From contig NZ_UFQQ01000014.1 in the NCBI RefSeq assembly GCF_900218015.1, forward strand, positions 1-64,000: a stretch of 64,000 nt of DNA, in the 5' to 3' direction. This document shows positions 1-64,000 of the stretch, in pieces. The position numbers and the translations under genes are program-made. This DNA is from Rhodopseudomonas pentothenatexigens (GTDB taxonomy: Bacteria; Pseudomonadota; Alphaproteobacteria; Rhizobiales; Xanthobacteraceae). The stretch's first letter is position 1. Each line of letters opens with the position of its first letter. Below the pieces are notes generated by a model that worked only from the letters and a program-made list of their open reading frames with translations, searched no databases and was not told the origin of the DNA.

Positions 1-121
1 TCGATACAATTGGCACCGGCCCCACGGCGGCATAAAGTCACAAATACCCATCAGCCGCCTCGGCCTGTCCGAGGACAACCTGTTGAGGCTCCACATCTAG
101 GGATCGCCGGCCTGATGGCCA

Positions 122-157
122 AAGGCTTTCACTGGCTTTAAGGCTTTCACTGGCTTT
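122..157. repeat. 18-bp tandem direct repeat, two copies
   Basis: The unit aaggctttcactggcttt occurs twice, head to tail and without mismatch, in the non-coding stretch beyond the 3' end of fliP. The rest of positions 1-243 shows no convincing gene. Function unknown; slippage is the simplest explanation. Confidence 0.8.
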
Positions 158-243
158 GACAGCGCCGCCCGTCATTCAGAGGCGCTCGTGCCAGCGCGCG
201 AATGCCGATGCCAGTGGTTCTCCGTCGTCGGCCCGTCGCCGAA

Positions 244-1011
244 CTACCCGCCGCCGGTGTAGCTCTGCACCAAGCTGCCTGCGACCAGCGACCAGCCGTC
301 GACCAGCACGAAGAAGATCAGCTTGAACGGCAGCGACACCACGACCGGTGGCAACATCATCATGCCCATCGACATCAGGATCGAGGCGACCACCAGGTCG
401 ATGATCAGGAAGGGCAGGAACAGCAGGAAGCCGATCTCGAACGCGCGCTTCAGCTCCGAGATCAGGAACGCCGGCATCAGGATGCGCAGCGACAGTTCCT
501 CCGGCGTCGCCGGCGGCGGTTCGCCGGACAGGTCGAGAAACAGCTTCAGGTCCTTCTCGCGGACGTTCTTCTGCATGAATACCCGCATCGGTCCCGACGC
601 CCGCACCAGCGCGTCGTCGACGCCGATCTCGTTGGCGATCAGCGGCTTGATGCCGTCGTCATAGGCCTTCTGCAGCGTCGGTCCCATCACGAAGGCGGTG
701 AGGAACAGCGCCAGCGCGATGATCACGGCGTTCGGCGGCGCGGTTGCGGTGCCGAGCGCGGTGCGCAGCAGCGACAGCACCACCACGATCCGGGTGAACG
801 ACGTCATCATGATCAGGATCGACGGCGCGATCGACAGCACCGTGAGCAGCGCGATCAACTGGATCGCACGCTCGGTCACGCCGGGGCTGCCCTGGCCGCC
901 GAGGTTGATACTGATGTCCTGAGCCGACGCAGGCGCGATCGCCGCGAGCAGCGCGACGATCAGAACCAGAAAACCAATGAAAACTCTACGCGGGCCTGCC
1001 GAGGCGCTCAC
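244..1011 (-). CDS. fliP: Flagellar biosynthesis protein FliP
   Basis: FliP is a core membrane component of the flagellar type III export gate, forming a ring with FliQ and FliR that passes rod, hook and filament proteins. The 255-residue product has the expected length and layout: a cleavable N-terminal signal segment ending near APASAQ, a hydrophobic stretch with the family-like MMTSFTRIVVVLSLLR block near residue 70, a central hydrophilic loop, and two C-terminal membrane segments with the Met-rich MSMGMMMLPP motif. It overlaps the end of fliO by four bases (ATGA), so the two are probably translationally coupled. The pair runs opposite to the flgB-flhB block, so it likely has its own promoter. 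Family assignment is firm. Confidence 0.97.
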   Translation of the reverse strand: MSASAGPRRVFIGFLVLIVALLAAIAPASAQDISINLGGQGSPGVTERAIQLIALLTVLSIAPSILIMMTSFTRIVVVLSLLRTALGTATAPPNAVIIALALFLTAFVMGPTLQKAYDDGIKPLIANEIGVDDALVRASGPMRVFMQKNVREKDLKLFLDLSGEPPPATPEELSLRILMPAFLISELKRAFEIGFLLFLPFLIIDLVVASILMSMGMMMLPPVVVSLPFKLIFFVLVDGWSLVAGSLVQSYTGGG

Positions 1012-2138
1012 GAAGGCGACTTCGGGCGGCCGAGCAGCGCCGCCATCTCGTCTTCGAGGCTTTCGAAGCCGGTCTTGCCGGCGGCCGGTGCCGCGCTGGC
1101 GGCAGGCGGCTCTTCAGCAGCCGGTTCGGCGGCGCGCGGCGGCAGGGACGGTGCCTCGGGTGCGACCGGCGGCGCCGGCTCGGGAGCGGTGGGCGGCCGG
1201 CGCAGCGCGGCCTCGAGCCGGGTCGCCATCTCGGCGAGATTCTGGTCGGCGGCGGAGAGCGCCGCGGAGGCTGACGCCGCCGGCGCGGCGGCGGCCGGCG
1301 CAGATGGCGGAGCTGCAGACATCTGGGGCGCAGGAGGCGTCGGACGTTCCATGCGAGGCGCGGGCGCCGGTTTGGGTTCGGGACGCGGCGGCCGCGTCAT
1401 CGCCGGTTCGGCGCGCGGGCGGGGCGCCGGATCGATCCGAGGCTCCGGGCGCGGCACCGGGTCGATTCGAGGCTCAGGCCGCGGTGGCTCCGGACGCATG
1501 ATCGGGGGATCGGCCCTCATGATCGGCGGCTCCGCCCTCATGATTGGCGGCTCTGCCCGCTGCATTGGCGGCTCCGCCCGCTGCATCGGCGGCATCGGCG
1601 GTTCTGCACGCGGCAGCGGCGGCATCGGCGGTTCGGGGCGGGCGATCGGTTCCGGCACCAGGCCGGCGAACGGATCGGCCGGACGCCGCTCGGGCATCGC
1701 CGGCGGCGCGCGACGCGGCTCCTCGGCGAACGCTGGTCGCGACGGCCGCGTCGGAATCGGCGGCAGTTCCGGTTGCGGCGGCTCGGCGCTGTCGTCCCAT
1801 TGCCCCGGCTCCGGAGGCGCCAGACGCGGCTCGACGCCGCCCCGGGTCGGCAACTGATCGCGCGACGGGCTGGCGCGGACGATGTTCGGCTCGATCACGA
1901 TGTCGCTGGGCCCGCCGATCATCAGCAGATGCTCGACATTGTCCCGGCGGACCAGCACCAGCCGCCGGCGGCCGTCGACGGCGGCGGCGTCGATCACCGC
2001 CAGCCTCGGCATGCGGCCTCGGCTGGCATTGGTGCCGAGCCGATTGCCGGCGAACCGGCGCACCAGCCAGGCGGCGGCACCGATCAGCGCCAGAACGGCC
2101 AGAAATGCGAGAAAGAACATCAATGGCTGCGATGACAT
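1008..2138 (-). CDS. fliO: FliO-like flagellar biosynthesis protein with long Pro-rich tail
   Basis: FliO is a small membrane protein that assists assembly of the FliP ring. The start is placed at the Met directly before the membrane segment (MSSQPLMFFLAFL); the frame stays open 13 codons upstream but that stretch is not protein-like. Residues 5-28 form one membrane helix, and residues about 45-85 match the FliO domain (RLAVIDAAAVDGRRRLVLVRRDNVEHLLMIGG split over that range). From about residue 110 the protein becomes a Pro/Arg/Glu-rich disordered tail with several near-repeats of AEPPM or AEPPIM. FliO of enteric bacteria is about 120 residues, so roughly 250 residues here are extra. The identification rests on the domain and on the coupled fliP downstream. 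Confidence 0.85.
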   Translation of the reverse strand: MSSQPLMFFLAFLAVLALIGAAAWLVRRFAGNRLGTNASRGRMPRLAVIDAAAVDGRRRLVLVRRDNVEHLLMIGGPSDIVIEPNIVRASPSRDQLPTRGGVEPRLAPPEPGQWDDSAEPPQPELPPIPTRPSRPAFAEEPRRAPPAMPERRPADPFAGLVPEPIARPEPPMPPLPRAEPPMPPMQRAEPPMQRAEPPIMRAEPPIMRADPPIMRPEPPRPEPRIDPVPRPEPRIDPAPRPRAEPAMTRPPRPEPKPAPAPRMERPTPPAPQMSAAPPSAPAAAAPAASASAALSAADQNLAEMATRLEAALRRPPTAPEPAPPVAPEAPSLPPRAAEPAAEEPPAASAAPAAGKTGFESLEDEMAALLGRPKSPS

Positions 2139-2375
2139 GCTGTATCCCCGGCAAACAACGCTGGCGCTCCGGCACAACCCGGAAGCGCCCTTTCCGGAGT
2201 GCGAACGCGACCAGTTGCGGTGGCGCGCGGCGGACCGCTTCGATCCTTCTTAATAATCCCCGGCAAGAACTGCCATCCGATTTTTCTCACAATCCACGAA
2301 TCATGCCGGCCAAGCCCCGATTTTGAGCGAGCGCGGCTGCCGTCGTCGCGTTGGGCCGGCGGCCTCCGGAATCTC

Positions 2376-2391
2376 TTAACCAGTCGTTAAC
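2376..2391 (+). promoter_or_regulatory. Putative CtrA-binding site upstream of flgB
   Basis: TTAA-N7-TTAAC is present exactly (ttaa, seven bases, ttaac), 68 bp before the flgB start. This is the established CtrA consensus of alphaproteobacteria, where CtrA controls flagellar and cell-cycle genes. The kinase gene cckA lies at the end of the same gene block. Binding itself is inferred. Confidence 0.6.
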
Positions 2392-2458
2392 CATAGGGGC
2401 GGCAAATTCTGCCTACCCGGCGGATTCGCGTAGCGGCAAGACCGGGGTGGAGGCCGTC

Positions 2459-2869
2459 ATGCCGATCAATGATCTTCCCACACTGGCGGCGCTGCGTACC
2501 CGGATGCAATGGCATCAGGAGCGGCAACGCGTGCTGGCGGACAACATCGCAAATTCCGACACGCCCGGCTTCAAGCCCCGAGATCTCGTCGAGCCGACCT
2601 TCGATCCGACCGGCCGGCCCGCTGCTGGATCCCCGGTAGGCTCGCTCCCCATGATGCGGACAAGCGCCACTCATATCGCGGCGTCGGGTGGAACCGAGAG
2701 TTTTTCGCCGGATCGGAAGGGCGGCATCCAGACCCGTCCGACCGGCAACGCCGTCAATCTCGAGGACGAAATGCTCAAATTGTCGTCCAACCAGGGCGGC
2801 TACGCCGCCGCCACCGCGCTCTACAGCCGCAGTCTTGGCGTCCTGAAAACCGCCCTCGGCAAGCGCTGA
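2459..2869 (+). CDS. flgB: Flagellar basal-body rod protein FlgB
   Basis: FlgB forms the proximal part of the flagellar rod in the periplasm. The 136-residue product shows the conserved N-terminal motif of rod and hook proteins, here LADNIANSDTPGFKPRDL near residue 25, followed by a variable centre and the C-terminal helix with LEDEMLKLSSNQGGYAAATALYS. The reading frame is open further upstream, but the Met chosen begins the conserved sequence and matches the usual length. It starts the rightward flagellar block flgB-flgC-fliE-fliQ-fliR-flhB and is preceded by a CtrA-type box. Family assignment is firm. Confidence 0.96.
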   Translation: MPINDLPTLAALRTRMQWHQERQRVLADNIANSDTPGFKPRDLVEPTFDPTGRPAAGSPVGSLPMMRTSATHIAASGGTESFSPDRKGGIQTRPTGNAVNLEDEMLKLSSNQGGYAAATALYSRSLGVLKTALGKR

Positions 2870-2892
2870 TTCGGGCCAAGCGGAGAACGACG

Positions 2893-3318
2893 ATGGCTGA
2901 CGATGCAATGGACTTCTCGAGGTCGATGGCAATTGCGACCTCCGGCCTGCGTGCCCAGGCCGGCCGGATGCGGGTGATCTCGGAAAACATCGCCAACGCC
3001 GATTCGACCGCGCAGGCCCCGGGCGGCGATCCGTATCGCCGCAAGGTGCCGACCTTCACCTCGGCGCTCGACCGTTCGCTCGACGCCCGGGTGGTGGCGC
3101 TCGGCCGGGTCAAGCCGGATACCTCGGCGTTTCGCGTCAAATACGAGCCGACCAATCCGGCCGCCGACGCCAACGGCAACGTCAAGTATCCCAACGTCAA
3201 TCCGGTGATCGAAATGACCGACATGCGCGATGCGCAGCGGTCCTACGAGGCCAACCTCAACGTCATCAGCGCGACCCGGCGGATGATCCAGCGCACCCTC
3301 GACATTCTCAAATCCTGA
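2893..3318 (+). CDS. flgC: Flagellar basal-body rod protein FlgC
   Basis: FlgC is a proximal rod protein assembled with FlgB and FlgF. The 141-residue product carries the rod-family N-terminal signature (GLRAQAGRMRVISENIANADS, split around residue 25) and the C-terminal conserved segment VNPVIEMTDMRDAQRSYEAN followed by a terminal helix ending in LDILKS. It starts 23 bp after flgB with an AG-rich ribosome site (ggagaacgacg). An extended open frame upstream overlaps flgB and is not used. Same operon as flgB and fliE. Confidence 0.96.
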   Translation: MADDAMDFSRSMAIATSGLRAQAGRMRVISENIANADSTAQAPGGDPYRRKVPTFTSALDRSLDARVVALGRVKPDTSAFRVKYEPTNPAADANGNVKYPNVNPVIEMTDMRDAQRSYEANLNVISATRRMIQRTLDILKS

Positions 3319-3353
3319 TCCGCCTCTTCAGCATCGCACCAGGACAGTGACTC

Positions 3354-3659
3354 ATGGCCTCCCCGATTTCCGCAGCAAATGCCTATGCGAGCCTCGCCCG
3401 TCTGGCCAAGCCGACGGGCGCCGACAAAGCGGGCCAGGATGCCCCGTCGTTCGGCAATCTGGTCAAACAGGCGATGGACAGCGTGCTCGATTCCGGCCGC
3501 AAGTCCGACGCTCAGTCGATGGCGATGGCGTCCGGCAAATCCAACGTCATGGACGTGGTGACTGCGGTTGCCGAAACCGATGTCGCGGTGTCGACGCTGG
3601 TGTCGGTGCGTGACCGGGTGATCCAGTCCTACGAAGAAATCATGCGGATGCCGATCTGA
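3354..3659 (+). CDS. fliE: Flagellar hook-basal body complex protein FliE
   Basis: FliE links the MS ring to the rod. The product has 101 residues, typical for the family, with an N-terminal variable part, a centre containing FGNLVKQAMDSVLDSGRKSD, and the conserved C-terminal half NVMDVVTAVAETDVAVSTLV followed by RDRVIQSYEEIMRMPI, which is diagnostic for FliE. It follows flgC by 35 bp and probably belongs to the same transcript. A palindromic intergenic repeat separates it from fliQ. Confidence 0.95.
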   Translation: MASPISAANAYASLARLAKPTGADKAGQDAPSFGNLVKQAMDSVLDSGRKSDAQSMAMASGKSNVMDVVTAVAETDVAVSTLVSVRDRVIQSYEEIMRMPI

Positions 3660-3692
3660 TCCGCGAAGCGGGCGCGACGGTCGTTCATCGTC

Positions 3693-3780
3693 GTCATGCC
3701 CGGCCTTGTGCCGGGCATCCACGCCGCACCGACGGCGCCGCGAACAAGACGTGGATGGCCGGGACGAGCCCGGCCATGAC
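3693..3780. repeat. Palindromic intergenic repeat, GCCGGGC family
   Basis: The left arm gtcatgcccggccttgtgcc and the right arm ending gagcccggccatgac form a long imperfect palindrome in the fliE-fliQ gap. Related copies lie at 34444-34532 and 62983-63070. Each sits in a gap between same-direction or convergent genes. Could form a hairpin in mRNA. Confidence 0.8.
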
Positions 3781-3804
3781 GGGCAAATCCAAAGGAATAG
3801 CGAA

Positions 3805-4068
3805 ATGACCGGCCCCGAGACCCTCGACGTCGCCCGCGATGCGATCTGGACCATCGTGGTGGTGTCGGCGCCGCTGATGGTGGTCGGCCTGGTGGTCGGC
3901 GTCGCGGTGTCGCTGGTGCAGGCCCTGACGCAGATCCAGGAACAGACCCTGGTGTTCGTGCCGAAAATCCTGGCGATGTTCCTCACGCTGGTGCTGGCGC
4001 TACCGTTCATGGCCGACGCGCTGTATTCGCAGATGCTCCGGATCTCGTCGCGAATCATCGGCGGTTGA
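3805..4068 (+). CDS. fliQ: Flagellar biosynthesis protein FliQ
   Basis: FliQ is a small two-helix membrane protein of the flagellar export gate. The 87-residue product has the expected size. It starts with the acidic MTGPETLDVARDAIW segment and contains the family motif VQALTQIQEQTLVFVPKILA between two hydrophobic helices (about residues 17-40 and 53-75). The annotated Met follows the palindromic repeat and is preceded by aaaggaatag. FliQ, FliR and FlhB follow in order, as in other flagellar systems. Confidence 0.96.
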   Translation: MTGPETLDVARDAIWTIVVVSAPLMVVGLVVGVAVSLVQALTQIQEQTLVFVPKILAMFLTLVLALPFMADALYSQMLRISSRIIGG

Positions 4069-4177
4069 CGCATGATCGGAGCCCGCGCCGCGTCGCCGGT
4101 CGTGTCCACCGTCGTCCCCATGGGCGGCGGTCGCGTGGACAAGGCCGGCGTGCGCCGCTCCGAGCCAGATTGCCGCG

Positions 4178-4945
4178 ATGCGCATCGACCTGACGTTCCT
4201 GCCGGCGCTCGCCGCCGCCTTCATGCTGGTGTTCGCCCGCATCGGCGCGATGGTGATGCTGATGCCCGCGCTCGGCGAGAGCAACATTCCGACCCGTATC
4301 AAGCTGTCGATCGCGCTGCTGCTGACGCTGATCATGCTGCCGCTGCACCGCTCGGCCTATCAGGTCGACATGTCGTCGCTGACGCCGATGCTGGTGCTGT
4401 TGCTGCAGGAGATCGCGGTCGGCATCGTGCTCGGCGCCACTGCGCGGGTGACGCTGTCGGCGCTCCAGGTCGCCGGCGCGGTGATCGCGCAGCAGCTCGG
4501 ACTGGGCTTCGTGTCGGCGGTCGATCCGACCCAGGGCCAGCAGGGCGTTCTGGTCGGCAATTTTCTGACGTTGCTCGGCGTGACGCTGCTGCTCGCCACC
4601 GACATGCATTTTCTGGTGATCCAGGCGCTGAGCGACAGCTACAAGGTGTTTGCGCCGGGCGAACTGCTCAACACCGGCGACGTCGCGGCGCTGGCCACCA
4701 AGGCGTTTGCCGCCGCCTTCAAGCTCGGCCTGCAATTGTCGGCGCCGTTCCTGGTGTTCGGCCTGGTGTTCAACATCGGCCTCGGCGTGCTGGCGCGGCT
4801 GATGCCGCAGATGCAGGTGTATTTCGTCGGCGTACCGCTGTCGATCGTGATCGGCTTCATCGTGCTCGCGGTGGTGCTGACCACGATGATGGGCGCCTTC
4901 CTCGGGTATTTCGGCGGCGTGATGCACGATCTGATGCCACGCTGA
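4178..4945 (+). CDS. fliR: Flagellar biosynthesis protein FliR
   Basis: FliR is an integral membrane component of the export gate. The product is 255 residues long, the usual size, with about six hydrophobic segments. Conserved family features include the N-terminal FARIGAMVMLMPALGE segment near residue 22, the IAVGIVLGATARV stretch near residue 90, and the central loop with GLGFVSAVDPTQGQQ near residue 110. It lies 109 bp after fliQ and 26 bp before flhB. Confidence 0.96.
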   Translation: MRIDLTFLPALAAAFMLVFARIGAMVMLMPALGESNIPTRIKLSIALLLTLIMLPLHRSAYQVDMSSLTPMLVLLLQEIAVGIVLGATARVTLSALQVAGAVIAQQLGLGFVSAVDPTQGQQGVLVGNFLTLLGVTLLLATDMHFLVIQALSDSYKVFAPGELLNTGDVAALATKAFAAAFKLGLQLSAPFLVFGLVFNIGLGVLARLMPQMQVYFVGVPLSIVIGFIVLAVVLTTMMGAFLGYFGGVMHDLMPR

Positions 4946-4971
4946 CGCTCGGCGTCGTTCGGAGCTGAACG

Positions 4972-6045
4972 ATGTCCGAGGACAGCGACGAGAAAACAGA
5001 AGAGCCGACACAAAAGAAACTCGACGATGCGCTCAAGCGCGGCGACGTCGTCAAGAGCCAGGAGGTCGGCACCTGGTTCCTGATGGCCGGCGCGACGCTG
5101 GTGCTGTCGTCGTTTCACGAGTCGATCGGGGTCGGCATCCTCGCCCCGTTGCGCAATTTGATCGAAAAGTCCTGGATGCTGCGGGTCGACGGCGACGGCT
5201 TGATCGCCCTTGCCAAGAGCCTGTCCTACGCGACGCTGGCGGCGGTCGGCATTCCGCTGTTGATGCTGATGCTGGTGGCGATCGCCGGCAATATGATCCA
5301 GCATCGCCTGGTGTTCTCGGCCGAGTCGCTGACGCCGAAATTCAGCAAGCTGTCGCCGCTCGAAGGCGCCAAGCGGCTGTTCGGCAAGCAGGCGCTGGCG
5401 AACTTCCTCAAGGGCCTTTTCAAGGTGGTGGCGCTCGGCGTCGTGATGGTCGCGGTGCTGTATCCGGAGCACGACCGCCTCGACGCGCTGCTGACGATGG
5501 ACGTCGCCTCGCTGCTCGGCGTCACCGTGGCATTGACGCTGAAGCTGCTCGGCGCGGTGGTGGCGATGCTGGCTTTCGTCGCGGTCGGCGACTACTTTTT
5601 CCAGTATCGGCAGTGGCATGAGCGGCAGAAGATGTCGCTGCAGGAGATCAAGGACGAGTTCAAGCAGTCCGAAGGCGATCCCCACATCAAGGGCCGGCTG
5701 CGGCAACTGCGCTATCAGCGGATGAAGACGCGAATGATGGCGGCGGTGCCGGGCGCCTCGGTGGTGATCACCAACCCGACCCACTTTTCGGTGGCGCTGA
5801 AATACGAGCGCGGCATGTCGGCGCCGATCTGCGTCGCCAAGGGCGTCGACGCGGTGGCGCTCAAGATCCGGGAAGTGGCGAAGGAGCACGACGTGCCGAT
5901 CGTCGAGAACGTGCCGCTGGCGCGCGCGCTGTACGCCACCGTCGAGATCGAGGACGAGATCCCGGTCGAGCACTACCAGGCCGTCGCCGAGGTGATCGGC
6001 TATGTGATGAACCTGAAGCGGGCCTGGTCCGGCCGCAGCAATTGA
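4972..6045 (+). CDS. flhB: Flagellar biosynthesis protein FlhB, export switch protein
   Basis: FlhB is the membrane protein that switches export from rod/hook to filament substrates after cleaving itself. The 357-residue product opens with the charged family signature DEKTEEPTQKKLDDALKRGD. It has four membrane segments within residues 28-215, then a cytoplasmic domain. The autocleavage motif NPTH is present (Asn268-Pro269 by this start) within VVITNPTHFSVALKYERGM. The C-terminal part matches the family (PIVENVPLARALYATVEIEDEIP split over that region). Last flagellar gene of this block; cckA follows in the same direction. Confidence 0.97.
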   Translation: MSEDSDEKTEEPTQKKLDDALKRGDVVKSQEVGTWFLMAGATLVLSSFHESIGVGILAPLRNLIEKSWMLRVDGDGLIALAKSLSYATLAAVGIPLLMLMLVAIAGNMIQHRLVFSAESLTPKFSKLSPLEGAKRLFGKQALANFLKGLFKVVALGVVMVAVLYPEHDRLDALLTMDVASLLGVTVALTLKLLGAVVAMLAFVAVGDYFFQYRQWHERQKMSLQEIKDEFKQSEGDPHIKGRLRQLRYQRMKTRMMAAVPGASVVITNPTHFSVALKYERGMSAPICVAKGVDAVALKIREVAKEHDVPIVENVPLARALYATVEIEDEIPVEHYQAVAEVIGYVMNLKRAWSGRSN

Positions 6046-6235
6046 GACGGACGATGATCGGGCCGCAAAGGTCGGGCGAAGCGGCACGCCGCCCACGCAG
6101 CGCGGCCCTCCGAAACCGCTGCGGCGTCGCCGGGAAGCGGTTGGGCAGAGGATGTACTTGCGTTTCCGGCCGCGATTCAGGCAGGTGGAGCCGCGCCGCC
6201 GGGTGCCTGGCGGGCGAGGGACCGGTTCGGTGACC

Positions 6236-8800
6236 ATGACCATCAACGACCATCAGGCTCCGTCGGAGCCGCAGCCGGCATCGCCGGAGCCGGCTCGCCG
6301 CGGCGGCAGCATCGCGCTGGTGCTGCTGCTCGCCGGCGCCATCGTGGCGGCGGCCGTGGCGTTCATGACGCTCGGCCGCACCGAGGCGCAGCCTTATATC
6401 CTCGGCCTGTTGGCGCTGCTGGCGATGGTCGGGCTGTTCATGCTGTTCGCCTTCGCGGCCGGCATCATCGGCTTTGCCGACCGCGCCGCCGAGGACCCGA
6501 TCCTGCGCGCGATCCCCGAAAACGCCTTCGACGGCATCGCGGTGACCGACGCCGGCGGCCACGTCGTCTATGCCAATTCGACCTATCTGGCGCTGACCGG
6601 AGCGGCGGCGATGCAGGACGTCCGCCCGGTGGAGCGGGTGTTCATCGGCAATCCCGACGTCTCCGAGGCGGTGTTCCGGCTGCTCAAGGCGGCGCGCGAG
6701 GGCCGGCGGCTGCAGGAGGAGGTGCGGGTCGCCGGCGCCGACGGCAGCCAGGGCCGCTGGATGCGGCTGCGGGTGCGCCCGCTCGGCACCAGCAAGCGCG
6801 AAGCGCGGCAGACGGTGTGGTCGATCGCCGACATCACCCGCGACCGCGAGCGCCAGGAGGACGTGTTCCAGACCCTGCAGCACGCCATCGAATATCTCGA
6901 CCATGCCCCTTGCGGGTTCTTCTCGGTCAATCCGGCGGGCAATCTGGTCTACGTCAACGCCACGCTGGCCAACTGGCTCGACCACGACCTCGCCGAGATC
7001 GGCTCCGGCGGCCTGAAGCTGTCCGACGTGGTCTCCGGCGACGGTGCCGCGCTGCTCACCTCGATCGTGCCCGAACCGGGCAAGGTGAAGACCGAAGTGT
7101 TCGACATCGACCTGAAGAAGCGCGGCGGCCAGACCGTGCCGGTCCGCCTGTATCACAAGCTGGCGTTCGGCGCCGACGGCACCCCCGGGCCATCGCGCAC
7201 GCTGGTGATCAGCCGCGCCCGCGACGATCGGCTCGATCCGCAGCGCGCCGCCGAGATCCGCTTCATGCGGTTCTTCGATCAGACGCCGATGGCGATCGCG
7301 ACCGTCGACAAAGCCGGAGCGGTGGTGCGGGCCAATGCCAGGCTCGCCAAGCTGGCGCAGAGCCTCGATCCAGCCGGCGCCGCGGCGTCGAAATCGATCC
7401 TCGCGGCGGCCTCGGCGCGCGATCGCGCGGTGCTGGCGGGCGCGATCGAGCAGGCTGCCAAGGGCCAGGCCGACATCGCGCCGGTCGAGGTGATGCTCGA
7501 CAGCGCCAAGGAGCGTTGGGGCCAGTTCTTCGTCACTGCGGTGGCCGACGAGACCGACAACGAGGCGGCGATCGTCCACATGCTGGAGACCACCGAGCGC
7601 CGCGCGCTGGAGAACCAGGTCAACCAGGCGCAGAAGATGGACACCATCGGCCAGCTCGCCGGCGGCATAGCGCACGACTTCAACAACGTGCTGTCGGCCA
7701 TCATGATGGCCAACGACTTCCTTCTGAACGCGCACAAGCCGACCGATCCGTCGTTCCAGGACATCATGCAGATCAAGCAGAACGCCACCCGCGCCGCGAC
7801 CCTGGTGCGGCAGCTCCTGGCGTTCTCGCGCAAGCAGACGCTGCGCCCGCAGGTGCTCGACCTCGGCGAGGCGCTGACCGACATCGACCGGCTGCTGAAG
7901 CGGCTGATCGGCGAGAAGATCTCGCTGGAGATGCAGCACGGCCGCGATCTGTGGCGGACCAAGGCCGACGTCTCGCAATTCGAGCAGGTGATCGTCAATC
8001 TCGCCGTCAATGCCCGCGACGCGATGCCGGACGGCGGCAAGCTGACGATCCGCACCGCCAACGTCACGGCATCCGCGGCCTCGCAACTAGGCCACAACGG
8101 CATGCCGGCAGCCGACTATGTCTGCGTCGAAGTCTCCGACACCGGAACCGGCATCCCGCCGGAGATCGTCGACAAGATCTTCGAGCCGTTCTTCTCGACC
8201 AAGGAGGTCGGCAAGGGCACCGGGCTCGGACTGTCGACGGTGTACGGTATCATCAAGCAGACCGGCGGCTTCGTGTATGTCGATTCGGAAATCGGCAAGG
8301 GCACCACGTTCCGCATCTATTTGCCGCGTCATGAAGCGGCGGCCGAGCCCCAGCCGGAGGCACACGCCGCTGGCGGCGCTGCGCCCGAGGCGACGCCGGC
8401 CGCAGCCAAGCCGCGCGCCGACCTGACCGGGCAGGGCACCATTCTGCTGGTCGAAGACGAGGAGGGGCTGCGCTCGCTCAACGCCCGCGGCTTGCGCTCG
8501 CGCGGCTATCAGGTGATCGAAGCCTCGAATGGCGTCGAGGCGTTGGAGGAGTTCGACGCGCATGGCGGCGAAGTCGACCTCGTCGTCTCCGACGTGGTGA
8601 TGCCGGAGATGGACGGTCCGACGCTGCTGAAGGCGATGCGCGGCCGCAACCCTGAACTGAAGATCATCTTCGTGTCCGGCTACGCCGAGGACGCGTTCGA
8701 AAAGAGCCTGCCGGACAACGAGCAATTCGCCTTCCTGGCCAAACCGTTCGCGCTCAGCGCGCTGGTCGCCAAGGTGAAGGAAACGATGGAGTCGAATTGA
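6236..8800 (+). CDS. cckA: Cell-cycle hybrid histidine kinase CckA
   Basis: CckA phosphorylates the phosphotransferase ChpT, which in turn activates the master regulator CtrA. The 854-residue product has two membrane helices near residues 20-75 and PAS-like regions between about 95 and 455. The dimerisation H-box QLAGGIAHDFNNVLSAIM carries the phosphorylated His at residue 480. An ATPase domain follows with DTGTGIPPEI and STKEVGKGTGLGLSTVYGI, then a C-terminal receiver with Asp786 in VSDVVMPEMDG. A GTG two codons upstream is an alternative start; the longer open frame upstream looks random. Position directly after flhB agrees with other Rhizobiales. The name is based on domain order and motifs. 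Confidence 0.93.
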   Translation: MTINDHQAPSEPQPASPEPARRGGSIALVLLLAGAIVAAAVAFMTLGRTEAQPYILGLLALLAMVGLFMLFAFAAGIIGFADRAAEDPILRAIPENAFDGIAVTDAGGHVVYANSTYLALTGAAAMQDVRPVERVFIGNPDVSEAVFRLLKAAREGRRLQEEVRVAGADGSQGRWMRLRVRPLGTSKREARQTVWSIADITRDRERQEDVFQTLQHAIEYLDHAPCGFFSVNPAGNLVYVNATLANWLDHDLAEIGSGGLKLSDVVSGDGAALLTSIVPEPGKVKTEVFDIDLKKRGGQTVPVRLYHKLAFGADGTPGPSRTLVISRARDDRLDPQRAAEIRFMRFFDQTPMAIATVDKAGAVVRANARLAKLAQSLDPAGAAASKSILAAASARDRAVLAGAIEQAAKGQADIAPVEVMLDSAKERWGQFFVTAVADETDNEAAIVHMLETTERRALENQVNQAQKMDTIGQLAGGIAHDFNNVLSAIMMANDFLLNAHKPTDPSFQDIMQIKQNATRAATLVRQLLAFSRKQTLRPQVLDLGEALTDIDRLLKRLIGEKISLEMQHGRDLWRTKADVSQFEQVIVNLAVNARDAMPDGGKLTIRTANVTASAASQLGHNGMPAADYVCVEVSDTGTGIPPEIVDKIFEPFFSTKEVGKGTGLGLSTVYGIIKQTGGFVYVDSEIGKGTTFRIYLPRHEAAAEPQPEAHAAGGAAPEATPAAAKPRADLTGQGTILLVEDEEGLRSLNARGLRSRGYQVIEASNGVEALEEFDAHGGEVDLVVSDVVMPEMDGPTLLKAMRGRNPELKIIFVSGYAEDAFEKSLPDNEQFAFLAKPFALSALVAKVKETMESN

Positions 8801-8982
8801 AGCGCGGGCGCCGGTTCGCAGGCCCGCGGCGCAGCGGCGTCGTCGACCCGGCGCGACCGGCCATCGCGGTGACGATCGCCTCGATACGCCAGCAATACAA
8901 TCTTCACAGTCGAAGACTTAGGAGTGCGTATCAATCCCGCTGATCCGCGCGCTCCCGGGAGGGGCGCCAAGCCCGGAGAACG

Positions 8983-10200
8983 ATGGTGAGTGCATGGCGA
9001 ACCGTCACCATGGCGTTCGTGCTGCTGGTCAGCACGGGATTTGAAACCGCAGTTGCGGCCTCGCCGGCCGATCCGATCGAGGTGACTTCCGGCGTCAGCT
9101 ACGTCTATCTCGATCGCTGGGATGTCGACCGGCTGAACCGGATCCTGCAGGCCGACACTCCGAAATTTTCCGGCGTGTCGGTGACCTACAGCCCTCCGCG
9201 CAACGCGGTCAGGCTCTACCGCGTGACCTATTCGTCGGTCGTTCCGGAACGTGGCAACAAGCCGATCGTCGCGACCGGGCTGCTCGCCGTACCGGAGACC
9301 GGCGGGACCGCGCTGCCGATGATCTCGTATCAGCACGGCACCGTGTACGGGAAGAAGGAGGTGCCGTCGTTTCCCGAACAATCGCCCGAGACCGAGCTGA
9401 TGATCGCCCAGTTCGCCGGGCAGGGATACATCCTGATCGGCGCCGACTATTTCGGCATGGGCGCCTCCGACGAGCCCGAAGGCTACATGGTCAAACGCAG
9501 CCATCAGCAGGCCACCTATGACATGCTGCTGGCGAGCCGGGCGGTGCTCGCGCAGATGAAGCTGGCCGACAGCAAGCTGTTCCTGGCGGGCTGGTCGCAA
9601 GGCGGGTTCGTCACGATGGCGATGCTGGAGAAGCTGGAAGCCTCGGGCGTGCCGGTTCAGGGCGCTGCGACAGCGAGCGCGCCGGTCGACGTGTCCGTCG
9701 CGTTGAACGGCTTTCTCAGCTTTCCGCGCAAGAACGACGCCTCCTGGGTGACGACGTTGTTCATCCTGTCGTCGTTTTCGTTCGAGAACTACTATGGCGT
9801 GCCGGGGCTCGCCCGGTCGCTGATCAACGACGCGTATTACGACATATCGCGCAAGGCCTACGAGCGGCAGCCGTTCGACGCCGCCGACGTTCCGACCGAC
9901 CTGCACAAGCTGGTCCGCCCCGAATATTTCGATTCGCAGTACTTCGCCGCGTCGGCCTACGGCCGGCTGGTCGCCGAAACCACGGCGTATCGCTGGATCA
10001 TCAAGACCCCGGTGCGCAACTATTATGGTGAGAGCGACGAGGCGATCAGCGTCGGCCTGGGACGGCTGGCCGCGACCTATCAGCACGCGATCGGAAACGG
10101 AAATCAGCTGGTTCAGGCGATTTCCACCGGGCCGACCAGCCACCGCGGGACCTTCGCCACCGCGGTGCCGCAGTGGAAATCCTGGTTTGACGGCCGTTGA
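8983..10200 (+). CDS. Secreted alpha/beta hydrolase, secretory-lipase-like
   Basis: A 405-residue protein with an N-terminal signal peptide (hydrophobic residues 8-25, likely cleaved after the VAA region). The nucleophile motif GWSQGG places the catalytic Ser at residue 205. Candidate acid and base residues lie in YYGESDEAISVG and TSHRGTFATAVPQWKSW near the C terminus, as in secretory lipases and dipeptidyl-aminopeptidase-like hydrolases. An oxyanion-type ISYQHGTVYGK segment lies near residue 110. The substrate cannot be read from sequence; an ester or lipid is plausible. It stands alone, 182 bp after cckA, with a ggaga ribosome site. Confidence 0.75.
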   Translation: MVSAWRTVTMAFVLLVSTGFETAVAASPADPIEVTSGVSYVYLDRWDVDRLNRILQADTPKFSGVSVTYSPPRNAVRLYRVTYSSVVPERGNKPIVATGLLAVPETGGTALPMISYQHGTVYGKKEVPSFPEQSPETELMIAQFAGQGYILIGADYFGMGASDEPEGYMVKRSHQQATYDMLLASRAVLAQMKLADSKLFLAGWSQGGFVTMAMLEKLEASGVPVQGAATASAPVDVSVALNGFLSFPRKNDASWVTTLFILSSFSFENYYGVPGLARSLINDAYYDISRKAYERQPFDAADVPTDLHKLVRPEYFDSQYFAASAYGRLVAETTAYRWIIKTPVRNYYGESDEAISVGLGRLAATYQHAIGNGNQLVQAISTGPTSHRGTFATAVPQWKSWFDGR

Positions 10201-10426
10201 ATGCCTTGTTGCGGCCGTGTCGGCTGGCCACGGACACGCTGCAGCCGTCTGCTGCGACCGTTCGCTGCGCCGCACCGCACAACAGGCCGGCCACCGATCG
10301 GCGCATGCGTACCGCGACCGAGAGCCGCAGGCCCCGAAGCCGCCTGCGGCGTCAGGACCGCTTCCCTTTTGGCGGCTACTGCCCATTTTAACAGCGTTTC
10401 CCCCTGCCGGGGATTGAGGGAGTGAC

Positions 10427-11449
10427 ATGAATTTCTTGCATCGCATGCGCGGCGTTGTCGCTGCTCTTGCCGTGACCATGGCTTTGGCCCTGCCGATGGC
10501 GATGGTGCTGTCGTCCGAAGCCGACGCCCGGGCCGGCCGCAGCGGCAGCATGGGCTCGCGCGGTTCGCGCAGCTTCGCAGCGCCGCCGAGCACCAACACC
10601 GCGCCGGGCGCCGCTCAGCCGTTCAACCGCACCTACAGCCAGCCGGGCAGCCCCGGCATGAACGCGCCGGCCGCAGGCGCCGCCAACAAGGGCGGTTTCT
10701 TCAACCGTCCGGGCATGGGCATGCTCGGCGGCCTCGCCGCCGGCTTCCTCGGTGCCGGCCTGCTCGGCATGCTGTTCGGCGGCGGCTTCCTGTCGGGTCT
10801 CGGCAGCTTCGCCTCGATCATCGGGCTGGTGCTGCAGGTCGTGCTGGTCGTGATCCTGGCGCGTCTGGCCTGGGGCTGGTGGCAGCGCCGCAAGAACCCG
10901 CAGGCGGCCTATGCTGCGGGTCCGGCGGCCGGCCAGGGTCCGCTGCCCGACGGCGCTCACGCCATGGACCAGCCGGCCAATCAGGGGCCGCAGCCCGCCT
11001 ATCGGAGCGGGTTCGGCTTCGGCGGCGGTGCCGGCAACGACCGTCCGCTGGAGATCAAGCCGGACGACTACGAGGCGTTCGAGCGGCTGCTCGGCGAGGT
11101 GCAAGCCGCCTGGTCGAACGAGGACATCGACCGGCTGCGCCAGCTCGCCACTCCGGAAATGGCGTCGTACTTCGCCAAGGACCTGGAGGAGAACAAGGCC
11201 GCCAACGACATCAACAAGGTGTCGGATGTGAAGCTGCTGCAGGGCGATCTCGCCGAAGCCTGGCGCGAAGGCGAAACCGACTTCGCAACCGTGGCGATGC
11301 GGTTCTCGCTGGTCGACAAGACCCTGGAGCGCGGCACCGACCGTCTGGTTGCCGGCAGCGAGACGCCGATCGAGGCGACCGAGATCTGGACCTTCACCCG
11401 GCGTCCCGGCGCGAACTGGGAACTGGCGGCGATCCAGCAGACCAACTGA
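10427..11449 (+). CDS. Tim44-like domain membrane protein
   Basis: The 340-residue product has an N-terminal hydrophobic signal or anchor (residues 8-30), then a Gly/Ser/Pro-rich stretch. A Gly-rich hydrophobic region (about 98-145, GMGMLGGLAAGFLGAGLLG and following) probably spans the membrane twice. A C-terminal Tim44-like domain covers residues 205-338 with EIKPDDYEAFERLLGEVQAA and IEATEIWTFTRRPGANWELA. Bacterial Tim44-like proteins resemble the mitochondrial import factor's lipid-binding fold, but their role is not settled. A strong terminator follows, so it is probably transcribed alone. Function inferred from family only. Confidence 0.85.
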   Translation: MNFLHRMRGVVAALAVTMALALPMAMVLSSEADARAGRSGSMGSRGSRSFAAPPSTNTAPGAAQPFNRTYSQPGSPGMNAPAAGAANKGGFFNRPGMGMLGGLAAGFLGAGLLGMLFGGGFLSGLGSFASIIGLVLQVVLVVILARLAWGWWQRRKNPQAAYAAGPAAGQGPLPDGAHAMDQPANQGPQPAYRSGFGFGGGAGNDRPLEIKPDDYEAFERLLGEVQAAWSNEDIDRLRQLATPEMASYFAKDLEENKAANDINKVSDVKLLQGDLAEAWREGETDFATVAMRFSLVDKTLERGTDRLVAGSETPIEATEIWTFTRRPGANWELAAIQQTN

Positions 11450-11478
11450 CGCTCCTTCGCCGGAGCGACCCGTCATCG

Positions 11479-11510
11479 AAGCGCCGCGGACCTTCCGCGG
11501 CGCTTTTTTG
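11479..11510 (+). terminator. Rho-independent terminator after the Tim44-like gene
   Basis: agcgccgcgg and ccgcggcgct form a perfect 10-bp stem with a short loop, followed by a run of T (gcttttttgtt). It lies 30 bp beyond the stop codon of the Tim44-like gene. Confidence 0.9.
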
Positions 11511-11572
11511 TTAGCCTGTGGGGGCTGCCTTTGCGAAAGGGCCGCGCGCGATCACCACAGGGGACCGAGCCG

Positions 11573-12283
11573 ATGGCTTATGACTTGTACTACTGGCCGA
11601 CCATCCAGGGGCGCGGCGAGTTCGTGCGGCTGGCGCTGGAAGAGGCCGGCGCCGGCTATGTCGATGCCGCCCGTCGCAGCAAGGCCGGCATGGCGACGAT
11701 GATGAAGCTGATGCAGGCCGAGCAGGGCACACCGCCATTCGCGCCGCCGTTCCTGAAGGCCGGCAAGCTGACCATCGGCCAGACCGCCAACATCCTGCTG
11801 TATCTCGGTGGCCGCCACGGCCTTGCGCCCGCCGGCGAGGCGGGCCGGCTGTGGGTGCATCAGCTCCAGCTCACCATCGCCGATCTGGTGCAGGAGGTGC
11901 ACGACACCCACCATCCGATCGGCACCATGCTGTATTACGACGACCAGCGGAAGCCGGCGAAGAAGCGGACCGCCGAGTTCTGGGACAACCGCGCGCCGAA
12001 ATTCCTCGGCTACTTCGAACGCCTGATCGCCGGCGGTGGCGGCGCGTATCTCACCGGGCGCAAGCTGAGCTATGCCGACCTGTCGCTGTTCCAGATCGTC
12101 GAGGGCCTGCGCTACGCGTTTCCGAAGCACATGAAGCGGTTCGAGCGCGACATCCCCAAGCTGGTCGCACTCCGCGACCGCATCGCCGAACGCCCGAACA
12201 TCGCCGCCTACCTCGCCAGCGACCGCCGCATCCCGTTCAACCAAGACGGCATCTTCCGGCACTACAAGGAGCTGGATAAGTAA
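11573..12283 (+). CDS. Glutathione S-transferase family protein
   Basis: A 236-residue cytosolic protein. It begins with the thioredoxin-like GST domain, MAYDLYYWPTIQGRGEFVR, where Tyr near the N terminus could activate glutathione. The cis-Pro region PPFAPPFLKAGKLTIGQTA precedes the helical C-terminal domain containing GAYLTGRKLSYADLSLFQIV. This layout fits Sigma- or Alpha-like GSTs that detoxify electrophiles. The Met chosen begins the fold and has a ggggaccgag ribosome site; 14 codons upstream are open but unlike GST. No functional partner is evident; a GFA gene lies downstream on the other strand. Confidence 0.88.
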   Translation: MAYDLYYWPTIQGRGEFVRLALEEAGAGYVDAARRSKAGMATMMKLMQAEQGTPPFAPPFLKAGKLTIGQTANILLYLGGRHGLAPAGEAGRLWVHQLQLTIADLVQEVHDTHHPIGTMLYYDDQRKPAKKRTAEFWDNRAPKFLGYFERLIAGGGGAYLTGRKLSYADLSLFQIVEGLRYAFPKHMKRFERDIPKLVALRDRIAERPNIAAYLASDRRIPFNQDGIFRHYKELDK

Positions 12284-12317
12284 TAGCTTGTCGGGTGGCG
12301 CTCGATCTCTCCCCCAA

Positions 12318-12419
12318 GTCATTCCGGGGCGCGCCGACAGGCGCGAACCCGGAATCTGACCCGAGCACAACAACTTCGAGATTCCGGGTTCGCGCGTTTC
12401 ACGCGCGCCCCGGAATGAC
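12318..12419. repeat. Palindromic intergenic repeat, ATTCCGGGG family
   Basis: Starts gtcattccggggcgcgcc and ends cgcgccccggaatgac, forming a long hairpin of about 100 bp. Related copies are at 16383-16500, 16924-17047, 41234-41406 and 61542-61641. The loop ccgagcacaacaacttc is also nearly shared with the copy at 41234, so these are one family and not chance palindromes. Confidence 0.85.
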
Positions 12420-12439
12420 GCCGGTGGAGTTGCGCGAGC

Positions 12440-12799
12440 CTACCTGTGCCGGCCGTCGATCGGCGTCATCGTCAGTTGCGACAGCTCGATGCCGTCGATG
12501 CAGGAGACGTTGAGAGCGACCACTTCGGAGCCGTCCGGCTTGGTGCCGCGCGCGAACACCTCGACGCCGCATTCGCCGCAGAGCTGGTGGCTGATCGCGC
12601 GCTTGTTGAACAAATACTCCTTCAGGCTCTCCGCCCCGGCGCGGAGCTGAAAGCTTTTCGGCGGCAGGAAGGTGAAGTGCAGCCCCTTCTTGGTGCAGAT
12701 CGAGCAGTTGCACGCCGTGACCATCGCCAGGTCGGTGGTGCATTCGAACCGCACCAGGCCGCAATGGCAGCCGCCAGTCAGGACTTTGACGCCGCTCAT
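12440..12799 (-). CDS. GFA family glutathione-dependent formaldehyde-activating-like protein
   Basis: A 119-residue cytosolic zinc protein. It carries the ordered Cys motifs of the Gfa fold: GGCHCGLVRFEC near residue 10, ACNCSICTKKG near residue 30, and QLCGECGVEVFA near residue 75. Gfa was described as helping glutathione condense with formaldehyde, but most family members have no proven substrate. An alternative frame on the same strand is a shadow. It is convergent with the GST gene and separated from it by a palindromic repeat; a shared glutathione link is only suggestive. Confidence 0.85.
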   Translation of the reverse strand: MSGVKVLTGGCHCGLVRFECTTDLAMVTACNCSICTKKGLHFTFLPPKSFQLRAGAESLKEYLFNKRAISHQLCGECGVEVFARGTKPDGSEVVALNVSCIDGIELSQLTMTPIDGRHR

Positions 12800-12883
12800 G
12801 AGGACACTCCGCTGGTCGCGCCGGCGGAGTCTAGCAGAGCGCGGCCTATCGGCGATAGCCCGGCCGGACTCGCCGCGCCGACG

Positions 12884-12908
12884 ACAAAGCCCCGCGCGAG
12901 GCGGGGCC
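12884..12908 (-). terminator. Likely terminator of the small Pro-rich gene
   Basis: On the minus strand ggccccgcc, ctcgc and gggcttt form a GC-rich stem (gccccgc with gcggggc) followed by tttgt. It lies 33 bp beyond the stop codon of the gene at 12942-13112. Confidence 0.65.
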
Positions 12909-12941
12909 AGTCGTCGTGTCGGAGTTCGCTGCGCCGCGCAG

Positions 12942-13112
12942 CTACGCGATCTGGTCGACGCGCGTGCCCTGACCGGGCGGCAGCGCCGCCTTCGGCGGCT
13001 GGATGCTGGTCGTGTCGTTGTCGTCCTTCGGCGGCGGAGGCGGCGGTGGAGGGCTCGCCTGCGTCGTCGGTTTGGTGACCTGGGTCGACGACACGCTCGA
13101 AATGCTGTCCAT
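12942..13112 (-). CDS. Small proline-rich hypothetical protein (56 aa)
   Basis: The predicted 56-residue product starts MDSISSVSSTQVTKPTTQ, contains a run of eight prolines, then KDDNDTTSIQPPKAALPP, and ends VDQIA. It has no signal peptide or membrane segment and is probably disordered. The start is chosen because gaggaaag lies seven bases before this Met; the frame runs 70 codons further upstream without protein-like content. A terminator-like hairpin follows. I do not recognise a family. It could be a small cytosolic or exported peptide; the function cannot be inferred. Confidence 0.55.
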   Translation of the reverse strand: MDSISSVSSTQVTKPTTQASPPPPPPPPKDDNDTTSIQPPKAALPPGQGTRVDQIA

Positions 13113-13409
13113 CAGTCTTTCCTCGTGTTGGCCAACGTCCCCCGGAGAGATGGGACTGTGGCGGCCACGGCGCCACGCATGTGAATCCCGTTCCCGCCGG
13201 ATCAGGCGCAGGATCGCGCGAGCCGGTGAACGTTGCGCGCAGGCCGGTGCCGGCATTTGCCTCAAATGCCGTGCGCCCGGCGTGCCGGCGCGAAGCCGCG
13301 CGGAGAACGCCCGCAAGAACAACGAGCTGCGGTTGCGGGGCGATCGGACGCGCGGTGCCGGCCTCGGGATCGTACCAGCGCGATGGCGCGCCGCCGCTTG
13401 CCGGCCGCG

Positions 13410-13904
13410 CTATTCGCTGCTGTCGCGGGAAATCGAGATCGAGGCGGCGGTCTTGGTCCGGGCGCAGCGCATGTCGAGCCGGCGGAACCGGGTCTTGATG
13501 TCGTTGCCGCGCAGGATGCCGACCCGTCCGAAGCAGCGCTTCACCCCGCGCAGCGTGTCCTGCTTCGGGATGGTGAACACGATCGCGGCGGCGCTGGCGA
13601 TCAGCTCGACGAATGCCGGCGACGGCTTCCGCGACGGCGCCTCGCCGAAAACCTCGTTCTTCACCGTCCGGCTCGGGCACCCCAGCCGCAGCGCCTTCGC
13701 GGCCGGATGCGACAGATAGATCGTATTGGCGGCGGTCTTGCCGACCGCGACCCCGGCGATCTGCGCCTTCAGCGTGCCGGCGAGGTCGTCGCAGCGGTCG
13801 GCCCGGGCCGGCGAGGCGGCTAGCGACATCACCGCGACGGCAAACCCGGCGAGCCACGCGGCGCGGTCAGGCAAGCGGAACGAGCGGTCGGCAAATGCGA
13901 TCAT
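13410..13904 (-). CDS. Hypothetical secreted protein
   Basis: A 164-residue product with an N-terminal signal peptide: charged MIAFADRSFRLPDR, a hydrophobic core LAGFAVAVMSLAAS and a cleavage site ending SPARA. The mature part has four Cys (CDDL, GCPS, RCFG, RCAR), so two disulfides are possible. The start is set by a strong ggagg six bases upstream; two more in-frame Met codons lie 12 and 45 codons earlier. No known domain recognised. The preceding 300 bases on the 5' side of the small Pro-rich gene (13113-13409) hold nothing else I can support. Confidence 0.65.
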   Translation of the reverse strand: MIAFADRSFRLPDRAAWLAGFAVAVMSLAASPARADRCDDLAGTLKAQIAGVAVGKTAANTIYLSHPAAKALRLGCPSRTVKNEVFGEAPSRKPSPAFVELIASAAAIVFTIPKQDTLRGVKRCFGRVGILRGNDIKTRFRRLDMRCARTKTAASISISRDSSE

Positions 13905-14021
13905 CAAACCCTCCGCGATCAGTTCGGGGCGAAGTCTCATAGCGGAGGGCGGCGGAAATGCAAACTGCCCCACCTTCTGCTGACTGCTGCGCTTGATGGA
14001 CGCTGTTGAGGCCGTACAAAA

Positions 14022-14041
14022 GTATGGTAACATAGCCATAC
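14022..14041. promoter_or_regulatory. Inverted repeat, candidate BrnA operator
   Basis: gtatgg-N8-ccatac is a 6-bp inverted repeat centred about 28 bp before the BrnT-like start. Type II antitoxins of the CopG/BrnA kind usually repress their own operon at such sites. Binding is inferred. Confidence 0.45.
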
Positions 14042-14059
14042 CAGCGTGGCGGTCGGCCG

Positions 14060-14341
14060 ATGACGAGCTTCGAGTGGGACGTCACCAAGGACAGGCTCAA
14101 TCGCGCCAAGCATGGCGTCGGCTTCGCAGAGGCTCAGCTCGCATTCCTCGATCCATCGCGCGTGATCGCCGAAGACCTCGGTCACAGCCAGACCGAGCAG
14201 CGCTATTTCTGTTTCGGGAGAGTGGGACCCGGAATTCTCACGGTGCGTTTCACGTGGCGCGGCGATCAGATCCGGATCTTCGGCGCCGGCTATTGGCGAA
14301 AGGGAAAGGCGACCTATGAAGAAATCAACGGTCAAATATAG
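14060..14341 (+). CDS. brnT: BrnT-like ribonuclease toxin
   Basis: A 93-residue protein with the BrnT pattern: FEWDVTKDRLNRAKHGVGFAEA at the N terminus (split around residue 15), the catalytic-region pair RYFCFGRVG and LTVRFTWRGDQIRIF, and the C-terminal RKGKATYEE. BrnT toxins are RelE-fold ribonucleases that stop translation. The downstream antitoxin frame overlaps by 26 bp, the usual toxin-first order of BrnTA modules. A 20-bp inverted repeat precedes the gene. Expected to be inactive while bound to BrnA. Confidence 0.85.
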   Translation: MTSFEWDVTKDRLNRAKHGVGFAEAQLAFLDPSRVIAEDLGHSQTEQRYFCFGRVGPGILTVRFTWRGDQIRIFGAGYWRKGKATYEEINGQI

Positions 14342-14558
14342 CAAGGGAGAGATCGGCCGCGTTCGCGTCGTCGACGATTTCCTGCCGCCGCCGGATCAGC
14401 TCGTGTTGCGCGAAGCCAACGTCAAGGTGACCCTCAGCCTGTCTCAGCGCTCGGTCGATTTCTTCAAGCGTGCCGCGGCGAAGCAGAACGTGCCGTATCA
14501 GCGGATGATCCGTGCGCTGGTCGACGCCTATGCGGAGAAGCAGGAGGGACGACGGTAG
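14316..14558 (+). CDS. brnA: BrnA-like CopG-family antitoxin
   Basis: An 80-residue protein. The N-terminal half contains VVDDFLPPPDQLVLREANVK, which would wrap the toxin. The C-terminal half, VTLSLSQRSVDFFKRAAAKQ and YQRMIRALVDAYAEKQ, is a ribbon-helix-helix DNA-binding domain of the CopG type. BrnA-like antitoxins neutralise BrnT and repress the operon. The start overlaps the toxin by 26 bp, so the two are co-translated. The match to this clade, which has the RHH at the C terminus, is good. Confidence 0.85.
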   Translation: MKKSTVKYSKGEIGRVRVVDDFLPPPDQLVLREANVKVTLSLSQRSVDFFKRAAAKQNVPYQRMIRALVDAYAEKQEGRR

Positions 14559-14669
14559 TTTAGCCGGGCGACGGCTGGCCTGCTCCCCTCCCTCCCGTTT
14601 TGAACCCTTCAAAATCCCGCCGAAACCGCCTAGACAGGGCCGCGAATTTCCCCATTCGAGGCCCTGTCC

Positions 14670-16325
14670 ATGAACGCTCCCACGCCGATTCCGTCCGCCG
14701 CCACCCCGGTTCCGCCCTACAGGCACACCCCGCTGTTCCCGCTGGGCAAGGACGACACCGTCTATCGCAAGATCACGTCGGAGGGCGTGCGGGTCGAGAA
14801 GGTGCTCGGGCGCGACATGCTGGTGGTGGAGCGCGAGGCGCTGCGGGCGCTGAGCGAGGCGGCGTTCGGCGAGATCAATCATTATCTCCGGCCGGGGCAC
14901 CTGAAGCAGCTCCGCGCCATCCTGGACGATCCGGAGGCCAGCCCGAACGACAAGTTCGTCGCGCTGGATTTTCTGAAGAACGCCAACATCGCCGCCGGCG
15001 GCGTGCTGCCGATGTGCCAGGACACCGGCACCGCGATCATCATGGGCAAGAAGGGCGCGAACGTCATCACCGACGGCGACGATGAAGCGGCGCTGTCGGA
15101 AGGCGCGCGCGACGCTTACTTGCGCCGCAATTTGCGCTACTCGCAGGTCGCGCCGCTGTCGATGTTCGAGGAGAAGAACACCGCCAACAACATGCCGGCG
15201 CAGTGCGAGATCTACGCCGAGGGCGACGACGCCTACAAGTTCATGTTCATGGCCAAGGGCGGCGGCTCGGCCAACAAGAGCTTCCTGTTCCAGGCGACGC
15301 CGTCGCTGCTGACGCGCGACCGGCTGCTGGCGTTCCTGAAAGAGAAGATCATGACGCTCGGCACCGCGGCGTGCCCGCCCTATCACCTCGCCATCGTGAT
15401 CGGCGGCACCTCGGTCGAGACCACGATGAAGACCGTGAAGCTCGCGTCCGCGCGCTATCTCGATGCGCTGCCGACCCACGGCTCCGAACTCGGCAACGCG
15501 TTCCGCGACGTCGAGATGGAGCAGGACATCCACAAGATGACGCAGAGCCTCGGCGTCGGCGCGCAGTTCGGCGGCAAGTATTTCTGCCACGACGTCCGCG
15601 TCATCCGGCTGCCGCGCCATGGCGCCTCGCTGCCGATCGGGCTCGGCGTGTCGTGCTCGGCCGACCGGCAGATGCTCGGCAAGATCACCAGGGACGGCGT
15701 GTATCTGGAGGAGCTGGAGCACAATCCGGCGCAGTATCTGCCCGAGGTCGAGCAGGCGCTCGGCGACGAGGTGGTCAAGATCGACCTCGACCAGCCGATG
15801 AAGGACATCCTCGCCACGCTGACCAAGTATCCGACCAAGACCCGGCTGTCGCTGACCGGCACCATGATCGTGGCGCGCGACGCCGCCCACGCCAAGCTGC
15901 GTGACCGGCTGGAGAAGGGCGAGCCGCTGCCGGACTACTTCAAGAACCACCCGGTGTACTACGCCGGCCCGGCCAAGACGCCCGACGGCTACGCCTCCGG
16001 CGCGTTCGGTCCGACCACGGCGGGGCGAATGGACTCGTTCGTCGATCAGTTCCAGGCGGCCGGCGGCTCGATGGTGATGGTCGCCAAGGGCAACCGCGCG
16101 CCGGCGGTGCGCGAGGCCTGCAAGAAGTACGGCGGGTTCTATCTCGGCTCGATCGGCGGCGCCGCGGCGAACCTCGCCGAGCACTGCATCAAGAAGGTCG
16201 AGGTGCTGGAATATCCCGAGCTCGGCATGGAGGCGATCTGGAAGATCGACGTCGTCGACTTCCCGGCCTTCATCATCGTCGACGACAAGGGCAACGACTT
16301 CTTCAAGGAACTGAATCTGGGGTGA
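14670..16325 (+). CDS. fumA: Fumarate hydratase class I (iron-sulfur, FumA type)
   Basis: Converts fumarate and L-malate in the TCA cycle. The 551-residue product matches class I fumarases in length. The three cluster ligands expected for the labile 4Fe-4S centre are visible: Cys116 in LPMCQDTG, Cys235 in GTAACPPYH and Cys329 in GVSCSADRQ. Their spacings of 119 and 94 residues equal those of the E. coli enzymes. The C-terminal beta domain contains [16 protein letters not shown] and the [13 protein letters not shown] segment. The start follows a 28-bp cluster of candidate sites; ATG at this position begins the family-like N terminus. Single gene, followed by the repeat-rich region. Confidence 0.96.
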
Positions 16326-16379
16326 GGCGTCTCCGCGCGCCCACCACGCGCACCGTCCCTCCGCGCGCGGGCCACGCGC

Positions 16380-16608
16380 ACCGTCATTCCGGGGCGCTCA
16401 CGACGTGAGCGAACCCGGAATCCGGAAGTCGTTGCGATCAGGTGTCTAATCACTTCGGGATTCCGGGCTCGCTCGCTGACGCGAGCGCCCCGGAATGACT
16501 GCCTGGGGCAGGGGCGCTGCCGCGCAGGCGGGGCGCCTTACGCCTTCGTTCCGGTGAACGGGAACGAGCCCATCGGGCCGATGCCCATTTCGCCAGAGAT
16601 GCTGTCGC
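16380..16608. repeat. Direct duplication, copy 1 (with palindromic repeat)
   Basis: This stretch is closely similar, in the same orientation, to 16921-17157. It contains an ATTCCGGGG palindromic repeat (16383-16500), then gcctggggcaggggcgctgc, then the decayed 3' end of the gene whose intact copy lies at 17087-17383. The offset between copies is about 541-549 bp. The gap 16326-17086 has no intact gene. Confidence 0.85.
16538..16608 (-). pseudogene. 3'-terminal fragment of the 17087-17383 gene
   Basis: Read on the minus strand this encodes DSISGEMGIGPMGSFPFTGT then K-A-stop, matching the last 23 residues of the 98-residue protein encoded at 17087-17383 with one Arg to Lys change. Homology ends abruptly at 16608; the sequence beyond it is unrelated. 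It has no start codon or ribosome site and is a remnant of duplication. Confidence 0.85.
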
Positions 16609-16717
16609 TCAGGATATCGTACGTCAGCAAACCCCTTGAAAAGCGAACGTCGTATTGCGTCTCTACCGACTATTCAGCAGCCTTGGGTTGATGGCGGGCT
16701 GAATGCAGGAGCGAGGC

Positions 16718-16801
16718 ATGTCGGTTTGGCGGTACGTGATTGTAAACGATGATGGGGCCGCTCCAAATTATGGTCGGCCTCGTTTGATGCTCGCGATCTG
16801 A
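16718..16801 (+). pseudogene. Possible N-terminal remnant of an Nmad2-like protein
   Basis: A 27-codon frame reads MSVWRYVIVNDDGAAPNYGR then PRLMLAI and stops. The pattern YV-x-x-x-D-x-G-x-APN followed by a hydrophobic LAI resembles the N terminus of nucleotide-modification-associated (Nmad2-type) proteins, which continue with a CKPxIR motif that is absent here. It lies in the unique 310-bp stretch between the two duplicated flanks. It could equally be a chance short frame; recognition is from memory of the motif only. Confidence 0.3.
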
Positions 16802-16920
16802 GGGGTGCTCTCAGAGAGTATCGCCTTGTCGACGTGGGAGCCGTTCGCCGAGGCTGTCAAAGACGAGCTGTTAGCACGACCGCACTCGGACAGCTTCCTG
16901 AGCGGATGATCGAACTTCGC

Positions 16921-17157
16921 TCCGTCATTCCGGGGCGCTCACGAAGTGAGCGAACCCGGAATCTCGCCGTTCAGGGCCCTCGACCGGTTCAACGCAGAAC
17001 ATCTCGGGATTCCGGGCTCGCTCGCTGGCGCGAGCGCCCCGGAATGACCGCTTGGGGCAGGGGCGCTGCCGCGGAGGCGGGGCGCCTTACGCCCGCGTTC
17101 CGGTGAAGGGGAACGAGCCCATCGGGCCGATGCCCATCTCGCCGGAGATGCTGTCGC
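16921..17157. repeat. Direct duplication, copy 2 (overlaps the intact gene)
   Basis: Second copy of the 16380-16608 segment. It begins with the palindromic repeat (16924-17047) and runs into the last 70 bases of the intact gene at 17087-17383. Differences from copy 1 are mainly single bases plus the palindrome loop. Confidence 0.85.
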
Positions 17158-17383
17158 CGCTCACCTTGCCGGTGTAGCTCAGCGTCAGCGGCATCGGATT
17201 GGTGATCGACAGCTTCCAGGCGACGTCGTCGCCGTTCACGGTGCCGTCGAAGATCTCGCCGGCATCGCCGTCGGCGGATTGCGTGCCGGTGAGCGTGCCG
17301 CCGTCGGCCTTCAGCGTCAGGTCGGCCTGCCGCTCGCCCATCGGCGTGCTCATGGTGAGTTTCCAGTTTCCGTCGACTGCCAT
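17087..17383 (-). CDS. Conserved hypothetical protein (98 aa), beta-rich
   Basis: The 98-residue product has no signal peptide. It is rich in beta-forming segments: WKLTMSTPMGERQADLTLK, GTLTGTQSADGDAGEIFDGT and LTLSYTGKVSGDSISGEMGI. The repeated G-x-I/L-x-G pattern suggests a small beta-barrel resembling lipocalin-like or ligand-binding folds seen in short alphaproteobacterial proteins of unknown function. The start is preceded by aaggggagaaac. A decayed copy of its 3' end lies upstream at 16538-16608. No partner gene is evident. Function unknown. Confidence 0.75.
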   Translation of the reverse strand: MAVDGNWKLTMSTPMGERQADLTLKADGGTLTGTQSADGDAGEIFDGTVNGDDVAWKLSITNPMPLTLSYTGKVSGDSISGEMGIGPMGSFPFTGTRA

Positions 17384-17632
17384 GTGTTTCTCCCCTTGGT
17401 CCCGGCCCTCGTGAGTTCACCGGGCCGCCCCTCTTAGTATGGCCCGGGAGCCGCGAACAAGCCCGAAGGTGCGGCATGGCTGCGGCCAGGGGCCGCGACG
17501 GTTTGCGGGCGGTGTCCTGCTCTGCCGACCCTGCATGCAGATACCTGTGGTGCAGTGCAATCGGTGTGCTATCCTATGTCAAGTTTGGAGGACGCCTCGA
17601 GGTTTCCCACGCGTTGATGGTGGAGACCCGAC

Positions 17633-18346
17633 ATGCGTTTGTCATTTGCAATTCGCGCGCTGGCGTTTGCCGCGCTGCTGCTGGCGACGGTCGGCGGCGC
17701 TCCTGCGGTCGCGCAGGTCGAAGTTGTGTCCGAAACCACCGCGACCCGGCTCGAAGTCGCTGCGCTGCCTTCGAGCCCGGGCCGGTTCCTGCTCAGCGCC
17801 ACCGTCACCACCGGCTTCGGCCACGGCGTCGCCGATGGCCGCATCGTGTTCTACGATCTCACCACCAGCACGGTGCTGGGCTGGACCGACGCCGGCCGGC
17901 CGAGCCTGACCGTGGAGCGGCTGGCGCCGGGCCGGCATCTGCTGCGTGCCGATTACGCCGGCAGCGCCAGCCGGCTGCCGCTGATCGTGCTGCCGAGCCA
18001 GTCGGCCGAAGTCGCGCTGGATGTCCGGGCGACTCCACGCCTCATCCTGTCGTCGTCGCACCGGGCGCCGCCACCCGGCGCAGTGGTGACACTCACCGCA
18101 GCGGTCACCGGCGCGCAAGGCGTTCCGAGCGGCGCAGTCAGCTTCCGCGACGGCGAGCGCGTGATCGCGGCACACGTCCCGCTCGATCGCACCGGCCTCG
18201 CCACGTTCACCACCTCGGCGCTGGACGACGGGATCGGCGGCATCTTGGTCGTCTATGATGGCGACGGCCGCTACGAGCCCGCTTCGGCGCGCATCGAGCC
18301 GACCGACGAGGGTCCGCTGGCGCAGGCCGACGCACCGCGGATGTGA
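17633..18346 (+). CDS. Secreted Ig-like repeat protein
   Basis: The 237-residue product has a clear signal peptide (MRLSFAIRALAFAALLLAT, cleavage after PAVAQ). Two bacterial Ig-like repeats follow. The first contains GRFLLSATVTTGFGHGVADGRIVFYD; the second contains PGAVVTLTAAVTGAQGVPSG and AVSFRDGE, and ends with GGILVVYDGDGRYEPASA. This is the Big-type Ig fold found in surface and periplasmic proteins. No enzymatic motif is present. It is likely an envelope or extracellular scaffold or adhesin fragment; the partner is unknown. The ATG follows a gagacccgac stretch. Confidence 0.75.
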   Translation: MRLSFAIRALAFAALLLATVGGAPAVAQVEVVSETTATRLEVAALPSSPGRFLLSATVTTGFGHGVADGRIVFYDLTTSTVLGWTDAGRPSLTVERLAPGRHLLRADYAGSASRLPLIVLPSQSAEVALDVRATPRLILSSSHRAPPPGAVVTLTAAVTGAQGVPSGAVSFRDGERVIAAHVPLDRTGLATFTTSALDDGIGGILVVYDGDGRYEPASARIEPTDEGPLAQADAPRM

Positions 18347-18368
18347 AAGGCCGGCTTTTGGAGCCGCG

Positions 18369-18953
18369 CTACGGCTCGGCGGTGATCGGTTCGGCGGCCG
18401 GCTGTGCGTCCGCGGGCCGCTGGCGGCTGCGGATCGCCATCCGGAACACCAGATACTGCGCGGCGACCGCCGCCACCTTGAAGGCCGGCGCGATCACCAT
18501 GACGTAGAACGTCCAGAGCTTGATGTCGCCGGTCAGCGCCGCGGCGATCACCCCGGCGCCGAGCAGCAGCATCAGCGCCGCCCACAGATAACCGGCGATC
18601 CGCACATAGTCCGGAATCGCGGAAGCGATCCTCGGCGTCACATAGCGGGCCATCCAGTCGCGGCGCAGCATCAGCACGCCGACCGCGATATGGCCGATGC
18701 TCGGTTTGATCAGCATGAAGAACGGGTCGTCGGTCAGCAGCGTCGCGCCGCCGAGCACCACCACCATCGCGACGCTGGCATAGGCCATCACATCGAGCCG
18801 CAGGCCCTTGATCCGCGCATAGGCGAATTGCGCCGCCGCGCCGAGCACCGCGACGATCGTCGCCAGGGCGACGTTACCGGTGGAGAAATACAGCACCACG
18901 AAGATGATGGTGGAGAAGAAGTCGCTGCCGAGCTTGGCGAACACCGCCTTCAT
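18369..18953 (-). CDS. yciB: YciB/IspZ-type septation membrane protein
   Basis: A 194-residue inner-membrane protein with five to six hydrophobic helices. The N terminus (FSTIIFVVLYFSTGNVALAT), the DPFFMLIKPSIGHIAVGVLML segment (split) and the LWAALMLLLGAGVIAAALTG region match the intracellular septation protein A / inner membrane-spanning protein YciB family. That family is linked to cell-envelope synthesis and septation. The Met chosen starts the family-like sequence; 37 codons upstream are open but lack protein character. A short Pro/Ala tail ends the protein. The gene is leftward, 91 bp from the next leftward gene. Confidence 0.8.
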   Translation of the reverse strand: MKAVFAKLGSDFFSTIIFVVLYFSTGNVALATIVAVLGAAAQFAYARIKGLRLDVMAYASVAMVVVLGGATLLTDDPFFMLIKPSIGHIAVGVLMLRRDWMARYVTPRIASAIPDYVRIAGYLWAALMLLLGAGVIAAALTGDIKLWTFYVMVIAPAFKVAAVAAQYLVFRMAIRSRQRPADAQPAAEPITAEP

Positions 18954-19091
18954 TGCACGTCTCTCCAGCTCGCGCCGCTGGCGGCCAGCCACGGCGGCGC
19001 GACATCGGCCCCACGATTGTGCGGGCCCCGTCTGGGGAAGTAAACCGCGGCGGCCCGGCGGCAAGGGCCGGACCCCAACTTTAGAACGAGT

Positions 19092-19706
19092 TCAGTTTGG
19101 CGCGGCCAGCGCGGTGGCCCGGCCGGCTGTGCCGAACGGCCTGGGCTTGTCCTTGCCGCAGGCAAAGCCGCGCGCCAGCTCGTCGGCGGCCTGCCGCGCC
19201 AGCTCGTTGGCGTTGCGGTTGGCGGCGACGTCGACATAGGCGACATGGCACACCGGGCCCGGCGGCAGCCGCGTCACCACCAGCATCTGCTTGGTGTTGG
19301 GCCGGCCGGCCTTGCCGACATCGTCGTTGTCGGCAAGGTGCCAGCGCTGGATGATCGCGAACGGCTTGCCGGTTCCGTCGAGCCGCCATTCGACCGTATC
19401 GGTGGTGGAGTTGAACGGGCCGAACGAGGCGCTGGCCGCCGGTTGGTCGTTGGCATCCTTTCGGTTGCGGCCGACGGTGACGGTCTGGCGCAGATCGATC
19501 TCCGCCACCACCACCACCAGCCCGTCCTGGCCCGGGCAGAGCCACTCGCCGGCGTCTTCGTCCTTCCCGGCTGGCCGCACGATGCGGCAGGATTTCGGCG
19601 CGGTCGAGCTGTAGACGCTGGTCGCGCCGTCGGCCCGGGCCGGCGTATCGAGTGCCGGCAGGGCGGCGAGGAGGAGCGGCAGGGCGAGAGCAGAGGGCAG
19701 TCGCAT
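19092..19706 (-). CDS. Hypothetical periplasmic protein (204 aa)
   Basis: The product has a signal peptide (MRLPSALALPLLLAALPAL, cleavage near PARADG). The mature domain contains four Cys: SCRIVRP, WLCPGQDG, VCHVAYVDV and ACGKDKP. WLCPGQDGLVVVVAEIDLRQ resembles the single-domain periplasmic proteins of unknown function found in Rhizobiales. The gagg seven bases before this Met favours it over a Met six codons upstream. I first considered an IalB-type invasion protein, but the Trp/Cys spacing is not diagnostic. Role unknown. Confidence 0.7.
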   Translation of the reverse strand: MRLPSALALPLLLAALPALDTPARADGATSVYSSTAPKSCRIVRPAGKDEDAGEWLCPGQDGLVVVVAEIDLRQTVTVGRNRKDANDQPAASASFGPFNSTTDTVEWRLDGTGKPFAIIQRWHLADNDDVGKAGRPNTKQMLVVTRLPPGPVCHVAYVDVAANRNANELARQAADELARGFACGKDKPRPFGTAGRATALAAPN

Positions 19707-19858
19707 CGGCAAGCCTCGCATCACATATCTCGTCGGTTCGACGCCGCTCGGCTGGGGAAGGTTCGAGCCCGAGTCCGGGAAAGCACTGCCATTCGTCGCG
19801 GAATCGCTCTAGAACGACGCCTTCGTGTGTCCTTTAGCCGCGTTCGAAACGAAGAACC

Positions 19859-20608
19859 ATGCCCCTGTTGTCGAAAGACCATTACCGTGTCGGCCGCTCC
19901 AAGACCGGGCTCGGACTGTTCGCCGTCAAGCCGATCAAGAAGGGCGCCAAGATCATCCGCTACGTCGGACCGCTGCTCGATTCGCGCAACAAGAAGCACG
20001 AGGGCATCGAGAACAAATATCTGTTCGAGCTGAACAATCGCTGGACCATCGACGGTTCGATCCGCAAGAACGTCGCCCGCTACATCAATCACGCCTGCAA
20101 GCCGAACGCGGAGTCCGACGTCAATCCGCGCAAGAAGCGGGTGATCATCCGCGCCGTCAAGAACATCGAGCCGGGCGAAGAGATCAACTACGACTACGGC
20201 ACCGACTACTTCAAAGCCTATCTGAAGCCGATCGGCTGCAAATGCGCGTCCTGCGAAAAGAAGCGCAAGAAGAAGGCCGCCGAAGCCAGGGCCGAAAAGG
20301 CCAAGCTGAAGCTGAAGGCCGAGCGCAAGGCGCAAGCCGAAGCCGAGAAGGCCGCCCGCAAGGCCGCGAAGGCAACCGGCAAGGCGAAGCCGGAAAAGCC
20401 GTCGAAGCCGGAGAAGGTCGCCAAATCGAAGGCGCCGAAAGCGGTGAAGGCTAAGACGAAGGTGAAGTCGAAGGGCACCAGCAAGGCAGCGAAGACCAAG
20501 GTGGTGACCGCAAAAGCCGGCAAGACCAAAGCGGCCAAGTCGGCAAAGGCCACGTCGTCGCGCAAGACGTCTGCGAGCCAATCCAACAGCAAGTCCAAGG
20601 CCGCCTGA
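19859..20608 (+). CDS. SET-domain lysine methyltransferase with histone H1-like tail
   Basis: A 249-residue protein. Residues 5-125 form a SET domain: GRSKTGLGLFAVKPIKKGAK (S-adenosylmethionine binding), ARYINHACKPNAESDV (the NHxCxPN motif) and EEINYDYGTDYF. A CKCASCEKK motif near residue 127 resembles the post-SET zinc element. Residues about 132-249 are Lys/Ala-rich (AKATGKAKPEKPSKPEKVAK type), like histone H1 and bacterial H1-like nucleoid proteins. Methylation of lysines is known for the SET family; the tail suggests DNA association, possibly with its own tail as substrate. This fusion is the inference. Single gene. Confidence 0.88.
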   Translation: MPLLSKDHYRVGRSKTGLGLFAVKPIKKGAKIIRYVGPLLDSRNKKHEGIENKYLFELNNRWTIDGSIRKNVARYINHACKPNAESDVNPRKKRVIIRAVKNIEPGEEINYDYGTDYFKAYLKPIGCKCASCEKKRKKKAAEARAEKAKLKLKAERKAQAEAEKAARKAAKATGKAKPEKPSKPEKVAKSKAPKAVKAKTKVKSKGTSKAAKTKVVTAKAGKTKAAKSAKATSSRKTSASQSNSKSKAA

Positions 20609-20630
20609 TCGTCGGCATCGCCTCTCATCG

Positions 20631-20712
20631 CGTCATTGCGAGGAGGCGAAGCCGACGAAGCAATCCAGACCCGTGCCCGAAGCTGGATTGCTTCGCTTCG
20701 CTCGCAATGACG
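20631..20712. repeat. Palindromic intergenic repeat, GCAATGAC family
   Basis: cgtcattgcgaggaggcgaa at the left and cttcgctcgcaatgacg at the right pair to form a hairpin with the inner arms gaagcaatccag and ctggattgcttc. It lies directly after the SET gene and may act as a transcript end for it. Only one copy was noticed in this window. Confidence 0.8.
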
Positions 20713-20728
20713 AGCGGAGCGTTAGTGC

Positions 20729-21142
20729 TTATGCGGCAACGGCTGCCTCGCTCCGCCTCAGCCCGATGAACTGCAACTCGGCGAAGATCCCGACCGCTGT
20801 CGCCTGCACCAGCACGAAGGCGATGCCGAGGGCGTTCGGGGCTACTGGCCCGCTGAGCAGCAGGGCCACGCTGCCGAGCGTCCACAGCGCGTTGCCGGCA
20901 ATCACAATCAGCACCATCGTGCGCGGCAGCACGGCGCGGGTGCCGAGCCAGCCGACCAGGGCGGCGTAGCCGATCAGGAACAGTCCGGTGTCCAGCAGCA
21001 GCGGTTCCGGCAGGGCGAGCAGGCGGGACAGCGTGCCGGCCGCAAGGGTCAGCAGCAGCGCCATCGCGCCGCTGACGAGTGCGTCGGCCTGGAGAGCGCG
21101 GCGCAGCAGCGCAGACGGGCGGATCATCGAAGCTCGCATCAT
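20729..21142 (-). CDS. Small integral membrane protein (137 aa)
   Basis: A hydrophobic product with four predicted membrane helices (about residues 21-41, 49-69, 76-97 and 104-125). A short basic N terminus precedes the first helix. The PLLLDTGLFLIGYAALVGWL and VLIVIAGNALWTLGSVALLL segments are Leu/Ala-rich with no motif I can tie to a transport or enzyme family. The start is supported by aaggagatattcc before the first of three nearby Met codons. The neighbouring XRE regulator is divergent and could control it. Function unknown. Confidence 0.75.
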   Translation of the reverse strand: MMRASMIRPSALLRRALQADALVSGAMALLLTLAAGTLSRLLALPEPLLLDTGLFLIGYAALVGWLGTRAVLPRTMVLIVIAGNALWTLGSVALLLSGPVAPNALGIAFVLVQATAVGIFAELQFIGLRRSEAAVAA

Positions 21143-21278
21143 GGAATATCTCCTTCGGTTTGCAGCGACGCTGCGAAGGATGCCGGGCGGCGCGATCCGA
21201 TTCGATTACCTGACGGGTCAGAAATGCCTTACCTCGGAGGTCATGGATGCTGTGCGGCGCGCGTGTTAGCCTTCGCGC

Positions 21279-22100
21279 ATGAACACCAACGTGTCTTCGA
21301 TCAATGCCGCCGTCGGCGCGCAGCCGGTCCGGATCGGCGATTACTTGCGGCAATGGCGGCAGCGCCGCCGGCTCAGTCAGCTCGATCTCGCGCTCGACGC
21401 GGAAATCTCGGCGCGGCATTTGTCGTTCGTCGAGACCGGCCGGGCTTCGCCGTCGCGCGAGATGGTGCTGCGGCTCGCCGAACGGCTCGACGTGCCGCTG
21501 CGTGAACGCAACGTGCTCTTGGTCGCGGCCGGTTTCGCGCCGGCGTTCCCGCAGCGCTCGCTGGACGATCCGGCCCTTGCCTCGGTGCGGGCCGCGGTCG
21601 ATCAGGTGCTCGCCGCGCACGAACCGAACCCGGCGCTGGCGGTCGATCGTCATTGGAACCTGGTTTCCGCCAACCGCATGGTGGCGCCGATGCTGGAGGG
21701 CGTCGCATCGCATCTGTTGGCGCCACCGCTCAACGTGCTGCGGCTGTCGTTCCATCCGGAAGGTCTGGCGGCGCGCACCGCCAATCTCGGCGAATGGTGC
21801 GCGCATCTCTTGGAGCGGTTGCACGCGCAATGCGAGACCAGCGCCGACCCCAAGCTGATCGCGCTGTACGAGGAACTGAAAACCTATCCGGTGCCGGCGC
21901 GTGCCGCGCCAATCGCGCCGGATGCGGTCGCGGTGCCGTTTCGCCTGCAGCTCGGCGATGCAGTGCTGAGCTTCATCTCCACCACCATGGTGTTCGGCAC
22001 CCCGATCGACGTCACGCTGTCGGAGATCGCGATCGAGACCTTCTTCCCCGCCGATGCGATCACAGGGGCGCGATTGCGCGAGCTCGCCGAGCGGCTCTGA
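21279..22100 (+). CDS. XRE-family transcriptional regulator with MmyB-like domain
   Basis: A 273-residue regulator. The N-terminal Cro/C1 helix-turn-helix spans residues about 13-70 (RQWRQRRRLSQLDLALDAEIS, split, and ARHLSFVETGRASPSREMVL). The C-terminal domain (residues 105-265) matches the MmyB-like ligand-binding region, with DRHWNLVSANRMVAPMLEGV, NVLRLSFHPEGLAARTANLG and MVFGTPIDVTLSEIAIETFF. Such regulators often control neighbouring oxidoreductase or membrane genes. It is divergent from the membrane protein and precedes the DsbA-like gene by 72 bp, so either could be a target. Effector unknown. Confidence 0.9.
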   Translation: MNTNVSSINAAVGAQPVRIGDYLRQWRQRRRLSQLDLALDAEISARHLSFVETGRASPSREMVLRLAERLDVPLRERNVLLVAAGFAPAFPQRSLDDPALASVRAAVDQVLAAHEPNPALAVDRHWNLVSANRMVAPMLEGVASHLLAPPLNVLRLSFHPEGLAARTANLGEWCAHLLERLHAQCETSADPKLIALYEELKTYPVPARAAPIAPDAVAVPFRLQLGDAVLSFISTTMVFGTPIDVTLSEIAIETFFPADAITGARLRELAERL

Positions 22101-22172
22101 TCCGCCTTGTCGGGCGTTGCCTGCGCCCCATCTGTGTGGGAGGGTGCCGGAAACGACAACGAGGAGACGCCG

Positions 22173-22838
22173 ATGAGTACGCTGAAGCCGCTGACGATCG
22201 ACGTAGTGTCCGACGTCGTCTGCCCGTGGTGCTACATCGGCAAGAAGCGCATCGAACAGGCGATCGCATTGGCGCCGGAGGTGCCGGTCGAGCTGACCTA
22301 CCGGCCGTTCTTCCTCAATCCCTGGGTGCCGCGCGAGGGCATTGGCCGCGACGAGTATCTGACCAAGAAATTCGGATCGCCGGAGCGCTACAAGGAAATC
22401 GCCGGCCGGATCGCCGAGGCCGCCGCGCAGGAAGGTCTGGAGTATCATCCCGAGCGGGTGCAGCGGCAGCCGAATACGATCGATTGCCATCGCCTGATCC
22501 ATTGGGCGAACGCGATCGGGCAGGGGCCGGCGATGAAGCAGCGCCTGATGGAATTGTACTTCCGCGACGGCGGCGATCTCACTGACCCCGAGGTGCTGGT
22601 GCAGGCCGCGGCGGAATGCGGGCTCGATGCGGACGACATCCGCGCCCGGCTCGCCACCGATCAGGACGTCGAGGACGTCTCGGCGCAGGCGCAGGAAGCC
22701 GCCGAGAAAGGCATCTCCGGCGTGCCGACCTACGTGTTCATGCATCAATACGCGGTGTCCGGCGCGCAGGAGCCGGCGCTGATCGCCCGCGCCATCCGCA
22801 AGCTGTCGGCGGAGCTCAACGCCGAAGCCGCGGAGTAA
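22173..22838 (+). CDS. DsbA family (FrnE-like) thiol oxidoreductase
   Basis: A 221-residue cytosolic thioredoxin-fold protein with the active-site motif DVVCPWCYIGKKR at residues 12-24 and the all-helical insert typical of FrnE/DsbA-like proteins (NPWVPREGIGRDEYLTKKFG, RQPNTIDCHRLIHWA). The cis-Pro loop GISGVPTYVF lies near residue 180. FrnE-like proteins are thiol-disulfide enzymes, sometimes linked to stress or polyketide metabolism. The Met chosen has gaggag upstream. Its stop codon directly abuts the stop of the convergent gene at 22839, with zero spacing. No signal peptide, so a cytosolic role is likely. Confidence 0.88.
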   Translation: MSTLKPLTIDVVSDVVCPWCYIGKKRIEQAIALAPEVPVELTYRPFFLNPWVPREGIGRDEYLTKKFGSPERYKEIAGRIAEAAAQEGLEYHPERVQRQPNTIDCHRLIHWANAIGQGPAMKQRLMELYFRDGGDLTDPEVLVQAAAECGLDADDIRARLATDQDVEDVSAQAQEAAEKGISGVPTYVFMHQYAVSGAQEPALIARAIRKLSAELNAEAAE

Positions 22839-23996
22839 TCAGCGTTTCAGCAGCCGCTTGGCGACGTGCCGCAACCGGTCGCGCGCCGTCAGCGCCGCGA
22901 CGATCGGTGCGAACAGCGGATCGCGCTTGCGCAGCGGCAGCACCAGATCGCCGACCGCGAACCGGCCGCGCCAGATCGGATCGATCATCGGATGCCGGGC
23001 GCTGGCGGTGGAGTCGGCGAAGCTGATCTGCGGATCGGCGCACAGATGCCGCGTCAGCGCCAGGGTCAGCAGCACGCCGGGCGAACAGCGCGCAAAACTC
23101 TCGTCGATCCCGAGCTTGAAGAAATAGGCCCAGTCGCCGTGGCGCAGCACGATGCCGGCTGCGACCGGCGTCGTGCCGGCCGACAATGTGATCACTTCGC
23201 ATTGACCGCGCGAGGCCAGCGCGACAGCGGCGCTGCGCAACCGGGCGGCCAGTTCCGGCTGCCGCTTCAGCGAGCTGCCGCCGCGGCCCTTCCAGCCGCT
23301 GTCTTCCAGGGCGAGAAACACGTCGAAGGCATGTGCCGCCTCGTCCGCGCTGCGGGCGACGGCGAACCGCACCTCGCCGTGTTCGCCGAGACGCCGTTCC
23401 AGCCGGCGCAACTCCTTGAGCTTCTTGGCGCCGAGGCCATCACGCAGCAGCTCTTCGGCGTCCCGCGTGGCGTCGAGGCTGGCGCGGGTCCAGCCGCGGA
23501 TCAGCCGCGGGCGAAGGCCGTCCGCGGCGAGCGCGCGGGTGAAGGCCGCCACCGCTTGGCCGTCGCGGGCGACGTCGCGCAGCACCAGCGCGCGGTCACC
23601 GGTGGCGCGAGCCTGCGCCAGCAGTTTCGCAGCGGCGTCGTCAGCGGCGTCTCGATCGAGCAATGGCGTGTCCAGCGAACGGAACGGATCGGCCGACACC
23701 AGTGCCGGCAGCGGCAGGCGGAACGCGCGCCAGCACGAGATCACCGGGACGAGGCCGATCAGCCGGCCGACGGAATCGTGCGCGGTCAGCGCACGCGGTG
23801 CGGCATGATCGCCATTCGCTGCAATCACCCAGTCCGGCAGGTAGTAACCGTTCGGTTCGATCACCCGTGTCGCCAGATCACACCAGGCCGCTTGGTCGAT
23901 TGCCGCGACGCCCGGCAGTACGCCCGGCTGTGCCGGCCGCGTCGCGGCGCCGGAACGGCGATGCGCCAGGGGCGTGGCGGGGAAGGTGTCGGCCAA
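22839..23996 (-). CDS. GNAT-like acyltransferase, CelD/BcsL type
   Basis: A 385-residue cytosolic protein. The C-terminal half contains the GNAT-like fold of the CelD/BioF2 acetyltransferase family: SGWKGRGGSSLKRQPELAAR, TLSAGTTPVAAGIVLRHGDW, AYFFKLGIDESFARCSPGVL and DPIWRGRFAVGDLVLPLRK. Related proteins are found in polysaccharide or cellulose gene clusters and as stand-alone acyltransferases. The N-terminal 150 residues, including DPFRSLDTPLLDRDAADDA, form the first half of a duplicated GNAT arrangement. No polysaccharide genes are near. The substrate is not evident. Confidence 0.75.
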   Translation of the reverse strand: MADTFPATPLAHRRSGAATRPAQPGVLPGVAAIDQAAWCDLATRVIEPNGYYLPDWVIAANGDHAAPRALTAHDSVGRLIGLVPVISCWRAFRLPLPALVSADPFRSLDTPLLDRDAADDAAAKLLAQARATGDRALVLRDVARDGQAVAAFTRALAADGLRPRLIRGWTRASLDATRDAEELLRDGLGAKKLKELRRLERRLGEHGEVRFAVARSADEAAHAFDVFLALEDSGWKGRGGSSLKRQPELAARLRSAAVALASRGQCEVITLSAGTTPVAAGIVLRHGDWAYFFKLGIDESFARCSPGVLLTLALTRHLCADPQISFADSTASARHPMIDPIWRGRFAVGDLVLPLRKRDPLFAPIVAALTARDRLRHVAKRLLKR

Positions 23997-24229
23997 AGCT
24001 GTCGGTCCTGCGCTGTGGGGCGCGCCGATCGCTCGAGAGCGGCGCGCGGATCCTCAGCCTAACCGCGCACCCTCAACATCGCCTTGGCGTCCGAGGCGCA
24101 ATCTGCCGATAGTGTTAACCGCAGCTTTCCCGGCGTGCGGCGCGGGTGTCGATTTGCCACGTCGCGGCGCTGAACCCGAATGCCCGCGCGGGCGACCAAA
24201 AGCCGATATCGGCTGGACAAGGAGGCGCC

Positions 24230-25696
24230 ATGCGACGCGCGATGCTGACAACCGCGGCGCTGGCCGCGACGGTGCTGTTTGGAGCCGCTGCGGTCGCGGC
24301 GGAAACCCGGGTCGCGCTGGTGATAGGACAGTCGGCCTATCGGGCGGTGCCGCCGCTGCCCAATCCGGTGAACGATGCCAAGGCGATCGGAACCCTGCTG
24401 GGCGATGCCGGCTTCGAGGTGATCGAAGCCACCGATCTCGGCCAGAACGAGCTGCGTGCCAAGCTCGGTGATTTCGCCGCGGCGGTCGCATCCAAGGGGC
24501 CCGACACCGTGGCGCTGATGTTCTACGCCGGCCACGGCATCCAGGTCGACGGCGAGAACTATCTGATCCCGGTCGACGTCGATCCCAAGCGTGAGGCCGA
24601 TATTCCGCTGCAGGCAGTGCGGCTCAACGACGTGCTCAACACGCTGAGCTCGGTGCCGAGCAAGACCCGGATCATCATGCTCGATGCCTGCCGCAACAAT
24701 CCGTTCCCGAGCATCAACAAGACCACCGGCCAGGGGCTGGCACTGGTCGATACCAAGTCCGGCGCGCCGGGCACTCTGCTGTCGTATTCGACGTCGCCGG
24801 GCGCCGAGGCCGAGGACGGCAATGGCACCAACAGTCCGTACACCACCGCGTTGTTGAAGGCCGGGCGCGAGAATGGACTGAAGATCGAGGATACCCTCAA
24901 GCGGGTGCGGCTCGCGGTCAATCAGGCGACCGAGGGCCGCCAGACGCCGTGGGAGAGCTCCTCATTGGTCGACGACTTCCAGTTCTTCACCGTGACCGCC
25001 GCGGCGCCCAGCGACAGTGAGGCGCCGAAGCCGCGCACGGTCGAGGAATGGCGCGGCTTTCTGAAGGGCAAGCCGGTCGATCAGGCCAACGCGCTGATCG
25101 TCTCCGATGGCTCCGCCGACGCTTACGAGGCGTTCGTGTCGCTGTACGCCGAGCCGCCGTTCGCGCCGGATGCCAAACGCTGGCTCGACCGCCATCGCCG
25201 GATGCAGGCCTGGAACCGGGCGGTGCTCGTCAACACCGGCTCGGCCTACACCGCGTTCCTGGCCGAGTATCCCGCCAGCGATCTGACCGCGACCGCACGC
25301 AAGCTCGCCGAACGGCTGCGCAACCGGCCGGACACCGCGGTCGCCGTGCCGACGGCCGCACTCGCCACCCCGGTGGCCGCCGCGGCGGCGCTGACCTGCC
25401 CGTGCGGACCGACACCGCCGGCGCTGCAGAAGGTCGAACCGAAGAAGACCGACGTGAAAAAGACCAAGAGCCGGGCCGAACGCGACGACCCGCCCAAGCG
25501 CGGCGGCAAGAAGGCGTCGCGCAGCCGGGTCTATGTCGAGGAAGAGGACGACGACGTCGTGGAGGTTCGCCGGCCGCCGATCTACGCGGTGCCGCCGGGG
25601 CCGGTGATCCAGTTCGGCGGCGGCTTCCGCGGCGGCTATGGCGGTGGCCCGAGCCGCGGCGGCGGCAGTTATGGTCCGAGCCGCGGCCGTTACTGA
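24230..25696 (+). CDS. Secreted caspase-like (peptidase C14) protein
   Basis: A 488-residue protein with a signal peptide (MLTTAALAATVLFGAAAVAA). The p20-type caspase domain follows, with ETRVALVIGQSAYRAVPPLP at its start. The catalytic dyad is visible: His102 in MFYAGHGIQVDGENYLIP and Cys154 in IIMLDACRNNPFP. After about residue 265 comes a helical region with repeated short motifs, then Pro/Lys-rich and acidic stretches (YVEEEDDDVVEV), and a Gly/Arg/Ser-rich tail. The start has aaggaggc directly upstream. Bacterial orthocaspases of this kind are known in alphaproteobacteria, usually with basic (Arg/Lys) specificity, but their roles are mostly unknown. Single gene. Confidence 0.88.
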   Translation: MRRAMLTTAALAATVLFGAAAVAAETRVALVIGQSAYRAVPPLPNPVNDAKAIGTLLGDAGFEVIEATDLGQNELRAKLGDFAAAVASKGPDTVALMFYAGHGIQVDGENYLIPVDVDPKREADIPLQAVRLNDVLNTLSSVPSKTRIIMLDACRNNPFPSINKTTGQGLALVDTKSGAPGTLLSYSTSPGAEAEDGNGTNSPYTTALLKAGRENGLKIEDTLKRVRLAVNQATEGRQTPWESSSLVDDFQFFTVTAAAPSDSEAPKPRTVEEWRGFLKGKPVDQANALIVSDGSADAYEAFVSLYAEPPFAPDAKRWLDRHRRMQAWNRAVLVNTGSAYTAFLAEYPASDLTATARKLAERLRNRPDTAVAVPTAALATPVAAAAALTCPCGPTPPALQKVEPKKTDVKKTKSRAERDDPPKRGGKKASRSRVYVEEEDDDVVEVRRPPIYAVPPGPVIQFGGGFRGGYGGGPSRGGGSYGPSRGRY

Positions 25697-25760
25697 AGCG
25701 CCGGTTCCGACAAATCGCGAGGCCGGCCCGGGAAAGCACCCGGAGCCGGCGCCCGCGCGC

Positions 25761-26222
25761 TCACAGCATCGCGAACGCGCTCGATACCATCGCCACAGGC
25801 TTGCGGTCGGCGGCACCCAGCAGCGTGACCCGGCCGAAGCTCATGGTGCGGCCGAGCCGGACCAGGCGGGCGTCGGCGATCACGTCGGTCGAGGCCACCG
25901 CTTTCAGGAAATGCGTGGTCTGATCGACCGTGGTCATCGGCCGGAAACCGCGGTTGCCGGCGCAGACCGCGAAGACCATCGCGGTGTCGGCCAGCGCCAT
26001 CAGCGCCTGGCCGCAGACTACGCCGCCGCTGCGGCACAGCCGCTCGGAAAACGCCATCCGCAGGGTGGCGCCGGGTTGCCAGTCGGCAGGGCTGGCGGCC
26101 GGCGGATCGAGCTCGAGCCTCTCGACCGACAGGCCGAGCTCCAGCACCCAGGGCGCGAACGCCTCCCGCAGCATCCGCTGCGCCTCGTCGAGGCCGAACT
26201 CCGCCGTCTGCTGCCCTGCCAT
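25761..26222 (-). CDS. PaaI-like hotdog thioesterase
   Basis: A 153-residue protein with the hotdog thioesterase pattern: RMAFSERLCRSGGVVCGQAL followed by MALADTAMVFAV, then PMTTVDQTTHFLKAVASTDV, and the strand VIADARLVRLGRTMSFGRVT. Family members hydrolyse acyl-CoA thioesters such as phenylacetyl-CoA derivatives. The actual substrate is unknown. The frame continues upstream for many codons, but the Met at residue MAGQQTAEFG begins the family-like sequence, with an agggagag ribosome site. It is divergent from the tiny lipoprotein gene at 26350. Confidence 0.8.
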   Translation of the reverse strand: MAGQQTAEFGLDEAQRMLREAFAPWVLELGLSVERLELDPPAASPADWQPGATLRMAFSERLCRSGGVVCGQALMALADTAMVFAVCAGNRGFRPMTTVDQTTHFLKAVASTDVIADARLVRLGRTMSFGRVTLLGAADRKPVAMVSSAFAML

Positions 26223-26349
26223 GCGTCTCTCCCTGACCCGTTGATTATCCGCGTGTTTCGCGACGTTTCGCAGCATCCCACCCGATTCGGCACGGCTTGA
26301 AAACGACACCGTCGATCCCTTAAGTTCGGCGACATCCGAAGGGGGCACG

Positions 26350-26478
26350 ATGGTCAGACGAGTGGCGTTGGTGGTCGGCCTGGTGGTCGCGGCGATCATG
26401 CTCAATGGGTGCACCAAATGCGGTCCGATCTGGGAGGACTGGCAATCGCCGAAGTCCTGTCGGTCCGATCGCCTGTAG
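26350..26478 (+). CDS. Tiny lipoprotein (42 aa)
   Basis: A 42-codon frame gives MVRRVALVVGLVVAAIMLNG followed by C, TKCGPIWEDWQSPKSCRSDR and L. Residues 4-18 are a hydrophobic signal core and LNGC is a lipobox, so the mature lipoprotein would be only 22 residues with three Cys. It has gaaggggg seven bases upstream. It lies 42 bp before the small secreted gene at 26520 in the same direction, suggesting a joint transcript. The conserved-looking WEDW/DWQSPKSC motif argues for a real gene. Function unknown. Confidence 0.7.
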   Translation: MVRRVALVVGLVVAAIMLNGCTKCGPIWEDWQSPKSCRSDRL

Positions 26479-26519
26479 CGCGGCTGCCGGGCGCGGCCTG
26501 CGGCGAGAGGGAGTTTGCG

Positions 26520-26786
26520 ATGAAGATTCTGCACGGCGCCGCCGTCCTGGCCCTGCTGGCCGGTCCGGCCTTTGCCCAGAGCGAGGGGCCGCACGTCAAT
26601 CTGGTACCGGAAATCCAGCACAAATCGCCTGAAGAGAAGGCCCAGGACGCGATCCGGCAGAAGGCCTATCAGGAATCACTGCGTAAGATCCCGGATGCCC
26701 AGGCGCCCAACGACCCCTGGGGCGGCGTCCGCGGTGCCGAAGCGAGCCCGCCCAAGGCCAAGCGCAAGGCCCCTCAGGCCAATTAA
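26520..26786 (+). CDS. Small secreted hypothetical protein (88 aa)
   Basis: The product has a signal peptide (MKILHGAAVLALLAGPAFAQ, cleavage after FAQ). The mature 68-residue chain is charged and polar: VNLVPEIQHKSPEEKAQDAI, RQKAYQESLRKIPDAQAPND, then PWGGVRGAE and a Lys/Pro-rich end. No Cys. Such short periplasmic proteins with a PWGGVR-type motif occur in Bradyrhizobium relatives; no function is known. The frame is open upstream, but this Met starts the signal peptide and has gaggga upstream. Same direction as the tiny lipoprotein. Confidence 0.8.
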   Translation: MKILHGAAVLALLAGPAFAQSEGPHVNLVPEIQHKSPEEKAQDAIRQKAYQESLRKIPDAQAPNDPWGGVRGAEASPPKAKRKAPQAN

Positions 26787-26945
26787 GCTCGTCTGACGGC
26801 CGCTGCCGCCGCGATAGGCAGGTGGTCAAAACGGCACAGATTTTTTCTGCGATTTGAGGATGATGCGCGGACGGAACCCCGGCGTGCGCGACTTGCTGCG
26901 CGCCGGCTCCGGCTGAATCATTCGTTTTCGTTCGCAGGATATCAC

Positions 26946-27623
26946 GTGTCGTCAAGCGAGGTGCCGTTCGATCCAAAGGTCTTTCTTCGCAATGCAGGTA
27001 CGGGGCGCACCGTTCTGCAATTCCGAACCAACCAGACCATTTTCACGCAAGACGAAGCCGCCGACTGCGTGATGTACATCCAGCACGGCCGCATCAAATT
27101 GTCGGTGATGTCGGAGCAGGGCAAAGGCGCAGTCGTCGCCATCCTCCAACCTGGACAGTTCTTCGGCGAAAGCGGGCTGCTCGATCAACGCCGCCGCACG
27201 ACCGCTATTGCGCTGGAAGAATGTACCGTCACAACCATCACCAACGCCACCATGATGACGACGCTGCAGCGCGAACCGGCGATGTGCGAGCTGTTTACCC
27301 GCCACCTTGTCGCCCGCAACTCGCGGGTCGAGGACGACTTGATCGATCAGTTGTTCAACAACAGCGAGAAGCGGTTGGCTCGATTGCTGCTGCTGCTGGC
27401 CGACGCGGTCGAGGATTCCCGGCCGGTACCGATCGAGATCAGCCAGGAGACGTTGGCGGAGATGATCGGCACCACGCGCTCCCGCGTAAGCTACTTCATG
27501 AACAAGTTCCGCAAGGCTGGCTTCATCGACTACAACGGCCGCATCGAAGTGCATCCGACGCTGCGCAACGCGGTGCTGCCCGACCGTCCGCTGGCGGTGG
27601 AACTCGCCCGCAAGCCGGAGTGA
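26946..27623 (+). CDS. Crp/Fnr-family transcriptional regulator
   Basis: A 225-residue regulator starting at GTG. The cyclic-nucleotide-binding-type fold covers residues 20-140: FTQDEAADCVMYIQHGRIKL, AILQPGQFFGESGLLDQRRR and an extended helix to about residue 165. The C-terminal winged helix contains ISQETLAEMIGTTRSRVSYF and MNKFRKAGFIDYNGRIEVHP. No N-terminal Cys cluster for a 4Fe-4S centre, so it is not an oxygen-sensing FNR. The effector is unknown. It is convergent with the zinc-ribbon gene behind the FNR box, but that box is on the far side. Confidence 0.9.
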   Translation: MSSSEVPFDPKVFLRNAGTGRTVLQFRTNQTIFTQDEAADCVMYIQHGRIKLSVMSEQGKGAVVAILQPGQFFGESGLLDQRRRTTAIALEECTVTTITNATMMTTLQREPAMCELFTRHLVARNSRVEDDLIDQLFNNSEKRLARLLLLLADAVEDSRPVPIEISQETLAEMIGTTRSRVSYFMNKFRKAGFIDYNGRIEVHPTLRNAVLPDRPLAVELARKPE

Positions 27624-27644
27624 TCGAACTCCGGAGCCAATCGA

Positions 27645-27827
27645 TTATTTCGACTTGTTCTTGTCGCCGAGCAGGCCGCCGGTGCGGCGGTCGACGAAGT
27701 GCATCTGCGCACAGGCCGGACAGTGCACCAGCTCGAAGGTGGTCTGCGCCGAGCTTCCGGGGTCTTCCTGCAGCCAAGCCTGGACCTTCATCCCGGTCCG
27801 GGGACACTGATAAAGCACATGCGCCAT
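27645..27827 (-). CDS. Small zinc-ribbon-like protein (60 aa)
   Basis: The 60-residue product starts MAHVLYQCPRTGMKVQAWLQ and contains FELVHCPACAQMHFVDRRTG before a Lys-rich end. Cys8 with the later CPAC pair, plus neighbouring His residues, could bind one zinc in a ribbon. No signal peptide or membrane segment. A perfect FNR-type box lies 62 bp upstream, suggesting expression under low oxygen. It is convergent with the Crp/Fnr gene. Conserved small zinc-ribbon proteins of this length are known in Bradyrhizobiaceae, without proven function. Confidence 0.7.
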   Translation of the reverse strand: MAHVLYQCPRTGMKVQAWLQEDPGSSAQTTFELVHCPACAQMHFVDRRTGGLLGDKNKSK

Positions 27828-27888
27828 TGGAAGGCCGGTTCCGCCTTAAGTTCTGTAGACGAATTGCCGGGCTTGGCCGTTCGGGCGC

Positions 27889-27902
27889 TTGATCTAGATC
27901 AA
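27889..27902 (-). promoter_or_regulatory. Perfect FNR/FixK-type box
   Basis: ttgatctagatcaa matches the FNR consensus TTGAT-N4-ATCAA exactly and is fully palindromic. Its centre is 68.5 bp before the start of the zinc-ribbon gene (27827). With the usual -41.5 placement, transcription would start near 27854, giving a leader of about 27 nt. No plus-strand gene begins within 500 bp downstream. In this group FixK, AadR or FnrL could bind it. Confidence 0.75.
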
Positions 27903-28009
27903 TTAACGTACCATTTTACCGGTAAATTGCAGATGAATCGGGCGCAAGCTTAATCTGGTACAGGCCCTCGGTGTCTAACGAGAGCCAGACCACCAAATCT
28001 CTGATCCTC

Positions 28010-28048
28010 AAAAGCAAAAGGCCGCCGGCGTGGGATGCCGTGCGGCCT
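28010..28048 (-). terminator. Likely terminator of the collagen-like lipoprotein gene
   Basis: On the minus strand aggccgc and gcggcct flank a loop containing the pair cggcat and gccg, followed by tttgctttt. It lies about 37 bp beyond the stop codon of the lipoprotein gene. Confidence 0.7.
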
Positions 28049-28084
28049 GTGCTGTATTGCTCACCTGGTGATTTGGCGAGTGAG

Positions 28085-28471
28085 TTACTTGCGGGCGCAG
28101 CTCACCTCGATCCGTACCGAGCTGGGGCCGCAGCGTGCGGTCATCACGCCGCCCTCGACCGAGATATTGTCGCTGAACCGGGCCGAGCCGTTGCCGACGC
28201 ACAGCGCCGATACCAGCGTCTCGTTGGCTTCGCAGGCGGTCGGGCATCCATTGGCCGAACAACTCGTCGACGACACCGTGCGGATGCTGGAGATCGACGC
28301 GCCGTCTTTGCCCGCCGGGCCGGCTGGACCGGCCGGGCCAGCAGGACCTTGCGGCCCCGGTTCACCTTGCGGACCGCGGCTACCTTCGCCGCACCCGGCC
28401 AGCGCGATGGCCGCGCCTGCCAGTGCGATCAGCGTGCCCATCCGAAATCTGTGCATGGCCTGCCGGCGCAT
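28085..28471 (-). CDS. Lipoprotein with short collagen-like repeat
   Basis: The 128-residue product has a signal peptide ending in the lipobox LAGC (Cys26 or so), followed by a collagen-like stretch of Gly-X-Y triplets: SRGPQGEPGPQGPAGPAGPA then GPAGKDGAS. A small C-terminal domain has six Cys (SSTSCSANGCPTACEANET, ALCVGN, ARCGPSS, EVSCARK). The start is fixed by aaggagag before the first Met. Bacterial collagen-like proteins form trimers at the surface; a lipidated version would be membrane anchored. The ORF is followed by a hairpin terminator. Ligand unknown. Confidence 0.8.
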   Translation of the reverse strand: MRRQAMHRFRMGTLIALAGAAIALAGCGEGSRGPQGEPGPQGPAGPAGPAGPAGKDGASISSIRTVSSTSCSANGCPTACEANETLVSALCVGNGSARFSDNISVEGGVMTARCGPSSVRIEVSCARK

Positions 28472-28795
28472 TCCTCTCTCCTTGTTGGTTGATCCAGGTG
28501 TTGGGCGGCACTCGGCCGATGACGAATCTGACAGCGGGCGAACCGGACGCCGCTCGACGGAATCCTAGCGCATGTTCGGCCTCGATTGAAACCGACCTGG
28601 CCGACGCGATCCCGCTGCTCGATGCCGCCGGTGCGCGGCGCTTGCCGGATGGCGTCGATGCGCCACTGGGACCGTACGGCCGATGCGGAATCGGCGCGGC
28701 ACCATCGGCGTGGCACCAACGGCGCCGCCGCATCCGTTGGCATTGGTCGCTGCCGTGCCGACCTGCCGATGCATCGGTTTGGTCCCAAAGATCGA

Positions 28796-28827
28796 GGAGC
28801 CCCGAACGAGGCCGTGTCCGGGGCTCC
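28796..28827. other. Perfect 9-bp stem hairpin in a 460-bp non-coding gap
   Basis: ggagccccg and cggggctcc form a 9-bp stem with a 14-nt loop. It lies in the gap 28472-28932, where I see no convincing gene on either strand. There is no T-run, so it is not a standard terminator. Confidence 0.5.
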
Positions 28828-28932
28828 GGTCAAGGTCGAAACTCCCCACCTCTAGAAAGCTCGGCAATGACGGCCATCAGGCTAACGGCGCGGATTTGGC
28901 GTTGCCTATGCGTGAGATCAAATACCGTCGGG

Positions 28933-29079
28933 TTATGAACCGCCCAAGCTACTGCGTCGATCACGCTCGGTGAGCTGAGCGATCAACTGTTTCAGAACCC
29001 GCCGGCGGTCTTCGTCGTGGGTTTCCGACAGCAGCCGGCGATATAATTTCAGGTTCTCGTCGCGGATGAAGTTGTCCAA
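28933..29079 (-). CDS. Small charged hypothetical protein (48 aa), TTG start
   Basis: The product (read with Met at the TTG) is MDNFIRDENLKLYRRLLSET, then HDEDRRRVLKQLIAQLTERD and a short end. It is a highly charged helical hairpin with no signal or membrane segment. The TTG start is chosen because aggag lies six bases upstream and because related short proteins typically begin MDNFIRDEN; an ATG 14 codons earlier has no ribosome site. Possibly a small regulatory or ribosome-associated protein, but nothing proves it. Confidence 0.65.
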   Translation of the reverse strand: MDNFIRDENLKLYRRLLSETHDEDRRRVLKQLIAQLTERDRRSSLGGS

Positions 29080-29374
29080 GACGTGCTCCTGTTCGTTGCT
29101 CCCGTTGGACGCAGCGGCCATCGCGACGCGTGCGTCCGGCGCTTCCGGTCTCCCGTGGAACTGGATGGCATGGTCAAACTAGTCCGCAAGAAAATGCCTG
29201 TCGATCTGAAAACCTGTCCGAAAGTTGCAGGTGAAGACGACGTGGTGTCAGGAAAATCCGGACGCTGCGCTGACGTGTCGGCCGGCGCGTCGGTCTCATC
29301 CGAAGGAATGGATGGTGAGGTGGTTCGGCTACGGTAAAGCTTGGCGGACGGTCACTTCACAGGACGATCGAGAG

Positions 29375-29563
29375 ATGAGCTTTTGGTACGTGGTCGATGC
29401 CGTCGCGGTCGGAATCATCCTGCCTTGGATCGTCGCGACCTATCGGCTGCTCGGTGCCTTCAAACGCCGCATCGGCGCCGGCCTCGCCAAGTGGGCAATC
29501 TACGCCGCACTTTGCGTCCCGGCGATGCTGCTGGTGATGTGGGGCATCCAGAACCTGCGCTGA
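29375..29563 (+). CDS. Small membrane protein (62 aa)
   Basis: The 62-residue product has two hydrophobic helices: VVDAVAVGIILPWIVATYRLL near the N terminus (split) and AKWAIYAALCVPAMLLVMWG near the C terminus, joined by the basic loop GAFKRRIGAG. No enzymatic motif. The Met at MSFWYVVDAV is preceded by atcgagag. It is convergent with the zinc-finger gene at 29580, only 16 bp away. Unknown function. Confidence 0.65.
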   Translation: MSFWYVVDAVAVGIILPWIVATYRLLGAFKRRIGAGLAKWAIYAALCVPAMLLVMWGIQNLR

Positions 29564-29579
29564 GTCGGAGTGGCGGCGT

Positions 29580-29891
29580 TCACAGCCGCTCCGCGTCGCT
29601 CCGGTAAACCGCCGACGCCGCGGCCCCGTTGCGGATCCGCCGCGCCTCGGTCATTGCCCGCTGCACGCCGAGATCGGCCGAATCGCTGGAGAAGGTGATC
29701 AGCCGGTTGCAGTTCGGGCACTGGGTCTGAAACCCGTCCCTCATGTTCTTGATCTTCTCCCGGAACGGCACCCGGCAGCGGCTGCACAGCACCCGGACCT
29801 TGTCCGGGATCTTGGGAGTGGCGAGAAGGCTGTCCATCCAATTAGTTGTGGCGAAGGATGGTTGAGAAAGGCTGAAGGCGTCGGGCGACAT
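29580..29891 (-). CDS. Zinc-finger/MJ0042-like protein near recA
   Basis: The 103-residue product contains a Cys4 zinc ribbon: VRVLCSRCRVPFREKIKNMR followed by FQTQCPNCNRLITFSS. An Ala/Arg-rich helical end follows (RAMTEARRIRNGAAASAVYR). The start is supported by a strong ggagg seven bases before it; another Met lies 18 codons downstream. The frame extends upstream across the recA promoter, which is unlikely to be coding. It is divergent from recA and its start is 39 bp from the SOS box, so it may also be damage regulated. Role unknown. Confidence 0.65.
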   Translation of the reverse strand: MSPDAFSLSQPSFATTNWMDSLLATPKIPDKVRVLCSRCRVPFREKIKNMRDGFQTQCPNCNRLITFSSDSADLGVQRAMTEARRIRNGAAASAVYRSDAERL

Positions 29892-29929
29892 GCGGGTCCT
29901 CCCCCCCAATCTAGGCTGCGCGCAAAAAA

Positions 29930-29944
29930 GAACATATTGCGAAC
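29930..29944 (+). promoter_or_regulatory. SOS box (LexA site) of recA
   Basis: gaac-atattgc-gaac matches the alphaproteobacterial LexA consensus GAAC-N7-GAAC exactly. It lies 88 bp before the recA start and 39 bp before the divergent zinc-finger gene. A third gaac follows three bases later. Confidence 0.8.
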
Positions 29945-30031
29945 TGAGAACAAAAAGGGTACAGTGATTGTGCCGGCTGAGACCGGCGCCTGTTTGTCCG
30001 CTTGGCGAATCCGTCCATAAGGAGCACGTTG

Positions 30032-31123
30032 ATGGCTGCCCCCACCGCATTGCGTATCGTCGAAGGTTCTTCCATGGACAAATCCAAGGCGCTCTCCGCC
30101 GCGCTGTCCCAGATCGAACGTCAGTTCGGCAAGGGCTCGGTGATGAAGCTCGGCAAAAACGATCGCTCGATGGACATCGAGACGATCTCGTCGGGCTCGC
30201 TCGGGCTCGACATCGCGCTCGGCGTCGGCGGCCTGCCGAAGGGGCGGATCGTCGAGATCTACGGGCCGGAATCCTCCGGCAAGACCACGCTGGCGCTGCA
30301 TTGCGTCGCGGAAGCCCAGAAGAAGGGCGGCATTTGCGCGTTTGTCGACGCCGAACACGCGCTCGATCCGGTCTATGCCCGCAAGCTCGGCGTCAATGTC
30401 GACGACCTGCTGATCTCGCAGCCCGACCACGGCGAGCAGGCGCTGGAGATCGCCGATACGCTGGTGCGCTCCGGCGCGATCGACGTGCTGATCGTCGATT
30501 CGGTGGCGGCGCTGGTGCCGCGCGCCGAACTCGAGGGCGAGATGGGCGACGCGCTGCCCGGCCTGCAGGCACGCTTGATGAGTCAGGCGCTGCGCAAGCT
30601 CACCGCGTCGATCAACAAGTCCAACACCATGGTGATCTTCATCAACCAGATCCGGATGAAGATCGGCGTGATGTACGGCTCGCCGGAGACCACCACCGGC
30701 GGCAACGCGCTGAAGTTCTACGCCTCGGTCCGACTCGACATCCGCCGCATCGGTCAGATCAAGGAGCGCGACGAGGTGGTCGGCAATCAGACCCGCGTCA
30801 AGGTGGTGAAGAACAAGCTGGCACCGCCGTTCAAGCAGGTCGAGTTCGACATCATGTACGGCGAGGGTGTGTCCAAGATGGGCGAAATCCTCGACCTCGG
30901 CGTCAAGGCCGGAATCGTCGAGAAGTCGGGTGCCTGGTTCTCGCACGACAGCCAGCGGCTCGGTCAGGGTCGCGAGAACGCCAAGGCGTTTCTGCGCGCC
31001 AACCCGGACATGACCGCCAAGATCGAGGCGGCGATCCGGCAGAACTCCGGGCTGATCGCCGAGCAGATTCTCGCCGGCTCTCCGGAGAGCGATTCCGACG
31101 GCGAGGAGCCGGTCGAGGAATAA
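30032..31123 (+). CDS. recA: Recombinase RecA
   Basis: RecA forms filaments on single-stranded DNA, drives strand exchange and triggers LexA self-cleavage. The 363-residue product has the Walker A motif GPESSGKT at residues 78-85, the Walker B region [20 protein letters not shown] near residue 150, the [20 protein letters not shown] segment including loop L2 near residue 195-215, and an acidic C-terminal tail ending GEEPVEE. The Met chosen has aaggag seven bases upstream; an in-frame GTG-type extension is less likely. An SOS box lies upstream, and a weak hairpin follows. Confidence 0.99.
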
Positions 31124-31130
31124 GCCGCAC

Positions 31131-31158
31131 AAGGCCGGGCGGCCGCACGTCCGGCTTT
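31131..31158 (+). terminator. Possible terminator after recA
   Basis: gccgggc and gtccggc form a 7-bp stem with one G-U pair, followed by tttgtc. It begins 8 bp after the recA stop codon. The T-run is short, so the call is tentative. Confidence 0.5.
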
Positions 31159-31309
31159 GTCTGGTCCGAGCCTTCGACGCGAACTCAAGACGGCGAGTGC
31201 AGCGCTCCATGTTGCCGGGAGCCCGTTGCGCTCGCCGCATCCGTTTTGGGACGGCTTGATTGCTGCTGGAGACTGAAGATGCTGTGCTGAAACGCTGTTC
31301 TCAAACAGA

Positions 31310-31411
31310 CGTCATCGCCGGGCTCGACCCGCGCATCCATAGCGCGCGCAGCGCGATGAACCGAGGCAAGTTGCGAAGAAGATGGATCGGCGGATCGAGC
31401 CCGGCGATGAC
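31310..31411. repeat. Diverged palindromic intergenic repeat
   Basis: Starts acgtcatcgccgggctcgac and ends gagcccggcgatgacgtc, forming a long hairpin between the convergent recA and gcvP genes. It is related to the GCCGGGC family but with different arms. It could terminate both transcripts. Confidence 0.7.
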
Positions 31412-31453
31412 GTCCTCAGCGTGGCGATGCTGCCTATTCAAAGACCGATCTTA

Positions 31454-34360
31454 CTACTCCGCGGCTCGCGCGTAGTCCGCCGCCAGCGCGTAGTCTTCGA
31501 CCGGCGGACACGAGCAGATCAGGTTGCGGTCGCCATAGACGTTGTCGACCCGGCCGACCGGGCTCCAATATTTGTCGGTGCGCGAATTCGGCGCCGGAAA
31601 GCAGCCTTCGGTGCGCGAATAGGGCCGCGTCCATTCCGCCGCGGTGACGTCGTGCGCGGTATGGGGGGCGTGGCGCAGCGGCGACTGCTCGATCGGATAG
31701 CGGCCGTCCTCGACCTGCGCGATCTCGCGGCGGATCGCGATCATGGCGTCGCAGAAGCGGTCGATCTCGGCCTTCGATTCCGACTCGGTCGGCTCGATCA
31801 TCAGCGTGCCCGGCACCGGGAAGCTCATCGTCGGGGCGTGGAAGCCGTAGTCGATCAGCCGCTTGGCGATGTCGTCGACGGTGACCCCGGCGCTGGTTTT
31901 GAGCGCCCGCGGATCGACGATGCATTCGTGCGCAACCCGTCCGCGCTGGTTGCGATACAGCACCGGAAAATGCGGCTGCAGCTTTGCTGCGATGTAATTG
32001 GCGTTGAGAATCGCGATCTCGGTGGCGCGCTTCAGCCCCGATGCGCCCATCATCAGGATGTAGATGTAGGAGATCGTCAGGATCGACGCCGAGCCCCACG
32101 GCGCCGCCGACACTGTGCCGCCGCCGTGCAGGACGCCCGAGGTCGGCTCGCCCTCGGCCGGATGGCCGGGCAGGAACGGCGCCAGATGCGCGCGCACGCC
32201 GATCGGGCCCATGCCCGGACCGCCGCCGCCGTGCGGAATGCAGAACGTCTTGTGCAGATTGAGATGGCTGACGTCGGCGCCGTAATCGCCGGGCCGGGCG
32301 AGGCCGACCTGCGCGTTGAGATTGGCGCCGTCGAGATACACCTGGCCGCCATGGGCGTGGACGATGTCGCAGATGTCGCGGATGTGTTCCTCGAACACGC
32401 CGTGGGTCGACGGATAGGTGATCATCACCGCGGCGAGGTTGGCCGAATGCGCCTCGGCCTTGGCGCGCAGGTCGTCAACGTCGACGTCGCCATGGGCGTT
32501 ACAGGCCACCACCACCACGTCCATGCCGGCCATCGCGGCGGACGCCGGATTGGTGCCGTGCGCGGAGGACGGGATCAGGCAGATCTTGCGGTGCGGTTCG
32601 CCGCGCGACAGGTGATAGCCGCGGATCGCCAGCAGCCCGGCATATTCGCCCTGCGCGCCGGAATTCGGCTGCAGCGACACCGCATCGTAGCCGGTAATCT
32701 CGGCCAGCCAGCTTTCCAGCCGCGCGAACAGTGCGTGATAGCCGGCCGCCTGGGACTTCGGCACGAACGGATGCAGGCTGCCGAATGCGGGCCAGGTCAG
32801 CGGCATCATCTCGGTGGTGGCGTTCAGCTTCATGGTGCAGGAGCCGAGCGGAATCATCGCGCGGTCGAGCGCGAGATCGCGGTCGGACAGCTTGCGCATG
32901 TAGCGCAGCAGTTCGGTTTCGGAGCGATAGTCCTGAAACGCGGCTTGCGTCAGATAATCACTTGTCCGCTTCAGCGTCGCCGGCAGCGCGGTGCCGAGCG
33001 CTTCGCCCGTCGCGTGTTCAACCGCGGCGTAGTCCAGCGATCCGCCGAACGCCCGCCAGAGCGCCTCGACAATCGCCGGCGTGGTGGTCTCGTCGAGCGA
33101 AATGCCGAGCGAGGTGGTGTTGATCCGCAGGTTGATCCTGTCGGCTTCTGCGCGCGCCACGATGCCGTCACGGCGGTCGCCGACCTCGATGGTCAGCGTG
33201 TCGAAGTAGCTGTCGTGGGTGGGCGCGAAGCCGAGCTGCTTCAGGCCGGCCGCCAGCACCGCGGTGCGCCGGTGGACGCGACGCGCGATCGCGGCTAGGC
33301 CGTCGGGACCGTGATACACCGCGTACATCGCGTTGATCACCGCCAGCAGCACCTGCGCGGTGCAGATGTTGGAGGTCGCCTTTTCGCGGCGGATGTGCTG
33401 TTCGCGGGTCTGCAGCGCCAGCCGGTAGGCCGGCTGGCCGTGGCTGTCGATCGACAGCCCGACGATCCGGCCGGGCAGGCTGCGCTTCAGGCTGTCGCGC
33501 ACCGCCATATAGCCGGCATGCGGTCCGCCATAGCCCATCGGCACCCCGAAGCGCTGCGCCGAGCCGATCGCGATGTCGGCGCCGAGTTCACCGGGCGGAG
33601 TGATCAGCGTCAGCGCAAGCAGATCGGCGGAGACCACGGCCAGCGCGCCCTTTTGGCGCAGCGCCGCGATCACCGCGCGGGGATCGCTCAAACGCCCCGA
33701 CGAGCCGGGATATTGCAGCAGCGCGCCGAACACGTCGGCGCCTTCCAGTTCGGTCTCCGGATCGCCGACGATGATGGTCCAGCCGAGCGGCTCGGCGCGG
33801 GTGCGTAGCACCGCGATGGTCTGCGGATGAGTGTCGGCATCGACGAAGAACGCCTTGGTGTTCTTGGCCGCCGCGCGTTCGGCGAGCGCCATTGCTTCCG
33901 CTGCGGCGGTGCCCTCGTCGAGCAGTGAGGCGTTGGCGACGTCGAGCCCGGTGAGGTCGCAGATCATCGTCTGGAAGTTGAACAACGCTTCCAGCCGGCC
34001 CTGGCTGATCTCCGGTTGATACGGCGTGTAGGCCGTGTACCAGGCGGGGTTTTCCAGAATATTGCGTTGGATCACGGTCGGCAGGATGGTGCCGTAATAG
34101 CCCTGGCCGATCAGCGAGGTGAAGACTTGGTTCTGCGCGGCGAGTTCGCTCATATGCGCCAGCGCCTCGCTCTCGGTCAGCGGTGCGCCGAGCTTCAGCG
34201 GCTCGCGATGCCGGATCGCATAAGGCAGCGTCTCGGCGACGAGCTGCTCTAGGCTGCCGGCGCTGGCGGTCGCCAGCATCGCCGCGATGTCCTGCGGCGA
34301 GGGCCCGATATGCCGACGCACGAAGTCGTTGGCGGCGTCGATCGGTCGGCGATGCGGCAT
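31454..34360 (-). CDS. gcvP: Glycine dehydrogenase (decarboxylating), P protein
   Basis: The P protein decarboxylates glycine with pyridoxal phosphate and passes the aminomethyl group to lipoyl-GcvH. The 968-residue product has the length of the single-chain form. The PLP Lys is residue 704 in [21 protein letters not shown]-terminal family motifs include [14 protein letters not shown] and [20 protein letters not shown], and the second half includes [20 protein letters not shown]. The Met chosen ([14 protein letters not shown]) begins the family-like sequence. Last gene of the gcvT-gcvH-gcvP operon, with a palindromic repeat between gcvH and gcvP. Confidence 0.98.
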
Positions 34361-34443
34361 GCGAGGCTCCTGCGTCGTGAAGCCGAACTGAGTGCCCTTG
34401 GCATGCTCTGCGGCTTCTTCAGTGTTCAAGCGATCATCAACTC

Positions 34444-34532
34444 GTCATGGCCGGGCTCGTCCCGGCCATCCACGTCTTGCATCGATCACCACGTCTCAAG
34501 ACGTGGATGCCCGGCACAAGGCCGGGCATGAC
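34444..34532. repeat. Palindromic intergenic repeat, GCCGGGC family
   Basis: Starts gtcatggccgggctcgtccc and ends aggccgggcatgac; arms pair over about 30 bp. It separates gcvH from gcvP in the operon. Related copies lie at 3693-3780 and 62983-63070. Confidence 0.85.
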
Positions 34533-34534
34533 GA

Positions 34535-34900
34535 CTAAGCCGTGTGGGCCTTATAGGCCGCCTCGTCCATCAGACCGTCGAGTTCACTCTTGTCGGCGAT
34601 CTTCAGCTTGAAGAACCACGCAGCGCCGCCGGCGTCGGAATTCACCAGGCCGGGCTCGGTGCCGAGCGTCTCGTTGACTTCGAGCACTTCACCAGTGATC
34701 GGCGCGTAGACGTCAGAGGCCGCCTTCACCGACTCGACCACGGCGGCGGCTTCAGCTTTCTTCACGGCGCGGCCGACTTTCGGCAGCTCGACAAAAACCA
34801 CGTCGCCGAGCTGTTCCTGGGCGTAGTCGGTGATGCCGATCGTGGCGACGTCGCCCTCGATCTTCAGCCATTCATGATCGGGGGTGTAGAGCGTGGTCAT
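34535..34900 (-). CDS. gcvH: Glycine cleavage system H protein
   Basis: GcvH carries the lipoyl arm that shuttles the aminomethyl group among P, T and L proteins. The 121-residue product matches the family along its length, with [20 protein letters not shown] and the lipoylation motif [20 protein letters not shown], where the Lys in SVKAASD is modified. It ends [10 protein letters not shown]. It lies 9 bp after gcvT, so translation is probably coupled. Confidence 0.98.
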
Positions 34901-34909
34901 GACAAGTCC

Positions 34910-36058
34910 TCAGCGCTTGTAGGTGTTCGGAACGAACGGCATGGCGGCGACGCGCAGCGGCAGACGCTGGCCGCGTACTTCGGCGAAAACGACGGTGCCG
35001 CGCCTGGCCAGCGCAGACGGCAGATAGCCCATCGCCACCGGTGCATTCAGGCTCGGCCCGAAGCCGCCGGAGGTGACCGTGCCGACCGGCTCGGCCGAAT
35101 CGGCGCTGGCGAACAGCGGCGCGTTTTCACGCACCGGGGCGCGGCCCTCGGGCCGCAATCCAACGCGCAGCCGCGCGGTGCCGCCATCGAGCTGGCTGAG
35201 AATCGCCGACGCGCCGGCGAAGCCGCCAGAACGGGCACCGCCATTGCGCCGGCTCTTTTGGATCGACCAGCTCAACGCCGCTTCGACCGGCGTCGTCGTG
35301 GTGTCGATATCGTGGCCGTACAGGCACAGCCCAGCCTCCAGGCGCAGGCTGTCGCGGGCACCGAGCCCGATCGGCAGCACGTCCGGGTTGTCGAGCAGCG
35401 CGGCCGCAAGCCGTTCGGCGCCGTCGGCGGGCACCGAGATCTCGAAGCCGTCTTCGCCGGTGTAGCCGGAGCGCGACACGATGCAGGCAAGGCCGTCGAG
35501 GCTCAGCTCGGCGACATCCATGAACTTCATCGTGGTGACGTCTGCACAGAATTTCGCCAGCGCGGCTTCGGCCTTTGGACCCTGCAGCGCGATCAGCGCG
35601 CGATCGGTCAGCGCAGTGACCTCGCAGGTGTCCGACAAATGCGCGCGCAGGTGCGCCTCGTCCTCGGCCTTGCAAGCGGCGTTGACCACCAGAAACAGCC
35701 GGTCGCCGAGATTGGTGACCATCAGGTCGTCGAGAATCCCGCCGGTTTCATTGGTGAATTGCGCATAGCGCTGGCGGCCGGGAGGCAGCGCCAAGATGTC
35801 CTGCGGGATCAGCCTTTCCAGCGCGTGGGCGGCGTCTTCGAGCCTGCCGGACTTTGCCCGCAGCTCGATCTGACCCATATGCGAGACGTCGAACAGGCCG
35901 GCGGCTGCGCGGGTGTGGAGATGTTCCTTCAGCACGCCTGGCGGGTACTGTACCGGCATGTCGTAGCCGGCAAAGGGCACCATCTTGCCGCCGCGGGCCA
36001 GATGCAGCGCATAGAGCGGCGTACGTTTCAAGGATTGGGTGTCGTCACCCGCCAGCAT
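34910..36058 (-). CDS. gcvT: Glycine cleavage system T protein (aminomethyltransferase)
   Basis: GcvT transfers the methylene group from the H protein to tetrahydrofolate, releasing ammonia. The 382-residue product begins with the family-like LKRTPLYALHLARGGKMVPF and includes MPVQYPPGVLKEHLHTRAAA, GLFDVSHMGQIELRAKSG and GYTGEDGFEISVPADGAERL. The C-terminal barrel has EPVGTVTSGGFGPSLNAPVA. First gene of the operon; a tandem glycine riboswitch precedes it. Confidence 0.98.
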   Translation of the reverse strand: MLAGDDTQSLKRTPLYALHLARGGKMVPFAGYDMPVQYPPGVLKEHLHTRAAAGLFDVSHMGQIELRAKSGRLEDAAHALERLIPQDILALPPGRQRYAQFTNETGGILDDLMVTNLGDRLFLVVNAACKAEDEAHLRAHLSDTCEVTALTDRALIALQGPKAEAALAKFCADVTTMKFMDVAELSLDGLACIVSRSGYTGEDGFEISVPADGAERLAAALLDNPDVLPIGLGARDSLRLEAGLCLYGHDIDTTTTPVEAALSWSIQKSRRNGGARSGGFAGASAILSQLDGGTARLRVGLRPEGRAPVRENAPLFASADSAEPVGTVTSGGFGPSLNAPVAMGYLPSALARRGTVVFAEVRGQRLPLRVAAMPFVPNTYKR

Positions 36059-36107
36059 GTCCAGGCTCCCAAGGTTCCCGAGACCGATTTCTCGTCACCA
36101 TTCGAAG

Positions 36108-36290
36108 CCCCATCTGTCGCTGTGCCTGAGAGCATTATCCCGTCGGCGGACCCGTCCCGGGATTGCCCGGCAGGGTCTCTTTCCAGATGTCATCCAGCCG
36201 CGCGGTCCGTTTGCCTGAGAGTTTCCGGGGCGGTTGCTCCTTCGGCGCCGGCCCCCTCCACTGAAGAATGGGGCCGATCTCTCCCGACGC
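36108..36290 (-). promoter_or_regulatory. Tandem glycine riboswitch upstream of gcvT
   Basis: On the minus strand the leader shows two aptamer-like units. The first has gggagag, the core gcgccgaaggagcaa and aactctcaggca. The second has agagaccct, then aatgctctcaggcacagcg and the closing cagatgggg. These are the conserved elements of tandem glycine aptamers. The leader ends about 50 bp before the gcvT start. Glycine binding would be expected to raise gcv expression. The second unit is less canonical in its core than the first. Confidence 0.9.
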
Positions 36291-36525
36291 GACTTAGTCT
36301 TAGGTAGGTAGGACACAAACACGGCTTCAGCAAGGCTGTCAACGCGGCGCAGCGAGCTATCAACGGGTCTTCGTAAACGCCCGTGGCAGCGCGCCCGCCG
36401 GCTGGCAAACACCTGAATCCATGCCCACTTTCTAGACAGCGCGCGCCCCCGCGTCTAAAAGGCATGACACCGGAAGAGGTGGGTTCGGCGGGCGTTTCGC
36501 GGGCATTCCGGGTGATTGGACGAAC

Positions 36526-39195
36526 ATGAGCGGCGTTAACGAAATTCGGTCTACGTTTCTGAACTACTTCGCCAAGAACGGCCACGAGATCGTGTCGTCG
36601 TCGCCGCTGGTGCCGCGCAACGACCCGACCCTGATGTTCACCAATGCCGGCATGGTGCAGTTCAAGAACGTGTTCACCGGGCTGGAGAAACGCCCGTATC
36701 AGCGCGCCACCACCTCGCAGAAATGCGTGCGTGCCGGCGGCAAGCACAACGACCTCGACAATGTCGGCTACACCGCCCGCCATCTCACCTTCTTCGAAAT
36801 GCTCGGCAACTTCTCGTTCGGCGATTACTTCAAGGAACGCGCGATCGAACTCGCCTGGGAGCTGATCACCCGCGATTTCGGCCTGAACAAGAACCAGCTT
36901 CTGGTCACCGTCTATCACACCGACGACGAGGCGGCCGGCTACTGGAAGAAGATCGCCGGCTTCTCCGACGACCGTATCATCCGGATTCCGACCTCCGACA
37001 ACTTCTGGGCGATGGGCGACACCGGTCCGTGCGGCCCGTGCTCGGAGATCTTCATCGATCGCGGCGAGCACATCTTCGGCGGTCCGCCCGGCTCGCCGGA
37101 CGAGGACGGCGACCGATTCCTGGAATTCTGGAATCTGGTGTTCATGCAGTACGACCAGGTGACGAAGGACGAGCGCGTGGACCTGCCGCGGCCGTCGATC
37201 GACACCGGCATGGGCCTGGAGCGCATGGCTTCGATCCTGCAGGGCGTCGACAGCGTGTTCGACACCGACCTGTTCCGCAGCCTGATCGACGCGACCGCGT
37301 CGGCGCTCGGCCGCGGCCCGACCGAGCAGGACGCCGCGTCGTTCCGCGTCATCGCCGACCACCTCCGTTCGTCGTCGTTCCTGATTGCCGACGGCGTGCT
37401 GCCGTCGAACGAAGGCCGGGGCTACGTGCTGCGCCGGATCATGCGCCGCGCGATGCGTCACGCCCAGCTGCTCGGTGCCAGCGAGCCGCTGATGTGGCGG
37501 CTGGTGTGGGCGCTGGTGCGCGAGATGGGCCAGGCCTATCCGGAGCTGGTCCGCGCCGAGGCGATGATCGAAGAGACGATGCGGCTGGAAGAGACCCGCT
37601 TCCGCAAGACGCTCGACCGCGGCCTCGCGATCCTCGACGAGAAGAGCGCCGGCCTGAACAAGGGCGACATGTTCGACGGCGAGACCGCGTTCACGCTGTA
37701 TGACACCTACGGCTTCCCGCTCGACCTGACCCAGGACGCGCTGCGCAACCGGGGCATCAATGTCGACATCGCCTCGTTCACCGACGCGATGGACCGCCAG
37801 CGCGCCAAGGCCCGCGCCTCGTGGGCGGGCTCGGGCGAAGCCGCGACCGAGGCGGTGTGGTTCTCGCTGCGTGAGAAATTCGGCGCCACCGAGTTCCTCG
37901 GTTACGACACCGAGACTGCCGAGGGCGTGGTCACCGCGCTGGTCAAGGATGGGGCCGAAGTCGACGCGTTGCAGGCCGGCGACGCGGCTGCGATCGTGAC
38001 GAACCAGACGCCGTTCTATGCGGAGTCGGGCGGTCAGGTCGGCGACACTGGTGTGCTCAGCGCCGAAGGCGTTCGCTTCGTCGTCACCGACACGATGAAG
38101 AAGGCCGGCGATCTGTTCGTGCATTTCGGCACGGTCGAGCAGGGGACGATCAAGCTCGGCGACGCGCTGGCGCTCGATGTCGATCACGCCCGCCGTTCGG
38201 CGATCCGCGCCAATCACTCGGCGACGCATCTGCTGCACGAGGCGCTGCGCCAGGTGCTCGGCGATCACATCGCGCAGAAGGGCTCGCTGGTCGCACCCGA
38301 CCGTCTGCGCTTCGACTTCGTGCATCAGAAGCCGATCACGCAGGACGAGCTGCGCAAGGTCGAGGACATCGCGAACGACATCGTGCTGGAAAACGACGAG
38401 GTGGTCACCCGGCTGATGGCGGTGGACGACGCGCGCGAGGCCGGCGCTCGTGCGCTGTTCGGCGAGAAGTACGGCGACGAGGTTCGCGTGGTGTCGATGG
38501 GCAAGGCCGCGCGTGAGCACGGCTCCAACGCGCTCGGCTGGTCGGTCGAACTGTGCGGCGGCACTCACGTCAAGCGTACCGGCGACATCGGCCTGGTGTC
38601 GATCACTGCCGAGAGCGCGGTGGCGTCCGGCGTCCGCCGCATCGAGGCGCTGACCGGGCGCGCGGCGCGGCACAACGCCAATGCGGCGATCTCCACCGCC
38701 AAGCTCGCTGCGTCCGAATTGCGGACCACGCTCGACGACATGCCGGCGCGGATTACCGCGCTGATGGACGAGCGCAAGAAGCTCGAGCGCGAACTCTCCG
38801 AGGTGCGCAAGAAGCTGGCGATGGGCGGCTCGGCGTCCGGAGACGGCGTCGCCTCCGACGTGCGCGACATCGGCGGCATCAAGCTGATGGCGCGCGCGGT
38901 CCAGGGCATCGAGATCAAGGATCTCAAGGGCCTGGTCGACCAGGGCAAGAAGCAGATCGGCTCCGGCGTGATCGCGCTGGTGGCGACCTCTGAAGACGGC
39001 AAGGGCTCGATCGTAGTCGGCGTCACGCCCGACCTGGTGTCGCGGTTCTCGGCGGTCGATCTGGTCCGCAAGGCGTCCGAAGTGCTCGGCGGCAAGGGCG
39101 GTGGCGGCAAGCCCGACATGGCGCAGGCCGGCGGTCCCGACGGTTCCAAGGCCGGCGCCGCGCTGGAAGCGATCGCAGCCGCCCTCGGCGGCTGA
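36526..39195 (+). CDS. alaS: Alanyl-tRNA synthetase
   Basis: Charges tRNA-Ala and edits Ser/Gly errors. The 889-residue product has the expected length. The class II catalytic domain includes [20 protein letters not shown] and [16 protein letters not shown]. The editing domain has the zinc-binding [12 protein letters not shown] and [20 protein letters not shown] motifs. The C-terminal C-Ala domain ends with [15 protein letters not shown] and [12 protein letters not shown] at the start follows an AT-rich gap of about 230 bp that contains the divergent riboswitch. An AT-richer DUF3800 gene follows in the opposite direction. Confidence 0.98.
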
Positions 39196-39385
39196 GAAGG
39201 AAGTGCCTATAGCTATCTGATGATCAGTTCGATGAGGGGCTCGGTGAAAATGAAGTCCTCGAAGGTTTCGCGGCGACGCCACTTTGGGCATTTTCCTCCG
39301 AAGTTTCTACGGTCGGAATCGCCAAATGAGGGGGTTGATCGCGTACTGCTTCTTGTGGGCGGCGATGGTCGTCGTTCTCTAACGA

Positions 39386-40399
39386 TCACTGATCTGATGT
39401 TCGACTATGAAGGCGAGCCATACGCTGTTTTAGACTGGGTCGGGCATCTAAGTACTGACGACCCTCTTTTGTCGATAAGGCTTGATTCTGCGCTTCTCGT
39501 AGAATTCGCAGACTGGGCAGCAGATTATCTTTACCTAGGCCAGATTGAGCGCCCAGAGCTACTGCATCAAAAGCCTCAAGCAGCTTCGTCGAATCGCCGA
39601 GCAAGAGTTCACCCGGCGTCTTGATGAGCTCAATTTCTGTCGCCGTCACTCGCTTAGCTAATCCCGTGGCCTCCGTCCGTCGTAAAACCACCTGCGACTT
39701 AATCTTTGCGTAGAGCTTTTGCGCATCTTGCTTCTTCATCAATTTCCGTTTCATGATAAATGCGCAGTGGTCGGCAATCTGTAGAAGGAGCGACTCGTCC
39801 TTCTTTGCAAAGTGAATCGAGTCGACGATGTGCTTCGATTGAAATGCGGTTGCCGGCAGGTCCAGCCAAGAGCGGTCCGTGTATAGTTTGTGGAGTTCTT
39901 TGACCTGTCGTCTAATGTCGGTCGAATCTTCAGCAATGAGAAGCGCTACTTCTTGTGTGTTTTCTTGCATCCATCTTTCAATTCTTAGGATGGTCGCGAA
40001 GAATGCCCTTGCGAAGGTCAAGGACCTAATGTCCTTATCGGGCATGTTAGGGGTATTCTTCAGTAATGACTTTCGAAATTCCGTTCTGTTTACATATCCA
40101 ACAACGATTGGCAGCCCAAAGGACGCAGGAATTTCGGCCAATTCGCCCAGCAGTTTGGTTCTTTTTGTAAGAGGCCACTCATTTCGTGGAAATAAGCCGT
40201 TTCCGTGCCAAATGTCCTTTGCGTGGAATACTATTGGGGGGCCGTCATGATGGCGGAAGTATTTCTTTGACATCATTGAGAAGTGATCTTCGAGTCTTCT
40301 CCATGTTCGATCTGGGTCTATGATTACCCCGGCAACGACGAGAAATGGCTCCTGAGCCTCGTTTGAAATCCCCGCTTCGTCCAAATAGACCAGTCGCAT
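39386..40399 (-). CDS. DUF3800 domain protein (possible defence or mobile-island gene)
   Basis: A 337-residue product with the DUF3800 signature: MRLVYLDEAGISNEAQEPFL at the N terminus (acidic YLDEAG), VVAGVIIDPDRTWRRLEDHF, an FHAKDIWHGNG segment near residue 60, VALLIAEDSTDIRRQVKEL near residue 150, and LQIADHCAFIMKRKLMKKQD near residue 215. The fold is RNase H-like with conserved acids, and such genes often lie in genomic islands and near restriction or defence genes. Base composition here is clearly more AT-rich than its neighbours. Flanks are alaS and a GNAT gene. The start begins the conserved sequence; the upstream extension overlaps the GNAT region. Confidence 0.85.
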   Translation of the reverse strand: MRLVYLDEAGISNEAQEPFLVVAGVIIDPDRTWRRLEDHFSMMSKKYFRHHDGPPIVFHAKDIWHGNGLFPRNEWPLTKRTKLLGELAEIPASFGLPIVVGYVNRTEFRKSLLKNTPNMPDKDIRSLTFARAFFATILRIERWMQENTQEVALLIAEDSTDIRRQVKELHKLYTDRSWLDLPATAFQSKHIVDSIHFAKKDESLLLQIADHCAFIMKRKLMKKQDAQKLYAKIKSQVVLRRTEATGLAKRVTATEIELIKTPGELLLGDSTKLLEAFDAVALGAQSGLGKDNLLPSLRILREAQNQALSTKEGRQYLDARPSLKQRMARLHSRTSDQ

Positions 40400-40459
40400 C
40401 GTTGATTTCGCTGGTGATTTTGATGAGGTTGATTGTAGTCGATCATCCCCCGAAGGCAA

Positions 40460-41221
40460 ATGATGACGATGAGTAAGTTGGTGTGGCAGGTCGAACAGGC
40501 CTGCCACAACGCGTGGCCGAGCTTGCGCAGCGCGCTGGTCGGCGACTGGCTGCTGCGGTTCGGTGACGGCGTGTCGCGCCGGATCAATTCCGCCAATCCG
40601 CTGCATGCAGGCGTCGGCACGATCGCGCCGCAGCTCGAGGCGTTCGATCGTCTCTATCGCGCGCAGGGATTGCCGCTGATCGTGCGGCTGGTGTCGCTGC
40701 TGCCGCCACAGGTCGAGCGCGAGCTCGACGCCCGCGGCTTTGCGGCCGAAGGCGAGGCCTGCACGCTGTATCGCGATCTAGCGCCTGAGAGCTTCGCTGC
40801 CGCGCCGCCGGATGTCACGATTGCTCCGCGCGCCGATGCCGAATGGCTGGCCGCGATCGCGCGGCTGCAGGCGCAGTCGCCATCGCATGCGTCCGTCTAT
40901 GCCCGCGTCGTCGATGCCATCGCGCTGCCGACAGGCTTTGTCGCGCTCCGCAGGGACGGCCATATCGTCGCAACCGCGTACGGCGTGCTGCACAGCGATC
41001 TGGTGGTGATCGAGTCGGTGGTGGTCGACGAAGCGTTGCGCGGCCAAGGCCTCGGCAAGCGCCTGATGACCGCGCTGCTCGGCTGGGCGTCCGGCCAAGG
41101 CGCCACCGGCGCCTGCCTGCAGGTCGTAACCGACAACACCGCCGGCCGCGCGCTCTATGCCGGCCTTGGCTTCGACCAGGAGCTCTACCGCTACCACTTC
41201 CGCCGCGCGCCGCCGAAGTAA
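40460..41221 (+). CDS. GNAT family N-acetyltransferase
   Basis: A 253-residue protein. The N-terminal part contains WLLRFGDGVSRRINSANPLH near residue 30, and the GNAT core lies in the C-terminal half: SVVVDEALRGQGLGKRLMTA (acetyl-CoA binding, Q/RxxGxG/A type) and LQVVTDNTAGRALYAGLGFD. The substrate is unknown; small amines or amino acids are common. The Met chosen lies in a cluster of two; a second Met lies two codons on. It is divergent from DUF3800. Confidence 0.88.
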   Translation: MMTMSKLVWQVEQACHNAWPSLRSALVGDWLLRFGDGVSRRINSANPLHAGVGTIAPQLEAFDRLYRAQGLPLIVRLVSLLPPQVERELDARGFAAEGEACTLYRDLAPESFAAAPPDVTIAPRADAEWLAAIARLQAQSPSHASVYARVVDAIALPTGFVALRRDGHIVATAYGVLHSDLVVIESVVVDEALRGQGLGKRLMTALLGWASGQGATGACLQVVTDNTAGRALYAGLGFDQELYRYHFRRAPPK

Positions 41222-41233
41222 CAGCTTCACCTC

Positions 41234-41406
41234 GTCATTCCGGGGCGCGAGCGGCAGCTCGCGAACCCGGAATCTCGGTCGTGTCTGGCACCGAGCACAA
41301 CAACCTCCAGATTCCGGATCGCCGCTGCGCGGCGTCCGGAATGACGGGGAGCGTGCATGTGCGAGGCGTCATTCCGGGCTCGCGCCGCGCGCGTCCCGGA
41401 ACGACG
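41234..41406. repeat. Palindromic repeat, ATTCCGGGG family, with a second partial unit
   Basis: A full element runs 41234-41345 (gtcattccggggcgcgagcg to gtccggaatgac) with the loop ccgagcacaacaacctcc. A shorter hairpin at 41369-41406 (cgtcattccgggctcgcgcc and cccggaacgacg) follows. The region separates the convergent GNAT and antiporter genes. Confidence 0.8.
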
Positions 41407-41412
41407 ACGCCG

Positions 41413-43188
41413 TTAATCCGCCGCCACGCCCTCGCGCACGCGCTTCTTCCGGATGTCGCGCTCCTCGTGGATCAGGGCGATCACCTTGCCGGTCGGCACG
41501 CCGAGCGACTGCAGCACGGTCGAGGCGATCTCGAAACTCGCCTCCAGCACTTCGCGGATCACTTCGGTAGCGCCGAGCTTGAACAGCCTCGTGGCATGAT
41601 CGGCGTCGCGGGCGCGCACGATGATCGGCAGGTCGGCGCGTTCGGCACGGGCGGCGGCGACGACGTGTTCGGCCGCGGCGGCGTCGTGCATCGTCACAAC
41701 CACCGCCGGGGCGTCACCGAGACCGCATTTGCGCAGGAAGGCGCGCTGCGTGGCATCGCCATAGACGACATTGACGCCGGCCTTTCTCGCCCGTGCCACC
41801 GCTTCCGCGTCGACGTCGATGCCGATGAACGGCTTGCCCTGTTTGTTCAAGATGTCGCCGACGATCCGGCCGACCCGGCCGTAGCCGACCAGGATGATGC
41901 CCGGGGTATCGCCGGGCGTGGGGTCGGTGTGGCCGGCGGCCACCGCGACCGCGTTGCCGGCGTGGGCGCTGGCCTTGCGGCTGAGCCGCGCCAGATAAGG
42001 CGTCATCAACATGGTGCCGGACGACACCAGCAGCATGAACTGCTCGACCTCGCGGGTGACCAGACCGCTCGAACTGGCAAGCCCGAGCACCAGGAAGGCG
42101 AATTCGCCGCCGCCGGCGAGCAGCAGGCTGGCTTCGGCGATCACCGGGCGCGACAGGCGGAACACCCAGGTCAGCCCGGCAATCACCGCCGCCTTCAGCA
42201 CGGTCATGCCGATCACCGAGGTGGCGACCATCATTGGATAGCGCGCGACTTCGGCCAGATCGATCCGCATCCCGACCGAGATGAAGAACAACCCGAGCAG
42301 CATCCCCTTGAACGGCTCGATGTCGACCTCGACCTGGCGCCGGAATTCGGTCTCCGCCAGCACCAGGCCGGCCAGGAACGCGCCGAGCGCCATCGACAGT
42401 CCTGCGACGTGGGTCACCAGCGAGGTGCCGACCACCACGAACAGGATCGTCGCCATGAACAGTTCGCGGTTGTTGGTCGACGCCACCAGCCGAAACAGTC
42501 GCCGCAGCACCAGCCGGCCGAAGCCGACGATCAGCAGGATCGCCGCTGCCGCCTGCACCAGCGCCATCAAAAGGCCGAACCAAACCTGACCGGTCCCGAT
42601 CGACGCGTCGCCGGCCGCGGCGCCGGCCTTGCCGAACACCACGATCAGGAACAGGATCGGCACCACCGCGAGATCCTGCGCCAGCAGCACCGCGAAGATG
42701 CTGCGCCCGGCGACGGTGGCCAGCCGCTTCTGCTCGGCCAAGAGCTGCAGCACGATCGCAGTCGATGACAGCGCCAGACAGGCGCCGATCACCAGGCTGG
42801 ATTCCACCGTGTTGCCGAATGCGAGGGCGATACCGCTGATCGCCGCGGTGGTCAGCACCACCTGCGACATGCCGAGGCCGAACACCAGCTTTCGCATCGT
42901 CCACAGCCGGTCGAACGACAGTTCGAGGCCGATGGTGAACAGCAGGAAGGCGACGCCGAGCTCGGCGAGCCGGTCGACCGCATCCTGCGACGTGATGGTG
43001 ACGTAGCTCAGCCAGTGCACGTCCGCGCCGATCCGGCCGAGGCTGTGCGGGCCGAGCACCAGCCCGGCAACCAGGAAGCCGAGCACTGGGGAGACGCGAA
43101 ACCGCGTCATCACCGGAATCAATACGCCTGCGGTCCCGAGAAACACCAGGGCTTCGCGGTACACTCCGACACCGTTTTCGACTGCCAT
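41413..43188 (-). CDS. CPA2-type monovalent cation:proton antiporter (KefB/C-like)
   Basis: A 591-residue protein: about 12 membrane helices in residues 10-390 (GVLIPVMTRFRVSPVLGFLV, GVAFLLFTIGLELSFDRLWT, AFLAGLVLAETEFRRQVEVD), then a cytosolic TrkA-N domain from about residue 435 with the nucleotide motif ILVGYGRVGRIVGDIL. Kef proteins exchange K+ for H+ under glutathione control, but the exact ion here is unknown. The Met chosen starts the family-like sequence. It is divergent from the second CPA2 gene, with 182 bp between the starts. Confidence 0.88.
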   Translation of the reverse strand: MAVENGVGVYREALVFLGTAGVLIPVMTRFRVSPVLGFLVAGLVLGPHSLGRIGADVHWLSYVTITSQDAVDRLAELGVAFLLFTIGLELSFDRLWTMRKLVFGLGMSQVVLTTAAISGIALAFGNTVESSLVIGACLALSSTAIVLQLLAEQKRLATVAGRSIFAVLLAQDLAVVPILFLIVVFGKAGAAAGDASIGTGQVWFGLLMALVQAAAAILLIVGFGRLVLRRLFRLVASTNNRELFMATILFVVVGTSLVTHVAGLSMALGAFLAGLVLAETEFRRQVEVDIEPFKGMLLGLFFISVGMRIDLAEVARYPMMVATSVIGMTVLKAAVIAGLTWVFRLSRPVIAEASLLLAGGGEFAFLVLGLASSSGLVTREVEQFMLLVSSGTMLMTPYLARLSRKASAHAGNAVAVAAGHTDPTPGDTPGIILVGYGRVGRIVGDILNKQGKPFIGIDVDAEAVARARKAGVNVVYGDATQRAFLRKCGLGDAPAVVVTMHDAAAAEHVVAAARAERADLPIIVRARDADHATRLFKLGATEVIREVLEASFEIASTVLQSLGVPTGKVIALIHEERDIRKKRVREGVAAD

Positions 43189-43370
43189 CGTTCTTTCAAT
43201 CACGTCGGTCGGCAGGACCGCGACGATATGGATCAACCCGCCCAAGGCTGCGGCAATAGATCGCGATTCGATGCCCCGCCCAAGAGTATTCGCGGCCGCT
43301 GCGTGCACTGCGGCGATCGGTAGCCCATCTCCGGGTGGAAAGTCGCGGCGTCATGCCGCACAACACCAGG

Positions 43371-45062
43371 ATGGAGCATAACACCCCCCTGATTTCTACC
43401 ATTGTGGCCGGTTTGGTGCTGGCGTTCGCCTTCGGAGTGGTCGCGCAGCGGCTGAAGATATCGCCGCTGGTCGGTTATCTGCTTGCCGGTGTCGTGATCG
43501 GGCCGTTCACCCCGGGCTATGTCGCCGACCAGAGCCTGGCCAATGAATTGGCCGAGATCGGCGTCATCCTGCTGATGTTCGGCGTCGGCCTGCACTTTTC
43601 GCTGAAAGATCTGCTGGAAGTCAGGGCGATTGCGATTCCCGGCGCGGTGGTGCAGATCGGCGCCGCCACAGTGCTGGGCGCCGGGCTCGGCCATGCGCTG
43701 GGCTGGCCGTTCGGTGCCGGCTTGGTGTTCGGCCTGGCGTTGTCGGTGGCGAGTACGGTGGTGCTGTTGCGCGCACTGCAGGAGCGTCGCCTGGTCGACA
43801 GCGAACGCGGCCGGATCGCGGTCGGCTGGCTGATCGTCGAAGACATCGCCATGGTGCTGACGCTGGTGCTGCTGCCGGCGGTCGCCGGCATGCTCAAGGG
43901 CGAGGCGAACGGCGCAGACTGGCAGTCGGTGCTGTGGCCGGTGCTTCTCACGCTCGGCAAGGTCGCGGCCTTCATGGCCTTCATGCTGCTGGTCGGCCGC
44001 CGCGTGATTCCGTGGATGCTGCACTACGTGGCGCACACCGGGTCGCGCGAGCTGTTCCGCCTGGCGGTGCTGGCGATCTCGCTCGGGGTCGCATTCGGTG
44101 CGGCGATCCTGTTCGATGTGTCGTTCGCGCTGGGCGCGTTCTTCGCCGGCATGATTCTGTCGGAATCCGAGTTGAGCCAGCGCGCTGCCAACGAGACCCT
44201 GCCGCTGCGCGACGCCTTCGCGGTGTTGTTCTTCGTGTCGGTCGGCATGCTGGTCGACCCGGCGATCGTGGTGCGCGAGCCGCTGCCGCTCCTCGTCACC
44301 GTGCTGATCATCGTGTTCGGCAAGTCGATTGCGGCGTTCCTGATCGTGCGGCTGTTCGGCCATCCCAACATGACGGCGCTGACGATCTCCGCATCACTGG
44401 CGCAGATCGGCGAATTCTCGTTCATCTTGGCTGGGCTCGGCGTCGCCCTCGGCCTGATGCCGGAGCGTGGCCGCGACCTGGTGCTGGCCGGCGCGATCGT
44501 GTCGATCATGCTCAACCCCCTGATGTTCGTTCTGCTCGATCGCTTCAGCGCGCGGGCCGCGGTAGCGGCCGAAGTCGTCAAGCAGGCCGCTGCTGCTGTC
44601 GCTGCCGCAGCAGCGCCCGCGCCGCCGCGTGGCCACATCGTGCTGGTCGGCCACGGCCGTGTCGGCTCCAACGTCAGCGCCGCGCTACGCCGCGCCGGCA
44701 TCGAGGTGGTGGTGATCGAGAACGACGACGAGCAGGCGGTGCGGCTGCAGCGGGAGGGCATCACTGCGATCAACGGCAACGCCGCCGCCCAGGAGATCCT
44801 CGACGAGGCCGACGTCGCCCACGCCCGCGGTCTGCTGGTGGCGATTCCCAACGCGTTCGAAGGCGGCCAGATCGTCGCCAAGGCGCGTGCGGCCAATCCC
44901 GGCCTGCAGATCATCGCCCGGGCGCATTCGGCCGAGGAGGTTACACATCTGAAAAGCAACGGCGCCACGCTGGTGATCATGGGCGAAGACGAAATCGCCC
45001 GGGCGATGATCGCCAGGCTCGGCGTCGGCGATGCCGGTACCACCGCAGGCGCGCCGGCCTGA
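43371..45062 (+). CDS. ybaL: YbaL-like CPA2 cation:proton antiporter
   Basis: A 563-residue protein with about 12 helices in residues 8-385 (PLISTIVAGLVLAFAFGVVA, LAEIGVILLMFGVGLHFSLK, LGAFFAGMILSESELSQRAA), then a TrkA-N domain with HIVLVGHGRVGSNVSAALRR near residue 425 and an Ala-rich linker. The Met chosen (MEHNTPLISTIV) aligns with the YbaL N terminus; two Met codons lie 6 and 12 codons upstream. Divergent with the other antiporter. Exchange of K+ or Na+ for H+ is expected from the family. Confidence 0.88.
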   Translation: MEHNTPLISTIVAGLVLAFAFGVVAQRLKISPLVGYLLAGVVIGPFTPGYVADQSLANELAEIGVILLMFGVGLHFSLKDLLEVRAIAIPGAVVQIGAATVLGAGLGHALGWPFGAGLVFGLALSVASTVVLLRALQERRLVDSERGRIAVGWLIVEDIAMVLTLVLLPAVAGMLKGEANGADWQSVLWPVLLTLGKVAAFMAFMLLVGRRVIPWMLHYVAHTGSRELFRLAVLAISLGVAFGAAILFDVSFALGAFFAGMILSESELSQRAANETLPLRDAFAVLFFVSVGMLVDPAIVVREPLPLLVTVLIIVFGKSIAAFLIVRLFGHPNMTALTISASLAQIGEFSFILAGLGVALGLMPERGRDLVLAGAIVSIMLNPLMFVLLDRFSARAAVAAEVVKQAAAAVAAAAAPAPPRGHIVLVGHGRVGSNVSAALRRAGIEVVVIENDDEQAVRLQREGITAINGNAAAQEILDEADVAHARGLLVAIPNAFEGGQIVAKARAANPGLQIIARAHSAEEVTHLKSNGATLVIMGEDEIARAMIARLGVGDAGTTAGAPA

Positions 45063-45094
45063 CGAGGCTGCGGCGCTTGCCGTGCAGGCGCTAC

Positions 45095-46204
45095 TCAGCC
45101 GCGCCGCCGCCGCCGCGCGATCCACAGCCAGAGCCCGGTGGCATACAGCACCGGAAGCGCAATTCCGCACAGGAACACCGCCACCTGTCCGGCCACACCG
45201 AGCCGCAGATCGGCGTGGAGCGGGTTGAGCCAGTCCCGCCGCAACGCCGAGTCGGCGGCGACCGCCTCGACGATCGGCGTGGCACATCCCGTCCGCACAT
45301 CCATGGTGAGCTCGTTGTGGATGGACGCCGGTGTCCGTGACCTGATCCGATACGCGCCGGCCGGTCCTCGCGGCAGGACGACGCCGACGATGTGGGCGCC
45401 CGGCTCGGCCAGCGCCGCGGCTGCCAGCGCCGCGCGAAGGTCGCTGCCTGCCGGACAGATGGTGGCCGGTGTCCGAAGACTCGGCCCGGCCGGCGCAGCA
45501 GCCGGCAGTCCCAACCACCGCGGCTTGGTCAGCGCCAGTCCCGTCGTCGCCAGCACCAGCATCGGCGCCAGCAGATAAGCGGCCGACACGCCGTGCCATT
45601 CGATCAGGCGGCGCCGTCCGGCGACGGAGGCGCCGATCCACAACGACCGCCACCATTTGCGCTGCCGCGGCCACCACAGATACGCCCCCGACAGCAGCGA
45701 CAGCGCCAGGCCGATGCCGCACCAGCCGACCACGCTGGCGCCCAAGGGGCCCGGCAGCAGCAACCGACGATGCAGATTCACCACTGCGGCGAACCACGAG
45801 CGGTCGAACGCGAACAGCCCGAGCGGTTCGCCGCTCTGCGGATGCACGAACACGACGCCAAGATCGCCCGGCGGCAGACGACCGAATACGATCGCCGCGT
45901 CGCCGGGCAGAAATCCCGCGCCCGGCGCGTTGGCCCCGATCACCTTCAGCTCGGGATAGCGCTCGCTCGTTCGCTCGATCCACCGGTCCGCGGTGGCGTC
46001 CGGTTGCCCCGCGATGCGCGGCGGCTTGACGATCTCCCGCCCGACCTCGAACGCGACCAGCGGCTCCTTCAAGACCAGCAGCGCGCCGCTCGCGCCGATC
46101 AGAGCGAGGCCGGTGCCGGCGATCAGCGCGAGCGAAAGATGCAGTACGCGCAAGATGCGGCGAGCCGACAGCCGCCGCACGGCGTGATCGGGGCGCTTCG
46201 TCAC
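45095..46204 (-). CDS. PepSY-associated membrane protein (iron-regulated type)
   Basis: A 369-residue protein with four membrane helices: LHLSLALIAGTGLALIGASG near the N terminus, LGASVVGWCGIGLALSLLSG near residue 155, YLLAPMLVLATTGLAL near residue 210, and a C-terminal helix before the basic end IARRRRRG. Typical PepSY-TM features include the helix with histidines (LHRRLLLPGPLGAS). Such proteins are often encoded beside TonB siderophore receptors and may reduce or release iron. It overlaps the preceding gene by four bases (ATGA), so the two are co-translated. The locus order receptor, secreted protein, PepSY is consistent with one operon. Confidence 0.8.
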   Translation of the reverse strand: MTKRPDHAVRRLSARRILRVLHLSLALIAGTGLALIGASGALLVLKEPLVAFEVGREIVKPPRIAGQPDATADRWIERTSERYPELKVIGANAPGAGFLPGDAAIVFGRLPPGDLGVVFVHPQSGEPLGLFAFDRSWFAAVVNLHRRLLLPGPLGASVVGWCGIGLALSLLSGAYLWWPRQRKWWRSLWIGASVAGRRRLIEWHGVSAAYLLAPMLVLATTGLALTKPRWLGLPAAAPAGPSLRTPATICPAGSDLRAALAAAALAEPGAHIVGVVLPRGPAGAYRIRSRTPASIHNELTMDVRTGCATPIVEAVAADSALRRDWLNPLHADLRLGVAGQVAVFLCGIALPVLYATGLWLWIARRRRRG

Positions 46205-46731
46205 TGCGACAGCAGCTTCAACACGCCGTTACGGTAGATCGGCCCCTGCACCTTGCCGCCGGTGAGCACGTTGGTCTGATATTGCTGGCTGACGCCGTCG
46301 AGGGCCGTCGACAGTTCGGCACGAAAGCTGGCGAAGCCGGCCGAGTCGATCTGCTTCGGCACCTCGCCCTTCGCGAACAGCCGCTGCTTGGCTTCGTCCG
46401 GAGCCTGCGCGCGCACCCCGCCACTCACCATGAGGTCGACGATCAGGCGGTCGCCCCGCCACCGGGCGGAGCCGCTGGCTCCGAGTTCGGCATCGTCGAG
46501 CAGCAGCGAGCCGGCGACCAGATAGTCGCCGCTCGGCAGTGCGGTGAAGCCGAGGCGCAAGGTGCCGGTCTCTCCGTCCTCCGATCGCCAGGCCCAGCGA
46601 TGTTCGCCGCGATAGGTGACGGCGGTTTGCGTCAGGCCGGGCCGGAGCTCGTGCGCTGAAGCGGGGCAGGGCGTCGTCGCCGCCCACGCCGCGACGATCG
46701 CGGCTCGGGCCAGATGAGTCATGAAGCGCAT
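46201..46731 (-). CDS. Secreted hypothetical protein of the siderophore locus
   Basis: The 176-residue product has a signal peptide (MTHLARAAIVAAWAATTPCP, cleavage after ASA) and a soluble mature part with HELRPGLTQTAVTYRGEHRW, LRLGFTALPSGDYLVAGSLL, and a C-terminal VSQQYQTNVLTGGKVQGPIY. I do not recognise a family. It lies between the TonB receptor (20 bp upstream end) and the PepSY gene (4-bp overlap), which suggests a periplasmic role in iron uptake. The Met at MRFMTHL follows a ccagac stretch near the receptor stop. Confidence 0.75.
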   Translation of the reverse strand: MRFMTHLARAAIVAAWAATTPCPASAHELRPGLTQTAVTYRGEHRWAWRSEDGETGTLRLGFTALPSGDYLVAGSLLLDDAELGASGSARWRGDRLIVDLMVSGGVRAQAPDEAKQRLFAKGEVPKQIDSAGFASFRAELSTALDGVSQQYQTNVLTGGKVQGPIYRNGVLKLLSQ

Positions 46732-46751
46732 CGTCTGGTCTCCTGAACGGT

Positions 46752-49061
46752 TCACCACCGGTAGCGAAGGCCGGCGATGACCGAGCGGTCGAAGCCAGCG
46801 TTGCAGCTCGTGGTCGAGCAGCTCACGTAGTATTGCTTGTTGGTGAGGTTGGTGGCGTTGACGGCGAGCCGCATCCCCTTCAGATCGCGGTGAAGCTGGC
46901 CGAGATCGTAGTGAAGTGCGGCGTCGAACAGCACGTAGGAGGGCACGCCGATGGTGTTGGCGGAATCCGCGAAGCTCTCGCCCACATAGCGCATGCCGAA
47001 ACCTGCGCCGAAGCCGGCCAGCGGGCCGCTCTGGAACGTGTAGTCGCCCCACAACGACGCGGTGTCCGCCGGCAGCCCGGTCGGACGGTTGCCGAGCTCT
47101 GCCGCGGTGTTGCTCTTGGTCACGGTGAGATCGGCATGGGTGTAGGAGGCCACGAGATTCAGGCCGGCGATCGGATTGGCGACACCCTGAAGCTCGAATC
47201 CGCGTGAACGCACCTCGCCGACCTGAAGGCGGTTGAGCGAATTGTTCGGGTCGGTGGTCTGCACGTTCTCCTGATAGAGATCGAACACCGACATGGTGAC
47301 GAAGCTGGTTGCCCCGGCCGGCTGGAACTTGACGCCGATCTCCGCCTGCCGCCCGGTGGTCGGCTTGTAGGGTTGGCCGTAGAAGTCGGTCCCGAGCACC
47401 GGGCTGAACGAGGTCGAGTAGCCGATGTAAGGCGCGAGGCCGACGTCGCTGAGATAGACCAGCCCGGCCCGATAGGTGAACGCCTTGTCGTCCTGCGTCG
47501 CGGTCGAGCCCTTCAGGCGGTTGTCCGTGGCGGTGTTCGACCAGTCCTGCCGGCCGCCGAGGCTCAGCACCCAACGTCCATCGAACTTGATCTGCTGCTG
47601 TCCGTAGATTCCGACCTGGTCGGAGGTCTGCCACGTCGAGGCCATCGGCGCGGTTGCGGCGCCGATCGGCTGGTCGTAGACCGGATTGAAGATGTCGATC
47701 GACGGAGCGCGGCCGCTGTTGAGGTAGTAATCCTCGGTCGAACGGCGATAGTCGACACCGGCGAGCGACACGAACTGCGTCGAGCCCATCCACCAGTCGG
47801 CCTGGATCTGGTTGTCCGACGCGTAGGTGTCGCCGACGATGCGGAATTGGTACAGCGCGCGATTGAGCGTCCGCTGGTCGGCGGCAAGACTCATGCCCGA
47901 CGCGGTGTTGGTCAAAAGGTCGACGTGGCCGTAGCGGAAATTCGAGCGCATCGTGAAGGTGTCGTCGAGGTGACGTTCGAACAGATAGCCGGCCGAGTAT
48001 TGCGTGCGATCGTTGTCGAGGCCGGGCTGGTCGAGGAACTGGTTGCGCGGCAATTGCCCGTTCTTGTTCGGAAGCAGCGTGCCCTGGATCGGAATGTACG
48101 GGCGCGGCGGACCGAACTTCTCGTGGCTGTAGTCGGTCAGGATGGTCAGCGTGGTGTCGATATCCGGCCGCCAGGTGAACGCCGGTGCGATGAACAGCTT
48201 GTCGTCCGGGATCGCCTTGAACTGCGTATTGCTGTCGCGCGCCAGTCCGGTCAGCCGGTACAGAAACTGGCCGTCCTTGTCGATCGGTCCGCTGAGATCG
48301 AACTGTCCCTGCAGCCGGTCGAAGCTGCCGCCTTGAAGCATTACTTCGTGAAACGGCGTATCGAGCGGCCGCTTGGTGACGAGGTTGGCCAGCCCGCCCG
48401 GCGCGTTCTGGCCATACAGCACCGAGCTCGGCCCGCGCAGCACTTCGACCCGCTCGAGGCCGTAAGGCTCGGTCTTCGGCCAGGCTTGGGCGGTGGTGCC
48501 GCGCAGGCCGTCGCGTAGGATTCCCGTGCTGCTGGCATCGAAGCCGCGAATGCTGAAATTGTCGAAACGCTGCGAGATCGCCGGCGTGGTTACGACGACG
48601 CCGGCCGAGTAGCGCAGCGCGTCGGTGACCGACTGCACGTTCTGCGCGTCCATCTGCTGGCGGTTGATCACCGAGACCGACTGCGGCGTTTCGATCAGCG
48701 GCGTATCGGTCTTGGTTCCCGTCGTGCTGGTCCGCGCGACGAAGCCGGGGCCGTCCGCGTCGCGTGCGGTGCTTGGGCGTGACGTCTGGCGGGGAGGCGT
48801 TGCGGGCGCGACGGTCGCGGCCGGTCGTGCGGCGGTCCGCTTCGGCTTGCTCCGCTTCGGAGCGCTGACGACCACCGGAGGCAGTGCGCTCGCCGCCGGG
48901 GAGGAGGGCGCCGGTGCTACGGCCTGAGCCCGCGCGTCGTCAGTCGCCGCACCGATCAGGAGCAATGCACTCATCGGCAGCGTTGCGGCCAATCTGCGGC
49001 CTCGCCGCAATGCCGGCTGTCGTGTGTCGATTAGTTCGGCAGAACGCGGGGGTGTCGTCAT
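46752..49061 (-). CDS. TonB-dependent siderophore receptor
   Basis: A 769-residue outer-membrane receptor. After a signal peptide (LAATLPMSALLLIGAATDDA, cleavage near ARAQ) comes a 60-residue Pro/Lys/Arg-rich linker. The plug domain follows with TPLIETPQSVSVINRQQMDA, and VEVLRGPSSVLYGQNAPGGL, the classic TonB receptor box, lies near residue 195. The rest is a 22-strand barrel ending FDRSVIAGLRYRW. The layout matches FhuA/FpvA-type receptors without an N-terminal signalling domain, so an AraC-type regulator rather than an ECF sigma is likely. The ligand (ferric siderophore) cannot be told. The ATG follows ggagg by nine bases. Confidence 0.93.
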   Translation of the reverse strand: MTTPPRSAELIDTRQPALRRGRRLAATLPMSALLLIGAATDDARAQAVAPAPSSPAASALPPVVVSAPKRSKPKRTAARPAATVAPATPPRQTSRPSTARDADGPGFVARTSTTGTKTDTPLIETPQSVSVINRQQMDAQNVQSVTDALRYSAGVVVTTPAISQRFDNFSIRGFDASSTGILRDGLRGTTAQAWPKTEPYGLERVEVLRGPSSVLYGQNAPGGLANLVTKRPLDTPFHEVMLQGGSFDRLQGQFDLSGPIDKDGQFLYRLTGLARDSNTQFKAIPDDKLFIAPAFTWRPDIDTTLTILTDYSHEKFGPPRPYIPIQGTLLPNKNGQLPRNQFLDQPGLDNDRTQYSAGYLFERHLDDTFTMRSNFRYGHVDLLTNTASGMSLAADQRTLNRALYQFRIVGDTYASDNQIQADWWMGSTQFVSLAGVDYRRSTEDYYLNSGRAPSIDIFNPVYDQPIGAATAPMASTWQTSDQVGIYGQQQIKFDGRWVLSLGGRQDWSNTATDNRLKGSTATQDDKAFTYRAGLVYLSDVGLAPYIGYSTSFSPVLGTDFYGQPYKPTTGRQAEIGVKFQPAGATSFVTMSVFDLYQENVQTTDPNNSLNRLQVGEVRSRGFELQGVANPIAGLNLVASYTHADLTVTKSNTAAELGNRPTGLPADTASLWGDYTFQSGPLAGFGAGFGMRYVGESFADSANTIGVPSYVLFDAALHYDLGQLHRDLKGMRLAVNATNLTNKQYYVSCSTTSCNAGFDRSVIAGLRYRW

Positions 49062-49143
49062 CGTGATATTCCTCCAGGACGCGGCACAGAAGCGCGACTG
49101 CGAGGAATGCGGCAAGCCGCCGGACTTTTGATATCCGAACGAA

Positions 49144-49170
49144 TTCTTACGATTACAAACGTTCTACGAT
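49144..49170 (-). promoter_or_regulatory. Direct repeat, candidate AraC-regulator site
   Basis: ttcttacgat (49144-49153) and gttctacgat (49161-49170) repeat with a 17-bp period, about 85-108 bp before the receptor start. AraC-type regulators bind direct repeats of this kind. The adjacent araC-like gene makes binding plausible. Inference only. Confidence 0.4.
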
Positions 49171-49201
49171 CGCGGCGCGGCCGAACGGTCGCAGAGCGGA
49201 A

Positions 49202-50041
49202 TTACAGCAGGTCGCGCGGCGAAATCCCGAAGCGCTTTCGGAACACCGCCGAGAAGTACGCGGGCGTGTAGCCGACGCGATGCGCTGCCTCCGAGACGTT
49301 GGTGGCGCCGCTCGACAGCAGCCGGTACGCTTCGTTCAAGCGGGCATCCTGCAGGAAGTCGTTCACGGTGGTTCCGAACGCCGCCTGGAAACCGTCCGTC
49401 AGCTTGCGGGTATTGAGGCCCACCGCCGCCGCCAGGGCGGGCAGATTCGGAGGGGATCCGAGCCTTTCCAGCAGAATGGCGCGCGCCTTCTTCAACCGCT
49501 CGATGTCGCCGAGCGACGGCCGCAGCGTCTCGACGCTGGATCTGGTCTCGACCGCGTCGCAGGCCAAAGCCAGGATCTCGAGCGCCTTCGCCGACAGAAA
49601 CAGTTCTCGCGCCGCGCCGACGAACGGGCACACTTCGAGCTGCGTGCACAGCGCCTGCAGCGCGCGCGGCGCGGCGATGTGCTGCAGGCTCGGGCGATCG
49701 GTCGCAAGCTGCGATGCGAACGGATCGTTGCGGCCGCCGCCCGCTCCGCTCGGTTCGAATGCCGCCTTGACCATCACGTAGTGCAACGGCTCGTCGGCCA
49801 TCACCATCTGACGGCCGGAGGCGTCGGCCGGCGATCGGATCAGGCACACCGTGGGGCCGGCGATGCTGACTTCGCCGCCGCAGCCGTCGATTCGCGCCCG
49901 CATAGCGCCGCGCAGGACCACGACCACCTTGGTGCCGTGATGCAGCTGTTCGTCGACCCAGTCGCCGTCCGGCTGCTGCAGCACGCCGCTGGCCAGATCG
50001 AGCTGCGAGATCGCGCCGGTCCACCTGTGCTCCAATGTCAT
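49202..50041 (-). CDS. AraC-family regulator (PchR-like)
   Basis: A 279-residue regulator. The N-terminal 170 residues form a beta-rich sensing part with ELHHGTKVVVVLRGAMRARI-type strands (LHHGTKVVVVLRGAM). The C-terminal AraC domain has two helix-turn-helix units: NLPALAAAVGLNTRKLTDGF and NVSEAAHRVGYTPAYFSAVF, ending RKRFGISPRDLL. PchR-type regulators sense ferric siderophores and activate the receptor gene. The next gene downstream in the same direction is the TonB receptor. A long overlapping frame in another phase is a shadow. Target inference rests on location. Confidence 0.9.
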   Translation of the reverse strand: MTLEHRWTGAISQLDLASGVLQQPDGDWVDEQLHHGTKVVVVLRGAMRARIDGCGGEVSIAGPTVCLIRSPADASGRQMVMADEPLHYVMVKAAFEPSGAGGGRNDPFASQLATDRPSLQHIAAPRALQALCTQLEVCPFVGAARELFLSAKALEILALACDAVETRSSVETLRPSLGDIERLKKARAILLERLGSPPNLPALAAAVGLNTRKLTDGFQAAFGTTVNDFLQDARLNEAYRLLSSGATNVSEAAHRVGYTPAYFSAVFRKRFGISPRDLL

Positions 50042-50225
50042 GCTTCGGCCGTTGAACTCCGCTGGTGACGAGGAGGAACACTATGACACCGAAGCAGGGG
50101 GCCGGCACCGGGGCAAGATGGTGCGGATTTCGAGAAAAGCTCGAAGGTAGCCGAGCGGACTTGGCGCTGATGGGGTGCTGCACCCGGCGCCGGCGGCACC
50201 GTTCGCGTCACGGTCGCGGATCGGC

Positions 50226-50558
50226 CTACGCCGGCAGCGAGCGCGGTCCGAACAGGATCACACTCATGCCAACCAGGCAGATCGCAGCGCCGATCACGTC
50301 CCACAGGTCGGGGCGGTTGCCTTCCATCGCCCAACCCCAGGCCAGCGCGCTGGTGATGTAGATGCCGCCATAGGCCGCGTAGGCGCGGCCGGCCAGCGGA
50401 CTGTCGGCCAGCGTCAGCAAGTAAGCGAACAGCGCCAATGCGAGCATGCCGGGGATCAGCCACAGCGGTGACTTGTCCAGCCGCAGCCACGCCCAGAACG
50501 CGAAGCACCCGGCGATCTCCATCAGCGCAGCGGCGCAGAAGGTCAGCAGTGAAGTCAT
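50226..50558 (-). CDS. ynfA: YnfA-family small membrane protein
   Basis: A 110-residue inner-membrane protein with four helices: [20 protein letters not shown] near the start, [40 protein letters not shown] and [20 protein letters not shown]. The Met chosen gives the standard YnfA (UPF0060) length and the family-like first helix; the track frame adds 17 residues. YnfA proteins resemble the small multidrug resistance family but transport has been shown only in a few cases. Leftward, before the icd-distal terminator on the same strand. The gap 50042-50225 shows no gene. Confidence 0.85.
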
Positions 50559-50628
50559 CAGCGTGGCCTGGCTTTTGTATGTCTGCGAGATTGATGCGGC
50601 AAACTTCAAACCGATCGTCGCAGCAAAG

Positions 50629-50660
50629 AAAAAGGCGCAGGAAGCGATCCCGCGCCTTTC
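50629..50660 (-). terminator. Rho-independent terminator of icd
   Basis: On the minus strand aaaggcgcgg and gcgcctttttc form a stem around gatcgcttcct, followed by ttctttg. It lies just beyond the icd stop codon at 50682. Confidence 0.85.
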
Positions 50661-50681
50661 GTTTTGAGTCGCTGCGCCTGA

Positions 50682-51905
50682 TCAGGCGGCCTTGGTATCC
50701 ATCGCCTTGTGCAGGTTCTGCGCGACCTTGTCGAGGAAGCCCTCGGTCGACAGCCAGCGCTGATCGGCGCCGACCAGGAGCGCGAGGTCCTTGGTCATGA
50801 AGCCGGCTTCGACGGTCTGCACGCAGACCTTCTCCAGCGTGTCGGCGAAGCGGGCGAGTTCTTCGTTGCTGTCCAGCTTGGCGCGATGCGCGAGGCCGCG
50901 GGTCCAGGCGAAGATCGAGGCGATCGAGTTGGTCGACGTCGCCTTGCCCTTTTGGTGTTCGCGATAGTGCCGGGTGACGGTGCCGTGCGCGGCTTCGGCT
51001 TCCACCGTCTTGCCGTCCGGCGTCATCAGCACCGAAGTCATCAGGCCGAGCGAGCCGTAGCCCTGCGCCACGGTGTCGGACTGGACATCGCCGTCGTAGT
51101 TCTTACAGGCCCAGACGTAGCCGCCCGACCACTTCAGCGCCGACGCGACCATGTCGTCGATCAGGCGATGCTCGTAGGTCAGGCCCTTGGCGTCGTACTC
51201 GGCCTTGAACTCGTTGTCGAAGATCTCCTGGAAGATGTCTTTGAAGCGGCCGTCGTACACCTTCATGATGGTGTTCTTGGTCGACAGGTAGACCGGATAG
51301 TTGCGGATCAGGCCGTAGTTCAGCGAGGCGCGGGCGAAGTCCTTGATCGATTCGTCGAGGTTGTACATCGACATCGCGACGCCGGCGCCGGGCGCCTTGA
51401 ACACTTCGCGCTCGATCACCGAGCCGTCTTCGCCGACGAACTTCATCGTCAGCGTGCCCGGGCCGGGGAATTTGATGTCGGTCGCGCGATACTGATCGCC
51501 GTAGGCGTGACGGCCGATCACGATCGGCTTGGTCCAGCCCGGCACCAGCCGCGGCACGTTGTTGCAGATGATCGGCTCGCGGAAGATCACGCCGCCGAGG
51601 ATGTTGCGGATGGTGCCGTTCGGCGACTTCCACATGCTCTTGAGGCCGAATTCCTTCACTCGCGCTTCGTCCGGAGTGATGGTGGCGCACTTCACGCCGA
51701 CGCCGACCTGCTTGATCGCATTCGCCGCATCGATGGTGACCTGGTCGTCGGTCGCGTCGCGGTGTTCCATCCCCAGGTCGAAATACATCAGTTCCACGTC
51801 GAGGAACGGCGTGATCAGCTTGTCCTTGATCATCTGCCATATGATGCGGGTCATTTCATCGCCGTCGAGTTCGACGACTGGGTTGGTCACCTTGATTTTC
51901 GCCAT
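50682..51905 (-). CDS. icd: NADP-dependent isocitrate dehydrogenase
   Basis: Converts isocitrate to 2-oxoglutarate and CO2 with NADP+ in the TCA cycle. The 407-residue product is of the eukaryotic-like, homodimeric subfamily: [20 protein letters not shown] at the start, [20 protein letters not shown] near residue 100, [20 protein letters not shown] (isocitrate-binding Arg region) near residue 125, and [19 protein letters not shown] near residue 275. The end [14 protein letters not shown] matches the family. Leftward, with a terminator after it. The gap 51906-52289 (384 bp) holds no gene that I can support. Confidence 0.97.
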
Positions 51906-52248
51906 GCGGGATCGGGCCTTCTTGTGATTCTGCGCTTAAAGGGGCGGGAATTGGACTAAAGCCGCGCCCGCTATAGCACCGCGCCGGACGGGCCGAAAGG
52001 CGATTGCGGAAGCAATTTGGACGGATTCGCAGCGCGTTCGCGCATGGCTCGGGACCACCGGGGCCCCGGGCACCACTGCGGCCGGTGGCGGGGTGGGCGC
52101 CCGCTGCGTCAAGCGTACTTCACACCGGTTCAAACCGGCCGGCAAATCCACTATTTGCTTGAGAAATCGCCGCCGCCTTGGCAACGGAAGGGCGCGGCGG
52201 CCGCCGGCGTCCGGCCCGCCCGCCGCGGCTTTCCCCATTTCCTCCGGC

Positions 52249-52274
52249 GCGGCCTCGGATCACTCCGAGGCCGC
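52249..52274 (+). other. Perfect hairpin just before the trmJ-like gene
   Basis: gcggcctcgg and ccgaggccgc form a perfect 10-bp stem with a six-base loop, followed by ccgttttg. It lies 15 bp before the start codon and would form a terminator-like structure in the 5' leader. It could terminate an unseen upstream transcript or act as an attenuator. Confidence 0.55.
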
Positions 52275-52289
52275 CCGTTTTGAAAGATC

Positions 52290-53495
52290 ATGCCCATGTC
52301 CGGTTCCGGCACCGTCCGATCCAAGCCCCCGGCCGCGCTCGACGGCCCGGTGGTGATTCTGGTCGAGCCCCAATTGGGCGAGAACATCGGAATGTGCGCG
52401 CGCGCGATGGGCAATTTCGGGCTGACCCGGCTGCGGCTGGTGAAGCCGCGCGACGGCTGGCCGAACATCGCCGCCCAGCGCTCGGCCGCCGGCGCCGACC
52501 ACATCCTGAACGCGGTCGAGCTTTTCGACAGCGTCGCCGAGGCGGTGAAGGACTGTACGCTGTTGTTCGCCACCACCGCGCGTGCCCACGACCAGGCCAA
52601 GCCGGTGCGCGGGCCGGAAGCCGCTGCGCAAGAGATCGTCGCCGAGACCGCCTCCGGCGGTACCACCGGTATCCTGTTCGGCCGCGAGCGCCATGGGCTG
52701 GAGAACGACGAGGTCGCGCTCGCCAACCGCATCGTCACCTTCCCGGTCAACCCGGCGTTCGCCTCGCTGAACCTGGCCCAGGCGGTGCTGCTGATGGGCT
52801 ACGAGTGGTTCAAGCACGCTACCCACAACGCGCTGCCCTACGAGATGCCGGAGCGCTCCCCGCGCGCCTCGCAGCATCAGATCGACGCGTTCTTTTCCAA
52901 TCTGGTCGCCGAGCTCGACCGCGTCGAATTCCTCCGCCCGCCGGAGAAGCGCGACACCATGCTGGTGAACCTGCGCAACATCTTCACCCGGATGGAGCCG
53001 AGCAAGCAGGACATGCACACGCTGCACGGCGTGGTGATGGCGATCGCCGACGGCCGCAAGGGCCCGGCCAAGGGCGGCGTGCTCGACGGCGAGCAGGCGA
53101 CGCGGCTGCGCGCGCTGCTCGCCGAACGCGCGGCCGGCGGCGCGGAGGCCGAGGGCGGCTCGCTGCGCGGGCTGGCGCGGCTGCTGCGCCGCAATCCCAC
53201 CGACGCCGAGCGGCTGTTGTGGGAGAAGCTGCGCACCGACCGCCGCTTTGCCGGTAACTTCAAGCGCCAGACCCCGGTCGGCCGTCACATCCCGGATTTC
53301 GTGTCCTTCACCCGCCGCGTCGCGATCGAACTGATCCATCCGGGAGAGGGCGAGATGGTCGCGAACGACCGCGCCGCGCGTAAAGAGTGGCTGGCAGAGC
53401 GCGACTATCGGGTGGTGTGGATCGAGGCGGCCGAGATCACCGCCGACATCGCCGCGGTGCTGGCGCGGCTGGAGACGGCGCTGGCGCGCGCCTGA
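52290..53495 (+). CDS. TrmJ-like tRNA methyltransferase fused to a degenerate DUF559 domain
   Basis: Residues about 10-255 form a SpoU/TrmD-type (SPOUT) methyltransferase of the TrmJ kind: motif 1 ENIGMCARAMGNFGLTRLRL, motif 2 GILFGRERHGLENDEVALAN and motif 3 NPAFASLNLAQAVLLMGYEW. TrmJ methylates the 2'-O position at tRNA residue 32. Residues about 290-398 resemble a DUF559/Vsr-like nuclease: LRRNPTDAERLLWEKLRTDR, HIPDFVSFTRRVAIELIHPG and EWLAERDYRVVWIE. The usual second acid and the QH of the E-x-D-G-x-QH motif are missing, so the nuclease part may be inactive. Fusion is seen; function of the tail is unknown. Confidence 0.88.
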   Translation: MPMSGSGTVRSKPPAALDGPVVILVEPQLGENIGMCARAMGNFGLTRLRLVKPRDGWPNIAAQRSAAGADHILNAVELFDSVAEAVKDCTLLFATTARAHDQAKPVRGPEAAAQEIVAETASGGTTGILFGRERHGLENDEVALANRIVTFPVNPAFASLNLAQAVLLMGYEWFKHATHNALPYEMPERSPRASQHQIDAFFSNLVAELDRVEFLRPPEKRDTMLVNLRNIFTRMEPSKQDMHTLHGVVMAIADGRKGPAKGGVLDGEQATRLRALLAERAAGGAEAEGGSLRGLARLLRRNPTDAERLLWEKLRTDRRFAGNFKRQTPVGRHIPDFVSFTRRVAIELIHPGEGEMVANDRAARKEWLAERDYRVVWIEAAEITADIAAVLARLETALARA

Positions 53496-53571
53496 TTGAC
53501 TTCACGCCCCGGCTGAGATTCGCTTCGTGCCAAGCGGCGGCTCGCCGCATTGCAAGGAAGCGGGAGGGGAC

Positions 53572-53973
53572 ATGACCACGACACTGACAATGCGCCGCGC
53601 GGGATGGCTCACCGGCCTCGGCCTGCTGGCCGCGATCGCAGCGACTGCAGGCGCGCGGGCCGACGACGTCGCCGGCACCTGGCTGCGCGATACCGGCGCC
53701 TCCAAGGTCAAGTTCGCGCCGTGCGGCGGCGCGGTCTGCGGCACGCTGGTGTGGATCAAGCCGGGCGTCGAGACTCCCGCCAAGGTCGGCCAGAAGGTGT
53801 TCTTCGACATGAAGCCCACCGGGCCGAACGCCTGGGCCGGCAGCGCCTTCAATCCCGAGGACGGCAAGACCTACACCGGCAAGATGAATCTCTCCGGCGG
53901 CACGCTGACCACCCAGGGCTGCGCGATGGGCGGCCTGATCTGCAAATCTTCGACCTGGACGCGGGCGAACTGA
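53572..53973 (+). CDS. DUF2147 secreted protein
   Basis: The 133-residue product has a signal peptide (MRRAGWLTGLGLLAAIAATA, cleavage near ARADD) and a DUF2147 domain: DDVAGTWLRDTGASKVKFAP, CGGAVCGTLVWIKPG with a Cys pair, VFFDMKPTGPNAWAGSAFNP, and GKTYTGKMNLSGGTLTTQGC. The mature part is about 105 residues. The Met chosen starts the signal peptide and has ggagggg seven bases upstream. Such proteins are periplasmic, of unknown function. It is directly followed by the glycosylase gene. Confidence 0.88.
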   Translation: MTTTLTMRRAGWLTGLGLLAAIAATAGARADDVAGTWLRDTGASKVKFAPCGGAVCGTLVWIKPGVETPAKVGQKVFFDMKPTGPNAWAGSAFNPEDGKTYTGKMNLSGGTLTTQGCAMGGLICKSSTWTRAN

Positions 53974-54507
53974 GTGGAGGCGCGCCAGCAAGGTCTGGAG
54001 AGCTTGCCCAAGGTCATCTTGCCTGATGTTCTGCAGCGCGGGCTCAGAGTGGTGTTCTGCGGCACCGCCGCCGGCCGTGCGTCGGAGAAAGCGCAAAGCT
54101 ATTATGCGCACGGCCGGAACAAGTTCTGGAGCGTCCTCAGCGAGACGGGCCTCACGGATCGAAAGCTGGCGCCGCACGAGTTTCGCGAGGTGACGACATA
54201 CGGCATCGGCCTGACGGACCTGTGCAAGGATGTGGCCGGAAGCGATCATGAGGTCCGGCCGCGGCCGGAACATCGGGTGGTTCTCAGACATAAGATCGAA
54301 GAGAACCGTCCCGACTTTCTCGCCTTCACCAGTCTGGAAGCTGCGAAGCGGTTCCTCGGCCGCAGGGTCGGCCTCGGGCGGTATGAGGAGTGCATCGGAA
54401 CGACATCGATCTATGTGCTGCCATCGACCTCGCCGATGGCGGATTGGAATTGGATGTCGAACAAGATCCACTGGTGGGAGTTTGCCGAATTGGTCCGCCC
54501 CTCTTGA
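53974..54507 (+). CDS. Mug-like mismatch-specific uracil/thymine DNA glycosylase
   Basis: A 177-residue product starting at GTG. The Mug-type core is visible: LPDVLQRGLRVVFCGTAAGR near residue 20, AHGRNKFWSVLSETGLTDRK near residue 45, YGIGLTDLCKDVAG near residue 75 and a C-terminal TSIYVLPSTSPMADWNWM. In E. coli Mug the first motif is GxNPG with a catalytic-assisting Asn; here it reads GTAAG, a subclass seen in other bacteria. Repair of G:U, G:T or etheno-C is expected from the family. The GTG start is directly adjacent to the DUF2147 stop. Confidence 0.75.
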   Translation: MEARQQGLESLPKVILPDVLQRGLRVVFCGTAAGRASEKAQSYYAHGRNKFWSVLSETGLTDRKLAPHEFREVTTYGIGLTDLCKDVAGSDHEVRPRPEHRVVLRHKIEENRPDFLAFTSLEAAKRFLGRRVGLGRYEECIGTTSIYVLPSTSPMADWNWMSNKIHWWEFAELVRPS

Positions 54508-54555
54508 TTGAGGAGCGCTGTGTCGTTGCGCCAGGTCACCCTCCGGCGACCGTCA

Positions 54556-55050
54556 ATGGAGTTCAACTTGAGCGTCGCTTTCACCAAGGAAGACAGTGCC
54601 GAGACCGCCTCGGAGACCGTGCTGCCGGATCGTCCGATCTCGCCGCATCCGAACCTCGTCACCACAGCGGGCTTGGCGGCGCTGGAGGCGCAGTTAGCCG
54701 AGGCGCGCGCCGCGCTCGAAGCTGCTGGTGCGATCGAGGACGTCAACGAACGCCGCCGCGCCGAAGCCATCCCGCTGCGCGACGCCCGTTACTACGCAGC
54801 TCGGGTGCGTAGCGCACAGGTGATGCCCGATCCGCCCTCGGCCGACGAGATCGCGTTCGGCTCCACCGTCACCTTCCGCCGCGCCGACGGCCGCGTCCAA
54901 ACCTACCGCATCGTCGGCGAAGACGAAGCCGATCCGAAGCAGGGCACGATTTCATTCGTGTCACCGGTCGCACGGCTGCTGATGGGCAAGAGCGTCGGCG
55001 ACGTTGTGGGGAAGGGGGCGCAGGAGTTGGAGATCCTTAGCGTCGGATAG
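54556..55050 (+). CDS. GreA/GreB-like transcription factor
   Basis: A 164-residue protein with the GreA/GreB-type two-domain layout. The N-terminal coiled-coil region contains HPNLVTTAGLAALEAQLAEA and RAALEAAGAIEDVNERRRAE. The C-terminal FKBP-like domain has IAFGSTVTFRRADGRVQTYR, IVGEDEADPKQGTISFVSPV and ARLLMGKSVGDVVGKGAQEL. Gre factors rescue backtracked RNA polymerase; some relatives (Rnk-like or GreA-like) instead bind other sites of the enzyme. The Met chosen follows a weak ribosome site; the frame is open 16 codons earlier. Confidence 0.88.
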   Translation: MEFNLSVAFTKEDSAETASETVLPDRPISPHPNLVTTAGLAALEAQLAEARAALEAAGAIEDVNERRRAEAIPLRDARYYAARVRSAQVMPDPPSADEIAFGSTVTFRRADGRVQTYRIVGEDEADPKQGTISFVSPVARLLMGKSVGDVVGKGAQELEILSVG

Positions 55051-55261
55051 CGGAGGCCGAGCATATTTCTATGGTGTCAAAATAGCCGATTAGCGTAAAA
55101 ATGCGCTCGAATATCTGCGCATTGGGGAAGGCTCTGTAGCGCACTAGGTTGCCGTCCACATGCTTCTTGTGATTGCGCTGTTTGAATGCGTGCGTCGCTT
55201 CGGCGTTGCTTCTGCCTTTATAGCTTACGTTTCAGGCGCAGATCGTTATGAGAGAAATAAT

Positions 55262-55684
55262 ATGAGAGACCAAGATTCACTCTCGCGTTCCTCTATGGCC
55301 TGCGCTTTCGCCTTGCTAGTATTGCTTAGCGTTCCGTCCGCAGCACGTGCTGACATTACAGGTAATCTTCTGTTTTCGGCTTGTACTGCCGACAAGACGT
55401 TTGTCAAAGGGTATGTGACTGGTTTCGCTGCTCGCGCACTTGTTGACGCCGGAACGGTGGCTTACAGCATGTCGGAAGTCACAATACGTGAAGAGCGGGC
55501 AGCGAAGAAGCTTGCTGCGATAATAGTAGGAATGATGGAGTACTGTATGCCGAACAACGTTACTATCGTTCAGGCTACCGATGTTCTTTGCGTCTTTTTG
55601 AACGATCACCCTGGTGTGCGTCATAAGACAGCTGCTCTGTTAACTTCGGAGGCATTCAGTCGGGCGTGGCCTTGCAAAAAGTGA
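55262..55684 (+). CDS. Rap1a/Tai-like secreted immunity-type protein
   Basis: The 140-residue product has a signal peptide (SMACAFALLVLLSVPSAARA) and a Rap1a/Tai-like domain: LLFSACTADKTFVKGYVTGF, ARALVDAGTVAYSMSEVTIR, then MEYCMPNNVTIVQATDVLCV and FLNDHPGVRHKTAALLTSEA, ending with WPCKK. The Cys spacing and C-terminal HP-x-x-R-H-x-x-A pattern match immunity proteins that block amidase effectors of type VI secretion. No effector or secretion genes are near, so it is an orphan. Composition is clearly AT-richer than neighbours, a sign of transfer. Confidence 0.75.
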   Translation: MRDQDSLSRSSMACAFALLVLLSVPSAARADITGNLLFSACTADKTFVKGYVTGFAARALVDAGTVAYSMSEVTIREERAAKKLAAIIVGMMEYCMPNNVTIVQATDVLCVFLNDHPGVRHKTAALLTSEAFSRAWPCKK

Positions 55685-55857
55685 CGCTCGGAGCCCATCG
55701 GGCACAATAGTGAAGCAAATTGCCGTTTGAGGGAGGGCTGATGACTGCTTTCATCCGTCTCAGCGAGCGTAGCCCGGGTGAGCGCAGCGATACCCGGGAC
55801 GTTTGGTATCTCCTGCATATCGCTTCGCTCATGCAGGCTACCGTCCGCAATTATTTG

Positions 55858-56143
55858 TCACGCCGCTGGCTTCACCACGCGCCATTCCACTGTCGGCCGC
55901 GCCGCCGTCGCCAGCAGCATCAGGGCGTCGAGGCTGAATTTGTCGATCCGTCCGCGGAGCAGATCATTCATCCGCGGCAGCGTCACGCCGAGGCGTTTGG
56001 CTGCTTCGGCTTGCGCGAGCTTCCAATCGTCGACTACTTCGCGGATCGCGATGATCAGTGCCGATCGACGCCTTCATGTTGGCGGCGTCTGCAGGAAAAT
56101 CTTCCAACGCATCCCAGACGCTATCGAACCTTTGTTCGCTCAT
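55858..56143 (-). pseudogene. Frameshifted XRE-type antitoxin gene
   Basis: Reads MSEQRFDSVWDALEDFPADA and ANMKA in one frame, then, after an extra T at 56068 (read on the minus strand), continues RSALIIAIREVVDDWKLAQA, EAAKRLGVTLPRMNDLLRGR and IDKFSLDALMLLATAARPTV, ending with the stop at 55858. This is a classic HigA/XRE antitoxin (helix-turn-helix with LTQAQAAKRLGVTQPR-like core). Total 286 bp is three times 95 plus one. A real one-base frameshift or a sequencing error would both give this. It lies 38 bp after the HigA-like gene. Confidence 0.85.
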
Positions 56144-56181
56144 GGGCGTTGTCTCCGCATCAGCGGTTCGACGCAGTCGGC

Positions 56182-56505
56182 TCAAGCCCGCCGTGCCTTG
56201 CTCACCTTCAGCTCCAACCCCGCGCGATCCTGCAGATAGCCGATCACGCTGAACAGGTTCTTCGCCTGCGGGTTGCCGCTGGGGCCGAACATCCGGATCA
56301 GGCTTTTGGGCGGCAGATCAGTCGCGGCGCCGAGTTGTTCGAAGCCGACGGTGGCCTTGATGTAGTCGCGCAGGACGGCTTTTCCGGTCTCGATATCGCC
56401 CTTGAGCATCACCTCGATCGCTTCGCGCAACAGGGCGTCGGCGAATGCCGGGTCCTTCGCGACGCGGTTCTGCACCAACTCTTTGAAGCTCTTCGTATTA
56501 GCCAT
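56182..56505 (-). CDS. HigA-like antitoxin (addiction module antidote)
   Basis: A 107-residue protein: KELVQNRVAKDPAFADALLR and EAIEVMLKGDIETGKAVLRD at the N terminus, then FEQLGAATDLPPKSLIRMFG followed by NPQAKNLFSVIGYLQDRAGL. The helix-turn-helix region resembles the DNA-binding antidotes of the RelE/HigB class. The gene overlaps the toxin by eight bases (56498-56505), so the pair is co-transcribed and co-translated. It should neutralise the toxin and repress the palindromic promoter. Confidence 0.85.
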   Translation of the reverse strand: MANTKSFKELVQNRVAKDPAFADALLREAIEVMLKGDIETGKAVLRDYIKATVGFEQLGAATDLPPKSLIRMFGPSGNPQAKNLFSVIGYLQDRAGLELKVSKARRA

Positions 56506-56839
56506 TGCTCAGTCCTGACCGCCGCTTCTTGTTCTGCTTGTAGTCGCGCCAATACACGGTGGCTCGCGCGATATCGCTGCGTTGTCGCTTCTTGGTGCCA
56601 CCGCAAAGCAGAATGACCAACGTATCGCCGTCACGCCCGAAATAGATCCGATAGCCCGGCCCGAAATCGATCTTGGTTTCGAGGACGCCTTCGCCGACCG
56701 ACTTGACGTTGGAGAGGTTGCCGAGGGACAGCCGCGCCACGGCGGTCGTCACCTTGGCGGCTGCCATGACGTCGAGCCCGTCGAGCCAATCCGCGAATGG
56801 GCTTTCCCGATCCGCCGAATAGTAGCGAATGTCCAGCAT
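56498..56839 (-). CDS. HigB/RelE-family toxin
   Basis: A 113-residue RelE-fold protein: MLDIRYYSADRESPFADWLD at the N terminus, GNLSNVKSVGEGVLETKIDF in the centre, GPGYRIYFGRDGDTLVILLC near residue 75 and the basic end KQNKKRRSGLSNG. Such phage Gp49-like or HigB toxins cleave mRNA on ribosomes. An earlier in-frame ATG lies inside the palindrome at 56852; the second Met is chosen because the palindrome would then precede the gene as operator. No clear ribosome site, so translation may be leaderless. The antitoxin follows with overlap. Confidence 0.85.
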   Translation of the reverse strand: MLDIRYYSADRESPFADWLDGLDVMAAAKVTTAVARLSLGNLSNVKSVGEGVLETKIDFGPGYRIYFGRDGDTLVILLCGGTKKRQRSDIARATVYWRDYKQNKKRRSGLSNG

Positions 56840-56846
56840 AACCAAG

Positions 56847-56864
56847 GGTAACATATATGTTACC
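56847..56864. promoter_or_regulatory. Perfect 18-bp palindrome, candidate HigBA operator
   Basis: ggtaacatatatgttacc is a fully palindromic sequence lying seven bases before the toxin start. The AT-rich centre could overlap the -10 region. HigA-type antitoxins repress their own operon at such sites. The BrnTA inverted repeat shares ggtaacata, which may be chance. Confidence 0.65.
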
Positions 56865-57049
56865 TTCGGTCCAGTACGCCCTCTATTCGATTGCGATTGG
56901 GGATGGTCTGTAGGGCCGCCTCTTCGGTCTGCTGTCCGGAGCAGCGGGCGTGCTTGGCGGTGTCCCGCCGTTAACGTTCTTTGCCTTCGCTGCCTTCGTC
57001 CAGCGCTGACGCAGGTCCATCCCTGGTGTGGTGGCGCTGGCCTCTGCGC

Positions 57050-57172
57050 GACATGCAGGGCGCCGCTTCCCGCCCGGCCCGATTCGCTGTGATTCGTCGC
57101 CGCTTTGTTCCGGCTGCGTTCGGAACGTTAAGGTGTGCGGTGGCGGCTGTCGCAGGGTGGGACACTTCGGCT
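57050..57172 (+). repeat. Dispersed intergenic repeat, copy 1
   Basis: The segment gattcgctgtgattcgtcgc, cgctttgttccggctgcgtt, cggaacgttaa and then ggctgtcgcagggtgggaca is closely similar, in the same orientation, to 59890-60012. The second copy carries a few substitutions. No protein is encoded in the repeat. The gap 56865-57252 otherwise holds no gene I can support. Confidence 0.8.
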
Positions 57173-57252
57173 GTCATCGGCGGCTTCGACGCCGCGGTCG
57201 GCCCCGTGCTAGCGTCCCGCCAACAACAGCCACCATCACAGGGAGATCGCCG

Positions 57253-58071
57253 ATGATCAGCACCGCCGCCAAGCGCGCCACGTTTCGCAAGCTGCACGAG
57301 ACCGGCTGTTTCGTGCTGCCGAATCCGTGGGATGTCGGCTCGGCGCGGGCGCTGGCGTCGCTCGGGTTTCAGGCGCTGGCCTCGACCAGTGCCGGCTTTG
57401 CGTGGTCGGCGGGACGTGCGGACAATCAGGTGAGCTGCGACGACGTGCTGGCGCATCTGACCACGCTATGCGCGGCGGTCGATCTGCCGGTCAATGCCGA
57501 TTTCGAGAACGGCTTTGCCGATAGCCCGGAGGGCGTTGCCGCCAATGTGACACGCGCGATTGCCACCGGCATCGCCGGACTGTCGATCGAGAACACCACC
57601 TCCGATCCGGCGCAGCCGTTCTACGACGATGTGCTCGCCGCCGAGCGGATCAAGGCGGCCCGGGTGGCGATCGACGCGTCGGCTGAGGACGTCGTGCTGG
57701 TGGCGCGCTGCGAGGGTTTCTTCAAGGGCGAGCGCGATCTCAAAAAGACCACCGCGCGGCTGGTGGCGTTCGCCGAGGCCGGCGCCGATTGCCTGTACGC
57801 GCCGGGCATCACTACCGAGGCCGAGATCACCACGCTGGTGAAGGCGGTGGCGCCGAAGCCCCTCAACGTGCTGATCGCGCAGCCGAGCATGACGGTGCCG
57901 ATGCTCGCCGACCTCGGCGTCCGCCGCATCAGCGTCGGCGGCTCGCTGGCGCGCTGCGGCTGGGCCGGCTTCCTTGGCGCCGCGCGCGAGATCGCCGAGC
58001 AGGGCACGTTCACGGCGTTCGCCGGGGCGACCAAGGGCGCAGAGCTGAACGGGTTGTTTGCGGGGAAGTAA
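57253..58071 (+). CDS. Isocitrate lyase/PEP phosphomutase family protein
   Basis: A 272-residue enzyme of the ICL/PEPM superfamily with a (beta/alpha)8 barrel: FRKLHETGCFVLPNPWDVGS, ARALASLGFQALASTSAGFA, NADFENGFADSPEGVAANVT with the metal-binding D/E, and GIAGLSIENTTSDPAQPFYD. It also has VVLVARCEGFFKGERDLKKT and YAPGITTEAEITTLVKAVAP. Members of this subgroup include carboxyvinyl-carboxyphosphonate mutase-like and 2-methylisocitrate-lyase-like enzymes. The exact substrate is unknown. The ATG is preceded by gggagatcgccg. Single gene. Confidence 0.88.
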   Translation: MISTAAKRATFRKLHETGCFVLPNPWDVGSARALASLGFQALASTSAGFAWSAGRADNQVSCDDVLAHLTTLCAAVDLPVNADFENGFADSPEGVAANVTRAIATGIAGLSIENTTSDPAQPFYDDVLAAERIKAARVAIDASAEDVVLVARCEGFFKGERDLKKTTARLVAFAEAGADCLYAPGITTEAEITTLVKAVAPKPLNVLIAQPSMTVPMLADLGVRRISVGGSLARCGWAGFLGAAREIAEQGTFTAFAGATKGAELNGLFAGK

Positions 58072-58188
58072 TGGCTGCGATCGGCAACCGATCCATATAG
58101 CATGGCTGCCGACCCCGACTGCGTGCGGTGAAGGTCAATTCATGGCTCGGCGGCTCAGGACTGCTCAACATCACGATGAAGGTTGGTC

Positions 58189-58539
58189 ATGGCGAGGAAG
58201 AGCATCGGCAGGAGCGCGGCAGCCGAGATCACCCGCGGCAGCGGCAATGTGTTTGCGGACCTGGGCATGGCCGACGCGGAGGAGAGGCAGACCAAGCTCA
58301 GGCTCGCCTACGCTTTGAACGTGGTGATCGATCGCGCTCGCCTGAGCCAAGCCGCCGCTGCCGCGCGGCTCGGGATCAACCAGCCCAAGGTTTCGGCCCT
58401 GCGCAACTACAAACTGGAAGGCTTTTCGGTCGAGCGGCTGATGACGTTGCTCAACGCGCTCGATCAGGACGTCGAGATCGTCATCCGCAAAAAGCCGCGC
58501 TCGCGCGCGGCGGCGCGGATCAGCGTAGTGGCGGCGTGA
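58189..58539 (+). CDS. XRE-family HigA-like DNA-binding protein (orphan antitoxin)
   Basis: A 116-residue protein with a helix-turn-helix: LRLAYALNVVIDRARLSQAA, AAARLGINQPKVSALRNYKL and EGFSVERLMTLLNALDQDVE. The N-terminal part MARKSIGRSAAAEITRGSGN is the usual linker of such antitoxins. The start is at the third codon of the longest frame. No toxin gene is visible next to it: the 118 bp before it hold only short frames, so it is an orphan or relic. A solitary regulatory function is possible. Confidence 0.75.
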   Translation: MARKSIGRSAAAEITRGSGNVFADLGMADAEERQTKLRLAYALNVVIDRARLSQAAAAARLGINQPKVSALRNYKLEGFSVERLMTLLNALDQDVEIVIRKKPRSRAAARISVVAA

Positions 58540-58794
58540 ACGGGGGGCGCAATAGCGAAGTATATTGTGTCCCCGGGGTGAACTGAAGGGCGGATGATTG
58601 AGCTGCCATTCGCCACGCTGACTACGCGAGTCTTCGATTGCTACCGTCTGCTCGGTCGCGATCAAGACATCCTGCTCGCCTCACCGAACAGGTTCACGGA
58701 GCCGGAGATCTCTTCCGGGCCAGGTCTTCTCGCCGCCGGGCCGGGTGCAGGCACGACGGGCGCTGTGACTCGCGGCACCCCCACCCCGACCGGC

Positions 58795-58840
58795 TTCGCT
58801 GCGCTTCGCCGATCGACCCTCCCCGCAAGGGGGAGGGTGA
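58795..58840. repeat. Hairpin element with ccctccccgcaagggggaggg arm
   Basis: gaccctccccgc and gggggagggt form an imperfect stem in the gap 58540-58892. This kind of cccctccccc hairpin is common in Rhizobiales intergenic DNA. The gap holds no gene I can support; a 117-codon frame from 58594 covers it but lacks protein character. Confidence 0.55.
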
Positions 58841-58892
58841 TGCTGTGGCGACTGCGAGTTTTCACCGGCGAATCCGCCGCTGATTGCCCCGC

Positions 58893-59567
58893 CTACTTCC
58901 TCCTCCTCGGCCCCCGCCGCACCACCTCGCGCTTCGGCGGGGTGTAGGCGTCGTCCAGCAGCGCCATGGCTTCGGCGGGGATGCAGGTGGTGAAGACGCC
59001 GTTGTGACGCATGTCGGTCAAGGCTTTGCGGATCGCGGGCTCGCGGTCGAGCCAGTCCTCTTCTGTGCGGGGCGCCGGGCCGGGTTTGCCGGGGCGGCCG
59101 CGACCTTTCTGGGTGAGCCGCGCCATTTTCAGCACCTCCATGGCCTCGATCAGCCGGTTGAGATCGACCGACGGCGCCCGCCACAGCTCGTCGGCGTAGC
59201 GCTCGGCGAGCTGCTGCAGTTTGCCGCTGAGCATCCGCAGCTTCAGCCGGCGGCCGGCGCGCTCGGTCGGCACGGTGTCGCTGGCGCGCGGCGCCAATGG
59301 GTGACGCGTCCAGTTGAACTCGCGCGTCCAGCGCCCGACGGTGCCGGCGCTGACGCCGGTCTTCGCCTCGATCTCCTTGTAGGTGAACGAGGTCTGTTCG
59401 ATCAGACGGCGCACATGGGCGACCTTGGCATTGGTGTGCAGCCGCTTGCAGCCTTTCGGGCGGCCGCCCGGGACCGGCGGCGGCCCGTCGTCCAGCGTCG
59501 CCAGAACCGGCCGGTCGATGGAGGAGGCGATCACACGAATGGGGGAGCGAAAAACCGGGAAGGGCAT
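58893..59567 (-). CDS. HTH-like hypothetical protein (224 aa)
   Basis: A basic 224-residue product. Residues about 40-80 contain a helix-turn-helix: LIEQTSFTYKEIEAKTGVSA and GTVGRWTREFNWTRHPLAPR, resembling the DNA-binding domain of phage terminase small subunits. The rest, including RLKLRMLSGKLQQLAERYAD, LNRLIEAMEVLKMARLTQKG and TDMRHNGVFTTCIPAEAMAL, is helical and charged with a Pro/Arg-rich end. No neighbouring phage genes are visible. The start is uncertain; an alternative TTG or GTG later is possible. Function unknown. Confidence 0.55.
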   Translation of the reverse strand: MPFPVFRSPIRVIASSIDRPVLATLDDGPPPVPGGRPKGCKRLHTNAKVAHVRRLIEQTSFTYKEIEAKTGVSAGTVGRWTREFNWTRHPLAPRASDTVPTERAGRRLKLRMLSGKLQQLAERYADELWRAPSVDLNRLIEAMEVLKMARLTQKGRGRPGKPGPAPRTEEDWLDREPAIRKALTDMRHNGVFTTCIPAEAMALLDDAYTPPKREVVRRGPRRRK

Positions 59568-59889
59568 GTTGGGCTCCAGTCAAAGCGTGGCATGAAACTA
59601 TTATAAGAATATATACCTAGAAATTGGGCCGCCGGCAAGCCGTGGACATCGCGACCCAGCGCAGCCGGACGAGCGGCGCCAGATCCGGATGTGGTCTTTG
59701 GGTGGGGCTGCATCCGCCGCGCTCGTGCGGGCTACCGGCGGGCGACTGCAGGGCCGCTGTCGCGCCGCCGCGCTCGCGCGCCGCGTCCAGATGGTTTCGA
59801 TCCGGGATGTTAACTCTTCCGCGCCGTTTCATCGGCCCTGGGTAAGGGGTGGGTTCCAGCCTTGGTGGGAGCCGGAATTCGGACGCACA

Positions 59890-60012
59890 AGCTGCAGGGC
59901 CAGCCGGGCCGGCAGCGCCGATTCGCAGCGATTCGTCGCCGCTTTGTTCCGTCTGCGTGCCGAACGTTAATCCGAGCTGGGCCGGCTGTCGCAGAGCGGG
60001 ACACCATCGGCC
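59890..60012 (+). repeat. Dispersed intergenic repeat, copy 2
   Basis: Matches 57050-57172 (gattcgcagcgattcgtcgc, cgctttgttccgtctgcgtg, ccgaacgttaa and ggctgtcgcagagcgggaca). It lies in the 550-bp gap 59568-60120, which holds no gene I can support. Confidence 0.8.
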
Positions 60013-60035
60013 GTGCTTGGCCCGGCGCCCGGCGC

Positions 60036-60070
60036 CGAAAACACGAATGCCCGGGACAGGCCCGGGCATT
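60036..60070 (-). terminator. Terminator of the ATPase zeta-type gene
   Basis: aatgcccggg and cccgggcatt form a perfect 10-bp stem with a five-base loop. On the minus strand it is followed by cgtgttttcgg. It lies 50 bp beyond the stop codon of the zeta-type gene. Confidence 0.75.
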
Positions 60071-60120
60071 TGAAATTCGATCAAGCAATCAGGTGGCCGC
60101 GGTGGCGGCTAGGGGGAACC

Positions 60121-60444
60121 TCAGGTTCCGGCCTTCACCTCTTGCACCGCTTGGGCATAGAACTCGGCCATCTTGGCGCGCAGTTCGGTCTCCGGCAGGT
60201 TGATGCCCTTGTCGGTGAGGTCCTTGGTGACCTTGCGCACCACGTCGTCGTCGCCGGCCTCTTCCAGGTCGGCGATCACCACCTCTTTGGCGTAGGCGGC
60301 GGCGGCGTCGCCGGACAGGCCGAGCTTGTCGGCGACCCAGAGGCCGAGCAGCTTGTCGCGGCGCGCCTCGGCCTTGAACTTCTGCTCCTCGTCGAGCGCG
60401 AACTTCCTCTCGAAGCCTTCCTCGCGCTTGTCGAACGTGGTCAT
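60121..60444 (-). CDS. F1-ATPase zeta-subunit-like inhibitor (DUF1476)
   Basis: A 107-residue protein with the DUF1476 pattern: MTTFDKREEGFERKFALDEE at the N terminus, FKAEARRDKLLGLWVADKLG and VVIADLEEAGDDDVVRKVTK, then a helical end VQEVKAGT. In Paracoccus the zeta subunit of this family binds the F1 sector of ATP synthase and blocks ATP hydrolysis. That role is inferred here from the sequence match. Single gene with its own terminator, divergent from purC. Confidence 0.88.
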   Translation of the reverse strand: MTTFDKREEGFERKFALDEEQKFKAEARRDKLLGLWVADKLGLSGDAAAAYAKEVVIADLEEAGDDDVVRKVTKDLTDKGINLPETELRAKMAEFYAQAVQEVKAGT

Positions 60445-60742
60445 GTCTGATGTTCCGATCTTGATCCGGCAGAGCGGCCGGTTTGCGGTGGGCGGGTTCG
60501 ATGCCTAGATATCCAGAGCCGCCCGTTAAGACAACTGCCACAATGGCGCACAGCGAGGGGTAAAACTCCCGGGCCACCCGGCCGGATCGATTGTATCGGG
60601 GGGGCCAATCAGCTAGGTTGCAGCGAGGCTGGGTTCTCGTTCTGTTTCCTATTCCTGGCCTGTTCGGCAGCTCCGCCGTGGGCCGCTTTCGTCAGACGGA
60701 GCCCACCACCCGATGGATTTCAACAAAACACGGTACATCCCC

Positions 60743-61510
60743 ATGAGCCGGCGACGTCGCATTTACGAAGGCAAGGCCAAGGTGCTGTATGAAGGTCCGG
60801 AACCCGGAACGCTGATTCAGCACTTCAAGGACGACGCCACCGCGTTCAATGCCAAGAAGCATCAGGTGATCGAGGGCAAGGGCGTCCTCAACAACCGGAT
60901 CTCCGAGTACCTGTTTCAGCACCTCAACGACATCGGGGTGCCGACCCATTTCATCCGCCGGCTGAACATGCGCGAGCAGCTGATCCGCGAGGTCGAGATC
61001 GTGCCGCTCGAGGTGGTGGTGCGCAACGTCGCCGCCGGCAGCCTGTCGCAGCGGCTCGGGATCGAAGAGGGCACCCAGCTGCCGCGTTCGATCATCGAGT
61101 TCTACTACAAGAACGACCAGCTCAACGACCCGATGGTCTCGGAAGAGCACATCACCGCGTTCGGCTGGGCGACGCCGCAGGAGATCGACGACATCATGGC
61201 GCTGGCGATCCGCGTCAATGATTTCCTCACCGGCCTGTTCCTCGGCATCGGCATCCGCCTGGTCGACTTCAAGATGGAGTGCGGCCGGCTGTTCGAGGCC
61301 GAGATGATGCGTATCATCGTGGCCGACGAGATCTCGCCGGATTCGTGCCGGCTGTGGGACATCAAGTCGAACGAGAAGCTCGACAAGGACCGCTTCCGCC
61401 GCGACCTCGGCGGCCTGCTGGAGGCCTACACCGAAGTCGCCAAGCGGCTCGGCATCCTGATGGAAAACGAGCGCCCGATCGGCTCCGGCCCGGTGCTGGT
61501 GAAGGGCTGA
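60743..61510 (+). CDS. purC: SAICAR synthetase PurC
   Basis: PurC joins aspartate to CAIR in purine synthesis. The 255-residue product starts [20 protein letters not shown] and contains [60 protein letters not shown] and [20 protein letters not shown]. These are hallmark sequences. An ATG ten codons upstream is an alternative start, but the family begins near this one. The leader (60445-60742) contains a weak hairpin (gctccg with cggagc at 60670-60702); no gene seen there. Confidence 0.97.
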
Positions 61511-61541
61511 CGTCGTTCGGGCGCGCTGAGCACGCCATCGA

Positions 61542-61641
61542 CGTCATTCCGGGGCGCCGCGCAGCGGCGAACCCGGAATTCAGAAGTGATAGAGCGATCG
61601 AGATTCCGGGCTCGCTCGCTGTGCGAGCGCCCCGGAATGAC
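61542..61641. repeat. Palindromic intergenic repeat, ATTCCGGGG family
   Basis: Starts gtcattccggggcgccgcgc and ends cgagcgccccggaatgac, forming a long hairpin between purC and purS. Same family as 12318-12419. Confidence 0.85.
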
Positions 61642-61692
61642 GGATGGGGCGAGGCTTGCGCCCGGCATGACGAGGGGATCATCGAGGCGACC

Positions 61693-61938
61693 ATGAAGGC
61701 ACGGGTAACTGTTACCTTGAAGAACGGCATCCTGGATCCGCAGGGCAAGGCGATCGAGGGCGCGCTGAAGTCGCTCGGCGTCGCCGGCATCGCCAGCGTG
61801 CGCCAGGGCAAGGTGTTCGACATCGAGCTCGACGGCGCCGCCGACAAGGCCAAGGCCGAAGCCGCCCTCAAGGATGCCGCCGACAAGCTGCTGGCCAACA
61901 CCGTGATCGAGAATTATCGCGTCGAGGTGCTGGGCTAA
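61693..61938 (+). CDS. purS: FGAM synthase small subunit PurS
   Basis: PurS, PurQ and PurL form the FGAM synthetase complex that converts FGAR to FGAM with glutamine. The 81-residue product matches PurS: MKARVTVTLKNGILDPQGKA, IEGALKSLGVAGIASVRQGK, VFDIELDGAADKAKAEAALK and a C-terminal ENYRVEVLG. The ATG is preceded by gaggcgacc. A long frame upstream is a shadow that includes the palindromic repeat. The coiled-coil gene and purQ follow. Confidence 0.95.
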   Translation: MKARVTVTLKNGILDPQGKAIEGALKSLGVAGIASVRQGKVFDIELDGAADKAKAEAALKDAADKLLANTVIENYRVEVLG

Positions 61939-61961
61939 GTCGAAGTTCAGAGGATCAGGTC

Positions 61962-62201
61962 ATGGCTGACGTGAGCAATGAGTTGATTTTCGAGGTGCTG
62001 AAGCAGGTTCAGCAGCGATTGGACAAAGTCGACCACAAGGTCGATGACCTGAAGTCCGAAATGAACGCGATGCGTGGCTATTTGATTTCCATGCAACAGG
62101 ACGTCCAGAACGTGTACGCAATTCTCGGCCGCTACGATGACCGGCTCGAACACATTGAGCGCCGTCTCGAACTGAATGACGCACCGACGATGTCGACCTG
62201 A
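61962..62201 (+). CDS. Small coiled-coil protein between purS and purQ (79 aa)
   Basis: The product is helical with heptad spacing: [40 protein letters not shown] and [20 protein letters not shown]. The last part [12 protein letters not shown] is short and polar. No signal or membrane segment. It lies 23 bp after purS and 56 bp before purQ in the same direction, so it is probably co-transcribed. Such short coiled-coil frames in the same location occur in Bradyrhizobiaceae; whether it affects PurSQL is unknown. Confidence 0.75.
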
Positions 62202-62257
62202 CAAATAGCAGTGGACGAGATCGTCCCAGGCCCGCTCTACGCGAAATCGGAAATTGC

Positions 62258-62959
62258 ATGAAATCCGCCGTCCTCGTCTTCCCCGGCATCAATCGCGAGC
62301 GCGACATGGCGCGCGCGCTGAAGCTCGCCTCCGGCAACGATGCCGCGATGGTGTGGCACGCCGAAACCGAGCTGCCGAAGGGCACCGACCTCGTCGTCGT
62401 CCCCGGCGGCTTCTCCTATGGCGATTACTTGCGCTGCGGCGCGATCGCGGCGCGGGCGCCGGTGATGGACGCGGTGCGCAAGTTCGCCGCCGATGGCGGC
62501 TTGGTGCTCGGCGTCTGCAACGGCTTCCAGATCCTGTGCGAATCCGGCCTGCTGCCGGGCGTGCTGATGCGCAACGCGCGGCTGAAATTCATCTGCCGTG
62601 ACGTGCATCTGCGCGTCGAACGCAACGACACTCCGTTCACCCGCGGCTACACCGCCGGCCAGGTGATCAAGGTGCCGGTGGCGCACGGCGAGGGCAATTA
62701 CGAAGCCGACGAAGACACCGTGAAGCGGCTCGAGGGCGACGGCCGGGTGCTGTATCGCTACTGCTCGCCGGAAGGCGAGATCGGCGAGAGCTCAAACATC
62801 AACGGCGCCGCCGCCTCGATCGCCGGCATCGTCTCCGAGCGCGGCAACGTGCTCGGCATGATGCCGCATCCGGAAAACCACGTCGAAGCCATCATGGGCT
62901 GCACCGACGGCCGCGGCCTGTTCGCCGGCCTCGCCCAGCACTTTGCCAAGGCGGCCTGA
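62258..62959 (+). CDS. purQ: FGAM synthase glutaminase subunit PurQ
   Basis: PurQ supplies ammonia from glutamine to PurL. The 233-residue product has the class I amidotransferase pattern: [40 protein letters not shown] and [20 protein letters not shown], where the Cys in GVCNGFQ is the nucleophile. The His-x-Glu pair is in [14 protein letters not shown] near the C terminus. Start by similarity and position. Last gene of the purC-purQ run; a repeat and a terminator follow. Confidence 0.97.
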
Positions 62960-62982
62960 GCGGCAGCTCTTTGGTGATCTTC

Positions 62983-63070
62983 GTCATGGCCGGGCCTTGT
63001 CCCGGCCATCCACGCCTTTCTTGCACATCGGTCTGAAGACGTGGATACCCGGCACAAGGCCGGGCATGAT
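62983..63070. repeat. Palindromic intergenic repeat, GCCGGGC family
   Basis: Starts cgtcatggccgggccttgtc and ends caaggccgggcatgat. It lies between purQ and the terminator before purB. Related copies are at 3693-3780 and 34444-34532. Confidence 0.85.
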
Positions 63071-63147
63071 TTGTGGTGAGTCTGAACCCAAGCTCCGCGC
63101 TCGAGCCGGCGGCCGGTTTCGTACGGATCGGGCTTGCCGCAGCCATG

Positions 63148-63178
63148 AAAAAGCCCCCGCGAACCGGGGGCTTTTTTG
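63148..63178. terminator. Bidirectional terminator between purQ and purB
   Basis: aaaaagcccccg and cgggggctttttt flank a short loop, giving A-run and T-run on the two sides. It can end both the rightward purQ and leftward purB transcripts. Confidence 0.9.
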
Positions 63179-63203
63179 CGCTACGCCGTTTCGGTGGCGA
63201 TTA

Positions 63204-64000
63204 TCAGCTCTCGCCGAACACCCGCTTGAAGATGGTGTCGACGTGCTTGTGGTGATAGCCGAGGTCGAACTGCTCTTCGATTTCGGCGTCGGTCATGTAC
63301 TTCTTCATGTCCGGGTCGTTCTTCAGCAGCGACAGGAAGTCGCCTTCGCCGCGCCACACCGGCATCGCGTTGCGCTGGACCAGCTTGTAGCTCTCCTCGC
63401 GCGAGCAGCCCTTCTGGGTCAGCGCGGTGAGCAGCCGCTGCGAATGCACCAGGCCGCCGAGGCGGTCGAGGTTTTTGGTCATGTTCTCCGGATACACCAC
63501 CAGCTTCTCGATCACGCCGGCGAGGCGGTTGAGCGCGAAGTCCAGCGTCACGGTGGCGTCGGGCGCCAGCATCCGCTCGGCCGAGGAGTGCGAGATATCG
63601 CGCTCGTGCCACAGCACCACGTTCTCCATCGCCGGCATCACATAGGCGCGGACCATGCGGGCGAGGCCGGTGAGGTTCTCGGTCAGCACCGGGTTGCGCT
63701 TGTGCGGCATCGACGAGGAGCCCTTCTGGCCTTCCGAGAAATACTCCTCGGCCTCGAGCACTTCGGTGCGCTGCAGATGGCGGATCTCGGTGGCGAGCCG
63801 CTCCATCGACGAGGCGATCACGCCGAGCACCGCGAAGAACATCGCGTGGCGGTCGCGCGGGATCACCTGGGTCGACACCGGTTCGACCGCGAGGCCCATC
63901 GCTTTGGCGACGTGCTCTTCGACCCGCGGATCGATATGCGCGAAGGTGCCGACCGAGCCGGAGATCGCGCAAGTCGCGACCTCCTTGCGGGCGGCGATCA
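63204..64000 (-). CDS. purB: Adenylosuccinate lyase PurB, C-terminal part (runs off the window)
   Basis: PurB cleaves SAICAR to AICAR and adenylosuccinate to AMP. The frame is open through the right edge of the window; the visible 264 codons cover the C-terminal two thirds. Diagnostic sequences include the mobile-loop motif GQKGSSSMPHKRNPVLTENL (catalytic Ser in SSSMPHKRNP), AHIDPRVEEHVAKAMGLAVE upstream of it, and a C-terminal end YHHKHVDTIFKRVFGES. The N-terminal part lies beyond the window. It is leftward, convergent with purQ. Confidence 0.96.
   Translation of the reverse strand, partial: IAARKEVATCAISGSVGTFAHIDPRVEEHVAKAMGLAVEPVSTQVIPRDRHAMFFAVLGVIASSMERLATEIRHLQRTEVLEAEEYFSEGQKGSSSMPHKRNPVLTENLTGLARMVRAYVMPAMENVVLWHERDISHSSAERMLAPDATVTLDFALNRLAGVIEKLVVYPENMTKNLDRLGGLVHSQRLLTALTQKGCSREESYKLVQRNAMPVWRGEGDFLSLLKNDPDMKKYMTDAEIEEQFDLGYHHKHVDTIFKRVFGES

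Follow-up and report, generated by a model that had tools for sequence, protein, structure and literature searches.

A SET-domain protein with a C-terminal cationic arm in Rhodopseudomonas and related genera, a probable lysine methyltransferase that may act on basic proteins of its own cell

One gene in the stretch of Rhodopseudomonas pentothenatexigens DNA analyzed here (64,000 nucleotides of contig NZ_UFQQ01000014.1; the window) joins a SET domain to a long Lys/Ala-rich C-terminal end, which raises the question of what such an end does on a putative lysine methyltransferase and which proteins the enzyme might modify. The preliminary description of the locus had proposed that the enzyme may methylate its own tail or other nucleoid proteins while bound to DNA.

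Sequence Features Place the Window Protein in the SET Family

The open reading frame runs complete from its ATG to its stop codon (Table 1). A Pfam search placed PF00856 at residues 17-114 with an E-value of 2.9e-24 and a score of 85.9 bits against a curated cut-off of 22.4, and the window protein was the only SET-domain match in its own 5.38-Mb genome (E 0.001). Conservation was read from an alignment of 40 sequences that included the window protein itself, five divergent sequences, and short-tailed ones. Residues G17, G19, N77, H78, C80, P82, N83, Y113, C127, C129, and C132 were invariant in 40/40 sequences, and Y111 was at least 90% conserved. These data bear out the earlier proposals of a SET domain with intact SAM and NHxCxPN motifs, the latter reading NHACKPN here, and of a post-SET-like CKCASC element, whose three cysteines are spaced CxCx2C in the window protein. 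We take G17, G19, N77, H78, C80, P82, N83, and Y113 to have catalytic or SAM-site roles, and the SET enzyme looks competent because these motif residues are invariant in the aligned sequences. The F/Y-switch position of the SET domain presumably corresponds to Y111, and, if this position is right, the presence of a tyrosine suggests mainly mono-methylation.

The best structure match by sequence was the KMT2-type entry 4z4p (E 3.7e-18), and a fold search was led by MLL domains (MLL1 6u9m, E 1.3e-9); among solved structures, KMT2D, KMT2C, and other MLL-type SET domains lie closest to the window protein. None of the three Pfam matches of the window protein obtained up to E 1 was to a linker-histone family (the H1 globular winged helix). 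By the sequence features tested, the window protein is a SET family member and is not a linker histone. Its closest named homologues among the matches listed, those of Rhodopseudomonas palustris strain XCP and Rhodopseudomonas sp. BR0M22, are 89-90% identical, which puts the window in the R. palustris group, and the frame is intact in six genomes of this group.

TABLE 1. Features of the SET gene, its surroundings, and related loci (coordinates without a locus handle are those of the window)
Feature	Location	Strand	Evidence
Gene for SET-domain protein, probable lysine methyltransferase, with C-terminal cationic arm, 249 aa	19859..20608	+	ORF list, Pfam, own-genome search
SET domain, residues 17-114 (G17/G19; N77 H78 C80 P82 N83; Y111-D-Y113)	19907..20200	+	PF00856
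Post-SET-like CKCASC (C127, C129, C132); with C80 a likely zinc site (zinc putative)	20237..20254	+	Alignment, KMT2 post-SET
Predicted long charged helix, residues 130-173	20246..20377	+	AlphaFold, conserved basic columns
Disordered K/A/S/T/P-rich distal tail, residues 174-249	20378..20605	+	pLDDT, dN/dS
Divergent neighbor, 210-aa protein, secretion signal by eye only	19092..19724	-	Pfam search, neighborhood comparison
Stand-alone H1-like protein, 99 aa, beside photolyase-like ORF (by eye)	L157:1447-1746, G000:C31	+	
Stand-alone H1-like protein, 45 aa, if read from internal ATG of 120-aa ORF	L158:1588-1725, G000:C31	-	
Adenylate kinase with Lys/Ala-rich tail; SecY-Adk-S13-S11 order by eye	L156:1498-2568, G000:C36	-	

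The Arm Combines a Predicted Helix and a Disordered Cationic End

Past the last cysteine, the protein continues for 117 residues with lysine and alanine fractions of 0.32 and 0.26, respectively. In the AlphaFold model of the window protein (40 sequences; mean pLDDT 70.3, pTM 0.51), a single helix is predicted for residues 130-173; averaged over 10 residues, pLDDT is 83-90 across residues 131-170 and 55 for residues 171-180, and it lies below 50 across residues 175-241. The model of a Bradyrhizobium homologue (locus L030; 30 sequences, mean pLDDT 79.2, pTM 0.57) has a predicted helix of 60 residues at positions 131-190 (pLDDT means 88-98), with low confidence beyond. The first ~41 residues of the window tail, predicted as helix, are rich in Lys, Arg, Glu, and Ala, and K135, R136, and R144 are at least 90% conserved among the 40 rows. 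The helix core is of the type KKRKKKRAEARAEK, and a strict pattern of this type matched 81/103 and 19/38 sequences, many of those missed showing, by eye, closely similar basic arms. Past residue 144, no column of the 40-row alignment is invariant or at least 90% conserved.

The distal part has lysine and alanine fractions of 0.31 and 0.25 in six R. palustris-group proteins. Lysine accounts for 0.30-0.31 of the distal residues in Rhodopseudomonas versus 0.18 in 73 mainly Bradyrhizobium and Afipia sequences, 56/73 of which contain at least one LNG-type unit and 28/73 at least three. The net charge of the distal part was positive in all three groups compared, with group means of 0.24-0.30 per residue and a lowest value of 0.07. 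It thus appears that the distal tail keeps its charge better than its sequence. When the tail alone was used to search the own genome, only the window protein itself was found at E 0.01. The preliminary description had read the tail as about 115 residues of H1-like sequence; a Lys/Ala-rich extension of this size with an H1-like distal part is indeed present, but its first ~41 residues are a predicted helix. Because this helix comes first and distal lysine is lower in Bradyrhizobium and Afipia, the term "H1-like" fits the distal half only, and best in Rhodopseudomonas. As a separate observation, Bradyrhizobium homologues (L030:4400-4762, L083, and L097) carry repeated LNGK-type units in their distal tails, in a number that differs by species.

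Long Tails Are Clustered among the SET Homologues

The SET-part query matched 205/296 genomes of the Xanthobacteraceae family, in 30/47 genera, the gene being missing from 91/296, and it matched 25/297 genomes at the order level; the full-length query matched 21/41 genomes, the window's own among them (E 0.001). A tail of 76-177 residues was found in all 16 Rhodopseudomonas genomes searched. Long-tailed homologues, defined by a cut-off of 45 residues that was our own choice, are shared by Rhodopseudomonas with Bradyrhizobium, Afipia, and sister genera; in one set of them, the tails were 53-177 residues long with one exception at 45.

The first searches gave 96 distinct proteins that carry CxCxxC (L024, which does not have it, was dropped); in this set, which is biased towards tails, 4/96 (L019, L021, L022, and L023) had tails shorter than 45 residues. 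The 80 named loci are the best 80 of 148, and tail counts among them lean high because the peptide patterns used in the search contained tail pieces. A second set of 50 loci was reduced to 38 by dropping 12 remote SET proteins without the motif, and 23/38 had tails of at least 45 residues; the window and several genomes that had entered the earlier counts are among these 38. The proportion was 13/20 when one locus per genus was hand-picked, among the matches listed, for 20 genera of the family. By eye, the short tails are mostly basic, and they are near-absent in L022 and L023 (2 residues).

In a tree of 115 SET parts, built from few columns and with several long branches, tails of at least 45 residues were clustered, with 5 changes, and 0/500 shuffles gave a value as low. 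Bootstraps of the same tree gave a single change in 0% of 200 replicates, and the starred branches force only 1. We infer that a short basic end was lengthened in the Rhodopseudomonas-Bradyrhizobium-Afipia group. The lysine-rich SET extension, initially noted on this one protein, is not confined to it and occurs in many species. As to the conservation of the tail across homologues, on which the preliminary description had made its proposal depend, the proximal helix is recognizable in the long-tailed group, whereas the distal part keeps its charge more than its sequence and the remoter homologues are short-tailed.

The Tail Is Coding and Constrained

GC3 was 0.88 for residues 1-126, 0.85 for residues 127-173, and 0.86 for residues 174-249, and the SET ORF was alone among the window frames of both strands (stop to stop, at least 60 residues) in having at least 12 lysines within some stretch of 60 residues. 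Because GC3 is even across the three parts and no other frame of the window is Lys-rich in this sense, the tail frame is not a chance product. In six genomes of the R. palustris group, dN/dS was 0.083 (bootstrap 0.036-0.164) for residues 1-126, 0.118 (0.034-0.267) for residues 127-173, and 0.324 (0.190-0.520) for residues 174-249. The distal lysines of the window protein were retained in 105/120 comparisons within this group, the changes being 9 to Thr, 3 to Ala, 1 to Arg, 1 to Glu, and 1 gap. Therefore, dN/dS, which stays below 1 in each of the three parts, and the retention of the distal lysines indicated that the tail is coding and constrained. An antisense ORF of 286 aa that overlaps the SET gene (19721-20581, minus strand) was considered spurious, given the purifying selection on the sense frame.

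The wide variation of the distal tail in sequence and length (53-177 residues, one at 45) would agree with a near-neutral low-complexity extension without a function of its own. We consider this explanation improbable, since the distal dN/dS value, the replacement of Lys by Glu in a single comparison out of 120, and the positive mean net charge in the three groups all argue against it.

The Gene Neighborhood Fits a Role inside the Cell

The 210-aa protein encoded by the divergent neighbor gave no Pfam match at E 0.001. Among the best 80 of 148 loci, a homologue of this gene lies directly upstream in 52/80, and at least one of four neighbors is present in 79/80. Genes close by include those for an IspA-like protein, an XRE-type regulator, a DsbA-like protein, and a GNAT-type protein, and none of the neighbors of the SET gene names a substrate. 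Elsewhere in the window, an ORF at 24146-25696 (plus strand) appears by eye to encode a caspase-like protein (peptidase C14) with a Gly/Arg/Tyr-rich end.

The relatedness of the window protein to KMT2-type histone methyltransferases, and the fact that several bacterial SET proteins are described as host-directed effectors in the excerpts of PMC3980110 and PMC10117894, could point to a secreted effector that modifies the histones of a eukaryotic host, the KKRKKK stretch of the arm acting as a nuclear signal. However, a model of the T3SS export gate (HrcV), which covers one component, gave as its sole own-genome match, under the cut-off, the flagellar protein FlhA (903 bits versus an FlhA cut-off of 772), and the 46 plasmid records that gave a match were all below 60% identity. 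These two results, the first for a single secretion component, and the shared chromosomal neighborhood make an exported effector very improbable. The presence of at least one neighbor in 79/80 loci and FlhA as the only gate match fit a role inside the cell.

Candidate Substrates and Other Lys/Ala-rich Tails in the Same Genome

The two stand-alone H1-like proteins (Table 1) are candidate substrates, and neither matched Pfam (E 0.1) or NCBIfam (E 0.001). The 99-aa protein had matches in 18/41 genomes, own included (E 0.01), with E-values that are soft because of its low complexity. These were 16/16 Rhodopseudomonas genomes, G020, and G029, the latter being discounted as a weak match (25% identical, with a stop inside); the SET-bearing genomes G017, G018, G023, and G025 gave no match in this search, which is weak on low-complexity sequence. 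PF07432, the Hc1 family, had no match in the own genome at E 1.

The adenylate kinase of the same genome, of 356 aa, also carries a tail, of 164 residues with lysine and alanine fractions of 0.29 and 0.34. In a survey of 30 adenylate kinase loci, a Lys/Ala tail of 142-239 residues was present in 15/16 Rhodopseudomonas genomes, the frame of G007 ending after 11; elsewhere, the tails were of 111 residues in G020 and 164 in G022, two of 73 and 91 residues contained less lysine, and the remaining ten did not exceed 22. G022, whose genome is 74% complete, has the kinase tail without a SET match. Since adenylate kinase is also tailed, Lys/Ala tails appear to be a wider habit here, and since its tail is longer than that of the SET protein, a tail alone is no mark of a chromatin enzyme. 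A rather unlikely alternative is that, across the Rhodopseudomonas-Bradyrhizobium group, the SET arm acts as a general cationic tether or as a solubility tail and that the substrate is a non-nucleoid protein, e.g. a ribosomal or translation protein. In agreement with this, the kinase tails are found in 15/16 Rhodopseudomonas genomes, G020, and G022, and the proximal arm is a predicted helix and not an H1-like stretch. Nevertheless, the SET arm is long in Bradyrhizobium and Afipia too, and it is thus not merely the habit of one genus.

Automethylation is known for some eukaryotic SET enzymes, and the many lysines on the same chain raise the alternative that the main substrate is the arm itself, methylation altering its charge or binding. 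A stretch of the arm was identical at 10/16 positions to a histone H3 peptide, a score reached by 9/20000 shuffles. However, this stretch was chosen post hoc, and 14 other homologues scored 5-8/16 (five other R. palustris-group proteins were left out of the scoring), and a histone H3 mimic in the arm was rejected. Together with the lack of any invariant or at least 90% conserved column past residue 144 (40 rows, short-tailed sequences included), these data make the arm a distinctly unlikely main substrate. The idea of a chromatin-type system in one polypeptide, advanced in the preliminary description, is not supported by these observations, nor by the longer Lys/Ala tail that the same genome puts on its adenylate kinase.

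A Model for the SET Protein and Its Arm

The best explanation, to which we give a probability of roughly 45%, is that of a chromosomal SET lysine methyltransferase that is held near nucleic acid by its cationic arm and methylates basic proteins of its own cell. The helix would space the cationic end away from the catalytic domain, and this end would bind polyanions without sequence specificity, i.e. the nucleoid DNA and perhaps RNA or polyphosphate, and would retain the enzyme among the lysine-rich basic proteins of the cell, whose lysines would become mainly mono-methylated. Lysines of the arm may also be methylated, more likely as a side reaction or a tuning step.

In support of a methyltransferase placed by its arm, we counted the SET match, the closeness to KMT2/MLL by sequence and by fold, the invariant motifs, the tail in 16/16 Rhodopseudomonas genomes, the positive distal charge in three groups, dN/dS below 1, and the precedents of cpnSET with Hc1 and of Go1-SET with MC1-alpha that are described below. 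Against it, we counted the reports that NUE left Hc1 unmethylated and that Go1-SET acted on neither MC1-beta nor the histone-like protein, as well as the adenylate kinase tail, the poor conservation of the distal sequence, the gene missing from 91/296 family genomes, the four SET-bearing genomes without a match to the 99-aa protein, and the lack of an Hc1-family match. An endogenous histone-like methylation, in which the SET enzyme, brought to the nucleoid by its arm, would methylate Lys/Ala-rich proteins as a class and set the strength of their DNA binding, we regard as unlikely; in Rhodopseudomonas, Bradyrhizobium, and related genera, this class would comprise the stand-alone H1-like proteins, the adenylate kinase tail, and the SET arm itself.

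Comparison with Known Systems

The window protein shares with KMT2/MLL and SET1 (COMPASS) the NHxCxPN motif and a post-SET Cys cluster. The best aligned KMT2 chain has the spacing CxCx4C versus CxCx2C in the bacterial protein, which, unlike those enzymes, begins at the SET domain and continues with a helix and a cationic tail.

According to the excerpts of PMC3980110 and PMC10117894, cpnSET of Chlamydia pneumoniae binds Hc1 and Hc2 and methylates the H1-like Hc1; NUE, another chlamydial SET protein, is reported in PMC3980110 not to methylate Hc1. The window protein may be likened in logic to cpnSET, a bacterial SET enzyme paired with an H1-like protein. However, the H1-like proteins of the chlamydial system are encoded by separate genes, whereas here a lysine-rich arm is part of the enzyme and the genome has no Hc1-family match. 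The logic also seems comparable to that of Go1-SET from Methanosarcina mazei, a prokaryotic SET enzyme that, in the excerpts of PMC3980110, methylates the endogenous DNA-binding protein MC1-alpha and not MC1-beta or the histone-like protein. Go1-SET is archaeal, and those excerpts mention no lysine-rich arm for it.

With regard to the arm, AlgP and PhaF carry a disordered Lys/Ala/Pro tail of H1-like composition in the excerpts of PMC9239181, where the description of AlgP includes no SET domain; their tails are of the KPAA type, whereas the window tail begins with a helix and does not consist of KPAA repeats. The long adenylate kinase (NCBIfam NF010381) of the same genome resembles the window protein in its long C-terminal tail rich in Lys and Ala, but it is a different enzyme, and its tail is longer and, by eye, does not contain the helix motif seen proximally in the SET arm.

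The titles and abstract openings listed from the open-licence literature yielded no account of a SET domain fused to a cationic arm, and the fusion appears, from its sequence, to be a conserved, testable variant of SET lysine methyltransferases. The post-translational modulation by bacteria of their own chromatin proteins is "still under discussion" in the excerpts of PMC10117894, and one gene that encodes a SET enzyme together with its own cationic arm, as found in Rhodopseudomonas palustris and Bradyrhizobium, makes this question directly testable.
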